From assembly GCA_034440135.1 (NCBI GenBank), contig JAWXBP010000151.1, forward strand, positions 1-44,404: a stretch of DNA of 44,404 bases, written 5' to 3'. The notes under the pieces were generated by a model. That model ran no database searches. It saw only the letters and a list, made by a program, of their open reading frames with translations, and was not told where the DNA came from. Of the stretch, positions 1 to 44,404 are shown piece by piece. This DNA comes from Planctomycetia bacterium. Lineage in GTDB: Bacteria > Planctomycetota > Planctomycetia > Pirellulales > JALHLM01. A program made the translations under genes and the position numbers. The stretch's first letter is position 1. The number at the start of each line of letters is the position of its first letter.

Positions 1-2
1 AA

Positions 3-665
3 AATTATCCCGGCAATCAGGAACTCGCCGCGCGCATTTCCAATTTCGAAGTTGCCGCACGGATGCAAACCGCGGTCCCGGACGTCTTGAATCTCTCCGA
101 CGAAACCGCCTCGACGCGCCAACTCTACGGACTCGATAACCCCGTCACCGCCGAATACGGCACGCGCTGCCTGATCGCCCGCCGTCTCATCGAGCGCGGC
201 GTCCGCTTCGTGCAGCTCTACCTCTCCGGCCAACCCTGGGACACGCACAGTAAGAACGCGGAGTCGCTCAAAGACCTCTGCGGAAAAACCGATCAACCCA
301 GCGCCGCCCTCGTGAAAGACCTCAAGCAGCGCGGGCTGCTCGATCGCACGATCGTGATGTGGGGCGGCGAATTTGGCCGGCTACCCATCTCCCAGGGCAC
401 GGACGGCCGCGACCACAACCGCCACGCCAACTCCATCTGGCTAGCCGGCGGCGGCTTCCGCCAAGGCTACTGCCACGGCGCCACCGACGACTTCGGCTAC
501 AAAGCCGTCAATCAAATCCTCAACGTCCACGACCTCCACGCCACGCTGCTGCACGCGCTCGGCCTCGACCACCGGCAACTCACGTATCCCCACGAAGGCC
601 GCCCCGGCAGCCTGACGGATGTGGCGATTACAAAAGCGAAAGTGGTCCGCGAACTCTTGGCCTGA
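3..665 (+). CDS. DUF1501 family protein, C-terminal part (5' end outside window)
   Basis: The reading frame is open from the left edge, so this is the 3' part of a gene and the ATG at 63 is internal. The visible 220 residues align motif by motif with the complete DUF1501 protein at 9368-10804: LIARRLIERGVRFVQLY, a short His-containing stretch (WDTHSKN), SAALVKDLKQRGLLDRTIV, WGGEFGR, GRDHN, WLAGGGF, DDFGY and VHDLHATLLHALGLDH. DUF1501 proteins belong to the sulfatase/alkaline phosphatase-like superfamily, are usually Tat-exported in planctomycetes and are usually encoded next to a DUF1549/DUF1553 cytochrome-like protein; that partner would lie left of the window. The biochemical activity of the family is not established. 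The identification is firm; the function is not. Confidence 0.9.
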   Translation, partial: NYPGNQELAARISNFEVAARMQTAVPDVLNLSDETASTRQLYGLDNPVTAEYGTRCLIARRLIERGVRFVQLYLSGQPWDTHSKNAESLKDLCGKTDQPSAALVKDLKQRGLLDRTIVMWGGEFGRLPISQGTDGRDHNRHANSIWLAGGGFRQGYCHGATDDFGYKAVNQILNVHDLHATLLHALGLDHRQLTYPHEGRPGSLTDVAITKAKVVRELLA

Positions 666-755
666 ACCCCCAACCCGTAGGTCAGGCACCCCAGTCGAAG
701 CCAAGTCACGTCGCACCGCATCGACTTCAACCAACATCCCAAATTCCCGCCAGCC

Positions 756-795
756 AATTGCCTGACAAATCGACGTCGTTTCCCGTCAGGCAATT
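756..795. repeat. Hairpin with 11-bp arms downstream of the DUF1501 gene
   Basis: AATTGCCTGAC and GTCAGGCAATT are perfect reverse complements separated by 18 bases. The hairpin lies about 90 bp after the DUF1501 stop codon. It lacks a T-tract, so intrinsic termination is uncertain. Part of it (GGCAATTTGC) recurs near 840, which suggests repeat decay rather than a single designed site. Confidence 0.5.
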
Positions 796-937
796 TGCCG
801 GCATCGGCTGAGGATGTTGCCGTAGTTGCATCAGCCGCTAGGCAATTTGCATACAACCAGGGTGCCTGAGCTACTGAACGGAATCGCTGCAAGCGCCAAG
901 CCCCAAGGGGCGACCGACAAATCACGCCGCCCGCCCC

Positions 938-1002
938 AAGCCCAGGGAAGGCCCCTAATGACCTTGCCTGCAATGAAGTCCGTGGTGGCCTTCCCTGGGC
1001 TT
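938..1002. repeat. Palindromic dispersed repeat, copy 1
   Basis: Perfect 16-bp arms AAGCCCAGGGAAGGCC (938-953) and GGCCTTCCCTGGGCTT (987-1002) enclose a 33-bp spacer. The right arm continues into AACGCGC, so the minus strand reads GCGCGTTAAGCCCAGGGAAGGC. The same string occurs at 11832-11853, where a second palindrome of the same type lies between two genes. It sits between the convergent DUF1501 and vsr genes. It is a REP-like element or a transcript-end hairpin; the sequence does not decide between them. Confidence 0.8.
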
Positions 1003-1023
1003 AACGCGCAAGACGACGTCCTA

Positions 1024-1461
1024 CTACGTCGCCTCCCCCTCCAAATCCTCCGCCAAAAACCTCTCCAATCGCGCCTTCAGCGCTCCCATCCGCCCCACTC
1101 GCGTCTGACACTCCCAAACCACCAACACGTTCCACCTCAACCGCCGCAGCGCCCGCCGACTCCGTCGATCCCGCGCCACATTCCGCGCAAACTTCGTCGC
1201 CCAGTAATCCGCTCGACTGGCCGGCATCGACCTCCCCGCCGCGCAACAATGCCGGTGCCAGAAACAGCCATGCACAAAAATAATCTTCCGCCGCGCAGGC
1301 AACACCAAATCAGGACAACCCGGCAACTGCGCCGCGTGAAGTCGATACCGACCGCCCAGGGAATGCACTAACCGACGCACGATCATCTCCGGCGTCGTAT
1401 CGCGCGACTTGACCGCCGCCATGATCCGGGACCGCTCCGCCTTACTGAACACGTCGGCCAT
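1024..1461 (-). CDS. vsr: Very short patch repair endonuclease (Vsr)
   Basis: Vsr nicks DNA 5' of the T in T:G mismatches that arise when 5-methylcytosine deaminates, and so protects sites made by a cytosine-5 methyltransferase. The 145-residue protein has the family's usual length and all its landmarks: MAAVKSRDTTPE (E25), PGCPDLVLP (D51), FVHGCFWHRHCC (H64, H69; H71 and C73 as zinc ligands), YWATKFARNVARDRR, and WNVLVVWEC (C118). These are the metal and catalytic positions known from E. coli Vsr. It lies on the same strand as the methyltransferase and the DUF4928 gene but about 300 bp from the latter, with a small opposite-strand ORF between them. The gene appears intact. Presence of Vsr implies that the neighbouring methyltransferase makes 5-methylcytosine. 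Confidence 0.95.
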   Translation of the reverse strand: MADVFSKAERSRIMAAVKSRDTTPEMIVRRLVHSLGGRYRLHAAQLPGCPDLVLPARRKIIFVHGCFWHRHCCAAGRSMPASRADYWATKFARNVARDRRSRRALRRLRWNVLVVWECQTRVGRMGALKARLERFLAEDLEGEAT

Positions 1462-1540
1462 GTCGGCGATGCTCCGAATTTGGGAGCAAACAATGGAAAG
1501 AGTAGAATCCGCTCAGTCCTCAACCAACGGGAGCATTGAG

Positions 1541-1702
1541 ATGACGGACCAGGATATAGCCGAGCTGAAAGCGGATTTTCTGGAATGGAGCGGCGGAACG
1601 CTTCCCGAATCGGAGTATCAGATTACGGTACATTGCGACTATGCGATGCCAACCATATTCGCTGAATTGGAAGTCCGAGACTGTCTGCGAACCTGGACGT
1701 AG
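1541..1702 (+). CDS. Small acidic hypothetical protein
   Basis: This 53-residue ORF starts at an ATG preceded by GGGAG about 7 bases upstream; an in-frame ATG at 1493 would add 16 residues. The protein is acidic with a patterned core (ELKADFLEWSGG, LPESEYQI, YAMP, EVRDCLRTW). I recognise no catalytic motif and assign no function. The SGG...PES...AMP...VR..L..W pattern looks like a compact folded protein rather than a random frame. It is transcribed against its neighbours, from the gap between vsr and the DUF4928 gene. It is not a helix-turn-helix controller protein as far as can be seen. Confidence 0.5.
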   Translation: MTDQDIAELKADFLEWSGGTLPESEYQITVHCDYAMPTIFAELEVRDCLRTWT

Positions 1703-1759
1703 ATCAATAGTCTAACGTACCGCAAGCTAATCAAGGCGCTCGCGAAAGGGGAAACTCGT

Positions 1760-2740
1760 TCACGTTCTTTGCGTATCTTCGTCGGCCGTAGCAATTCGAA
1801 TGCCGCCGCTGCCGGCCGATGGCAACCAAGTCTCGTTGTAGATCTCGATGAGCCGCGCGAGCTGCTCTAACACGCCCGCTGACGAAAAGCCGCCCAGTTC
1901 GGAGACGTTTTGACCTACGAAGGCTTCCACACAGAGTACCGCGACACGCCCGCGGCGATCTGCTGATACCTTTTTCTTGATGGTTGCTTGCCACCTTTCG
2001 CGGTCGCGTCTGCGTACCAATAGCCACACATCGAGACCGGTGTCTTGAAGAATTCCGTTGGTCTGATTTAAGTGTCGATCGTCCGGCGGACTTACGGTGA
2101 CTTCGATGGCGGCATTACCTAAGCGAAAATCGGCTAGCGCTGTGCCGCTCGGCGTGTTTACGTTTTTTGGCTTGACGACTTCGCTCCCAAAACGAAGTTG
2201 CAGCTTTGCTCCAACGAGATACTCAGCGACGTCCTTAGCACGGTTCTTAGCTTGCGCCTGATCAAGAATGTCCTCGATCACCGCTAATGCGGTTCCGCAA
2301 GTGAACCGCGCCAATAGCGGTTTGCTTTCATTGATTGTCGTTAGTCGCGCGGACGCCACTGCTTGAGCGCTCGTCAGGAACTCTTCCCGCGACGTCAGTT
2401 GAAGTGACTCAAAGCCGCGCGCCTTTAGCCATGCAACCAGCGAGTTGATCCAGCCAGCCACAAACGACGACTTTCGGCCAAATTCGATGAGCGGCGACGT
2501 AAGTGAAAATCGTCGCAGTGCCGCTTGCACCATCTCGTTGTGATCGATCAGTTGAGTTCCGCTTGCGGCGAGGTGGTTTGCGGAGAGGTCTGTTTGTGTC
2601 CGCAGATGTTCGAGAAACCCCATCACGGTAAGCAATCTGGCCGGAACATCGCGCGACGTTTGCCGCATGTTTGCGTCAAGCCATACTTGAAAATCTTCTA
2701 GGTGTGGCGCAAACGCACCGTTTCCGTGCACAGTTGTCAT
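1760..2740 (-). CDS. DUF4928-type protein, putative type II restriction endonuclease
   Basis: A 326-residue protein encoded directly after the cytosine methyltransferase: its ATG (2740-2738) lies one base beyond the methyltransferase TGA (2744-2742), so the two are translationally coupled. An upstream in-frame start (2818) lies inside the methyltransferase and is less likely. The C-terminal half holds KDVAEYLVGAKLQLRFG followed by ALADFRLGNAAIEVTVSP (D204 and E213), which fits the D...ExT/K core of PD-(D/E)xK-type nucleases. From recall, DUF4928 proteins sit beside Dcm-type methyltransferases as presumed restriction partners. The nuclease assignment is inferred from context and this motif, not from any demonstrated activity. 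The reading frame is intact. Confidence 0.7.
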   Translation of the reverse strand: MTTVHGNGAFAPHLEDFQVWLDANMRQTSRDVPARLLTVMGFLEHLRTQTDLSANHLAASGTQLIDHNEMVQAALRRFSLTSPLIEFGRKSSFVAGWINSLVAWLKARGFESLQLTSREEFLTSAQAVASARLTTINESKPLLARFTCGTALAVIEDILDQAQAKNRAKDVAEYLVGAKLQLRFGSEVVKPKNVNTPSGTALADFRLGNAAIEVTVSPPDDRHLNQTNGILQDTGLDVWLLVRRRDRERWQATIKKKVSADRRGRVAVLCVEAFVGQNVSELGGFSSAGVLEQLARLIEIYNETWLPSAGSGGIRIATADEDTQRT

Positions 2741-2741
2741 A

Positions 2742-4202
2742 TCAGTTGTAATTGCAAATTTCGAGCTGTTGTAGAATCCACTCCACCGCCGGCACGCAGA
2801 CCGCGTCCCCAAACCCAAACAGCGCCTGATTCAGCGGCACGTCGATCACGTAGTCGTCAGGCACGCCCTGCAAGCGAGCGCACTCCCGCGCCGTGAGCAA
2901 ACGGACTTGGTAGCGCCCGTGACCAGCCTTGAAGAGAATCTGCCGACCGCTGCCGCCTCGCGGCGTTCGCAAGCAGCCGGCGATGCCGTCCGTCCGCAGT
3001 TCCGCCATGCTCCGTCCGTGTCGCACGCGCCGAAACGCCGTCGCAAAGGAATAATTCCTTCCGGCAATCATGTGCGCCGCGACAGCTTCATGCCGTTCGC
3101 TCAATTGCGTCATCAAGTAGCTGGACCGTTCCTCGTTCCACCAATGGGGATCATCGTCCGGCAGGTCCTCCAAAATATCGGCAAGTCGCATGTTGCGCGT
3201 TGGCAGCGGCGGCATGTCTCGCAGATTCCAGCGAATCTCCGGGTGCGCGGCAATGAAATCGATCAAAGGCGCCGGCCGCGCGTCGCTGACTAACGCGAAC
3301 GATTTGTGCTCGTCGTGGCCATTCAAGGTCGCTGTGACAAACAATCGCGCGCGGCTCTGAGGCGTCCATCGCGAAGCGTTCAGGATCACCGCGTCGACCG
3401 CATAGCCCAATTCGTTTAAAGCCAGCAGCGCCTGTTCGAAATCCTTCCCGCCATGGCTCATCAAGAAGCCGACCACGTTTTCCAACAGCACAGCGTGCGG
3501 ACGCCGAGGCCCCAGGTCGCGCAAGATGCGGATGAGTCCCCAATATGCGGACGACTCCTTGCCGCTGAGCCCTTCCCAGCGTCCCGCGATCGAAAGGTCG
3601 TTGCAAGGGAACGACGCCGTGAACAGCTCGCAGGCAGGAATGCTCGCCGCGTCGAGCGAATGAATGTCGGCGACGGAGAGATGGTCGTCGTTGGGCCAAT
3701 TGTGCCGGTACATTTCCGCCTTATTCGGATCGAGATCGTTCGCGAATACGACGTCCCAGCCCTGACGTTCCAGCGCCAACCGCACCAACCCGATCCCGGC
3801 GAAAAACTCCGCTGCTTTCGGCCGACGCCCGTTCTGGCCTTTCCCGCGCCGCACCGATAACCGATAGCGCCGCCCATGCATCCGCGTCAACGTGACTACT
3901 TCGCCAGCCGACACCTGGTGATGCTCGAAGAACTTTCGCACCCATGTCCGGCCCCGGAAAAAACCTCGCGGCGCGCCGGTCGTCGCGTTCGTGCCTACGT
4001 CGGTCGTGACGGTTTCACCCAGCCCGTCCAACTCGATCTCGATCGGCGACGGACCCGAGCCCATATGCTTGCCGCGCGCCGGACCGATACAATCCGGGGG
4101 CAAAAAATCGTAGATTCCCCGCACATACAGATGGCTTTGCCGCAGATTCCCCGGCGTCACCGTCAAGTAACGCACCGCCGAGTCTTCCGTCCCTCGACTC
4201 AT
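2742..4202 (-). CDS. DNA (cytosine-5-)-methyltransferase with N-terminal B3-like domain
   Basis: The enzyme transfers a methyl group from S-adenosylmethionine to C5 of cytosine at a type II recognition site. Start 4202 is chosen because GGGAGAA lies 6 bases before the ATG; a longer frame starts at 4268. Of 486 residues, the C-terminal part has the m5C-methyltransferase motifs in order: FFAGIG (motif I, about 133-138), SFPC with catalytic C200 (IV), LLENV (VI, about 239-243), QSRAR (VIII, 282-286) and RLLTARECARLQGVPDDY (IX-X). Residues ~10-115 are an extra domain (RYLTVTPGNLRQSHLYVR, WVRKFFEHHQVSAGEVV, RRYRLSV) that reads like a B3/EcoRII-N-type DNA-binding barrel. It heads an operon with the DUF4928 gene, and vsr on the same strand completes the module. 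The target sequence cannot be told from the protein. Confidence 0.93.
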   Translation of the reverse strand: MSRGTEDSAVRYLTVTPGNLRQSHLYVRGIYDFLPPDCIGPARGKHMGSGPSPIEIELDGLGETVTTDVGTNATTGAPRGFFRGRTWVRKFFEHHQVSAGEVVTLTRMHGRRYRLSVRRGKGQNGRRPKAAEFFAGIGLVRLALERQGWDVVFANDLDPNKAEMYRHNWPNDDHLSVADIHSLDAASIPACELFTASFPCNDLSIAGRWEGLSGKESSAYWGLIRILRDLGPRRPHAVLLENVVGFLMSHGGKDFEQALLALNELGYAVDAVILNASRWTPQSRARLFVTATLNGHDEHKSFALVSDARPAPLIDFIAAHPEIRWNLRDMPPLPTRNMRLADILEDLPDDDPHWWNEERSSYLMTQLSERHEAVAAHMIAGRNYSFATAFRRVRHGRSMAELRTDGIAGCLRTPRGGSGRQILFKAGHGRYQVRLLTARECARLQGVPDDYVIDVPLNQALFGFGDAVCVPAVEWILQQLEICNYN

Positions 4203-4478
4203 GCAACTTCTCCCGCAATCAATCCGCCCCCCGTCGCGCAATACGGGGCAGGGGTACACCGTCTGCATAATAGCGCGACGCCGCTACCCACGCAACTCCC
4301 TCCACCCACCTGCTCCGTGTCCTCCGCCCCTTCGTGGCGAACCCTCCCCCTTCCGCGTGTTCAGCGTGTTTTGCGGGCACCATCTCCCCTCTTCCCCTCG
4401 GGCATTCCCACCACACCATCGCACGCCGTCGAACATCGGTTTCGTCGGCGCCAACTGTACCATCACGCGCCGGGCCGC
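4203..4478. other. Upstream region of the methyltransferase gene
   Basis: No gene is supported. On the minus strand the segment next to 4202 carries the methyltransferase ribosome binding site (GGGAGAA). The middle (about 4315-4380) is made of short imperfect copies of phrases such as TCCTCCGCCCCTTCGTGGCG and GCGTGTTCAGCGTGTTTTGCGG, which look like degenerate minisatellite DNA. The promoter of the R-M operon should lie here, but no clear -35/-10 pair stands out. Confidence 0.4.
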
Positions 4479-5084
4479 CTACTCCCCACTCCGAACTTCC
4501 CCTAACCGGCGCGGTTGCCATTGGATTTCTGAGAACTCCGCCGTGCATTGTTGGCCCGTTGGCGACTGCGCCGAAAAGCCAATCCGTGGGCTGCGCAACG
4601 GGCCCAACGAAAAATAACGCACCAATCGCCAGACGCGACCATCCGTCGAGTAGTGAAACGCGATCGTCGTCGACATCACCGCGACGCGCAGGTAAACCTC
4701 ATCGCCTGAAATCACGGCGGAGTTGCAGTCATCCGAGTTCCCGCGCGTGACCACCGAAACAATCATCGGCTCCCCGGCGGGCGAGTACTCGAAGCACAGC
4801 TTGGCCCATAAGTCGTCGCGCTCGCGAAGTTGGATCACGCCAGCATCGAACGTGGACGCAAACGCAACCTTCACGCGGGCGCTCAACATGAACTCCGGAA
4901 CCGGCGGCGTGAACAGCGCACAAGGCGCATTGTCCTGCGGCGTCCCCGTCGCCGGATCAACGAACCAATCCGTGCGCTCCCCGGCGACGATCTTCAACGA
5001 ATCGCCCGGCCCAACGCTCCAATCGAACGGAGAATTCTGCCAGTCGAACGCGACGGGAAGCGTCGATAAGTTGAAAGCGTTCAT
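4479..5084 (-). CDS. DUF1349-like concanavalin A-fold protein
   Basis: A 201-residue cytoplasmic protein without signal peptide or membrane span. The ATG at 5084 overlaps the stop of the upstream oxidoreductase gene as ATGA, so the two are translationally coupled; longer starts inside that gene are unlikely. Features typical of DUF1349 (a concanavalin A-like beta-sandwich, yeast 'regulation of enolase 1' type) are seen: PFDWSVGPGDSLKIVAGERTDWF near the N-terminus, AGVIQLRERDDLWAKLCFEYSP in the middle, then VSVVTRGNSDDCNS, VYLRVAV, FHYSTDGRVWRLVRYF and SPRIGFSAQSPTGQ. The family is thought to bind carbohydrate or another small ligand; its exact role is unknown. Coupling to a flavin reductase suggests a shared metabolic context, but the substrate cannot be inferred. 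Confidence 0.8.
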   Translation of the reverse strand: MNAFNLSTLPVAFDWQNSPFDWSVGPGDSLKIVAGERTDWFVDPATGTPQDNAPCALFTPPVPEFMLSARVKVAFASTFDAGVIQLRERDDLWAKLCFEYSPAGEPMIVSVVTRGNSDDCNSAVISGDEVYLRVAVMSTTIAFHYSTDGRVWRLVRYFSLGPLRSPRIGFSAQSPTGQQCTAEFSEIQWQPRRLGEVRSGE

Positions 5085-6166
5085 CGCTGGCGCACGGCCC
5101 GCCCATATTGCACCGGCAGCATCTGCCAGGCGTCCGTCACGCCGAGTTTGACCGCGGCGTGATAAGGCCAATACGGATCGCGCAGCATCTCGCGCGCCAG
5201 CAACACCATATCCGCATGCTCGTCGCGGATGGCGCCGTCGGCTTGTTGCGGATCAGTGATCATCCACCCGGCCGCCGTGGCGATGTCGGCTTCGCGGCGA
5301 ATGCGACCAGCGAGGGGAATCATGAAGCCCGGCGCCCAAGGGATGTGGGAAATGTCGGGCGCAACGAAGCCTTGACTGACATCGAGCAGATCCAATCCCG
5401 CGGCCTTAAAGCGGCGCGCGGTTTCGATCGATTCCTCGATCGTCACGCCGCCGTCGAGCCAATCGGTCACGGACAACCTTGCCGTCAACGGCAGCCGCTC
5501 CGGCCAGACTGCGCGGACGGCGTTCAAGGTTTCTAGCATGAAGCGAATGCGATTGTCAAAGCTCCCGCCGTATTGATCGGTGCGCTGATTGGCCAACGGC
5601 GAATAGAACTCGTGCGCGAGATAGCCATGCGCAAAATGGAGTTCGAGCCACTCATAGCCCGCGGCCAAGGCGCGCTTCGCGGCCGCGACGAAGTCTTGCT
5701 TCACCCGATTGATGTCCTCGAGCGACATCTCACGCGGCACCTTTGGCAAATTGCCGCCGAAGGCAATGGCGGACGGGGCAATCGTGTCCCAGCCGCCGTC
5801 GTCGTACTCGATGTGATTGTCTCCGTCCCAGGGACGCCGCGCGCTTGCTTTGCGGCCGGCATGCGCAATCTGGATCCCGGGAACAGCTCCGTGTTCTTTC
5901 AAAAAACGGCCGATCTTCGCAAACGGTTCCACGTGGGCATCCAAATAGATGCCGCTATCAGCAGGGCTGATACGCCCCTCCGGGGACACCGCCGTGGCCT
6001 CGACGATCACCAGGCCGGCGCCGCCGACGGCGCGAGAACCGAGGTGCACGAAATGCCAATCGTTCGGAAAGCCGTCCTCCGACGAGTACTGACACATCGG
6101 CGAGACCGCGATGCGGTTCCGCAACTCCACGTCCTTCACGCGAAACGGGTCGAACAATCCGCTCAT
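5081..6166 (-). CDS. namA: NADH:flavin oxidoreductase, Old Yellow Enzyme (YqjM/NamA class)
   Basis: An FMN-dependent ene-reductase that reduces activated C=C bonds with NAD(P)H. The 361-residue TIM barrel starts MSGLFDPFRVKDVELRNRI and has the class markers of YqjM-type enzymes: SPMCQYSSEDG (C25 and Y27, which contact flavin and substrate), QIAHAGRKAS (about 99-108), LHFAHGYLAHEFYSP with the substrate-binding pair H177/H180, NQRTDQYGGSFDNR, and RLSVTDWLDGG. The C-terminal VLLAREMLRDPYWPYHAA is the usual FMN phosphate end of the barrel. Soluble, with no signal peptide. It is followed by the DUF1349-like gene with a 4-bp overlap. The natural substrate cannot be predicted from sequence; these enzymes often act on enals, enones or nitro compounds in stress or detoxification. 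Confidence 0.93.
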   Translation of the reverse strand: MSGLFDPFRVKDVELRNRIAVSPMCQYSSEDGFPNDWHFVHLGSRAVGGAGLVIVEATAVSPEGRISPADSGIYLDAHVEPFAKIGRFLKEHGAVPGIQIAHAGRKASARRPWDGDNHIEYDDGGWDTIAPSAIAFGGNLPKVPREMSLEDINRVKQDFVAAAKRALAAGYEWLELHFAHGYLAHEFYSPLANQRTDQYGGSFDNRIRFMLETLNAVRAVWPERLPLTARLSVTDWLDGGVTIEESIETARRFKAAGLDLLDVSQGFVAPDISHIPWAPGFMIPLAGRIRREADIATAAGWMITDPQQADGAIRDEHADMVLLAREMLRDPYWPYHAAVKLGVTDAWQMLPVQYGRAVRQR

Positions 6167-6347
6167 TGCAATGGCTTCCTCTTATCGTGCTGTGGAATCA
6201 GCGAGCCGCCCGGCCACAAAGCCAACATCGCCAGCCAATGATAGAGGAGACACGTTTGCCGGCAAGTAGTCGCGATGATTGCGGCTCCTCGCGGGTCCGG
6301 AGTACAATGGACCACGCTTTCGCCGCCGATCCGCCGAGAATGTGAAC

Positions 6348-9347
6348 ATGATGTTGCGGAGTATCCTGCTGCTGGCCATGATCGCCGCGCCACGTTCGGC
6401 CGCGGCCGACGAGATTCGGTTCAATCGGGATGTTCGACCCATCCTTTCCGAACATTGTTGGCAGTGCCACGGGCCAGACGAGGCGAACCGACAGGGCGAA
6501 CTCCGGCTCGACGACCGCGACCAGGCGATACTTGATCATGGCAACGGCGCAACCATCGTGCCTGGCGAGGCGGCGAACAGCTTGCTGATGCAGCGGGTGA
6601 CCAGCGACGACGACGGCGAGCGGATGCCGCCGGTAGATCATGGACCGCCGCTGGCCTCGAAAGAGATTGAAACGCTGCGGCGCTGGATTGACGAAGGAGC
6701 GCATTTTGAAGGGCATTGGGCGTTCCTGCCGATCACCAATCCGGCGCCGCCCGCGATCGAATCCGGCGAATCGGCCCACAATCCGATCGATCACTTTGTC
6801 TTGAAGCGGCTGCACGAAAGTGGACTACGTGCCTCGCCCGAGGCGGACAAACGCACGCTCTTGCGGCGCGTTTATCTTGATCTCATCGGCTTGCCGCCGA
6901 CGCCGGAAGAAGCCGACGCGTTCGAGCGCGACACGCGACCCGAGGCGTACGAGGAAGTCGTCGAACGGCTGCTTCAAAGTCCGCACTATGGCGAGCGCTG
7001 GGGCCGGCATTGGTTGGACCAGGCGCGCTACGCAGACTCGAACGGTTACACGATCGACGCGGTTCGCGTGATGTGGCCGTATCGCGATTGGGTGATCCGC
7101 GCCCTTAATGCGGATATGCCCTTTGATCAGTTCACGATTGAGCAGTTGGCCGGCGATCTTCTGCCCGACGCGACGCGCGAGCAACGAATCGCCACGGGTT
7201 TCCATCGCAATACGCTCATCAATCAAGAAGGGGGAGTGGACGACGAGCAGTTTCGCATTGAAACGGTGATGGACCGCGTAGCCACGACCGGCGCCGTCTG
7301 GCTGGGCTTAACCATCGGCTGTGCACAATGCCACACGCACAAGTACGATCCGATCAGTCATCGCGAGTACTACCAATTCTTCGCGTTCTTCAATAACTGC
7401 GAGGACATGAACAACGTCGGCCCGACCGTCGACGTGCATGAAGGCGAATTGTTCCTGCCGGAGGAATCAACTCCGTTGCACGATGCATTGAACAACGGAC
7501 TCGCGCACGTGGAACACCTGATCGCCCAGCGGCCAGCGCGTCGCGCCGCGTGGGAGCAAGAACTAGCAGCCAAGCTGCAAGCAACTGCTTCAACTCCGCC
7601 GCCGCAATGGAACACGGTGCCAATTCGTTCGGCCACCGCCGAAGCCGCCACCTTCACCGTATTGGAAGATCAATCGGTGTTGGCGACGCCGGGAATTCCC
7701 CGCGAGACGTATCTTATCGACGCCGCGCAATTGGTGCCAGGCACGAAGGTCGGCTCCCTGCGACTGCGATTCATTCCGCACGAATCGCTCCCAAAACAAG
7801 GGCCAGGACTGGCGACGAATGGCAACTTGGTGCTCAGCGCCGTTGAAGTGTATCTCGGCGAGGAGCGGTTGGCGCTCGTCGCCGCCAGCGCCGATCACGC
7901 ACAGAAGGATTATCCCGTCGATTCCCTGATCGATGACGATTCCGGCACCGGCTGGTCGATCAACGTCGAGCCGGGATCGATTGCACAAATGAATGCCGAG
8001 CACGTCGTTATCTTGACGTTGGGCAGCCAGGTGGATGTCGGCGATCGCCCGCTGCGGTTTGTGCTCAAGCACGAATTGAACAACGACTTCAACGTTGGTC
8101 GCGTGCAATTCTCCGTCGCCGAGGAAGTCGTTGATCCGCTGACGGATCCGGTGTTCGTCGCGGCATTGATGGTCGAGGACGCCCAGCGCAGTGGCGAGCA
8201 GCGCAAGCTCATCGAAGGAAAGTTCGACGCCGGCGATCAGGACCTCAAAGCGGCACGCGCGCAATTGGAATCGGTCCGCGTGCAATTGGATCTCGGGCCG
8301 ACGGTCAAGACGATGGTCCTGCGGGAAGCGTCGCCGCCCAGGAACACGTTTCTGCTGAAGCGCGGCGATTTTCTGCAGCCAGACAAGGACGCGGGACCGC
8401 TCACCGCCGGGGTCCCGCAAACTTTCCCGCCGCCAACGCCACGCGCGGACGGTGGCGCCTTCGATCGCTTCGATCTGGCGCACTGGCTCGTGGCGAAAGA
8501 CAATCCGTTGACGGCCCGAGTCACCGTCAACCGCGTTTGGATGCATTACTTTGGGCGCGGCCTGGTGGAGACTGAGAACGATCTCGGTACGCGTGGCTCC
8601 GCGCCGACGCATCCCGAATTGCTGGATTGGTTGGCCTGGAACTTCATGAAACAAGGCTGGTCGCTGAAATCTTTGCACCGCACGATCGTGACTTCGGCGA
8701 CCTATCGGCAGTCGTCACACGCCCGCGAGGATGCCGTCGCCGTCGATCCGCTCAACTTGCTGTTGGCGAGGCAGAACCGGCTGCGGTTGGAAGGCGAGAT
8801 CGTCCGCGACGTTGCGCTCAGCGCTTCGGGAAAACTCTCCGCCAAGGTTGGCGGCCCGGGCAGTCATCCGCCGCAGCCGGACGGGGTCTACGCGTTTACA
8901 CAGAATAAAAAGGTCTGGCGGACGGAAACCGGCGAGGGGCGTTATCGACGCGGCATGTACACCATGTTCTATCGCAGCGCGCCGTATCCCATGCTGAGCA
9001 CCTTTGACGCGCCGGATTTTCAATCGGTCTGCACGCGGCGGCAGCGCTCCAACACGCCGTTGCAAGCACTGACCATGGCCAACGACGTCGCGATGTACGA
9101 ACTGGCGCAGGAACTCGCGGCCCGGGCATTGGAGCAGTTTCCGGACAGCGAGCCGGACGCGTTGGAGAATCGCGTGAAGTTGATCTTCGAGCGAGCACTG
9201 AGCCGACCTCCACAGCCCAGCGAATTGAAAATGGTGATCGATTCCTTAGCACGGAGTAACGCGGCGGAGGCTAGCGACGAGCAGTCGCGTTGGACGGCCG
9301 TCGCGCGCGCCGTCATGAACACCGACGAATTCATCACCCGCGAATAG
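6348..9347 (+). CDS. DUF1549/DUF1553 protein with planctomycete cytochrome c-like (PSCyt1) domain
   Basis: A 999-residue exported protein. The start at 6348 (or 6351) is chosen because it directly precedes a signal peptide (MLRSILLLAMIAAPRSAAAD). The mature N-terminus has the PSCyt1 haem-type motif: FNRDVRPILSEHCWQCHGPD (CxxCH), GELRLDD and RMPP. The DUF1549 region follows (LRRVYLDLIGLPPTPEE, HYGERWGRHWLDQARYADSNGY, a second CxxCH in GCAQCHTHKYDPI). The C-terminal DUF1553 region has RVTVNRVWMHYFGRGLVET, DLGTRGSAPTHPELLDWLA, RLRLEGEIVRD and NTPLQALTMAN. This architecture is highly expanded in planctomycetes and is nearly always followed, as here, by a DUF1501 gene. The pair is often proposed to act in polysaccharide or sulfated-glycan degradation; this is not demonstrated. 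The spacing to the DUF1501 start is only 20 bp, so they form an operon. Confidence 0.93.
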   Translation: MMLRSILLLAMIAAPRSAAADEIRFNRDVRPILSEHCWQCHGPDEANRQGELRLDDRDQAILDHGNGATIVPGEAANSLLMQRVTSDDDGERMPPVDHGPPLASKEIETLRRWIDEGAHFEGHWAFLPITNPAPPAIESGESAHNPIDHFVLKRLHESGLRASPEADKRTLLRRVYLDLIGLPPTPEEADAFERDTRPEAYEEVVERLLQSPHYGERWGRHWLDQARYADSNGYTIDAVRVMWPYRDWVIRALNADMPFDQFTIEQLAGDLLPDATREQRIATGFHRNTLINQEGGVDDEQFRIETVMDRVATTGAVWLGLTIGCAQCHTHKYDPISHREYYQFFAFFNNCEDMNNVGPTVDVHEGELFLPEESTPLHDALNNGLAHVEHLIAQRPARRAAWEQELAAKLQATASTPPPQWNTVPIRSATAEAATFTVLEDQSVLATPGIPRETYLIDAAQLVPGTKVGSLRLRFIPHESLPKQGPGLATNGNLVLSAVEVYLGEERLALVAASADHAQKDYPVDSLIDDDSGTGWSINVEPGSIAQMNAEHVVILTLGSQVDVGDRPLRFVLKHELNNDFNVGRVQFSVAEEVVDPLTDPVFVAALMVEDAQRSGEQRKLIEGKFDAGDQDLKAARAQLESVRVQLDLGPTVKTMVLREASPPRNTFLLKRGDFLQPDKDAGPLTAGVPQTFPPPTPRADGGAFDRFDLAHWLVAKDNPLTARVTVNRVWMHYFGRGLVETENDLGTRGSAPTHPELLDWLAWNFMKQGWSLKSLHRTIVTSATYRQSSHAREDAVAVDPLNLLLARQNRLRLEGEIVRDVALSASGKLSAKVGGPGSHPPQPDGVYAFTQNKKVWRTETGEGRYRRGMYTMFYRSAPYPMLSTFDAPDFQSVCTRRQRSNTPLQALTMANDVAMYELAQELAARALEQFPDSEPDALENRVKLIFERALSRPPQPSELKMVIDSLARSNAAEASDEQSRWTAVARAVMNTDEFITRE

Positions 9348-9367
9348 ACGCGCACAGGAGCGATGGC

Positions 9368-10804
9368 GTGAATCCGGCAGCATTGCGAGCAACAACGCGG
9401 CGACACTTTTTCGGCGATTGCCGCGTGGGACTCGGCGCACTGGCCCTAGGGCAACTATTGGGCGACGCTCAAACTGCCGGTGCGGCGACGGGAGCACAAA
9501 TCTCCGGCGCGAATGCCCCTCATTGTCCAGCCCGCGCCAAGCGCGTGATCTACTTGTTCATGGCGGGCGCGCCGAGCCAGTTCGAACTCTTCGACTACAA
9601 GCCGGAGCTACAAAAGCACGACGGCGAACCAGCGCCCGACGCGTTCTTTCCCAAGGAGAAGAGCTTCGCATTTATCGGCAAAGGGGCCAAGCTGCTGGGC
9701 ACGCAACGGAAATTCGCAAAGCACGGCGCATGCGGCGTCGAGTTGAGCGAATTGTTGCCGCACATGGCGACGATCGCGGACGATGCTTGCTGGATCAAGA
9801 GCATGAAGACCGATGTCTTCAATCATGGACCGGCGAAGTTGTTCATGAACACGGGCTTTCAAGCCCCGGGGCGGCCGAGTTTTGGTTCCTGGGTCATCTA
9901 TGGCATTGGCAGCGAGGCGGAAGACTTGCCAGGGTTCGTTGTGTTGCAGTCCGGGCCGCGCGGACCACGGGCCGGTAACTCGCTCTGGTCCAGCGGCTTC
10001 CTGCCGACCAATCTGCAAGGCGTACCGTTTCGCGGGACTGGCGACGCCATCCTTAACTTGCGCAGTCCGGAAGGCTGGAGTCCGGCGCGCCAGCGCGAAT
10101 TCGTTGACCTGACGAATCAACTCAACCGCGAACGGCTGCAATTGACGGGCGATCCGGAGATTGCCACGCGAATCAACGCCTATGAGATGGCGTTCCGGAT
10201 GCAGACCAGCGCGCCTGAGTTAATGGAATTGGCGGATGAACCGGCGCACGTGCTCGCGGCATACGGCGCGGAACCGGGGCAGGCTTCTTTCGCCAACAAC
10301 TGCCTGCTCGCCCGACGGCTGATCGAACGCGGCGTCCGCTTCGTGCAGCTTTACCACACCGACTGGGACGATCACGGCGGCCCCAACGAAAACCTGGGCG
10401 AGCCGCTGGCGCGGCGCTGCCGTCAGATCGATCAGCCCTGCGCCGCGCTGGTGAAGGATTTGAAGGTGCGCGGATTGCTGGAAGACACGATCGTGATTTG
10501 GGGCGGCGAATTCGGGCGCACGCCGATGGGCGAAGTCCGCGAAGGCATTCCCGGCCGCGACCATCACGTCGAAGCCTTCACGATCTGGGTCGCCGGCGGC
10601 GGCTTCAAACCGGGACATATTCAGGGGGTCACCGACGACTTCGGCTACTTTGCGGTCGACGGCCAAGTTCACGTACATGACCTGCACGCTACGCTGCTGC
10701 ACCAACTCGGCTTCGACCACAAGCAACTGACGTATCGCTTCCAGGGACGCGATCACCGCCTGACCGACGTCCATGGCGCAGTGCGGCACGAGCTATTGTC
10801 GTAG
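9368..10804 (+). CDS. DUF1501 family protein with Tat signal
   Basis: The start is GTG at 9368: AGGAG (9356-9360) sits 7 bases upstream, and the nearby ATG at 9363 is out of frame and hits a stop at once. The N-terminus ATTRRHFFGDCRVGLGALAL is a twin-arginine signal, so the 478-residue protein should fold in the cytoplasm and be exported. Landmarks of the family are RVIYLFMAGAPSQFELFDYKP, SELLPHMATIADD, SMKTDVFNHGPAKLFMNTG, RPSFGSWVIYG, LLARRLIERGVRFVQLYHTDWDDHG, WGGEFGRTPMGE, GRDHH, WVAGGGFKPG and VHDLHATLLHQLGFDH. The D/H-rich motifs are those of a metal-binding alkaline phosphatase/sulfatase fold. It forms a unit with the DUF1549/DUF1553 gene upstream and resembles the partial gene at the left edge. 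Its substrate is unknown. Confidence 0.94.
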   Translation: MNPAALRATTRRHFFGDCRVGLGALALGQLLGDAQTAGAATGAQISGANAPHCPARAKRVIYLFMAGAPSQFELFDYKPELQKHDGEPAPDAFFPKEKSFAFIGKGAKLLGTQRKFAKHGACGVELSELLPHMATIADDACWIKSMKTDVFNHGPAKLFMNTGFQAPGRPSFGSWVIYGIGSEAEDLPGFVVLQSGPRGPRAGNSLWSSGFLPTNLQGVPFRGTGDAILNLRSPEGWSPARQREFVDLTNQLNRERLQLTGDPEIATRINAYEMAFRMQTSAPELMELADEPAHVLAAYGAEPGQASFANNCLLARRLIERGVRFVQLYHTDWDDHGGPNENLGEPLARRCRQIDQPCAALVKDLKVRGLLEDTIVIWGGEFGRTPMGEVREGIPGRDHHVEAFTIWVAGGGFKPGHIQGVTDDFGYFAVDGQVHVHDLHATLLHQLGFDHKQLTYRFQGRDHRLTDVHGAVRHELLS

Positions 10805-10826
10805 TCGGTCCGCGTGAAGCAAGGGA

Positions 10827-11777
10827 TTATCGCTCCCGCCAAAACGCCTCCACCTCAATCCCCAGTTTCTCCCGCGCCGCCAAGACCTGCTCGTGAAAGC
10901 GCGCCGCGTCGCCGGGATAGCCGGCCGTGGGTCGCAAGTCTTTCACGTGGCCGGACCAGAAAGCGTTGAAGGCGTGCATCGCCAGTTCTCGCAAGTATTT
11001 GGCCGCCATCGAGGCCAACGCCGTCGGCGGCTGGCATTCTCCTCGGGCGCGGAATTCGATTCGCACGTTGCGATTCGCTAGCCGGCAATCGTAAGCACTG
11101 AGCGCGGCCCCTTCGCAACGCGGCGTGATCCAACCGTCGGCGAAACAATGTTGCAACACGCCGGTATAGTGATTGCGCCCGCCATGCTTGTCGCAGCAGA
11201 TCAGCACGTCGTCGTCCGAAGTCTGCGCCAACGCTTGCGCGGCGAGTTGCAATGTCGCTTGCGAAAGCACGTGGGCCTTGTTGCCCAACCGGCGCACCTC
11301 GGCGTTGAATTCTCGCGGAAACAACGCGCGACAGTTCACGCTGACGAGCCGCCAACCATGCGTTTCGAGGATCGCAGACAACTCCTGACGTCGCGCGTCA
11401 ATATCGTCGGGTTGACACGCGACCGGCCAGCGTGCGTGCGGCGCGGCGTACATGGTTTCCGCGTCGAGGGCAATCAATGCCGCGGGAGCGAGCTGCGTCC
11501 AGACGTCGCGCGCGTCGAATGGTGACACGCCGCAAGCTGCCAGCGCAGCGAGCAAGCAGCTTTCCAATCGCGCTAGGCCGACGCCCGGCGAATAGAGCTG
11601 CTTCGAATCGGCGATGGCCACGGTGCGATCAGCGGCCGGACCGACCGCTCGCGCCAAGGTCGCGAGCGCCTCATCAAGCGGCAGCGAACCGCCGTAATGC
11701 CAGACGGTCGCGCCGATCACCAGCGGCCCGAGGTTTGGACCGTACCCGGCTTCGTCCGTGCCGATGACCCAGGGCAT
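10827..11777 (-). CDS. Divergent ribonuclease HII-like protein
   Basis: RNase H-fold nuclease of the HII type, which removes RNA from RNA-DNA hybrids during replication and repair. The 316-residue protein starts PWVIGTDEAGYGPNLGPLVIG, matching the HII signature DEAGRGP (D8, E9); IADSKQL corresponds to the conserved DSKxL; D196 in ICCDKHGGR and the late SMAAKYLRELAMHAFN correspond to the remaining acidic and AK-R motifs. It is about 100 residues longer than typical RNase HII and the middle (residues ~85-170) is unlike it, so it may be a planctomycete-specific variant whose substrate could differ. Transcribed away from RNase E/G, with a palindromic repeat between the two. The assignment to the superfamily is good; the exact activity is inferred. 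Confidence 0.78.
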   Translation of the reverse strand: MPWVIGTDEAGYGPNLGPLVIGATVWHYGGSLPLDEALATLARAVGPAADRTVAIADSKQLYSPGVGLARLESCLLAALAACGVSPFDARDVWTQLAPAALIALDAETMYAAPHARWPVACQPDDIDARRQELSAILETHGWRLVSVNCRALFPREFNAEVRRLGNKAHVLSQATLQLAAQALAQTSDDDVLICCDKHGGRNHYTGVLQHCFADGWITPRCEGAALSAYDCRLANRNVRIEFRARGECQPPTALASMAAKYLRELAMHAFNAFWSGHVKDLRPTAGYPGDAARFHEQVLAAREKLGIEVEAFWRER

Positions 11778-11836
11778 CGCGTCCGTCCATGCTGGCTGGA
11801 GTGAATCACGCTCTTGGCGCGCCGCGCCGACGCGCG

Positions 11837-11903
11837 TTAAGCCCAGGGAAGGCTACCCGAGACGATCCATACAATTGGGTTCTCGATGGCCTTCCCTGGG
11901 CTT
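11837..11903. repeat. Palindromic dispersed repeat, copy 2
   Basis: Arms AAGCCCAGGGAAGGC (11839-11853) and GCCTTCCCTGGGCTT (11889-11903) are perfect reverse complements. GCGCGTTAAGCCCAGGGAAGGC at 11832-11853 is identical to the minus strand of the copy near 985-1008. The spacers of the two copies are unrelated, so the arms are the conserved part. Here it lies between the RNase E/G gene and the downstream RNase HII-like gene, where a hairpin in the transcript could end or process the message. Confidence 0.8.
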
Positions 11904-11943
11904 GGGCCGCGCGCCGTCTAACTCGACTCAAAGCGCACCTTCG

Positions 11944-13638
11944 TCAATCGAACGGAAATCGCACTTCGCGGCCGTTCGCGTCCATGCATTCGATCGACAG
12001 GGTTTCCGGCAGCGCGCCTTCTTTGTGATAAACCTGGACGACCATGTTGCCGTCGTCTTCGATCCGGGCGAGGTCGCGGCGTTTCTTGTTGTTGAGATAC
12101 ATCGCCACATCCGACGCGACGCCGACCGACACCTTGGCGACTTCCTCGCGATGCGCGATCAACATCAACAAACGCATCACCTCGATGGCCATGCTCTCCG
12201 CGGTCTTCACCACGCCGGTGCCGACGCAGCCGGGGCAATCGGTGTACACGCTGCGCTTCAAACTCGGGCGAATGCGCTGCCGCGTCATTTCGACCAGGCC
12301 GAACGGGCTGGTGCGCAGAATCTTCGTGCGGGCGCGATCACGTTTCACCGCTTCGCGCAAGGCGCGTTCGACGCCGCGGCGGTGTTTTTCTTTCCGCATG
12401 TCGATGAAGTCGTTGACGATCACGCCGCCCAGATCGCGCAAGCGCAGCTGCCGCGCGATTTCCCGGGCGGCTTGCAAGTTCATCTGGTAGGCGGTTTCCT
12501 CGGCCGAATCGTCGGCGCGGAAGTTGCCGCTGTTGACGTCGATCGCGACCAGAGCCTCGGTTTGATCGACGACGATCGAGCCGCCCTGGCGCAGAGGCAC
12601 CTTGCGCTGATGGATGCGGCTGATTTCTTCATCGAGCCGATACTTGTGGAACAGCGGCTCCTTGCCGTCGTAAAGTTGCAGCCGGCTGACGTAGCGCGGC
12701 ATGACGATTTGCAGGAATTCCTTCGCCCGTTCGTAGGCCGAGGCTTCGTCGATGTAGATCGCATCCACGTCTCCCGTGAAGATATCCCGGATCGTGCGGA
12801 TGATCATGTCGCTCTCTTCATAGATGTCGATCGGCGCGGGAAACTTGCGAATCCGGCGCACGATGACCTTCCAGAGGCGCAACAGGTATGCCAGATCGCG
12901 CGAGAGTTCTTTCTTGGTGCGGTCGATGCCGGCAGTGCGGACGATGAATCCCAGCCCCTTCGGCGGATTCAATTCGAGCATCACGTCGCGCAGTTTGCGG
13001 CGGACTTCGTCGTCTTCGATCTTGCGCGAAACGCCGACTCGGCCCAGCGCCGGCATCAGCACCAGGTAACGCCCCGGGATGCTGATATACGTGGACAGCG
13101 TCGGCCCCTTGGTGCCAATGCCTTCCTTGATAACCTGCACCAGCACTTCGTCGCCGCGGCGGAAGATTTCTTGAATCGGCGGCTTGATACGGGGCCGCGC
13201 GCCGGGGCGCGGTCCGCGTCCCCGGCGGCGCTGGGGTCCGTCTTCGGAGATATCGTCGTCCACGTCCGCATCGACATCTGCATCGTGGCCGTTCTCATCG
13301 CCGTTCGGTTCGTGCCGTTCGGCGGCAGCAGGTCGGCGATCGCGGTCTCGGCCCCAACTCGGCGGCTCGATCGGACGCGAAGGATCGTAGCCGCCTTGAC
13401 GGAAGTATTGCGGTTCGACGTCGCTGATATGGAGAAAGCCGTTGCGGCCGACGCCGAAATCGACGAACGCCGCCTGGATACTCGGCTCCAGATTGACGAT
13501 TTTTCCTTTGTAAATATTGCCGACGTAGTTGTCCTGACTCGTTCGCTCGACGTAGAGCTCTTCGAGAATTCCATCTTCCACGATCGCGATCCGGCATTCC
13601 TCCGGCTGCGATACGTTGATCAGCATTTCTTGCTTCAT
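11944..13638 (-). CDS. rng: Ribonuclease E/G
   Basis: Single-strand-specific endoribonuclease for RNA decay and rRNA/tRNA maturation. The start at 13638 (MKQEMLINVSQPEECRIA) matches the normal N-terminus of the family; an in-frame ATG at 13731, overlapping the upstream gene by 8 bp, would add 31 Arg/Thr-rich residues. Seen: S1 domain (NYVGNIYKGKIVNLEPSIQAAFVDFG, then GFLHISDVEPQYF), catalytic metal-binding D367 in VAIDVNSG and D410 in VNDFIDM, 43 residues apart as in E. coli RNase E, RQLRLRDLGG, and the zinc-link DCPGCVGTG. Residues ~81-152 are an insertion inside the S1 region: low complexity, first Asp/Glu-rich (DADVDADVDDDISED), then Arg/Gly-rich. The protein ends soon after the link domain, so it lacks an RNase E-type scaffold tail and is closer to RNase G in architecture. 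Confidence 0.93.
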   Translation of the reverse strand: MKQEMLINVSQPEECRIAIVEDGILEELYVERTSQDNYVGNIYKGKIVNLEPSIQAAFVDFGVGRNGFLHISDVEPQYFRQGGYDPSRPIEPPSWGRDRDRRPAAAERHEPNGDENGHDADVDADVDDDISEDGPQRRRGRGPRPGARPRIKPPIQEIFRRGDEVLVQVIKEGIGTKGPTLSTYISIPGRYLVLMPALGRVGVSRKIEDDEVRRKLRDVMLELNPPKGLGFIVRTAGIDRTKKELSRDLAYLLRLWKVIVRRIRKFPAPIDIYEESDMIIRTIRDIFTGDVDAIYIDEASAYERAKEFLQIVMPRYVSRLQLYDGKEPLFHKYRLDEEISRIHQRKVPLRQGGSIVVDQTEALVAIDVNSGNFRADDSAEETAYQMNLQAAREIARQLRLRDLGGVIVNDFIDMRKEKHRRGVERALREAVKRDRARTKILRTSPFGLVEMTRQRIRPSLKRSVYTDCPGCVGTGVVKTAESMAIEVMRLLMLIAHREEVAKVSVGVASDVAMYLNNKKRRDLARIEDDGNMVVQVYHKEGALPETLSIECMDANGREVRFPFD

Positions 13639-13723
13639 GGGCTCACTTTCTGTGTCAGTCGTCGCCGAACGACGCGCTGTCCGCTCAGTGGCGGCGCGGC
13701 TGGTGCGGGCACGATCGCGAGTT

Positions 13724-14350
13724 TCAGTCATAGAGTTCCACTTTCGTGCGCGCGAGCGGACCGGAAGCCCGCTCCAGGTCGTTGAATTCGAGCGCGGCCA
13801 GCAACTCGCGTGGTCGCGCGGACACCGCGCGCGTCACCCGCAAGCGGATGCGCAACGCGTCGTCGGCTAATTCCAGGTTCAAAAGATCCGCGCGCAAATC
13901 CACTTGCCGGCCCCGCGCTTCGTCGCGCGTGACCAGGCATTCGGACTGCGCCAAAAGTCGTTCCACGGCGGCCTGTAGCTGGGGCCGCGAGGCGGCCGGC
14001 ACGGGCACGGTGTATTCCACGGCTTGCGCCACGGCGGACGGCGCGCTCGCCGGCAAAGGCTCGGCGCGCGTCACGGTCCACCCCGGCGGGGCGTGTTGTC
14101 GCAACCGATCGAGCAGCATGTTGGGATCGATCGGCGCGGCTAGTTCCACTTCGCAGACTTCGTCCAATCCGACAATTCCCAAGGCCAGGGCCGACGGAAA
14201 ACTCAATCGCGGCTTGGGACTGAATCGACCACTCATCGCCAATGGCAGCTCGGCCCGGCGAAACGTCCGTTCGATCGCCCGCACCAGATCGTGATGGCCG
14301 ATCCAACACAAATCGCCTTCCTTGCGAAATCGAAGTTGATAGCGGGGCAT
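13724..14350 (-). CDS. TIGR03936/DUF2344 family protein
   Basis: A 208-residue stand-alone copy of the domain that in many bacteria is fused to the C-terminus of a radical SAM protein. Landmarks: RYQLRFRKEGDLCWIGHHDLVRAIERTFRRA, then PLAMSGRFSPKPRLSFPSALALGI, GLDEVCEVEL and APPGWTVTRAEPLP. No radical SAM gene is adjacent here; instead the gene immediately precedes RNase E/G, almost touching it. The same neighbourhood with Rne/Rng is common in other phyla, which points to a role in RNA metabolism or tRNA/rRNA maturation, but its biochemistry is unknown. No membrane span or signal peptide. The C-terminal 70 residues are Arg-rich and end close to the RNase E/G start, consistent with co-translation. 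Confidence 0.85.
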   Translation of the reverse strand: MPRYQLRFRKEGDLCWIGHHDLVRAIERTFRRAELPLAMSGRFSPKPRLSFPSALALGIVGLDEVCEVELAAPIDPNMLLDRLRQHAPPGWTVTRAEPLPASAPSAVAQAVEYTVPVPAASRPQLQAAVERLLAQSECLVTRDEARGRQVDLRADLLNLELADDALRIRLRVTRAVSARPRELLAALEFNDLERASGPLARTKVELYD

Positions 14351-14391
14351 GCGCGGGGATGAACGGTAGAAATGAAGGTTGAATCGATTTC

Positions 14392-14493
14392 GTAGGTCAG
14401 GCTTTCCAGCCTGACAGGTTACGTCGTAGGTATCAGTTGTTGTTGCGTCGATTGTCGATGTGTTAATTGTCAGGCTGGAAAGCCTGGCCTACG
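14392..14493. repeat. Inverted repeat with 25-bp arms
   Basis: GTAGGTCAGGCTTTCCAGCC (14392-14411, continuing TGACA) pairs with 14469-14493 with one mismatch; the spacer is 52 bp. Each arm also contains the short internal palindrome GGCTTTCCAGCC or its near-complement. The opening GTAGGTCAGGC recurs at 677-687, so this is a dispersed family. It lies between the EI and DUF2344 genes and would form a strong hairpin in a through-transcript. Confidence 0.8.
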
Positions 14494-14498
14494 GTTTC

Positions 14499-16241
14499 TC
14501 AATGCACCAAATCCGCTGCTACTTTGCGCAATTCTTCCCGCAGGAACTGCTTGATATCGCGGGCGTTGTCCATCGTCAGAACACGGGCCGCGACGGCTTC
14601 GCATTGCGGAATCGTCACGGCGCGGCAAGCTTGTTTGATCTCCGGTACGGCGCTCGGCGAAACGCTCAGTTGGCGCAGCCCGAGTCCCAAGAGCAGCATC
14701 AAATAAATCGGGTTGCTGCTCATCTGCCCGCACAGGCTGACCGGTTTGTGGCAACGTCGCGCGCCGTCGCAGGTCTGCGCGATCAGTCGCAGCACCGCGG
14801 GGTCGCACGAGTTGTACAGATTGACCACGTCTTTGTTGGTTCGGTCGACGGCCAGCGTGTATTGAATCAAGTCGTTCGTGCCGATGCTGAGGAAATCGAC
14901 GGCCGGCGCCAACAGGTCGATCATCACCGCGGCGGAGGGCACTTCGACCATGATGCCGACTGGGACGTCGCGCCTACAGGGAATGCCGTGCTCTTCGAGG
15001 TCCTCGCAAACGTCGGCCAGAATCATTTTGGCCTTACGCAGTTCCATCACCGTCGAGATCAACGGGAACATAATCCGCACGTCGCCGAGCACGCTGGCTC
15101 GGAGAATCGCGCGGAGCTGCGTGCGAAAGGTCGGTAGATGGCGCAACGATAAGCGAATGCTGCGCAACCCGAGGAACGGATTGCGTTCCGGTTCCAAGGC
15201 TTGCAGATGCGTCAACTTATCGGCGCCCAAATCGAGCGTGCGAATCACGACCGGTCGACCTTGCATGGCCTGCACGACTTCCGCGTAGGCGCGGTAGTGA
15301 ACTTCCTCGTCCGGCTCGACTGTGGTGCCGAGGTATAAAAACTCCGTGCGGTAGAGCCCGATCCCTTCGCTGCCGCGCTCCAGGCAATGCGCGACCTCTT
15401 GGGGAAACTCGATGTTCGCCAGCAGCGTGATCCGCTCGCCATCGCCAGTCTGGGCGGGGAGATCGCGCAGCGACTCTAATTCGACCGCGTGGGATTCCTG
15501 ATGTTCGACGCGCCGGCGATATTCCGCCAACGTCGCTTCGTCAGGACGAACGATGACGTTGCCATGATCGCCGTCGATAATGACTAGATCGCCAGAGGCG
15601 GCCTCATTCAGCAAATTGCCGACGCCCAACACCGCGGGGATCTCCATGCCCTGCGCGACGATCGCGGTGTGGCTCCCGGGGCCGCCAGCGTCGGTGGCGA
15701 AGCCCAGCACCAACCGCTTATTCATGCAGGCGGTTTCGCTGGGCGTAAGGTCATGCGCAAGCACGATCGCCGGCGAGGTCAATTTGGAGAAATCTTGCCG
15801 GGGCTGTCCGGAGAGTTGCCGGATCAACCGTTTTTCGATGTCGTTGATATCGGTGGCGCGTTCGGCGACAAAGCTGCCTTCCAGGGACTGAAAGACCTTC
15901 GCATAGCGCCGCAAGGTGCGGTTGACGGCGTATTCGGCCGAAAAGTGCCGCTCGCGGAGCAGTTGCTCCAGTTCGCCGCGCAGAATGGGGTCGCGGAGCA
16001 TCTGCAGGTGGGCGTCGAAGATCGCGCCATAACGTGCGCCCAACTCCTTGGCGACGGCATCGCGATCGCGCGAGATTTCGGCGGCCAGACCTTGAATGGC
16101 GCCGTCGAGTCGCAGCAACTCCGCGTCCGCCGCGCTGGGCGGCAGAAACCGTCGAGGGATGTGTCCCCCTTCGCGGTCGATGACCAGGGCCTCGCCGATG
16201 GCGATGCCTGGCGAGACGGCGATACCTTCAAGTTTCTGCAT
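14499..16241 (-). CDS. ptsI: Phosphoenolpyruvate-protein phosphotransferase (PTS enzyme I)
   Basis: Enzyme I takes phosphate from phosphoenolpyruvate and passes it to HPr. The 580-residue protein has the full family length. Seen: N-terminal LEGIAVSPGIAIGEALV, the phosphorylated H191 in GGPGSHTAIVAQGMEIPAVLG, then the PEP-binding barrel with GSEGIGLYRTEFLYLG, RTLDLGADKLTH, GIMVEVPSAAVMIDLLAP and FLSIGTNDLIQYTLAVDR. The C-terminal active-site loop reads SLCGQMSSNP; the cysteine is kept but the usual CGE(M/L)A is changed to CGQMS, which is notable. The neighbours are HPr and an EIIA, transcribed in the same direction, but no sugar permease (EIIB/EIIC) is present, as expected for a regulatory PTS. 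A strong hairpin lies in the HPr-EI gap. Confidence 0.95.
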   Translation of the reverse strand: MQKLEGIAVSPGIAIGEALVIDREGGHIPRRFLPPSAADAELLRLDGAIQGLAAEISRDRDAVAKELGARYGAIFDAHLQMLRDPILRGELEQLLRERHFSAEYAVNRTLRRYAKVFQSLEGSFVAERATDINDIEKRLIRQLSGQPRQDFSKLTSPAIVLAHDLTPSETACMNKRLVLGFATDAGGPGSHTAIVAQGMEIPAVLGVGNLLNEAASGDLVIIDGDHGNVIVRPDEATLAEYRRRVEHQESHAVELESLRDLPAQTGDGERITLLANIEFPQEVAHCLERGSEGIGLYRTEFLYLGTTVEPDEEVHYRAYAEVVQAMQGRPVVIRTLDLGADKLTHLQALEPERNPFLGLRSIRLSLRHLPTFRTQLRAILRASVLGDVRIMFPLISTVMELRKAKMILADVCEDLEEHGIPCRRDVPVGIMVEVPSAAVMIDLLAPAVDFLSIGTNDLIQYTLAVDRTNKDVVNLYNSCDPAVLRLIAQTCDGARRCHKPVSLCGQMSSNPIYLMLLLGLGLRQLSVSPSAVPEIKQACRAVTIPQCEAVAARVLTMDNARDIKQFLREELRKVAADLVH

Positions 16242-16293
16242 GCGGTGTGTCGTCGCCGGATCAGGGCGGGATCGCTGGTAAATTCGCTGGAAA

Positions 16294-16340
16294 GAACCGA
16301 GCCTCGCTCAAGGGCGGACTAGCCGCCGGAGGCGCGGTTC
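16294..16340 (-). other. Stacked hairpin between the HPr and EI genes
   Basis: On the coding (minus) strand three helices can stack: GAACCG with CGGTTC, GCCTC with GAGGC, and GGCGG with CCGCC around a 5-base loop. The whole structure is 47 nt and lies 53 bp upstream of the EI start, 130 bp after the HPr stop. There is no T-run, so it is more likely an RNA-processing or stability element, or an attenuator, than an intrinsic terminator. It would allow HPr and EI to be made at different levels from one transcript. Confidence 0.45.
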
Positions 16341-16470
16341 GTTCAAGCGACCGCGTTCTACCACCACTGCCTGACTACGCCACACGATTCGATTGTTGCT
16401 CGGGCGTGCCGAACTCGCTCTATCTACTGCGCGAGTTGAAGACGCTTCGCCTCGATCGAACCTGCTTCGC

Positions 16471-16758
16471 TTATTCCTCGTGCGCTTCGTGAAACTGGTG
16501 AGCGATCAATTCCGCCAGGGCTTCGACAGCAGATTGCGCGTCTTCGCCCTCGGCTTCGATCACCAGTTCCGTACCTTGTTCCGCGGCGAGCGTCAGCAAC
16601 GAGATGATGCTGCGCCCGTCGACCCTCTCGTGTCCCTTGCAGATTTCAATTCGGCACTTGTACTGCGACGCCACCTTGCCCATCTGGTCGGCGGGACGCG
16701 CGTGCAAGCCATTGGGGTTCACAATGGTGACGACGCGACGATAGGTAGATACTTCCAT
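16471..16758 (-). CDS. ptsH: HPr phosphocarrier protein
   Basis: HPr relays phosphate from enzyme I to EIIA proteins. The ATG at 16758 gives 95 residues; a TTG at 16788 would overlap the EIIA gene. The active-site histidine is H19 in IVNPNGLHARPADQM. The position matching regulatory Ser46 of Gram-positive HPr is occupied by S50 in DGRSIISLLTLAA, so control by an HPr kinase is possible, though no such kinase is seen here. The C-terminal helix ends with several Glu/His (HQFHEAHEE). It lies 19 bp after the EIIA gene and upstream of EI, so hpf-EIIA-HPr-EI are probably one unit. Confidence 0.95.
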   Translation of the reverse strand: MEVSTYRRVVTIVNPNGLHARPADQMGKVASQYKCRIEICKGHERVDGRSIISLLTLAAEQGTELVIEAEGEDAQSAVEALAELIAHQFHEAHEE

Positions 16759-16777
16759 CTGCGCGCCGCCGCCGTGA

Positions 16778-17254
16778 TTACGAACCAACCTGATTGCCGT
16801 CCGCCTCGTCCAGCAATGTCGTCACGTCCACCGCGGTTTTGGCTTGCTTCAAGAACCGGCAAAACGTGTCGTCCCGCAACTGGCGCGAAATATTCTCCAA
16901 CGCCCGCAAGTGATCGCCGGGGCGATCCGGGGGCGAAATCAACAAAAACAACAGTTCGACTTTCTCGCCGTCGAGGCTGTGAAAGTCGACGCCCGAGTCG
17001 CTCACCGCCACGGTGCCGACCAGCCGATCGACGCTCGGCTGCTTGGTATGCGGAACGGCGACGCCTCGGCCGATGCCGGTGCTGCCCAACTCTTCGCGCT
17101 TGAGAATCGCTTTGACGATGCTTTCGTACTCATCCGTCGCGATTCGGCCGGCTTCCAACAAGGCCTGGGTCATCTCGCGGATCACCCCTTCCTTATCTTC
17201 GGCACGCAAGTTGGCACGAATCGCCTCGCGACTAATAAAGTCGGAGAACTTCAT
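16778..17254 (-). CDS. ptsN: PTS EIIA, fructose/nitrogen-regulatory (PtsN) type
   Basis: A free-standing EIIA domain of 158 residues, phosphorylated on H69 in [20 protein letters not shown]. Other family features: [36 protein letters not shown] at the start (shown in full only to residue 36 by position), [10 protein letters not shown], and [21 protein letters not shown] before the last helices. In proteobacteria the equivalent PtsN sits beside rpoN and hpf and acts in regulation of nitrogen, potassium or envelope functions rather than sugar uptake. Here hpf, HPr and EI are beside it, but rpoN is not. No EIIB or EIIC domain is fused or nearby, which supports a regulatory role. Which process it controls in this organism is unknown. 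Confidence 0.92.
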
Positions 17255-17366
17255 GCAGCCATGTCCTTTCTGAGTCGCCCCGCGCGGGCCTGAGTTATCA
17301 GGCGAACCGCGCTAATGTGTTTGCCGCTCGTATGGTGTGGCGCCACGATCCTCGGCCTGCGAAGGC

Positions 17367-17666
17367 CTAGCGATGGTGGTCCTGAACTTTCTCTTTGTAC
17401 TTGCGGAGCTGTTGCTCCAACTTATGGACGGCCGCGTCGACGGCGACCATCAATTCCTCGGCCTCTTCCCGGGCCACGAAATCGTGCTTGTGTTCGGCCG
17501 AAACCAGAACTTCCACGACCAGGGCGTCCTTATTCTCCAGGTCGACCGCCACGGTGATCGCCGTCAGCCGCTCGAAAATGCGGGTCAGCTTCTCGAACTT
17601 GGCCCCGATCTTTTCTCGGGAGGCCTCGCTCAACTGCCCGTGACGCGCCGAAATGCTGACCTGCAC
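17367..17666 (-). CDS. hpf: Ribosome hibernation promoting factor (HPF/RaiA family, short form)
   Basis: A 99-residue short-form HPF that binds in the decoding centre of the 30S subunit and stabilises idle ribosomes in stationary phase or starvation. It starts MQVSISARHGQLSEASREKI and has the beta-alpha-beta-beta-beta-alpha pattern of the family, with TAITVAVDLENKDALVVEVLVSAEHKHDFVA and the final helix EEAEELMVAVDAAVHKLEQQLRKYKEK, basic at its end. Long-form HPFs carry an extra C-terminal dimerisation domain that is absent here. It is the first gene of the hpf-EIIA-HPr-EI set. A 5-bp stem (GGCCT/AGGCC, 17354-17367) immediately follows the coding region. Confidence 0.93.
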   Translation of the reverse strand: MQVSISARHGQLSEASREKIGAKFEKLTRIFERLTAITVAVDLENKDALVVEVLVSAEHKHDFVAREEAEELMVAVDAAVHKLEQQLRKYKEKVQDHHR

Positions 17667-18084
17667 GAATACCTCTCCTGAATGCTATCTAAGTGTTGCT
17701 GAGCTGGACACTTGCGCCATCCGAGCCAACGGCCCTGGGGCACAGCGATCAGAAGAAAGCCAAGCCCCAGCCGGCGCGGCTGGTCCATTCTAGCCCCTCC
17801 CCGGCGCCAAATAGGCGGTTCGACGAGGTCTGAGAAGTCGTAGATTCTAACACCGGCCCAGCAGGTTGAAAACGGGGGATAAAGAGGCCCCCCTAGGCCG
17901 CGCTTCGCGCTTCCTCCCCACCACCCCATTGCCGTCCCGCGGCAGTGGATTGACGTTTCCAGTTTTTGGAGCAGCCGCCCCGATTCAGGCCAAAAGCGCG
18001 CTAGTCGATCGGGCGTTCCCGGAAACTCGGTCGAACAGCTCGATGAGTTTGACCTCCGCGCCGCGCCGCAAGACAATAGGGGGG
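17667..18084. other. Divergent intergenic region upstream of hpf
   Basis: The hpf operon is transcribed leftward from here and the zinc-ribbon gene rightward. No gene is supported in this 418-bp stretch. CTGGGGC (17735-17741) and GCCCCAG (17764-17770) could pair. Long open frames that cross it are non-coding frames extending upstream of the zinc-ribbon start. Promoters for both directions should be here but none is clear. Confidence 0.4.
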
Positions 18085-18288
18085 ATGAAAGCAATCTGCG
18101 CCAGCATTCTGCCCCAACCCGTCGGCCCCGACTTTTTCCGGGCCTGCCCGTCGTGCGGTCGGCCCAATTTCCTGGAATTCAAACGGTCAGAACCGCATGA
18201 GCTACTGAGGGAACTGAGAATCTACGCCTGCAAATTCTGCGGCCATGAGTTGGCGTTCGGACGTGAACTGCCGCGACACGTCATTTGA
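18085..18288 (+). CDS. Small zinc-ribbon protein
   Basis: 67 residues from the ATG at 18085, preceded by a G-run (AGGGGGG) that can act as a ribosome binding site although the spacing is short. Two knuckles, ACPSCGRPN and YACKFCGHE, 29 residues apart, form a four-cysteine zinc ribbon; the intervening part is charged (FLEFKRSEPHELLRELRI). No other domain is present. Such proteins may bind nucleic acid or a protein partner, but the function is unknown. It is 19 bp upstream of the next membrane-protein gene and probably shares its transcript. The longer open frame that begins at 17866 lacks a good start and has non-coding character. Confidence 0.6.
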   Translation: MKAICASILPQPVGPDFFRACPSCGRPNFLEFKRSEPHELLRELRIYACKFCGHELAFGRELPRHVI

Positions 18289-18307
18289 CCAGCGATCGGC
18301 GGGCGCG

Positions 18308-18652
18308 ATGAAACCGCGGTTCTCGATTCTTGCGTTGCTGAGTATTACGGCGTTCGTGGCACTAACCTTTGCCGCAATGTTATCGCCGCTGTGGTCGGCA
18401 GTTTGGATCGTCGCGTGGTTGGTATGTGTCGCCCACTTCGTAACACATGCGACTGACACTTCAAATCCGGTAACGGCTGCGTGCGGACGGACGGCTATCG
18501 TTTGCATCCTGCTGTATTTGGTAATTCCGGTCCTGAACAACCAATACAGCATTGAATACCTGATCGCTGCGGTCGTCTTCGGACGCAATCCCTCGTCGTA
18601 TATTCAACCGCAGTCAGTGCTTCAATATGCACTGGCTTTGGGATTCGGCTGA
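18308..18652 (+). CDS. Membrane protein with KPRFSI N-terminus, apparently truncated by an in-frame stop
   Basis: The 114-residue ORF starts MKPRFSILALLSITAFVALTF, nearly the same as the next gene (MKPRFSILTLLGITAYLALV), so the two are tandem paralogues. About three hydrophobic spans are seen (residues 6-30, 33-46, 60-75). It ends at TGA 18650-18652 in what should be the last membrane span. The same frame then stays open to 18724, adding VGYYMAIRHYRRQEKRANQEKVE, which matches the tail of the paralogue (RYRVLERRANQVKSGE), and its end overlaps the next ATG as ATGA exactly as the paralogue does with its own downstream gene. The gene was therefore very likely 138 codons long and has acquired a nonsense mutation, or the stop is a sequencing error. 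Function unknown; the N-terminal motif is common in short planctomycete membrane proteins. Confidence 0.7.
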   Translation: MKPRFSILALLSITAFVALTFAAMLSPLWSAVWIVAWLVCVAHFVTHATDTSNPVTAACGRTAIVCILLYLVIPVLNNQYSIEYLIAAVVFGRNPSSYIQPQSVLQYALALGFG

Positions 18653-18720
18653 GTGGGCTACTATATGGCAATCCGGCACTACCGCCGGCAAGAAAAGCGG
18701 GCCAACCAGGAGAAGGTGGA

Positions 18721-19149
18721 ATGAAACCCAGGTTTTCCATTCTTACATTGCTGGGCATCACGGCTTACTTGGCATTGGTGATTGCGGGCCTGCTCAGTGA
18801 AGTTTGGAACGTTGTTGCAATCGCCGTGTGGGCCATCGGAACACTCTTGTTGTTTGCAGTTGTTACCGGGCAGGCAAGCGGTCAAGTCCAATTTGCACGT
18901 GGATTTGTTGCCGGGCTAACGTGGAGTGGTATCACGTTCCTTTTCACCGTCAAGCTATGGCAGAGGTGGTTGTACGACGCTGCAAACGCATTGAGGGAGA
19001 GCTTCAACACTACTCTCAATATTTCGGAACTTGAAACCCATATCTTGCAGCTTATCGCCACCGCAATCGGCTTAGTCTTTGGCACATTGGCATGCTGGCG
19101 ATACCGCGTGCTGGAACGGCGGGCTAATCAGGTGAAGTCTGGGGAATGA
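18721..19149 (+). CDS. Membrane protein with KPRFSI N-terminus
   Basis: 142 residues starting MKPRFSILTLLGITAYLALVIAGLL, paralogous to the preceding ORF. Four hydrophobic segments are seen (about residues 7-25, 29-48, 60-80 and 108-126), followed by a basic cytoplasmic tail (CWRYRVLERRANQVKSGE). AGGAGAAGG in the tail of the previous gene provides the ribosome binding site, and the start overlaps the end of that frame (ATGA). The stop in turn overlaps the next ATG. No catalytic motif is visible. The role is unknown; the arrangement suggests a small operon of membrane proteins produced together. Confidence 0.72.
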   Translation: MKPRFSILTLLGITAYLALVIAGLLSEVWNVVAIAVWAIGTLLLFAVVTGQASGQVQFARGFVAGLTWSGITFLFTVKLWQRWLYDAANALRESFNTTLNISELETHILQLIATAIGLVFGTLACWRYRVLERRANQVKSGE

Positions 19150-19412
19150 GTGACAATCCCTACCAATCCCCGCAATCAGATTTGACCCCGCCAGATTTGC
19201 GTCATCGGCGGGAGAAGTTGGTGGCCTGGCTGAAAGACCGGGCGCTACTTTGGCTAACCGGGTTTGGCGTATTTGTATTTCTCATGGTCATTTCCTTGAC
19301 CTTGCCAAATATCAACAATTCCGTTGCCAAAGCAGTGTTGGCGGTTCTTGCCATCATCGCTTGGTGGACTCTTCAAAGCCGCGTACTTCAGAGGAAAACC
19401 CCGTCCCAGTAA
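19146..19412 (+). CDS. Small membrane protein with NPYQSP N-terminus
   Basis: 88 residues. The start MSDNPYQSPQSDL carries the short NPYxSP motif that I know from many unrelated small planctomycete membrane proteins, placed in the cytoplasmic tail just before the first span. Two hydrophobic segments follow (about 34-52 and 59-77), then a basic end (RVLQRKTPSQ). The ATG overlaps the stop of the gene before it (ATGA). No enzymatic motif can be seen and no function is assigned. Confidence 0.68.
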   Translation: MSDNPYQSPQSDLTPPDLRHRREKLVAWLKDRALLWLTGFGVFVFLMVISLTLPNINNSVAKAVLAVLAIIAWWTLQSRVLQRKTPSQ

Positions 19413-19467
19413 GTAAGTACACTGGGACAGAGCACACTTCATGGAACGCTGCGATGACAATCGCGTG

Positions 19468-19764
19468 ATGGACGAGAACCCCTACCGATCGCCGGAGACC
19501 GTTGGCGCCGGACACCCTGGTGAAATCGCACTCTGGTTCAGCCGCATCGTCTGGTTCGGCCTCGGCGGGCTGGGGGCGAGTGCCACGGCAATGGGTCTGC
19601 TGATTCTCGGCATGTCCATTCTCCAGTCCACGCGCGCCGCAGGCGTAGAAGTGCTCATTGGTTTCGGATTCGGTCTCGTCGTCGTTTGGATGGGCGGCTT
19701 CCTGGTCTGGCGTGCGACCAAGCGATTCAGGCGCCATGATCAAGCGCAGATCGCGATTCGATGA
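19468..19764 (+). CDS. Small membrane protein with NPYRSP N-terminus
   Basis: 98 residues, starting at the ATG at 19468 (MDENPYRSPETVGAGHPGE); an upstream in-frame ATG at 19441 would only add a hydrophilic stretch before the motif. Two hydrophobic spans are seen (about 28-53, Gly-rich, and 62-81), then a basic tail (RATKRFRRHDQAQIAIR). It shares the NPYxSP tag with the previous gene but no other obvious similarity, and follows it by 55 bp. Function unknown. A hairpin with a T-run at 19930 may end the transcript. Confidence 0.65.
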   Translation: MDENPYRSPETVGAGHPGEIALWFSRIVWFGLGGLGASATAMGLLILGMSILQSTRAAGVEVLIGFGFGLVVVWMGGFLVWRATKRFRRHDQAQIAIR

Positions 19765-19929
19765 TTTCGCGGTTCTCTTTATCGTGGCGCACGCGGCGTG
19801 GCCACGGCGAGCCGGCTACAGCGACGCTCGCGTAACATGACGCCCGACGATGGCAAGGCCGCGACGACCGCGTCGCTCGGCCGCATGGATGGCTAACAGG
19901 CCTCACGCCGTTTCGCGCGGAATCGACAT

Positions 19930-19952
19930 CGGCGGCGCATCCGCCGTTTTTT
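19930..19952 (+). terminator. Rho-independent terminator-like hairpin
   Basis: CGGCGG (19930-19935), loop CGCAT, CCGCCG (19941-19946), followed directly by six T. It lies 166 bp after the last small membrane-protein gene and 112 bp before the glucosidase ATG, so it would separate the two transcripts. It is the most conventional intrinsic terminator noticed in this part of the window. The rest of the 19765-20063 gap shows nothing else clear. Confidence 0.6.
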
Positions 19953-20063
19953 CCCAGAGGCCCGCGCTTCCCAGGCGGTTCCCGCCCCTTGCTTGTCGCG
20001 GAACGAGCCTCCCGTGCCCCCTACGCCGTTCTATACTTCTAGGAACCGCGAACAGGGCCATTC

Positions 20064-22817
20064 ATGACGCTTGCAACCGAACCTGGTGACGAACGCCGTC
20101 GACTGAGCGAAGCCGCGGACCGCACCCACAATTGGCAACGCTGGGGACCGTACGTCGCCGAGCGGCAGTGGGGCACCGTGCGCGAGGACTATTCCGCGCA
20201 GGGCGACGCCTGGGACTACGTCACGCACGACCAAGCGCGCAGCCGCGCCTATCGCTGGGGTGAAGATGGCTTGCTGGGAATCTGCGATCGCGAATGTCGG
20301 CTCTGTTTCTCGCTTGCGCTTTGGAACGGCCGCGACCCGATCCTCAAGGAACGCCTCTTCGGCCTCGCCGGCACCGAGGGGAATCATGGCGAGGATGTGA
20401 AGGAGTGTTACTACTACCTCGATTCGACGCCCACGCATTCTTACATGAAGGCGCTCTACAAGTATCCGCAGTCCGAATTTCCGTACGCGCGACTCGTGGA
20501 AGAGAATCGCCGACGCGGTAAGCAGGATGCCGAGTTCGAGCTCGTCGACACCGGCGTGTTCGATGAACACCGTTATTTCGATGTGGTTGCGGAGTACGCC
20601 AAGGCGTCGCCGGACGATATTCTGATTCGCGTCACCATTGCCAATCGGGGACCGGAGTCCGCAGCGATTCACTTGCTCCCGACACTGTGGTTTCGTAATT
20701 CTTGGTCTTGGGGTTGCACCCACGATGGTTGCGAGGTGAAACCGCGGCTGGAGGCAGCAGGTTTGGCGGCCATCGTCGCTCGGCATGTTTCGCTCGGCGA
20801 ATTCCGACTGGATGTGGAACCGTCCGCCGGCGCTGAGCCCGCGGAGTTGGTGTTTACTGAAAACGAAAGCAATTCCAACCGCGTGTTCAATTTTGAGGAC
20901 GGCAATCGCTACGTCAAAGACGCGTTCCACCGCTATGTGATTCAGGGCGACTCTCAAGCAGTCCACTCGCTAAAACACGGCACCAAGGCGGCGGCGATCT
21001 ACCGTCTGACGATTCCGTCGGGGACGCACACCGTGGTCCGCATGCGGCTCACGAAGGCCAATGAAACGACGAGCCGGCCATTCTCAAACTTCGATGACGT
21101 CTTTGCCGAACGCATCGCCGAAGCCGACGCCTTCTACGCCGATCGCATTCCCGCTGCGCCAGGCAGCGAGACGGCGAATGTCGCGCGGCAGGCCTATGCC
21201 GGACTCCTGTGGAGCAAGCAGTTCTATCACTACGTGGTCAAGGACTGGCTGGCCGGCGACCCGGATCAACCGGCGCCGCCGCAAGAACGCAAGCAGGTGC
21301 GTAATCACGATTGGCCGCACCTGTTCAATCGCGACGTCATCTCGATGCCGGACAAGTGGGAGTACCCCTGGTACGCGGCCTGGGATTTGGCGTTTCACAT
21401 GATCCCCATGGCAACCGTCGATCCGGAGTTCGCCAAGGGGCAGCTCGAACTGTTCTTGCGCGAGTGGTATCTCCACCCCAACGGGCAGATGCCGGCCTAT
21501 GAGTGGGCGCTGTCGGACGTCAATCCGCCGGTGCATGCCTGGGCCTGTTGGCGCGTGTACAAGATGACCGCGCCCAGGGGACAGCGCGACGTCGCCTTCC
21601 TCAAGCGCGTGTTCACGAAACTGCTGCTGAATTTCACCTGGTGGGTCAATCGCAAAGACGAAACCGGCAACCATCTGTTCGCGGGCGGATTTCTGGGGCT
21701 GGACAACATCGGCGTGTTCGACCGTTCCAAGCCGCTTCCCGACGGCGGCCGACTGGAGCAGGCCGACGGCACCGCCTGGATGGCCTTCTATGCCTCGACG
21801 ATGCTCGCCATGGCCTTGGAGTTGGCGCAACACGACGACACCTACGAGGACATTGCCTCGAAGTTCTTCGAACATTTCATCCACATTGCCGACGCCATGA
21901 ACACGCTCGGCGGCCTGGGCCTGTGGCATGAAGGGGACGGCTTCTACTACGATCAAATCAAGGTGGGCGAGAGCGTTGCGCCGTTGGGGATCCGCTCCAT
22001 CGTGGGCATCATCCCGCTGTTCGCGGTCGAGGTGCTGGAACAGGCCGACATCGATCGCCTGCCGGGCTTCCGCAAACGCATGGAGTGGTTCCTCAAGCAT
22101 CGCCCCGATCTGGCCCGGCACATCGCGTATTGCGAACGCTCGGGCGTCATTGCGGATCGCGACGACCAACAACGCGGCCGCGGCCGCCGGTTGCTCGCCA
22201 TCCCGTCGCACGAACGCCTGGAGCGCATGCTCCACTACTTGCTCGATGAAAGTGAGTTTCTGGCGCCGCATGGCGTGCGCGCCCTCTCACGGTATCATCA
22301 CGAACACCCTTTCGTGCTCTGGGCCGACGGACAAGAGCACCGCGTGGAATACACGCCGGGCGAATCCATCACCGGGTTGTTCGGCGGCAACTCCAACTGG
22401 CGCGGTCCCATCTGGTTCCCGGTGAATTACTTGGTCATCGAAGCCCTGGAGCGCTATCACCACTTCTACGGCGACGAAGTGCAAGTCGAATGCCCGACCG
22501 GATCCGGCCGCGTGATGAACCTCTTCGAAGTGTCGCACGAACTGCGCCGCCGCATGGCGTCGCTGTTCCTGCCGGATGCATCAGGGCGTCGTCCCTGCCA
22601 TGGCGACGATCCCCGCTACGCCACGGATCCTCATTGGAACCATTTTCCGCTGTACTATGAATACTTTCACGGCGACGACGGCCGCGGCGTGGGCGCCAGC
22701 CATCAAACCGGCTGGACGGCGCTGGTCGCGTCCATTCTCCGCGACCTCCAAACGCCGTCGAGCGACGGCGATCATCTCGCAGAGCCGACGCGCGCGGCAG
22801 CGACCGTTGAAGCGTAA
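20064..22817 (+). CDS. GH63-type glucosidase (MGH1-like)
   Basis: A 917-residue cytoplasmic protein without signal peptide, of the bacterial group related to eukaryotic processing alpha-glucosidase I (GH63, (alpha/alpha)6 barrel). Typical segments: N-terminal NWQRWGPYVAERQWGTVREDYSA and GDAWDYVTHDQARSRAYRWGEDG; LFGLAGTEGNHGEDVKE and YYYLDSTPTHSYMKALYKYPQ; the barrel with HDWPHLFNRDVISMPDKWEYPWYAAWDLAFHMIP, where the Asp of AAWDLAFH is in the position of the general acid; GGFLGLDNIGVFDRS; GNSNWRGPIWFPVNYL; and the end with HQTGWTALVA. Length and order fit the family. The natural substrate in bacteria is uncertain (glucosyl- or mannosyl-glycerate-like compounds or alpha-glucans have been proposed). 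It stands alone between the small membrane genes and the damaged type ISP locus. Confidence 0.88.
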   Translation: MTLATEPGDERRRLSEAADRTHNWQRWGPYVAERQWGTVREDYSAQGDAWDYVTHDQARSRAYRWGEDGLLGICDRECRLCFSLALWNGRDPILKERLFGLAGTEGNHGEDVKECYYYLDSTPTHSYMKALYKYPQSEFPYARLVEENRRRGKQDAEFELVDTGVFDEHRYFDVVAEYAKASPDDILIRVTIANRGPESAAIHLLPTLWFRNSWSWGCTHDGCEVKPRLEAAGLAAIVARHVSLGEFRLDVEPSAGAEPAELVFTENESNSNRVFNFEDGNRYVKDAFHRYVIQGDSQAVHSLKHGTKAAAIYRLTIPSGTHTVVRMRLTKANETTSRPFSNFDDVFAERIAEADAFYADRIPAAPGSETANVARQAYAGLLWSKQFYHYVVKDWLAGDPDQPAPPQERKQVRNHDWPHLFNRDVISMPDKWEYPWYAAWDLAFHMIPMATVDPEFAKGQLELFLREWYLHPNGQMPAYEWALSDVNPPVHAWACWRVYKMTAPRGQRDVAFLKRVFTKLLLNFTWWVNRKDETGNHLFAGGFLGLDNIGVFDRSKPLPDGGRLEQADGTAWMAFYASTMLAMALELAQHDDTYEDIASKFFEHFIHIADAMNTLGGLGLWHEGDGFYYDQIKVGESVAPLGIRSIVGIIPLFAVEVLEQADIDRLPGFRKRMEWFLKHRPDLARHIAYCERSGVIADRDDQQRGRGRRLLAIPSHERLERMLHYLLDESEFLAPHGVRALSRYHHEHPFVLWADGQEHRVEYTPGESITGLFGGNSNWRGPIWFPVNYLVIEALERYHHFYGDEVQVECPTGSGRVMNLFEVSHELRRRMASLFLPDASGRRPCHGDDPRYATDPHWNHFPLYYEYFHGDDGRGVGASHQTGWTALVASILRDLQTPSSDGDHLAEPTRAAATVEA

Positions 22818-22927
22818 TGCGCGCGCGTGAGCGCGTGCCGCTCGCGAAGGCGAAAATCGCGGTTCCTCCCTGCCGAGGCCCCAGACCTCGGCCGCGGAAG
22901 ACGATACATTCATGCCTGTCGCGCCGG

Positions 22928-22975
22928 GAGACCTGCGGTCGGTAGGGGTGCGGGGTCGGGAGACCCGCGCACAAC
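22928..22975. repeat. Dispersed 48-bp repeat, left copy
   Basis: GAGACCTGCGGTCGGTAGGG (22928-22947) continues into GTGCGGGGTCGGGAGACCCG and CGCACAAC (ending at 22975). The same 48 bp, with four substitutions, occur at 24838-24885. It lies between the glucosidase stop and the 5' remnant of the type ISP gene. Just before it, CCGAGGCCCCAGACCTCGG (22873-22891) is a small hairpin of its own. Confidence 0.85.
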
Positions 22976-23018
22976 GGTGGCGTCCGTTCCATTGCCATTC
23001 GAACAAAAAGTCGGCTCC

Positions 23019-23321
23019 ATGGCGAAAAAACCCCAGCCGAGTAAGCAACACAAGTCGCTGCTCAAGCTGATCGACAAGTATTACGCCGACCTCGCCGACT
23101 TCGCGCGGCAGCACGTGTTGTTCGAGATGGGCACGCGCCAGGCCTTTCACCGCCTGCTGGCCGACGCCGGCAAACCGCACGGTTGGACGCTGATCGCCGA
23201 GCAGTCCAAAAAGGTGAACGGCAAGACCATCCGCCCGGACGGCACCTTCAAGGACGAAATGAACCTGGTCCGCGGGTATTGGGAAGAGACGTACGAATTG
23301 ACTAAGTCCACTCGATTCTAA
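23019..23321 (+). pseudogene. Type ISP restriction-modification enzyme, 5' remnant
   Basis: 100 residues starting at ATG 23019 (MAKKPQPSKQHKSLLKLIDKY). Residues ~20-88 match the N-terminal nuclease domain of type ISP (LlaGI/LlaBIII-like) single-chain restriction-modification enzymes: FEMGTRQAFHRLLADAGKP, GWTLIAEQ, NGKTIRPDGTFKDEMNL and RGYWE. In intact enzymes the last motif continues as WEAKD, completing the PD-(D/E)xK active site, followed by helicase, methyltransferase and target-recognition domains (about 1500 more residues). Here the match stops after RGYWE and is replaced by unrelated residues (ETYELTKSTRF) and a stop. The nuclease is therefore dead. The matching 3' end of the gene lies 1 kb downstream. 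The fragment may still be translated. Confidence 0.85.
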
Positions 23322-23333
23322 AGGTCAATTGCA

Positions 23334-24239
23334 ATGTCGCATGGAAAAGGCAAGCGAGGTCAACGTAAGGACAAACGCCTCAAACCTAACAGTATTGGTG
23401 TCGATGGCGGCAAACTACCAGACGTACGGAATCAGCAATTCGAAAAGAAACAAGTTCGACACTTACCGGGGCAGCCCGCCAATCGCGATGCCGCGCCAAC
23501 CACGCCGAAATCCCCACATGCGACCGACTCTGGCTCAAGCGAAACGCCACCAGGGCCACTCCGCGATGCGACAACTGGCGGGCACGGTGACTTGTGTGTT
23601 TCGGACCGACCAGCGACCACCGAGCGATTCGCTGAAGCGCAAACGAGATACTCTTGGTACCTACTACTGGCAACCGTTGCCGCAGTGTTCATTGCCGGCT
23701 GCCAAGTGTACTTAATGTATGCCCAGAATTGCCTTTTCGATCGACAGAACGGCATCATGGACAAACAGAACCTGATCATGACGCTTGAAAACCGGCCTTG
23801 GGTTTTCGGAATGAAAGTTCACGTCGAGGCGTGTAATGCAACTGAATCACTTAAGTTCAAGGTCACGACGAACAATTCTGGCAAGATCCCCGGCCGAATT
23901 CGATCCACACGCTATGCGGCATCCGTGGTGAGGAACGGCGATTCTGTGGATCGAGTCGTAGATGGAGCAAAGACTGATATCACGGGACCACTAAAGAATG
24001 CCGCTCTTCCACCGAATGCACCGCTGATTCAAGACGTGGACATGGGGCACGGGCTTTCCGCAGGCGACATCAAGTCGCTGGACGACAGGACCGGAGATTT
24101 GTGGGTTGTGGGACGCATCGAGTACGAAGGTCCGACTGGCGAACCTTATTTTACCCAGTTCTGCTACAGCAGCGGCGGCAGGGGAAATCCAGTGGGTCAC
24201 GAGTTGCAATACAGTTCCCGTTACAACGATTTCAAGTAG
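23334..24239 (+). CDS. Single-span membrane protein of unknown function inserted in the type ISP locus
   Basis: 301 residues; the ATG is 12 bp after the stop of the type ISP 5' remnant. The first ~95 residues are hydrophilic and low in order (basic MSHGKGKRGQRKDKR, then Pro/Thr/Ser-rich). One membrane span follows (SWYLLLATVAAVFIAGCQVYLMY, about 107-129). After that comes a soluble domain with MTLENRPWVFGMKVHVE, SLKFKVTTNNSGKIPGRI, PLIQDVDMGHGLSAGD and DLWVVGRIEYEGPTGEPYFTQFCY, ending HELQYSSRYNDFK. The NRPWV...TNNSGKIPG...YF.QFCY pattern is typical of stand-alone membrane proteins of unknown function with an Ig/beta-sandwich-like outer domain. The DNA has visibly lower GC than its surroundings, and a terminator-like hairpin follows. 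It fills the gap between the two halves of a restriction gene, so it was probably acquired. Confidence 0.7.
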   Translation: MSHGKGKRGQRKDKRLKPNSIGVDGGKLPDVRNQQFEKKQVRHLPGQPANRDAAPTTPKSPHATDSGSSETPPGPLRDATTGGHGDLCVSDRPATTERFAEAQTRYSWYLLLATVAAVFIAGCQVYLMYAQNCLFDRQNGIMDKQNLIMTLENRPWVFGMKVHVEACNATESLKFKVTTNNSGKIPGRIRSTRYAASVVRNGDSVDRVVDGAKTDITGPLKNAALPPNAPLIQDVDMGHGLSAGDIKSLDDRTGDLWVVGRIEYEGPTGEPYFTQFCYSSGGRGNPVGHELQYSSRYNDFK

Positions 24240-24250
24240 ACGCCTACTTA

Positions 24251-24306
24251 CGGCCGCCTTGTTCCGACTCCCGGCGAACAAAAAGGCCGTGTCTGTTTCT
24301 TTTTCT
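24251..24306 (+). terminator. Terminator-like hairpin after the inserted gene
   Basis: CGGCC (24251-24255) and TTGTTC (24259-24264) pair with GAACAA (24276-24281) and GGCCG (24285-24289) around a Cys-loop-sized 11-nt loop. A T-rich tract (TGTCTGTTTCTTTTTCT) follows. It starts 11 bp after the stop of the membrane-protein gene, so that gene appears to be a self-contained unit inside the broken type ISP locus. Confidence 0.6.
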
Positions 24307-24346
24307 AGGTTTCGTTGGGCTATTTCATACGGCAGTGTCTGGCTGC

Positions 24347-24748
24347 TTCACTTTCGAGCAGCTGGCCGAGCTGCACCTCGACTACGAGCAGCTCAAGCCG
24401 TGGGACTTGGAGCTCATCGAAACGCCCGGCGTGCCGCTTTCGTACCGCGTCGAGGACAAGATGCGGCTCGCGAAGGACAAGGAGCGGCTGGCAGTCAACA
24501 AGTCGCTGACGCTGGCCGGCATTCCGCCCGAGGCGTTCAACTACCGTCTCGGCAACCGCTCGGCGTTGGATTGGGTCATCGACCAGTACCAGGTCAGCAC
24601 CGACAAACGCAGCGGCATCACCTCCGACCCGAACCGGGAAGACGACGAGCAATACATCGTCCGCCTGGTGGGCCAGGTGATCCGCGTCAGCGTGGAAACC
24701 GTGGCGATCGTGAACGCCCTGCCGGCGTATGCGGCCGAGAAATCGTAA
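24347..24748 (+). pseudogene. Type ISP restriction-modification enzyme, 3' remnant
   Basis: The frame ending at TAA 24748 encodes the C-terminal target-recognition part of a type ISP enzyme: FTFEQLAELHLDYEQLKPWDLE, then PLSYRVEDKMRLAKDKERL, LTLAGIPPEAFNYRLGNRSALDWVIDQYQV, DKRSGITSDPN, YIVRLVGQVIRVSVETVAIVNALP. In intact enzymes the same order closes the protein (LHxxYE...KMRF...IPxEAYEYxxNGxSAIEWxxxRYQVxTDKxSGIxNDPN...VSxETxxIVxALP). Upstream of 24347 the frame has no resemblance to the family, so this is a fragment without its own start; an ORF can be drawn from 24101 but that part is non-coding. Together with the 5' remnant it shows that about 4 kb of the original gene is missing. Confidence 0.85.
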
Positions 24749-24768
24749 ACCCTGTTGCGCGCGGGTCT

Positions 24769-24885
24769 GTTGTGCGCGGGTCTCCCGACCCCGCACTGGC
24801 CCCGACCGAAGGTCTCCCGGCCCGGCGTGATGCATTGGAGACCTGCGGTCGACGGGAGTGCGGGGTCGGGAGACCCGCGCACAAC
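24769..24885. repeat. Long inverted repeat; right arm is the second copy of the 48-bp repeat
   Basis: GTTGTGCGCGGGTCTCCCGA (continuing CCCCGCAC to 24796) is the exact reverse complement of 24858-24885. Pairing extends inward with gaps to GACCGAAGGTCTCC (24803-24816) against GGAGACCTGCGGTC (24837-24850). The right arm (24838-24885) repeats 22928-22975 with four substitutions. A further piece, AGCGGTCGGGAGACCGTGCC, follows at 24886-24905. The element fills most of the gap between the type ISP remnant and the response regulator. Confidence 0.85.
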
Positions 24886-25106
24886 AGCGGTCGGGAGACC
24901 GTGCCACGACAGGGACCTTGGCAAATCACATTTGGCCGACATGAGCCTCTCCGCACAGGTGGGCGCTTTCCGCACAGCGTTCCTACCTCGTCAATTCGTC
25001 ACGTCCACGCACTTGCCCGGCAAAAGCGGTACTTCGCGCCCCGGCGACTCGGCGGCACGGGCGTTGCTGTACAATCGACAGCGAGACGAGCCACCAAGGA
25101 CCACGT

Positions 25107-26501
25107 ATGCAATTCGATCCAGCCAAAATCGACCTGCTCGTCGTCGACGACGACCGGGAATTTCGTGAAACCGTCGCGCGGCGGTTCGTGCGGCGCGGGT
25201 ATCAGGTGCAAGAAGCCATTCACGGCGAGCAAGCGCTGCAGTTGGCCGAGCGACGGCAATTTGACGTCGTGATTCTCGACATGGTGATGCCGGGACTATC
25301 CGGCCTGCAGGTGCTGGAGCGATTGAAGATCTCGCATCCCGACTGCGAAGTGATTCTGCTCACCGGACAGGGGACGATCGAAACTGCGGTGGAAGCGATG
25401 AAACTCGGCGCCACAGACTTCCTGCAAAAGCCGTTTCCGCTGGCCGATCTGGAGTTGCTGATCGAAAAGGCGTACGACCGCCGCCAGCTCCGCAAGGAAA
25501 ATGCGCAACTCAAGGCGGCGCTCGGGCGCGCGCAGCATGCGCCGGAGATCATCGGCAAATCGGCCGCCATGCAGGAACTGGCGCGTCTCATTGACCGCGC
25601 CGGACCGACCGACAAATCCATTCTCATTCAAGGCGAAAGCGGCACGGGCAAGGAGTTGGTGGCCCACGCGCTGCATCGGGCCAGTCCTCGGGCCGCGAAG
25701 CCGCTGGTGGTGATCAATTGCGCGGCGCTGCCGGAGAATCTCCTGGAGAGCGAACTGTTCGGCCACGAAAAAGGATCATTCACCGGCGCGATCGCCACGA
25801 AGCAAGGGCTCTTCGAAGTTGCCGACGGCGGTACGCTGTTCATTGATGAGATCGGGGAACTCGCGCCATCATTGCAGGCGAAGTTGTTGCGCGTGCTGGA
25901 GGACGGTTCGATGCGCCGCGTCGGTTCGCTGAAAGAGCGACGTGTCGACGTGCGGCTGCTGGCGGCCACGAACCGCGACATGCAGCAGGAAGTGGCCAAG
26001 AAAAACTTCCGCGAGGATTTGTACTACCGCATCAACGTCATGTCGTTGACCCTGCCGCCTCTGCGCGAGCGGCAAGGCGACATTCCGCTCTTGGTCAAAA
26101 AGATGCTGGGCAACGCCTGGACCATCGAGCCGGACGCCATGCAGGTGATCGAGGCGTACCCTTGGCCCGGCAACGTCCGGCAGTTGTTCAACGCGCTGGA
26201 ACGCGCGCAGATCATGGCCGATGACCACTGCATCCGCTTGCGCGACTTGCCGGGCGAGATCATTCCCGCCCCCGGGCGCAACGACGATTCCTCGATACCG
26301 GCCATCAACAGCGACGCCCTCTCCGAACGCCAGCGTTTGCACATCAAGGAAGTGCTGGAACGCGAACGCGGGAACAAGTCGCGGGCCGCGCGCGTCCTCG
26401 GCGTCAGCCGCCGGAGCCTCTATCGACTGCTGGAAAAGTACGAGGGCGACCAGCCCTCGGACGGCATAACGCAGACGGCGCAAACGCCGGTGACGGACTG
26501 A
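25107..26501 (+). CDS. Sigma-54-dependent response regulator (NtrC family)
   Basis: 464 residues in three domains. Receiver (1-125): LLVVDDDRE, phospho-acceptor D58 in VVILDMVMPG, T86 in LLTGQG, K108 in LQKPF. AAA+ domain (148-375): Walker A IQGESGTGKE (about 175-184), the sigma-54 contact loop ELFGHEKGSFTGA, where the usual GAFTGA is GSFTGA (223-228), Walker B GGTLFIDEIGE, and PWPGNVRQLFNAL. C-terminal Fis-type helix-turn-helix: NKSRAARVLGVSRRSLYRLLEKY. So a phosphorylated form should activate transcription from a -24/-12 promoter. A histidine kinase with a globin sensor is encoded convergently 23 bp downstream and is the likely partner. Target genes may include the neighbouring cbb3 oxidase cluster, which has a -24/-12 match upstream. 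The Ala-to-Ser change in the loop is conservative and found in active regulators. Confidence 0.94.
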   Translation: MQFDPAKIDLLVVDDDREFRETVARRFVRRGYQVQEAIHGEQALQLAERRQFDVVILDMVMPGLSGLQVLERLKISHPDCEVILLTGQGTIETAVEAMKLGATDFLQKPFPLADLELLIEKAYDRRQLRKENAQLKAALGRAQHAPEIIGKSAAMQELARLIDRAGPTDKSILIQGESGTGKELVAHALHRASPRAAKPLVVINCAALPENLLESELFGHEKGSFTGAIATKQGLFEVADGGTLFIDEIGELAPSLQAKLLRVLEDGSMRRVGSLKERRVDVRLLAATNRDMQQEVAKKNFREDLYYRINVMSLTLPPLRERQGDIPLLVKKMLGNAWTIEPDAMQVIEAYPWPGNVRQLFNALERAQIMADDHCIRLRDLPGEIIPAPGRNDDSSIPAINSDALSERQRLHIKEVLERERGNKSRAARVLGVSRRSLYRLLEKYEGDQPSDGITQTAQTPVTD

Positions 26502-26524
26502 GCGTCGCGCGACGCGAGATCACA

Positions 26525-27778
26525 TCACTCCTCCTGCGCCGTGGCGAGCAGCAGGCGGATGTGGAACGCGCAGCCTTGCCCGGGCTGCGATTCCGCCCAG
26601 ATCGTGCCTCCTTGTTGCTCGACAAGCGTCTTGGCGAAATAGAGGCCCAGCCCGGAGCCGGGCGTATCGCGATGGACGTCAAGCCGCCGAAACGGGACGA
26701 ACACGCGCGTCAACTCGTGCGGCGGGATGCCTGGTCCGTTATCGATAATCGAGATCGTGCAATGGCGTTCGTCGACGTCCGCACGGACGGTGATTCTCCC
26801 CGCCGGTTTGTCGTTGTACTTGATGGCGTTCGATAGGAGATTGAAGAACACTTCGCGCAGACGCACGCGATCCGCGCGCACGACGGGGATGCGTTCCGGC
26901 AGCGTGATCGTGATGTGCTTCTGTTCCATCATGGGACGCAGTAGCTCCACGGTCTCCAACAACACCGGTTCCGGTGAGAGCGATTCCGGCGTTTGCTCTT
27001 CGTGCAGGGAGATCGCCGACTGCAGCAAGTCGTCGATCGTGTCGCTCATTCGCAGGGCGCGATTGCGCGCCGCTTGAATCAACTTGCCGGCTTCCCCCGG
27101 GATCTGGGGGCCGAACTCGTCCAGCGCCTCGTCGCACAAGTTGACCATGGTCGCCAGCGGCGTCTTCAAGTCGTGCGACGTTAATTGCGCGAACTGCCGG
27201 AGCTCGGCGTTCGCCTGATAGACCAAATCGAGCGCTCGACGCAGATTCGCCGTCATCCGGCTGAAGTACGCCTCGAGCGTCAATCCAATGTCGAAGAACA
27301 CCGCTTTCTGTACCGCGCGCACCAGGGAAGCGAAATGCCGTGACGGTTCGTCCAACTCTTCCGCCAGCCGCTCCACGCAAAACTGCAGATACTTGCTGTA
27401 GGCGCCGAGAAACATTTGCGGGCTGATCCCCACGCGGGCGTGTACATCGCCGACGCGAAAGCAACGGTCCATGTATTCGTCGCTCCACTCGGCGGCCAAC
27501 ATCCGCCGCAGATGCTCCATCTGCGATTCTTTCAGGCGCTCCACGAGCTCCGGGTCGCGCAGAAAGCGGGCCGTGGCCTCGAACTTGAAGAGATGCTCGT
27601 AGAACTCATCGACGAACCGGGCGCGCGACGCCAGGAGTCGCTCGTTCAGCTCCTGGAGTCGCGCACGATCTTGTTCGTCAAACTCCAGGAACTCCAGGCG
27701 TTCGCGAAGTCCCACAATCTCCTGTGGCGCTTGATGGTCATCCTCCGGCGCCGGCGCTTGGTGATTTTCAGCGTCCAT
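26525..27778 (-). CDS. Globin-coupled histidine kinase (soluble, candidate oxygen sensor)
   Basis: 417 residues with no membrane span. Residues ~25-180 are a protoglobin-type sensor: LEFDEQDRARLQELNERLL, RFVDEFYEHLFKFEATARFL, then the haem-proximal H113 in FRVGDVHARVGISPQMFLGAY, the motif spacing seen in globin-coupled chemoreceptors and cyclases. The kinase follows: phospho-acceptor H202 in FAQLTSHDLKTPLATMVNLC, N-box FFNLLSNAIKYND, G1 DNGPGIPPHEL and G2 GSGLGLYFAKTLVEQQGGTIW. The globin domain should bind O2, CO or NO, so the kinase can report oxygen or nitric oxide level in the cytoplasm. The gene converges with a sigma-54 response regulator and lies 1 kb from a cbb3-type oxidase cluster, which suggests that oxygen level is coupled to terminal oxidase expression; this link is inference. 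Confidence 0.9.
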   Translation of the reverse strand: MDAENHQAPAPEDDHQAPQEIVGLRERLEFLEFDEQDRARLQELNERLLASRARFVDEFYEHLFKFEATARFLRDPELVERLKESQMEHLRRMLAAEWSDEYMDRCFRVGDVHARVGISPQMFLGAYSKYLQFCVERLAEELDEPSRHFASLVRAVQKAVFFDIGLTLEAYFSRMTANLRRALDLVYQANAELRQFAQLTSHDLKTPLATMVNLCDEALDEFGPQIPGEAGKLIQAARNRALRMSDTIDDLLQSAISLHEEQTPESLSPEPVLLETVELLRPMMEQKHITITLPERIPVVRADRVRLREVFFNLLSNAIKYNDKPAGRITVRADVDERHCTISIIDNGPGIPPHELTRVFVPFRRLDVHRDTPGSGLGLYFAKTLVEQQGGTIWAESQPGQGCAFHIRLLLATAQEE

Positions 27779-27834
27779 ACCAGCCCATTGACTCAGTTAG
27801 TGCGGTGGATGCGTATCCCTGATGCGCAGTTGCC

Positions 27835-28344
27835 TCAGCCCGCGCCCGGCAAGGGCGCGGACCGAACCGCCAGATTCGCGGCCGCCACGATGACGCCGAT
27901 CACGCCCAACAGCACGATCAGCGTCGCGACGCCGTACAAGGTGCGGATGCCGTCGTCCATCTGCGGTGGGCGCTTTTGACGCAACAATTTGCTGACGACC
28001 ACGCCACAGACCCAACTCCAGTGCAACATCACATGCACCAGCACGCCCAGCGTCAACAGACTGATCAGACCGAATTGCCACCGGCTCCAGGCATTGTACG
28101 ACCAGCCCCACAACGTCCAACCATCCGCGGACGTTCCCGGCGGAAACACGAATTGCACCACCAAGCCGACAGCTAAAACGGCCGTCAGGACGATCAGCAA
28201 TGTCGCGTCGAGCAGCAAGTTGACCATGGTCCGCGACATTCGGACGGCGCTCGACGTCGTGCCCCCGGCACGTTCCGTCGGCGGGCGGTCGCAATCCTCG
28301 TGCATCTTCGTCGGGAGCGGCATGGAATCAACGGTGTTTGCCAT
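27835..28344 (-). CDS. DUF4405 membrane protein (cytochrome b-like)
   Basis: 169 residues from the ATG at 28344; the exact start is uncertain (ATGs at 28323 and 28305 are alternatives). After a hydrophilic N-terminus come RTMVNLLLDATLLIVLTAVLAVGLVVQFVF (first span), a periplasmic-type loop with Trp/Tyr (GWTLWGWSYNAWSRWQFG), a second span containing two His (VLVHVMLHWSWVCGVV) and a third, C-terminal span (LYGVATLIVLLGVIGVIVAA). This is the DUF4405 layout, thought to be a haem-binding minimal cytochrome b relative. Basic KLLRQKRPPQ between spans 2 and 3 marks the cytoplasmic side. It is divergent from the cytochrome/cbb3 cluster and may share its control region, so a role in electron transfer is plausible but unproven. 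Confidence 0.75.
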   Translation of the reverse strand: MANTVDSMPLPTKMHEDCDRPPTERAGGTTSSAVRMSRTMVNLLLDATLLIVLTAVLAVGLVVQFVFPPGTSADGWTLWGWSYNAWSRWQFGLISLLTLGVLVHVMLHWSWVCGVVVSKLLRQKRPPQMDDGIRTLYGVATLIVLLGVIGVIVAAANLAVRSAPLPGAG

Positions 28345-28807
28345 AGGCCAGATCGGTTTTATGGAGATCGAATCGAAATGGCTCGATCTTCTACGCTGAT
28401 CGCAACTCTGGAGCCAAACCACCAGGAACCATGGCGAATTGGACGCACCTACGCAATCCCCATGCGTCTGGTTGAGGATTTCGCACCATGCGGCGGCCAT
28501 GCCACCGCCGGTTCCCGACCTCAAGTGTGCCAGATGGGGACACATTTTGCGACGAGCAAGTGTGCGGAATTGTCACGCGGCGCCGCAAACGATTTTTCCC
28601 GTCGCGCCGGTCGTCGCATATTGCTCCGTTCCCAACTCGTTACCGCGCCTGCGGTTCCCACGATTCGCCTGAGCCTAACGAAGCGCGCGGTCACAATTTC
28701 GCTCGCTTGGCACTCGATCTGCGGTGGAGCACGCCCAACGCTGACGCGTTTTTCTCCTTCCACATCCGCACAGCATGGACGCCACGCGTAGACGGGCCCG
28801 CTCGCCA
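28345..28807. promoter_or_regulatory. Divergent control region of the DUF4405 gene and the cytochrome/cbb3 cluster
   Basis: A 463-bp gap without a credible gene; ORFs crossing it have no recognisable content. It contains the sigma-54 match at 28708-28722, a weaker GG-N10-GC at 28537-28550 (GGGGACACATTTTGC from 28536), and CAAGTGTGC twice (28522-28530 and 28557-28565), a spacing of 35 bp between starts that could place activator dimers on one DNA face. GCGGCGCCGC (28577-28586) is a perfect palindrome. The region is long enough to hold upstream activator sites for the adjacent NtrC-type regulator; this is inference. Confidence 0.45.
28708..28722 (+). promoter_or_regulatory. Candidate sigma-54 (-24/-12) promoter
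   Basis: TGGCACTCGATCTGC matches the consensus TGGCACG-N4-TTGC at nine of eleven fixed positions, with the invariant GG and GC ten bases apart. The predicted start of transcription is about 12 bp downstream (near 28734), which gives a leader of roughly 74 nt before the ATG of the cytochrome c lipoprotein at 28808. It points toward the cbb3 cluster. A sigma-54 activator gene lies 3 kb away. Confidence 0.5.
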
Positions 28808-29896
28808 ATGAACCGATATCTCCGTTGCGCCGCGTTCCTGATCGTCGGCGCGGTGGCTGGCTGCGAGCCGGCCCAAGTACCCGAATGGAGCGCGAGCGAG
28901 CAGCTGAAGTCTCTGGAAGACGCCGCGGCGCGCGACAAGATCGTCGCGCAACTAAGCCCCGCGTTCGTCACGCGGCTGGCGCCGACACGGCCCGGCGCCG
29001 ACGAGGAAGTCCGCGATCATTTGCAGTTCGGCGCTAAGCTTTACGCCAAGCGATGCACTCAGTGTCATGGCGTCAATGGCGATGGCGCCGGCGCCGCCGC
29101 GGAGTTTCTCAAGCCGCGTCCGCGCGACTACCGTCCCGGCATCTTCAAATTCACCAGCACTCCTTACGGAGAGCGTCCGCGCCGCGAAGACCTGCTTCGC
29201 ACGGTGCGCGAGGGAGTTGTCGGCACGTCGATGCCGTCGTTCGCCCTGCTGCCTCCGACGGAGCTCGCCGCAGTCGTGGACTACGTGATTCTCCTGGCCC
29301 AGCGCGGCGAGACGGAAGTGTTGGCGACGGCTTACGCCGAGGCCGAAGAAGAAATGGAATTCAACGACGTCCATCAAGAAGTTGTCGCGGCCTGGCACCG
29401 CAGCGCGGAGTCGGTGGTGCGTCCGCTCACCGTGATGCCGGCCATGACGCCGGAATCCGTCGAGCTCGGCCGCCAGGCGTTTCTCACCGAAGGCTGTTCG
29501 AAGTGTCACGGCAATGACGGCCGCGGCAAGACACAGGACAACGTCGGGACCGACGTCTGGGGCTTCCCCACGAACGCGGCCGACATTACCGCCGGCATGC
29601 TGCACGGCGGGCAGCGGCCGATCGACATTTATCGCCGCATTTCGTCCGGCATCAACGGCACGCCGATGCCCTCGTTTCGCGCCGTGTTCGATCCGGAAGG
29701 CAAAGACCCGGCGACCGCCAAGGATCCCGACACGATGTGGCGTCTGGTGCATTACGTTCTGCATGTCGCCAATCAGCGCCGCGCCAGTTTGCCGCCGGAA
29801 CCGAGCCTGCGAGCGCAAGGTCCGGCGGAGGAGACGGCGGCGAGCGCTGCGAGCGAAACTCCAAGTGACGGCGCGCCGGCGCCCGAGGGGGAATGA
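28808..29896 (+). CDS. Di-haem cytochrome c lipoprotein
   Basis: 362 residues. The start at 28808 puts a lipoprotein signal right at the N-terminus (MNRYLRCAAFLIVGAVAGCE, lipid-modified C19), so the protein is anchored in a membrane and faces the periplasm. Two class I cytochrome c domains follow: CTQCHGVNGDGAG (C83, H87) with distal Met in TSMPSFALLP, and CSKCHGNDGRGKT (C230, H234) with Met in GTPMPSF. The C-terminus is a Pro/Ala/Glu-rich tail. It is the first gene of the cluster with CcoN and CcoO and overlaps the next gene. Since no ordinary CcoP (membrane-anchored di-haem subunit) is present, it is a good candidate for that electron-donor role, with a lipid anchor replacing the membrane helix. 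Confidence 0.88.
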   Translation: MNRYLRCAAFLIVGAVAGCEPAQVPEWSASEQLKSLEDAAARDKIVAQLSPAFVTRLAPTRPGADEEVRDHLQFGAKLYAKRCTQCHGVNGDGAGAAAEFLKPRPRDYRPGIFKFTSTPYGERPRREDLLRTVREGVVGTSMPSFALLPPTELAAVVDYVILLAQRGETEVLATAYAEAEEEMEFNDVHQEVVAAWHRSAESVVRPLTVMPAMTPESVELGRQAFLTEGCSKCHGNDGRGKTQDNVGTDVWGFPTNAADITAGMLHGGQRPIDIYRRISSGINGTPMPSFRAVFDPEGKDPATAKDPDTMWRLVHYVLHVANQRRASLPPEPSLRAQGPAEETAASAASETPSDGAPAPEGE

Positions 29897-30501
29897 TGAA
29901 CGCCGATCAAAAATCCGAGGAACTGGAACGCCTGCGGGAGCGCGTGCGCGCACTGGAGGCCGAAGTCGAGCGCGAGTCCGAGCCGCCGTGGCAGCCGCCG
30001 AAGTTCTACACGGCGTATTACGCCACGACCGGCTTCCTGCTGGGCACGTTCGGCGCGGTGACCAGCCTGCTGTTCAACGTCGTCGGCGCGTCGCTGGTCG
30101 GCAAGCATCCGCTGGAGTTGATCCGCGTTTATCTCACCTTTCCGATGGGAGAAAAGGCGCGAGGCATTGATTCCGGCATGACGCTCGCCATCGGTTGCTG
30201 CCTCTACATCGGCGCCGGCATGTTTCTGGGCATGTTATTCCAGTTGGCCATCGCCCGGTTCGCCCCGAGGGCCTCGCTAGCCGGCCGGCTGGCGCTTTCC
30301 AGCGGCCTGGCCATCGGCGTCTGGATCGTGAACTACTATCTCATCCTGTCCTGGCTGCAACCGCTGTTGTTCGGCGGCAACTGGATCGTCGAAGAAATCC
30401 CCGCGTGGGTCGCAGCGCTGACCCATCTCGTATTCGGCTGGACGATGGCGGTGGTGTACCCGTTGGGTGAATTTCATCCCTACCGCGTGGAATCGGAGTG
30501 A
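29893..30501 (+). CDS. Multi-span membrane protein of the cbb3 cluster
   Basis: 202 residues. The ATG at 29893 overlaps the cytochrome stop (ATGATGA-type junction), so the genes are coupled; the second ATG (29896) is also possible. The N-terminus is a short charged coiled-coil-like helix (SEELERLRERVRALEAEVERE), followed by PPKFYTAYYATTGFLLGTFGAVTSLLF and about four hydrophobic spans in total, one Gly-rich (TLAIGCCLYIGAGMFLGMLFQLAI) and one with NYYLILSWLQPLLFGG. Conserved PLGEFHPY at the end. No known catalytic or haem-binding motif can be identified. Position between the cytochrome and CcoN genes, and tight spacing on both sides, suggest an assembly or accessory subunit of the oxidase. I do not recognise the family. 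Confidence 0.75.
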   Translation: MMNADQKSEELERLRERVRALEAEVERESEPPWQPPKFYTAYYATTGFLLGTFGAVTSLLFNVVGASLVGKHPLELIRVYLTFPMGEKARGIDSGMTLAIGCCLYIGAGMFLGMLFQLAIARFAPRASLAGRLALSSGLAIGVWIVNYYLILSWLQPLLFGGNWIVEEIPAWVAALTHLVFGWTMAVVYPLGEFHPYRVESE

Positions 30502-30503
30502 AT

Positions 30504-31889
30504 ATGACCGACGTGGCAGTGAGCGAAAACATCCAGCACGTCGACGATCTGGTCGATCGTAAGCTGGTCCTCTGGTACTACCTGGCGGCCGTGACGTTTT
30601 TCGCCATTTCACTCCTGGGCGGATTGCTCATGGCGCTCCAGTTGGTGCGCTGGAATCCGATCCAGGGGATCGAACTGATGTCGCCAGGGCGCTGGCGAAT
30701 GGTCCATACGAACGCCATTGCGTACGGGTGGCTGGCGAACGCCTTTCTGGGTTCGCTGCACTGGGCGATTCCACGGCTTACCTTGCGTCCCGTCGCGAAT
30801 CGGGCCCTCAGTTGGTTTATTTTTGCCGCCTGGCAATTCGTGGTCCTGGCCACGGCCGTCGGCATCTTGCTCGGCGAAGCGCAAGGCATCGAATGGGGCG
30901 AAACCCCCGTCTGGATCGATCCTTTGGCGCTCGCCGGACTCGCCCTCGTGGCCGTCAATTTCATGGCGCCGATCGTGCGAGCCAAGGGACCGCTCTACGT
31001 CTCGCTCTGGTACTTCATGGCGGCGTTCGTCTGGACCTTCCTGACCTACGCCATGGGCAACTTTCTGCCTCAGTATTGGATCAGCGGCTCGAGCGGCGGC
31101 GCGATCGCGGGTTTGTTCATCCACGATCTGGTCGGGCTGTTCGTCACGCCGCTTGGTTGGGGACTGATGTACTACTTCGTGCCAATCCTGCTCAAGAAGC
31201 CGATCTGGAGCCATGGACTGTCACTTGTCGGTTTCTGGGGATTGGCCTTCTTTTACCCGCTGAACGGCATCCACCACTTCCTGTACACGCCGATCCCGAT
31301 GTTCCTTCAGTACGGCGCCGTGATCGCCACGGTCGCCGTCGAATTGGTCGTCACGACGGTCGTGATCAACTTCTTCGGCACGCTCCGGGGTTCCGGCCGG
31401 GCTGTCGTGACGAACTTGCCGATCCGCTGGTTCTATACCGGAATGGTGTTTTATTTCATCACCTGCCTGCAGTGCGCCATGCAGGTGACGCTCACCTTCC
31501 AGGCGCTCATTCACTTCACGGACTGGGTCGTCGGACACGCGCACCTGGTGATGTTCGGCGTGTTCAGCTTCTGGCTGATCGGCATCATGGTCCACCTGAT
31601 CCCGCGGCTGTGCGGCAACGAGTGGTACAGTCGCGAACTTCTCGAATGGCACTTCTGGCTCTCCGCCGGCGGCTTGTTCGTGATGTTCGTCGACCTGGGA
31701 CTGGCCGGCATGTTTCAGGGCTACTTCTGGGCCTCGCTGTTGCCGTGGGACGTGTCCGTGGACGGCTCGTATCCGTTCTGGATCGTGCGCCTGTTCGCCG
31801 GCCTGGCGATCATCGGCGGACAACTCTGTTTCTTCTACAACCTCTATCGCACGCTCACAGCGCCGCGAGGAGCGACCGCGCATGTTTGA
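30504..31889 (+). CDS. ccoN: cbb3-type cytochrome c oxidase subunit I
   Basis: Catalytic haem-copper subunit that reduces oxygen to water with high affinity. 461 residues from ATG 30504 (GGAG 8 bases upstream), about 12 membrane spans. Key residues are spaced as in known CcoN: low-spin haem b ligand H68 in MVHTNAIAYGW, CuB ligands H207 (LFIHDLVGLFVTPLGWG) and H257/H258 (FFYPLNGIHHFLYTP), the cross-linked Tyr of the cbb3 class at Y251, and haem ligands H345/H347 in DWVVGHAHLVMFG. The Tyr six residues before HH separates it from nitric oxide reductase, which lacks it. It starts two bases after the preceding gene and overlaps ccoO by 8 bp. The sequence departs from proteobacterial CcoN in several loops, as expected for this phylum. 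Confidence 0.93.
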   Translation: MTDVAVSENIQHVDDLVDRKLVLWYYLAAVTFFAISLLGGLLMALQLVRWNPIQGIELMSPGRWRMVHTNAIAYGWLANAFLGSLHWAIPRLTLRPVANRALSWFIFAAWQFVVLATAVGILLGEAQGIEWGETPVWIDPLALAGLALVAVNFMAPIVRAKGPLYVSLWYFMAAFVWTFLTYAMGNFLPQYWISGSSGGAIAGLFIHDLVGLFVTPLGWGLMYYFVPILLKKPIWSHGLSLVGFWGLAFFYPLNGIHHFLYTPIPMFLQYGAVIATVAVELVVTTVVINFFGTLRGSGRAVVTNLPIRWFYTGMVFYFITCLQCAMQVTLTFQALIHFTDWVVGHAHLVMFGVFSFWLIGIMVHLIPRLCGNEWYSRELLEWHFWLSAGGLFVMFVDLGLAGMFQGYFWASLLPWDVSVDGSYPFWIVRLFAGLAIIGGQLCFFYNLYRTLTAPRGATAHV

Positions 31890-32574
31890 AAGTAAATCAG
31901 GCGTCTTGTTGATCGGCGGCATCGGCTTCTTCCTGTTGGCCTTCGTGTCCAACGCGATGGTGCCGATCCGCATGTACCAAAACCTGCCGGAGCAAACCGC
32001 GCAGCAATTGGTCAACGAGAACCTCGCCTACCAGTTCGAGGATCTGCACAAGCGCTACCCCGAATCGTTCGAGGCGGCATATGGTCAGCCGCCAGCCGAC
32101 GCGCCTCAGCAGGCGACTTGGTATCGCGAGCAAGCGGCCGGCGCACTGCTCGTGGGGCGCAAGGCCTACGTCGCCGAAGGCTGTTGGCATTGCCACAGCC
32201 AGTTCATCCGCCCAGTCTCGCGCGAGGAAGACCGCTGGGGCGCGGTCTCCAAGTCGTGGGAATATCAAAACGAACTCCAGCGCCCGGTGATGTTCGGCAC
32301 GCGGCGAGTTGGGCCGGACCTGACGCGAGAAGGAGGACGCCGCGCCAACGATTGGCATGCCGCGCACTTTTTTAAGCCTACGCTGGTGAGCGCCGATTCG
32401 CCGATGCCGGAGTACCCTTGGTTCTTTGACGGCAATCCCAACCAGCCGAACGCGCGTGGGCTCGGCCTCATTACTTACATCCAATGGCTCGGTTCCTGGC
32501 ACGAGACCTACCCGTATTACGAGCGCTACGAACCGCTCGCGGCCGTCAACAGTGGAGGGGAAGATGAAGAGTAA
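31882..32574 (+). CDS. ccoO: cbb3-type cytochrome c oxidase mono-haem subunit II
   Basis: Membrane-anchored cytochrome c that passes electrons to CcoN. 230 residues: an N-terminal span (GVLLIGGIGFFLLAFVSNAMVP), then a periplasmic domain with the haem-binding AEGCWHCHSQFIRP (C101, C104, H105), the family motifs RRVGPDLTREGGRRANDWHAAHF and the Met-containing SPMPEYPWFF. The 5' end overlaps ccoN by 8 bp and the 3' end overlaps the next small gene by 11 bp, so all are co-translated. Length and motifs are those of CcoO; the region between the span and the haem motif (residues 30-95) is longer and more acidic than in proteobacteria. Confidence 0.93.
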   Translation: MFESKSGVLLIGGIGFFLLAFVSNAMVPIRMYQNLPEQTAQQLVNENLAYQFEDLHKRYPESFEAAYGQPPADAPQQATWYREQAAGALLVGRKAYVAEGCWHCHSQFIRPVSREEDRWGAVSKSWEYQNELQRPVMFGTRRVGPDLTREGGRRANDWHAAHFFKPTLVSADSPMPEYPWFFDGNPNQPNARGLGLITYIQWLGSWHETYPYYERYEPLAAVNSGGEDEE

Positions 32575-32890
32575 TCCCGAAACCGCGCCAGCCGATCTTC
32601 GCGCCGCGCGCCTGCGACGCCTGGTGACCGGCGCACTGGCCGTGGCGATCCTGATTCCCAGCTTGTGGGGCTTCGGCACCAAGTTCGTCGAGTTCGTGGC
32701 GCTATATCGCGGCGACGCCGACGGCGCATTCGCGGTCTCGCCAATCTTGAACTACCTGTTGGCCAGCCTCGGCTTCTTGTGCCTATTCGGTTGGGCCACG
32801 CTGCACGGCATGTTCCGCGACATCGAAAGCCCCAAGTACGCCATGCTGGAAAACGAGCGCCGGTTGGACGCCGGGCATACGTCGGGCTAG
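32564..32890 (+). CDS. Small two-span membrane protein of the cbb3 cluster
   Basis: 108 residues starting at ATG 32564, with GGAGGGG six bases before it inside ccoO. A short hydrophilic N-terminus, a span (VTGALAVAILIPSLWGFGTKF), a loop (ALYRGDADGAFAVSP), a second span (NYLLASLGFLCLFGWATLHGM) and a charged tail (FRDIESPKYAMLENERRLDAG). No cysteines in a haem motif. It occupies the place that CcoQ/CcoP take in other bacteria, and could be an assembly or stabilising subunit. I do not recognise a named family. Confidence 0.75.
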   Translation: MKSNPETAPADLRAARLRRLVTGALAVAILIPSLWGFGTKFVEFVALYRGDADGAFAVSPILNYLLASLGFLCLFGWATLHGMFRDIESPKYAMLENERRLDAGHTSG

Positions 32891-32941
32891 CGTACTGCGT
32901 TCTTAGTACAGCACTATTTGCCCACCCGAAAGCAACCCGCC

Positions 32942-33118
32942 ATGGCAGAAGTCGAAGATCCCGGCGCTCGCGAAGAACACCAACACCACCGTTACATGGG
33001 CAGCCGGATTCCCTGGTACGTGCGGATGATCTGGATTTTGTTCTGGATCTTTGTGGTGTACTACACGATCCAATACCTGTTCCCAGACCTTCGCGCCAGC
33101 CTGTTGGCCCCGACATGA
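32942..33118 (+). CDS. Very small single-span membrane protein of the cbb3 cluster
   Basis: 58 residues from ATG 32942. A His/Glu-rich N-terminus (EEHQHHRYMG) precedes SRIPWYVRMIWILFWIFVVYYTIQYLFPDLR, a single span. This resembles the N-terminal membrane anchor of CcoP (IP-WW-...-Y) without its cytochrome domains, so it may represent a split-off CcoP anchor or a CcoQ-like subunit. Its stop overlaps the ATG of the copper ATPase gene (ATGA). Because it is so short, function is inferred only from position. Confidence 0.68.
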   Translation: MAEVEDPGAREEHQHHRYMGSRIPWYVRMIWILFWIFVVYYTIQYLFPDLRASLLAPT

Positions 33119-35298
33119 CGAGCGCGCCGTCTGAGACTTCCGCGTGCGCCTATTGCGGTCTGCCGCTTCGCGGGACCGTGGCGGCGGCGGCCGGCGCGGA
33201 GCCGGACTACTGCTGTTTCGGTTGCCGTCTCGCGGCGGCTGTCAACGATGAACGCGGCGATCACGGCGCCGTGCGCGGCACGCTCACGCGGCTGGGACTC
33301 GGCGTGTTCTTCACGCTCAACGAGAGCGTGTTCAGCATGGCTCTGTGGACCAGCGACGTCTACTCGCACGATGCCAGCGGCGGCCCAATGGCCAGCACGC
33401 TGGAAGATCTGTTTCGGTATCTGAGCTTGCTGTTCGCTTTACCGGTGCTGTGGCTGCTCGGCGGTCCTTTGGCCGCCAACGCCTGGCGTGATTTCCGCCG
33501 CGGCCGCTTTTCCGCGGACCTGTTGCTCGTGGCCGGCGTGTTTGCTTCGTTCGCGTACTCGATGGTCAACGTGTTCCGCGACGCAGGTCAGATCTATTTC
33601 GAAGTCGGCTGCGTCGTGCTCACGATGGTCACGCTCGGCCGCTGGCTCGAAGCCACCGGCAAACTCAAGACGACCGAATCGCTGAGCGCCTTGGAAAAAC
33701 TGCTGCCAGAGTTTGCCCAAGTCCGGCGCGACGAAGGCTGGGTGAAGACCCCGCTCGCGGAGGTCCTGGTTCACGACGTCGTGCGCGTGTTGCCCGGGGA
33801 GCGCCTTCCCACCGACGGAGTACTGTTAAGCGCCGTCGTGACCGTCGATGAACAACTGCTCACCGGAGAAAGTCGCCCGGCGGTGAAGGAACCCGGCGAT
33901 ACTCTCCTGGGAGGCGCGCTCAATCTCGACGGTGATTTACGGATGAAAGTCACGGCGCCGGCAACGGCAGGGACGCTCGCCCGGTTGATCGACGCGGTGC
34001 GTAGCGCGCGGCTTCGCAAGGGACGCTACGAACGCCTGGCCGATCGCGTCGCGGCCATGTTTACGCCGGTGGTGAGCGTCATCGCCGTCGCGACGCTCGT
34101 CGCGCATGCCGCGTGGTCTGGGTGGGAAGCCGGCTTGATGGCGTCGCTGGCGGTCGTCTTAATTGCCTGCCCGTGTGCGCTCGGCATTGCCACGCCGATG
34201 GCCGTCTGGGCGGCGCTGGACGCGGCCGCTCAGCGACAAGTGTTGTTCCGCCATGGCGAAGCGCTGGAGCGACTGGCCGAGGTCCGCGCGATCCGCTTCG
34301 ACAAAACCGGCACGCTGACTACCGGCGTCGCCGAAGTCTCCGACGCCGTATTTGGCGACAGCGTCGACGCCGACGAAGCGCGCGCCGTGACGGCAGTCCT
34401 GGCACGGAGTTCGCAGCATGTGTTTTCGAGCGCTCTCACTTGCTACTTCGATGCTGCACCGGACGAATCCCTGATCGGCGACGTGCGCACCGTGCCCGGC
34501 CGTGGATTGCTGGCTACGCGCGCCGCCGATGGCAGGGAAGTGATTCTCGGAAACCTGGCCTTGATGCGCGAACACGCCTTGTCGCTCGACGAAGCGGTCG
34601 CCCGCCGTGTTAATCGCGCTTTGAAACGAGGCGAGTCCTTCACGCTCCTAGGTTGGGCGGGACAGGTACATGGCGTGTTTGTTTTTCGCGAGCAACTCCG
34701 CGAAAGCGCCGCCGCGGCGCTGAACGAATGCGCGGAGCTCGGGTTGGATCTTGCCGTCCTGACCGGCGATCACGCGGCCCGCGGCAAATCCTTGGCCGGC
34801 GCCCTGAGGATTCGTGTCATCCCGGAGTTGCTTCCAGACCAAAAGTTGGTGGCGATCGCCGCTGCGCAGCGGGAATACGGCGCTGTGGCGATGGTCGGCG
34901 ACGGCGTCAATGACGCTCCGGCCTTGGCCGCCAGCGACGTTGGCATCGCCATGGGCCAAGGCGCTGATCTTACCCGCGCCGCGGCCGCGATCTGCCTGAC
35001 GAGCAACGACTTGTCCCGCCTGCCTTGGGCGATTGCGCTGGCGCGCAAGAGCGTCCGTATCATGCGGCAGAACCTCTTCTGGGCGTTCGCTTACAACGTG
35101 CTCGGCATCCTCCTGGCCGCGGCAGGCTGGTTGAATCCGATGTGGGCAGCCGGCGCGATGGTCGTCAGCAGCCTCGTCGTCGTGGTGAATTCGCTGCGGT
35201 TGCGCGACGATCCAGCGACTGGCGCGTCGACGCAGGTCGCCTGGCCGGACGCGCCGCTGTCGGCGCACGCGCACCAAGCTGAGGAGTTGCACGCATGA
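33115..35298 (+). CDS. ccoI: Copper-transporting P-type ATPase of the cbb3 cluster (CcoI/FixI type)
   Basis: P1B-ATPase that exports Cu+ for assembly of the CuB centre of cbb3 oxidase. The start at 33115 overlaps the preceding stop (ATGA), giving 727 residues. The N-terminus is the cysteine-rich metal-binding segment found in CcoI rather than a ferredoxin-like HMA domain alone: ACAYCGLPL (C11, C14) and DYCCFGCRLA (C33, C34, C37). Then TGES (250-253), the transport motif ACPCALGIATP (CPC at 352-354), phosphorylated D396 in DKTGTLTTG, and GDGVNDAPALAASDVGIAMGQ. Eight membrane spans fit. It follows the oxidase genes directly and precedes the SafE-like gene, the order known from ccoNOQP-ccoGHIS clusters, although ccoG and ccoS are not present. 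Confidence 0.92.
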   Translation: MTSAPSETSACAYCGLPLRGTVAAAAGAEPDYCCFGCRLAAAVNDERGDHGAVRGTLTRLGLGVFFTLNESVFSMALWTSDVYSHDASGGPMASTLEDLFRYLSLLFALPVLWLLGGPLAANAWRDFRRGRFSADLLLVAGVFASFAYSMVNVFRDAGQIYFEVGCVVLTMVTLGRWLEATGKLKTTESLSALEKLLPEFAQVRRDEGWVKTPLAEVLVHDVVRVLPGERLPTDGVLLSAVVTVDEQLLTGESRPAVKEPGDTLLGGALNLDGDLRMKVTAPATAGTLARLIDAVRSARLRKGRYERLADRVAAMFTPVVSVIAVATLVAHAAWSGWEAGLMASLAVVLIACPCALGIATPMAVWAALDAAAQRQVLFRHGEALERLAEVRAIRFDKTGTLTTGVAEVSDAVFGDSVDADEARAVTAVLARSSQHVFSSALTCYFDAAPDESLIGDVRTVPGRGLLATRAADGREVILGNLALMREHALSLDEAVARRVNRALKRGESFTLLGWAGQVHGVFVFREQLRESAAAALNECAELGLDLAVLTGDHAARGKSLAGALRIRVIPELLPDQKLVAIAAAQREYGAVAMVGDGVNDAPALAASDVGIAMGQGADLTRAAAAICLTSNDLSRLPWAIALARKSVRIMRQNLFWAFAYNVLGILLAAAGWLNPMWAAGAMVVSSLVVVVNSLRLRDDPATGASTQVAWPDAPLSAHAHQAEELHA

Positions 35299-35996
35299 TC
35301 GAATGGCCGCTGATCTTGCTGGGCGGGTTGCTGGGCTCCGCGCATTGCATCGGCATGTGCGGCGGCTTTGCGATGGCAATCGGCGCCGGCGCCAACAGTT
35401 GGTCGCAAAACCTTGGCAGGCAACTCATTTACAGCCTAGGCCGTGTGACCACGTACGCCGCGGGGGGCGCCATCGCCGGCTTTGGCGGCATGCGACTTGC
35501 GCGGGCATGGGAAGGCTGGATCAACGTCCCCGCCGTGCTGGCGCTCGTGGCCGGAGTGCTGCTTATTACGCAAGGCGTATTGGCGACCGGCCTCTGGCGG
35601 CCGAGTAATCGCCACTTTCAACACCTCGCCTGTCTGTCGGGCTCGATGTTCCGCTCGTTTCTCTCCGCGCCAGGTTGGAGCGGCATCTTTGTCGCAGGTT
35701 TGTTCACCGGCTTCTTACCCTGCGGCCTGGTCTATGCTTACATCGCCCTGGCCACGAGCGCCGGCGATTTCCTGAAGGGCGCAGCGGTCATGGCCTGCTT
35801 CGGACTGGGCACTTGGCCGATGATGATTCTCACCGGCGCCGGCGCATCGCTCGTCAGCGTGCAAACGCGCCGCAAGCTGATGTTCGTCGCGGCCTGGTGC
35901 GTCGTCGCGACCGGCGCCATCACGATCGCGCGCGGATACGGCTACCTCGAATTACCGTCACGCCCGGCAGCGCAGACCTGCCCGTTTTGCCGCTAA
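35295..35996 (+). CDS. SafE/UreH-like transmembrane protein (cbb3 maturation cluster)
   Basis: 233 residues, about six spans, starting by ATGA overlap with the ATPase stop. Landmarks: LLGGLLGSAHCIGMCGGFAMAIG near the start (C/H/MC in the first span), SLGRVTTYAAGGAIAG, GLFTGFLPCGLVYAYIALATSAG and a terminal CPFCR. This is the family annotated as sulfite exporter TauE/SafE or UreH-domain proteins, which regularly follows CcoI in cbb3 clusters. The conserved His and Cys in spans suggest metal (copper) handling, but the transported species is not established. It converges with the CRTAC gene (17 bp apart), so the cluster ends here. Confidence 0.88.
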   Translation: MIEWPLILLGGLLGSAHCIGMCGGFAMAIGAGANSWSQNLGRQLIYSLGRVTTYAAGGAIAGFGGMRLARAWEGWINVPAVLALVAGVLLITQGVLATGLWRPSNRHFQHLACLSGSMFRSFLSAPGWSGIFVAGLFTGFLPCGLVYAYIALATSAGDFLKGAAVMACFGLGTWPMMILTGAGASLVSVQTRRKLMFVAAWCVVATGAITIARGYGYLELPSRPAAQTCPFCR

Positions 35997-36012
35997 TCCG
36001 TATACCGCCCTG

Positions 36013-37794
36013 CTAATCCACGGCCTGCCCCGCGCCCTGCGCCACTGCAATCGTGCGGTCCACGCCATCGACAGGGAAGCGTTCCTGCTTGCCGTCCGGC
36101 CAGGTGACACGCAGCGATTTCACTTCGGCATGCTCGCCGAGTCCGAAATGCGCGCGGGGATCGTTGCTAGCCAAATAGCTGTACGCCGGATTCGCCTGGC
36201 GGACGAGTTTCTTGCCAGCCAGTTCGATCGAGACCTGCGCGCCGTGCGCATCGCGCTTGCCGGTGCGCGTGCGCACCGCCAGCCAATGCCGACCCGCGCG
36301 CGCCACATCATTGCGGAAGATCCGCAGCGTGTTATCCAGGTTGTTGGCGACCAGATCAAGATCCCCGTCCTCATCCAGATCGCCAACGGCAAGTCCGCGC
36401 GTGACCTCCGGCCGCGCACCGAATTCGCCGGTCTTCGGACCGAGGAATTCGAACTTGCCTGTTCCGTCGTTGGCAAACAATAGTTTGGGCTCCCCGAAGC
36501 GATTCCAGAACGCGCCGAGATTCGCGCCGGGAAAGACCGGTCCGCGGGTGACGCGCCCGTTGGCGATCGCGATATCGAGATCACTGTCGAGGTCAAAATC
36601 CAGGAACGCGCAGCCCCAGCCGGTATACGGGCGGTCGATCGGCGCCATGCCGGCGTCAGAGGTGGAGTCCGTATAAAGTCCGTCGGCCGAAGCGAGGAAC
36701 AGCGTATTCGTCTCGCTCGTGATGTGGGTTTTCAGCAGGTCGAATAATCCGTCGCCGTTAACGTCTCCGGCCGCGGTTCCCATGCCGGCCTCAACGCGCC
36801 CCGCGCCGTTAAAGGCGCAGCCCACGATGGCGGCCTCGTCGTTAAACGTGCCGTCCTGGCCGTTGATCCAAAGTTGCGCCGGCTCTTCGTCGTTCGCGAC
36901 GTAGATATCAATCCAACCGTCGCCGTTGAAATCGCCGGTGACGAGGCCCCAACCCCGCGCCGGCGCGGTCATCTTGGCTTCGACAGTCACGTCGCTGAAC
37001 GTGCCGTCGCCGTTGTTGCGGAACAGCGAATCGGCCACGCCGTCGAACGTGTGCGGGCCGCAGTAATCCAGTTCGGCGTCCGACGCGGAACCCTTGCAGC
37101 GCTTGTTCGGGTCGAAGATCGCGAAACGCACGACAAACAAATCGAGATCGCCATCGCGGTCGTAGTCGAGGAACGCGGTCGAGGAACTCCAGTGATGCTC
37201 GTGCGGGAATCCGGCCGCCGCCGTGACGTTCTCGAAGGTCCCGTCGCCGCGGTTGCGATAGAACGCGTCGTACCCGTAGTTGGTGACGTACACGTCGAGA
37301 TCGCCGTCGTTGTCGACATCGCCAATCGCCACGCCGTGGCCGAAACCGGGATCGTTTAACCCCGCGGCGTCGGGCACTTCGCGAAACGTATGATCGGGCT
37401 GCTGCTGGTAGAGTCGGTTCGGCGCCGGAGTATCGAACGAGCCAGGCGGGGCATGGCAGATCTGGTAGATATCCAAGTCGTCGTCACCGTCGTAGTCGAA
37501 CAGCGCCAGGCCGCCGGGGGTGATTTCCGGCGTTTGATATTTTCCATCGGGCCAAGGCCCAGCGGGGTTCTTAATGCCCGCGGCCTCGGTGATATCGGCG
37601 AAAATGGCGTCGCCGGCCGGTGGAAGATTGGTGACGGCGCTGCCGCCCGTTGTTTCGGCTGCGACTTCTTTCTTTGCGGAGGACGTGCCGCTCGCGTTGG
37701 GCGCCGCCGTCGAGGAAGTTGTGTTCTGGGCGCCGCAAGCGCTCGTGATGATCAGGCCGAGCGCGGTGAGCGCCGTCGCCGTGAAGCGTCGCAT
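36013..37794 (-). CDS. CRTAC/ASPIC-UnbV lipoprotein with FG-GAP repeats
   Basis: 593 residues. The start at 37794 gives a lipoprotein signal (MRRFTATALTALGLIITSAC). A Ser/Thr/Ala-rich linker follows, then FADITEAAGI and a series of FG-GAP/VCBS-type repeats with calcium-binding DxDxDGDLD loops: LFDYDGDDDLDIYQ, IGDVDNDGDLDVYVTN, FLDYDRDGDLDLFVV, TGDFNGDGWIDIYVAN, AGDVNGDGLFDLL, FLDFDLDSDLDIAIAN, VGDLDEDGDLDLVANN, i.e. a seven-bladed beta-propeller. The C-terminus is the ASPIC/UnbV domain (RHWLAVRTRTGKRDAHGAQVSI, HFGLGEHAEVKSLRVTWPDGK). Secreted and membrane-anchored, probably binding a partner or polysaccharide; such proteins are abundant in planctomycetes. It follows a TPR gene in the same direction, 65 bp apart, the combination often seen. 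Confidence 0.92.
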   Translation of the reverse strand: MRRFTATALTALGLIITSACGAQNTTSSTAAPNASGTSSAKKEVAAETTGGSAVTNLPPAGDAIFADITEAAGIKNPAGPWPDGKYQTPEITPGGLALFDYDGDDDLDIYQICHAPPGSFDTPAPNRLYQQQPDHTFREVPDAAGLNDPGFGHGVAIGDVDNDGDLDVYVTNYGYDAFYRNRGDGTFENVTAAAGFPHEHHWSSSTAFLDYDRDGDLDLFVVRFAIFDPNKRCKGSASDAELDYCGPHTFDGVADSLFRNNGDGTFSDVTVEAKMTAPARGWGLVTGDFNGDGWIDIYVANDEEPAQLWINGQDGTFNDEAAIVGCAFNGAGRVEAGMGTAAGDVNGDGLFDLLKTHITSETNTLFLASADGLYTDSTSDAGMAPIDRPYTGWGCAFLDFDLDSDLDIAIANGRVTRGPVFPGANLGAFWNRFGEPKLLFANDGTGKFEFLGPKTGEFGARPEVTRGLAVGDLDEDGDLDLVANNLDNTLRIFRNDVARAGRHWLAVRTRTGKRDAHGAQVSIELAGKKLVRQANPAYSYLASNDPRAHFGLGEHAEVKSLRVTWPDGKQERFPVDGVDRTIAVAQGAGQAVD

Positions 37795-37859
37795 AAGATG
37801 GCCGTCGAGATAAGTTGAAGAGAAGCGTCGGCGCGCACCAGACGTAAGTGCGGCAACGA

Positions 37860-39197
37860 TCATGATCCAGGACTGGTCGCCGGCGTCAAGGTTGCGCTCC
37901 AAGCGCGGGCCTCGGATTCCGACGCAAACGGACCGACATTTTCCAGGGCGCCGCGCAACAGCGTCTTCGCCTGCTCGGTCTCGCCGGCAGCCTCAAGGAT
38001 GCGCGCCGCGTAGTACGCCGCGTCGCGGCTCAACTGAGCATTCGCCTTGACGCGCTTCAGACTGGCATGCGACTCGGCCTCCTTGCCGTCGCGAAAGAGC
38101 GCCCAGGCCAGGGTGACCGCAGCGTCGGCGCTCTCCGGAAACCGTTGCGAGTTGATCGCGGCGAGCTCCACGGAGCGCTGCACTTTGGCGGCATCATCGC
38201 TGGACGCGAGCGTCCAGGCCAACAGATTCACCACCAAGATGTTGCCCGGCATCGATTCACGTAAGGCTTCGAGTTGCACTTCCGCGTCGCTGAGTTGACC
38301 TTGATAGAACGCCGCCTGCGCCGACAACAACCTCGCGTCGAGCGAGTCGCCGTTCAACTTGATCGCCTCCGCGGCATGCTTGGCCGCGGCCTCCAATTGT
38401 CCGGCTTCCCAATTCCATTGCGCTGCGCCGAGCTGCGTGCGAAAGTCCTGGGGCGCTTTGTCGAGCGCGTACTTGATCCACTCCTCGCCTTTTGCCAGCT
38501 GATCTTGTTGCAAAAAAAGCATCGCCATCATGATCGGCGCCGGCGGGCCGCCGGTGGCATTGGCGGTCGCGAGTTGAAACTCAGCGAAGGCCTCTTTCTC
38601 TCGCTTGAGCATGAAATACGCGCGCCCTAGGCGCTGATGTGCGGCCATCTTTTTCGGGGCAACTTCAATCCAGCGCTTGAGCCGGGTGGTCGCCAGTTCC
38701 CATTGCGTGCGGGCCTCGGCGACCGCCGCCAGGCCGGCGCAGAGCCGGCCTTCCAACTCCTGGCGGCGGTCCTTGTTTCCCTTGAACTCTTTCCACAGCG
38801 CTTCGCCGCGCCCGTACAAGGCGTCGGCTTCGGTCCAGCGTCGTTCACGGATCAGCAGGTCGCCCAGAATTAGTAATGTCTCGGGATCCTCAGGATGCTC
38901 GACCGCGGCCTGTTCTAGCGACAGCCGACCCGCGGCGTAGTTGTCGCTACTGAAATAGAGATTGGCGAGCATGATTCGCGGCGGCGGCAAGTGCGGATAG
39001 TCGGCGGCCGAAGTCTTGAGCCGCTCGAACGCACCGTTCACGTCACCCTGCTCGAACATCTCAATCGCGGCGCGAATTTCCGCCGGGTGCGTCGCCGCGC
39101 CATCGTCCGAGGACGGAAGTTCAATTGGCGCTGCGAAGCACACCGGGCCAAGGCCACTCCCCAATAGGGCGCTAGCCAGGAAAGCAGAGCGAAACAT
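37860..39197 (-). CDS. TPR-repeat exported protein
   Basis: 445 residues. The start at 39197 puts a signal peptide at the N-terminus (MFRSAFLASALLGSGLGPVCFAAP); longer frames lie in non-coding DNA. The rest is helical repeats of ~34 residues: EMFEQGDVNGAFERLKTSA, RIMLANLYFSSDNYAAGRLSLEQA, LLILGDLLIRERRWTEADALYGRG, HQRLGRAYFMLKREKEAFAEFQLA, MMAMLFLQQDQLAKGEEWIKYAL, AAQWNWEAGQLEAAAKHAAEAI, LLSAQAAFYQGQLSDAEVQLEAL, VTLAWALFRDGKEAESHASLKR and YYAARILEAAGETEQAKTLLRGAL. It serves as a protein-binding scaffold in the periplasm, probably acting with the CRTAC lipoprotein encoded downstream. No catalytic motif. Confidence 0.88.
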   Translation of the reverse strand: MFRSAFLASALLGSGLGPVCFAAPIELPSSDDGAATHPAEIRAAIEMFEQGDVNGAFERLKTSAADYPHLPPPRIMLANLYFSSDNYAAGRLSLEQAAVEHPEDPETLLILGDLLIRERRWTEADALYGRGEALWKEFKGNKDRRQELEGRLCAGLAAVAEARTQWELATTRLKRWIEVAPKKMAAHQRLGRAYFMLKREKEAFAEFQLATANATGGPPAPIMMAMLFLQQDQLAKGEEWIKYALDKAPQDFRTQLGAAQWNWEAGQLEAAAKHAAEAIKLNGDSLDARLLSAQAAFYQGQLSDAEVQLEALRESMPGNILVVNLLAWTLASSDDAAKVQRSVELAAINSQRFPESADAAVTLAWALFRDGKEAESHASLKRVKANAQLSRDAAYYAARILEAAGETEQAKTLLRGALENVGPFASESEARAWSATLTPATSPGS

Positions 39198-39545
39198 GCG
39201 GGTCCCAGAAGCCGGGTAAAGTAGTGTGTTACTCTCACCAGTATAGTCGCCCGCGTGGCAGGAATAGTCGTTTTCGCCAATTCCCTTTGGCCTGCCGACG
39301 CTCATGCCGCAGCACCGGCACAAGCCGGAAAGTTTAACAACAGGCAACGTACCTAACGTCAACCTGGGTTGAGTGTTCCGGTTGCTAGCACGAGAGGTGG
39401 AGCAAGCCTCTGGCGGGGGACGATTTAGTCAGCGAGTCCACCTGCATTGGCAGGCCACGTTCGCGGCCCGCACCGCGCTCGTTCGCCCGCCTGGCAGGAT
39501 TGGTTGAGAGTGCAGCCACGACCCCACTCCGGCCGCCCGACCCCA
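39198..39545. other. Divergent intergenic region (TPR gene / protease gene)
   Basis: 348 bp between divergently transcribed genes, so promoters for both should be here. No gene is supported. No convincing -35/-10 pair, palindrome or repeat stood out on either strand. Confidence 0.4.
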
Positions 39546-40907
39546 ATGCGCTACCGACAACTTTGTTCGCCCGCCTATCGCGCCGCTTTGACCTTGGGGC
39601 TGAGCCTCTTCACAGGCTTCGCCAATGTGCCCCTTCGTCCCGCGGCGGCTTCCGAGCTGCGGGAAACCCCGATCGTCAAGGTCATCAACGCCGCTCGGGA
39701 ATCGATCGTCAACATCCAAGGCGAAAAGACGGTCGCCCAGGACGACGGGCAGCATGGCCCGGGAGAACCCTACCGGCGCGTGAACGGCATGGGGACCGGC
39801 GTGGTGATCGACGCCCGCGGTTACCTGCTGACCAACCACCACGTCGTGGACGGCGTGCGGCGGATTAACGTTGCGCTGGCCGACAAGCGGAACTTCACCG
39901 CCACGGTGATCGCCCGCGATCCGCAGACTGACCTGGCGATCTTGAAGATCGACACGAAGGAATCGTTGCCCGTGATCTCGATCGGCACGTCCAGCGACTT
40001 AATGCTCGGCGAGTCGGTGATCGCCGTCGGCAACGCCTATGGATACGACCACACCGCCACGCGCGGCATTGTGAGCGCCCTGCATCGCTCGGTGCAAGTC
40101 AGCGACGTCCAAAACTACGACGATCTGATCCAGACCGACGCCAGCATCAACCCCGGCAATTCCGGTGGCCCGTTGATGAATATCGACGGCGAAATGGTGG
40201 GTATCGTCGTGGCCGTTCGCGCCGGCGCCCAGGGAATTGGCTTTGCCATTCCCGTCGATAAGGCCCTGGCCGTCGCGGCCGAAATGCTGAATCCGCAAAG
40301 CCTGGGCGTGGCCTGGCACGGCGTCGAGGCGAAGCACCTGGCCGGCAAATCGCCTGGCTTCGTGGTCGAACGCCTGGCCGATTCGAGCCCCGCCGCGTCG
40401 GCCGGGCTGGAGCCGGGAGACACCGTGCTTTCCGTCGACGGCGAAGCGGTGGAACGCCCGCTGGATTTCGAACGCTGCCTGTTGGGGCGGAGAGCCGGTG
40501 AGGAAGTGAAGGTCCAGGTCGACCGGAACGGAGAATCCAAGGAACTGGCACTCACGTTGGCCACCTTGCCGGGGGGAATTCCGGCCGATAGCGACCCCGT
40601 TTGGGGGCTATTGGGCTTGAAGCTCAAACCGATCCCGTCTAAACAGTTCCAGCAATATCGTTCCCGTTATCGGGGCGGTTTGACGGTTTTGGAAGTGCGT
40701 CCGGACGGCCCCGCGGCGAAGCAGGGGATCCGCCGCGGCGACGTCCTGGTCGGCATGCATGTCTGGGAAACGATTTCGCTGAATGATGTAAGCTATGTGC
40801 TCAATCGGGAAGACTTCGTCGACCTGGATCCACTGAAGTTTTACATCCTCCGCGACAACGAAACGCTCTTCGGACATATGACCGTCTCGCGACGATTGCA
40901 GAAGTGA
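39546..40907 (+). CDS. HtrA/DegP-like serine protease with two PDZ domains
   Basis: S1C-family protease or chaperone of the envelope. The start at 39546 precedes an exported N-terminus (AYRAALTLGLSLFTGFANVP, cleavage near PAAAS). 453 residues: trypsin-like domain with catalytic H99 (LLTNHHVVDG), D129 (DPQTDLAILK) and S206 (NPGNSGGPL), preceded by GMGTGVVIDARGYLLTN; then PDZ1 (PGFVVERLADSSPAASAGLEPGDTVLSVDG) and PDZ2 (GGLTVLEVRPDGPAAKQGIRRGDVLVGMHVWE). The oxyanion and loop regions are normal, so the enzyme should be active. It probably degrades or refolds misfolded exported proteins. Stands alone: the flanking genes are divergent (TPR) and thiL 200 bp downstream. Confidence 0.93.
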   Translation: MRYRQLCSPAYRAALTLGLSLFTGFANVPLRPAAASELRETPIVKVINAARESIVNIQGEKTVAQDDGQHGPGEPYRRVNGMGTGVVIDARGYLLTNHHVVDGVRRINVALADKRNFTATVIARDPQTDLAILKIDTKESLPVISIGTSSDLMLGESVIAVGNAYGYDHTATRGIVSALHRSVQVSDVQNYDDLIQTDASINPGNSGGPLMNIDGEMVGIVVAVRAGAQGIGFAIPVDKALAVAAEMLNPQSLGVAWHGVEAKHLAGKSPGFVVERLADSSPAASAGLEPGDTVLSVDGEAVERPLDFERCLLGRRAGEEVKVQVDRNGESKELALTLATLPGGIPADSDPVWGLLGLKLKPIPSKQFQQYRSRYRGGLTVLEVRPDGPAAKQGIRRGDVLVGMHVWETISLNDVSYVLNREDFVDLDPLKFYILRDNETLFGHMTVSRRLQK

Positions 40908-41110
40908 TTTCGTTGGAAACGCAGTGGCGCTGAGACGCAGAGGAGAGGTGCGAGGGAGAGCGGATCAACGATGCGAGGCAGGATGCTCGCAACCTAGAGT
41001 CCGCTGAGTGCTTGGTTCGTAACTTCTAGCCTCGTACATCACGATTTTGACTTCTTTTCGGCACGGATGCCCATGTTCATTCGACCCCCGCGACAGTTGT
41101 TGACCGGAAC

Positions 41111-42043
41111 ATGGAATTCGAGTTCCTCGCCTGGCTCGCTCGACGGCTTCCGCCCGACCCACGGCTCGGGCTGGGGCCCGGTGACGACGCTGCCGTATTA
41201 CGGCTGGCCGACGGCGCAGAATGCGTCGTTACCAGCGACCTCGTCGCCGACGGCGTCGACTTCCACCTCGCGGAAGCTGGTCCGCGCCGCGTAGGTCGCA
41301 AGGCGCTCGCGGTGAATCTCTCTGACGCGGCGGCCATGGCCGCGCGGCCGACTGCGGCGATCATCAATCTGCTACTGCCTCAGCACGGCGCGCTGCAACT
41401 CGCGCAAGAACTGTACGAAGGCTTGCTGCCACTTGCGGAACGCTTCGGCGTTTCCATCGCCGGCGGCGATACGAACACCTGGGCCGGCAAGCTGGCCGTG
41501 AGCATTACGTTGATCGCCGAACCGACCGCGCGCGGTACGCTGCGGCGCGACGGCGCAAAGCCCGGCGATCGCATTCTGGTGACCGGCGCATTTGGCGGCT
41601 CGATCTCCGGACGGCACTTCGATTTCGAGCCGCGTGTCAGCGAGGCGATGCGCTTGCATGCCAACTACGAATTGCACGCGGGACTCGATTGCAGCGACGG
41701 TCTGGCCATCGACCTTTGGCGCATAACGGAAGCCAGCGGCTGCGGCGCGATCCTCGATCTACCCAGCATCCCCATCTCCACCGCGGCGACCGCCCTCGCG
41801 GAACAAGAACGCCTCGCCAATAATCCCAAAGCGCGCACCGCGCTGGAGCACGCCCTCGGCGACGGCGAAGACTTCGAACTGATCCTAGCCGTCCCGCCAG
41901 AAGAAGCCGCCCGCCTTCTGCGCGATCAACCGCTGGGCATTCCAGTCACCGACATCGGCAGCATCACCTCCGCGCGCGGCCTGACGGCGAAACACGGGGA
42001 CGGAACGGTAAAGGTGCTAGAGCGGACGGGGTGGCTGTACTGA
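41111..42043 (+). CDS. thiL: Thiamine-monophosphate kinase
   Basis: ATP-dependent phosphorylation of thiamine monophosphate to thiamine diphosphate, the last step of cofactor synthesis. 310 residues from ATG 41111 (MEFEFLAWLARRLP). AIRS-like fold motifs: GLGPGDDAAVLR (metal/ATP site), VVTSDLVADGVDFHL, GRKALAVNLSDAAAMAARPTA, GVSIAGGDTNTW, RDGAKPGDRILVTGAFGGS, LDCSDGLAIDLWRI, ALGDGEDFELILAVP and the C-terminal IGSIT. Soluble; all conserved acidic positions of the two ATP-Mg motifs (GDDAA, GGDT, DGLA) are present. The spacing from the protease gene is 203 bp, so probably separately expressed. That gap holds only a short degenerate phrase (AACGCAGTGGCGCTGAGACG, 40919-40938) common as dispersed repeat in many genomes. 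Confidence 0.95.
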   Translation: MEFEFLAWLARRLPPDPRLGLGPGDDAAVLRLADGAECVVTSDLVADGVDFHLAEAGPRRVGRKALAVNLSDAAAMAARPTAAIINLLLPQHGALQLAQELYEGLLPLAERFGVSIAGGDTNTWAGKLAVSITLIAEPTARGTLRRDGAKPGDRILVTGAFGGSISGRHFDFEPRVSEAMRLHANYELHAGLDCSDGLAIDLWRITEASGCGAILDLPSIPISTAATALAEQERLANNPKARTALEHALGDGEDFELILAVPPEEAARLLRDQPLGIPVTDIGSITSARGLTAKHGDGTVKVLERTGWLY

Positions 42044-42150
42044 GTGAAATGATCAGCGCATTGCCTCCTTACCATCTCCTTTACTCCGCCGGACAGAAAA
42101 GGGGGGACAAAAAGGTGACAGGAACGAATGGCCCTTGAACATTTCTAACC

Positions 42151-42525
42151 CTATGCCGCCATTCGTCTTTTGTAGTGGTCACGTGGTTCGCGCATGAGTT
42201 TGCCTTGTTTGGTTCGTCGTTTTCTGACTCGCGGCTCGATTCGGTCTGGTCGGCTGCCGACGACGTTAGTCGCAATGGCATCGGGCAGCGCATGGCGCCA
42301 GTCCGCCGTCGCGAGGCGCGTGGTCAACAGCGGCAACAGGTTGGTGATCGTTTGCAGCGCCCCTTGGAAGCTCACCGTCCAGGGCGGTCTGTCCGCCTGA
42401 ATCGCCGCCACGGCCATCAGTTGGCGGATCAGGTTATGGGCCGCCAAGTGCATGGATAACTCGGCGTTTTGCAGCGCAAGTGGTCCATCTGGAGCACGGT
42501 CTTGAGGCTTCTTAAGTTGAGCTCG
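42151..42525 (-). pseudogene. IS4-family transposase, frameshifted C-terminal fragment
   Basis: The minus strand first reads ELNLRSLKTVLQMDHLRCKTP (coding from about 42525), the segment after the catalytic Glu region in IS4-type DDE transposases. A one-base deletion near 42466 then shifts the frame, and the match continues as ELSMHLAAHNLIRQLMAVAAI, then PWTVSFQGALQTITNLLPLL, VGSRPDRIEPRVRKRRTKQGKLMREPR and RRMAA, ending at TAG 42153-42151. The catalytic DDE part upstream is gone, so it cannot transpose. GGGGACAAAAAGGTGACAGG near 42102-42121 may be a remnant of an element end. No complete inverted-repeat termini or target duplication could be matched. Confidence 0.78.
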
Positions 42526-42539
42526 GGTTACTTGAAAGC

Positions 42540-42585
42540 GTGGGTAGCTGGGGCCTAGCGAGTACGCTCGACCCTAGCCACCCAC
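42540..42585. repeat. Palindromic repeat with GTGGGT arms
   Basis: GTGGGTAGCTGGGG (42540-42553) pairs with CCCTAGCCACCCAC (42572-42585) at 12 of 14 positions; inside it GCGAG (42558-42562) pairs with CTCG (42567-42570), making a stem of two stacked parts. The element lies between the transposase fragment and the outer-membrane protein gene. CCCCAGCCACCCAC-type palindromes are, from recall, a frequent dispersed element of planctomycete genomes. The rest of 42044-42645 holds no gene. Confidence 0.65.
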
Positions 42586-42645
42586 GAATCTTGATGACCC
42601 GAACTCGTAGTCTTGACGGAACACAAGTTCCTTCTGAGGGCGTGC

Positions 42646-44404
42646 TCAGTTCGCCGGAGGCGGCAAATCCGGCGTCGGCGGTTGCGGGGGCATGTTTTCT
42701 TGTTGCTGCCGCAGGCGTTGCTCTTCGCGCAGAGCCTTGATTTCCTCCGGATCAATATATGGATCCGGCCCGATATGTGGCTTGCGCGAGATCGGGTCGC
42801 GCAAGTCGAACGTATTCTCCGACGGTTGGTTGCCGGCGGGATACATCGGCGTATTCGGCGTCGACGGCATCGCGCGCGGATACGTGCGATCCGGGAGCAA
42901 CCGCGTGAAGGGCCCAATCGCACGGAATCGTTCTTCGTAGAACCGCACGCCGTGCGTTTCGAGAATCGTGCCGGTCTGTTGCTCTAGATTCGCCAGTTCA
43001 ATGTTGTACTGCGATAGCGACTGGGCCTCTTGACTCACCGCGTTGCCCCAAGATGTGATCGCCGTGAGCACGTTCAAGTAGATGGTTTGGTTCGCCACGA
43101 ATTGCGCGAATTGGGCTTCCAGGTTGACCCGAGCCGCCTCGCGCAGTTCGCGAAACGCCAGGTACTGTTCGTAGAACTGAGCCAGACTGCGCACGCTGTT
43201 TGCCAGATCGTGCGTGGCGTTGTGCATGCCCTGATTGAGATTCGCGCGATCGCGGGCGATCAATAACTCTTGCTGGCGCACGCCGGCCCGACCAGCGCGC
43301 AGGCCGAGCGGCACCGAAAACGTCACGCCAGCAGTCCAATCGGTGAACGCGCCGTCTTCGGAGCGAATATAACGATCGTCAGGCGTGCGTCCTTCCAGGC
43401 CGTTCCAGCGGTAGAGCGCCATGGCGTCGAGTTGCGGCAGCGCATTGTTCCGCGCTTGGATGAGTTGCTGATAGTCCGCGTCGAGCACCAGTTTCAGTTC
43501 GATCAAGTCCGGCCGCTGTTGCTCGGCGAGCGACAGGAGTCCGTACCACTCTGGCTGCACGCGCCCTCGCGCCGGCGGCGTCACCGGGATGAATCGCAAA
43601 TCATCACTGGGCGGCAAGCCGAGTAAATTGCGAAACGCCGCTTCCAGTTGTAACAGGCTCGCCTGGGAGGAAATCAGATTTGCCCGGAATCCGGCCAGGG
43701 CCGTGCGGGCCTGGGCCACGTCGGCCAGATCCACGGACCCCGCGCTCAACCCCGCCTCGGCTCGCTGGAGCGCTTCCGTGCCTTGGAGGACCTGTTGTTC
43801 GCGCGCCCAGACGTCGGTCCGCGCGAAGACGATGTTCCAATAGCCTTCGATGGTCCCGCGCACCAATCCCTGTACGGAGTCCTTCATTTGGAAGAAGGAA
43901 CGCTCCGTGTCGATTCGCGCTAGTACGATCGGCGCCCGATTGAACGCCGGGCCGAAGCCCTGCAAAATCGGCTGCGTCATTCGCATGTCGGTGGCCGTCG
44001 TGGTCTGCGAATTCAGTGGCAGCCCAAAGGCGTCGGTGCGGAACGGATTGATGTCGTAATTGACGCTGCCCGTGCCGCCCAAGACGTTGGTTTTCGCCAG
44101 GCCCGTCGTGGACCGGAACTGGTCGTTTTGGTTTCCGGTGATAAAGGAAGTGACGGGCGGCCCGATCGGCGGTAGCGCTTGCGCCTGCGGTTGCTCGAAG
44201 TGCGAGAAATCGTTTTGGGATTCAATCCTAGGGTCGAAGCGTCCACGTTGCACGTCGATCTGCGTGTTGCTGATCGCTGGGTCGTAAATCGTCGCGCCGC
44301 TCGAGGACGCCGACACGCCCGTCAATACGCGAATCACTTCTGAGTTGCGCAGCGAGATCTGAATCGCGTCGTCTAGCCCCAAATACTGTTGACGCAGCCC
44401 GGTG
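42646..44404 (-). CDS. TolC-family outer-membrane efflux protein (5' end outside window)
   Basis: The frame remains open to the right edge (TGLRQQYLGLDDAIQISLRN), so the N-terminus is missing and the apparent start at 44382 (TTG) is internal. At least 585 residues: LGLDDAIQISLRNSEVIRVL is the TolC/NodT helix start; the body has long alpha-helical hairpins (VWAREQQVLQGTEALQRAEAGL, SSQASLLQLEAAFRNLLGLPP, LSLAEQQRPDLIELKL, LIQARNNALPQLDAMALYRW, then a second repeat half with ELREAARVNLEAQF and YLNVLTAITSWGNAVSQEAQSL) and beta-strand segments (FRSTTGLAKTNVLGGTGSVNYD, WTAGVTFSVPLGL). The C-terminal ~100 residues are Pro/Asn/Gln-rich and probably disordered. It should form a trimeric outer-membrane channel for an efflux or secretion pump; the partner genes are not in view. 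Confidence 0.88.
   Translation of the reverse strand, partial: TGLRQQYLGLDDAIQISLRNSEVIRVLTGVSASSSGATIYDPAISNTQIDVQRGRFDPRIESQNDFSHFEQPQAQALPPIGPPVTSFITGNQNDQFRSTTGLAKTNVLGGTGSVNYDINPFRTDAFGLPLNSQTTTATDMRMTQPILQGFGPAFNRAPIVLARIDTERSFFQMKDSVQGLVRGTIEGYWNIVFARTDVWAREQQVLQGTEALQRAEAGLSAGSVDLADVAQARTALAGFRANLISSQASLLQLEAAFRNLLGLPPSDDLRFIPVTPPARGRVQPEWYGLLSLAEQQRPDLIELKLVLDADYQQLIQARNNALPQLDAMALYRWNGLEGRTPDDRYIRSEDGAFTDWTAGVTFSVPLGLRAGRAGVRQQELLIARDRANLNQGMHNATHDLANSVRSLAQFYEQYLAFRELREAARVNLEAQFAQFVANQTIYLNVLTAITSWGNAVSQEAQSLSQYNIELANLEQQTGTILETHGVRFYEERFRAIGPFTRLLPDRTYPRAMPSTPNTPMYPAGNQPSENTFDLRDPISRKPHIGPDPYIDPEEIKALREEQRLRQQQENMPPQPPTPDLPPPAN

Follow-up and report, generated by a model that had tools for sequence, protein, structure and literature searches.

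Remnants of a restriction-modification gene and the segment between them

The window analysed here is the whole of a 44,404-base contig (C151) from an assembly of 7.29 Mb in 534 contigs, and in it lie the two ends of a single restriction-modification (R-M) gene, from a family that is type ISP-like but helicase-free (type IIG-like), on either side of unrelated DNA. The features of the locus are:

22920-22975, forward strand: REP-like repeat, ending 43 bp before the 5' remnant
23019-23288, forward strand: 5' remnant, coding for the first ~90 residues of the helicase-free type ISP-like (type IIG-like) enzyme
23289-24360, no strand assigned: foreign segment, ~1,060 bp, GC about 0.54 (0.535)
23334-24239, forward strand: cargo gene, an intact open reading frame (ORF) of 301 codons encoding a 301-aa ORFan
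24347-24748, forward strand: 3' remnant, coding for the last ~130 residues (~133) of that enzyme, from the type ISP C-terminal specificity domain
24767-24887, no strand assigned: REPIN-like inverted pair of the repeat at 22920-22975, 18 bp downstream of the 3' remnant

The translation of the 5' remnant runs from MAKKPQ to RGYWE, where it ends in a PD-(D/E)XK nuclease motif, and its frame continues into the insert until a stop at 23321. That of the 3' remnant, which includes EQLAELHLDYEQLKPW and finishes with AYAAEKS, retains its own stop codon and matches only the last third of the Pfam domain Type_ISP_C (PF18135, E 2.1e-24). Identities of the 5' remnant to related loci are 71% (L006), 68% (L007, frameshifted) and 61% (L008), and the 3' remnant is 75-80% identical to intact or related proteins. 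Neither remnant contains an internal stop or frameshift, each is single-copy among the contigs of the genome, and their GC3 values are 0.87 and 0.90. Both map colinearly onto the two ends of a single intact 1,055-aa protein (L066, aa 12-85 and 925-1047), which bears out the proposal of the initial annotation that two ends of one type ISP-like gene flank about 1,060 bp of unrelated DNA. Neither the AKD residues of the nuclease motif nor any methyltransferase residues remain in the window. The enzyme is dead, since its nuclease has no catalytic lysine, its methyltransferase is entirely absent and most of its specificity domain has been lost.

Alignment of the flanking DNA with intact and broken relatives (L006, L007, L064 and L066) places the left join at about 23289, just after TGGGAAG and thus inside the W-E-A-K-D nuclease motif, as had been proposed. 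The right join falls between 24347 and 24361. No R-M sequence is detectable in the foreign segment and no transposase is encoded there; the joins at 23289 and 24347 show neither inverted repeats nor a target duplication, and they have no repeat in common that could confuse an assembler. The lower GC content ascribed to the insert was also found, with a GC3 of 0.57 in its ORF versus 0.77-0.80 in neighbouring genes. Its supposed terminator-like hairpin does not stand out from chance, given a fold z of -0.29 and an empty terminator search of the insert.

The REP-like repeat is ~54 bp long, and the two copies of the downstream pair lie 19 bp apart. Near-exact 28-bp cores of the repeat occur about 11 times in the genome, often as inverted pairs ~110 bp apart, and the repeat is also present on other contigs of this genome, G000 (C12, C82 and C434).

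The cargo ORF, the intact 301-residue single-span membrane-protein gene recognised from the outset, starts 12 nt past the stop of the 5' remnant frame with AAAGG upstream of its ATG, and an ORF of 301 codons appeared in one of 2,000 shuffles of the insert. The encoded protein consists of a basic N-terminal region of ~105 aa rich in Gly, Pro, Lys and Arg, one hydrophobic membrane span at about residues 107-131 and a C-terminal region in which strands are predicted with very low confidence, the two structure predictions, made without homologues, having pLDDT values of 44 and 45. No homologues were found in 58 relatives, 294 genomes of the order, viral contigs, plasmids, phages or the PDB, and searches of Pfam, PHROGs, PADLOC and the PDB gave no convincing family. 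Three matches in genomes of the order (E 1e-4 to 0.009) were judged to be chance, and the best PADLOC match, to PD-T4-6 (E 0.003), was likewise taken as chance since it covers only the disordered and transmembrane stretch.

Those neighbours in the window that could be identified are housekeeping genes and form no defence island. Further along, a histidine kinase with a protoglobin domain (26525-27778) adjoins a sigma-54 response regulator gene (25107-26501), and the two are likely a gas-sensing pair. At 18500-19500 the GC content is lower (0.52), and the short ORFs there gave no Pfam or PADLOC match. A search for a related strain with the intact R-M gene at this site, as the initial annotation had proposed, found none among the relatives; in the same-genus genome G001, the upstream GH63-like gene is present at 91% and is followed by unrelated DNA that lacks an R-M gene and carries what we take to be fabZ-like and rhomboid-like genes.

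The ancestral enzyme and other broken members of its family

Intact relatives from the same order or phylum (L029-L031, L064, L066, L067 and L068) are single proteins of 1,038-1,124 residues. L066 contains the domains ISP_coupler, N6_Mtase and Type_ISP_C (E 4.8e-91), and no helicase match was obtained in the closest intact relatives, which have about 1,040-1,100 residues, or in the window. The PADLOC model PDLC03621 (REase_MTase_IIG, 1,024 aa) matches L066 over most of its length (E 8e-189), and the intact relatives are homologous to it over the nuclease, methyltransferase and specificity regions, whereas the remnants in the window match it at the two ends only, weakly at the N-terminus (E 0.026) and with E 9e-16 at the C-terminus. 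Since the remnants correspond to aa 12-85 and 925-1047 of L066, about 830 residues, or ~2.5 kb, are missing from the window gene, namely the rest of the nuclease, the coupler, the methyltransferase and most of the recognition domain. The original estimate that roughly 4 kb of helicase and methyltransferase had gone must therefore be revised, because the ancestor belonged to a helicase-free (type IIG-like) branch; a loss of 4 kb including a helicase fits the classical type ISP enzymes (PMC4666363) and not the branch of the window gene.

Among 397 genomes of the order that were searched for the family, 30 gave a C-terminal and 13 an N-terminal match. All loci compared here come from unfinished and mostly metagenome-assembled genomes. 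At least five related broken genes elsewhere adjoin foreign genes, which in three cases are other R-M systems, and the arrangement of two halves of one R-M gene around one or more unrelated intact genes occurs in the window and at L006, L008 and L100. The genome G491 encodes both an intact copy (L064) and a second, gutted copy (L100), so that an uninterrupted paralogue from the same genome is available for comparison: 415 bp at the 5' end of L100 are 92.8% identical to L064 at the DNA level and 65 bp further on are 93.8% identical. Between them lie a C5 methyltransferase (Pfam E 3e-50), a restriction enzyme (PADLOC E 2e-28) and Vsr (Pfam E 2e-25), whose stop codon is immediately followed by the right join.

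At two other loci with R-M neighbours, a single flank is seen. At L104, residues 1-44 are followed by an R-M controller protein (PADLOC E 2e-19) and a DraIII-like restriction endonuclease (Pfam E 1e-41), the foreign genes running to the end of the contig. At L070, the last ~69 residues (984-1052; 92% identical to L064 over 63 residues) are preceded by a methyltransferase-like ORF (PADLOC E 5e-21) and a 363-aa ORF that gave no family match and looks like a putative nuclease. Cargo of other kinds is found at L006, where an N-terminal part with an internal deletion is followed by an SDH/phage-type protease and then the C-terminal part, and at L008, where residues 1-115 are separated from residues 980-1051 by a small protein that matches HEPN weakly and by an ORC-CDC6-like ATPase. 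Because the breakpoints are different in every case, repeated substitution by non-homologous events fits better than the action of a site-specific element.

Decay has also occurred in the family without refilling, as internal deletions in L069 and L072 and as a frameshift in L007. In L072 (5013-6366), an Mrr nuclease is almost directly followed by part of the specificity domain, the methyltransferase having been lost and its place left unfilled. Other candidates were kept out of the comparison: G506, in which a repetitive linker marks a break between contigs, was not classed as gutted, and L076, with a PIN toxin between aa 592 and 598, was set apart because the protein may be naturally split there. 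In this type ISP-like locus, the PIN-domain toxin gene and a likely antitoxin ORF (5542-6294) lie exactly between the methyltransferase and specificity parts. The otherwise intact relative at L101 has tandem GLNAAR repeats at about 480-900 in the linker before its C-terminal part, and the gene is split between contigs at this linker.

Origin of the locus

We consider it probable that the interior of the R-M gene was replaced by foreign DNA and that the gene family is a recurrent exchange point. A single-gene, helicase-free type ISP-like enzyme of ~1,050 aa, with nuclease, coupler, N6 methyltransferase and specificity domain, would have been the starting point, and non-homologous recombination would have substituted about 1.06 kb of foreign DNA with the membrane-protein gene for ~2.5 kb of its interior. 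Given the 12-nt spacing behind the truncated first frame and the AAAGG upstream of its start, the cargo gene could plausibly be transcribed from the old R-M promoter. The swap put forward in the initial annotation is well supported as far as the loss of the interior and the gain of an unrelated gene are concerned, and relatives repeat it with R-M, protease and ATPase cargo; the suggestion that the cargo could be a defence or anti-defence factor found no backing in a family match, neighbouring genes, a plasmid or phage relative or a reliable model. The helicase-free type ISP-like family as a whole appears to behave as a recurrent exchange point, the individual cases being seen directly and their rate extrapolated from a small sample.

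Against this reading, no strain was found with the intact gene at this very site, the window cargo is without relatives and without R-M character, the deletions in L069 and L072 show gene death without refilling to be common, and the loci all come from unfinished assemblies. Ordinary decay would mean that an internal deletion was followed by the chance insertion of an unrelated gene, with no hotspot and with cargo unrelated to defence. The deletions in L069 and L072, the frameshift in L007 and the housekeeping nature of the identified neighbours in the window favour such a history, which we nevertheless regard as unlikely: R-M genes lie beside three other remnants of the family and foreign genes of other kinds beside two more, a pattern unexpected from random insertion. 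In an assembly chimera, the 1.06-kb segment would belong elsewhere and have been wrongly joined: the assembly is fragmented, its contamination estimate is 4.86% and the composition of the insert differs from its surroundings, yet two false joins would have had to keep the gene ends in the correct order and orientation, no repeat is common to both joins, and equivalent structures occur in independent assemblies, so that an artefact is highly improbable. Scarcely more probable is a mobile element with its own ends, either a transposon or a REPIN-mobilised unit, that targets the R-M gene. Inverted REP-like copies do flank the locus (22920-22975 and 24769-24824) and the repeat core is present about 11 times in the genome, yet these repeats lie outside the R-M remnants and not at the edges of the cargo, the joins and the insert lack the hallmarks of transposition described above, and the breakpoints differ between loci.

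With replacement at a recurrent exchange point as the preferred reading, the role of the cargo can be addressed separately. The protein is a defence candidate from its location alone. Our leading, if tentative, suggestion is that the cargo belongs to the same mobile pool as an accessory gene and may encode a membrane-anchored component of a defence system. The more ambitious combination, that the interior of the gene is a recurrent planctomycete exchange niche and that the ORFan arrived through it as a novel defence or anti-defence factor, membrane-anchored and encoded by one gene, seems doubtful to us.

Relation to known systems and implications

R-M genes are known to replace one another, chiefly in Helicobacter and its relatives. 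In Campylobacter upsaliensis, one R-M system inside another has been reported, and a similar insertion has been suggested for Helicobacter pylori (PMC2630997); among PabI homologues the restriction gene has been replaced by another R-M pair (PMC10273834). Decay of restriction genes in R-M loci that were broken and occupied by others has likewise been described (PMC2630997, PMC10273834; reviewed in PMC3874152), and the mobility of R-M systems with target duplications or rearrangements has been reviewed (PMC3874152, PMC3031569). The locus in the window adds a further example of this known type of replacement. As in Helicobacter, C. upsaliensis (CupORF237P) and the PabI homologues, a broken R-M locus is occupied by other mobile genes, whereas less usually the target here is one gene whose interior was lost and the cargo is an ORFan membrane protein rather than an R-M gene.

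The family resembles the type ISP enzymes LlaGI and LlaBIII in uniting an N-terminal nuclease of the Mrr/PD-(D/E)XK type, a coupler, an N6 methyltransferase and a C-terminal specificity domain in one chain, and it differs from them in having no SF2 helicase-like ATPase, the feature by which type ISP is defined (PMC4666363), and in its length of ~1,050 aa, the window copy being a dead remnant. It also resembles the type IIG model PDLC03621, as judged from the intact L066, whereas the window gene keeps only ~90 and ~133 residues.

That a single-gene R-M family has left several remnants next to different foreign genes, three of these being R-M systems, suggests that a broken R-M gene can offer competitors a dispensable site to refill. 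If a survey confirms this, remnants of the helicase-free type ISP-like family would be markers for uncharacterised defence genes, as other defence hotspots are, and if the niche reading is true, location in the niche could reveal defence genes that are as yet unknown.
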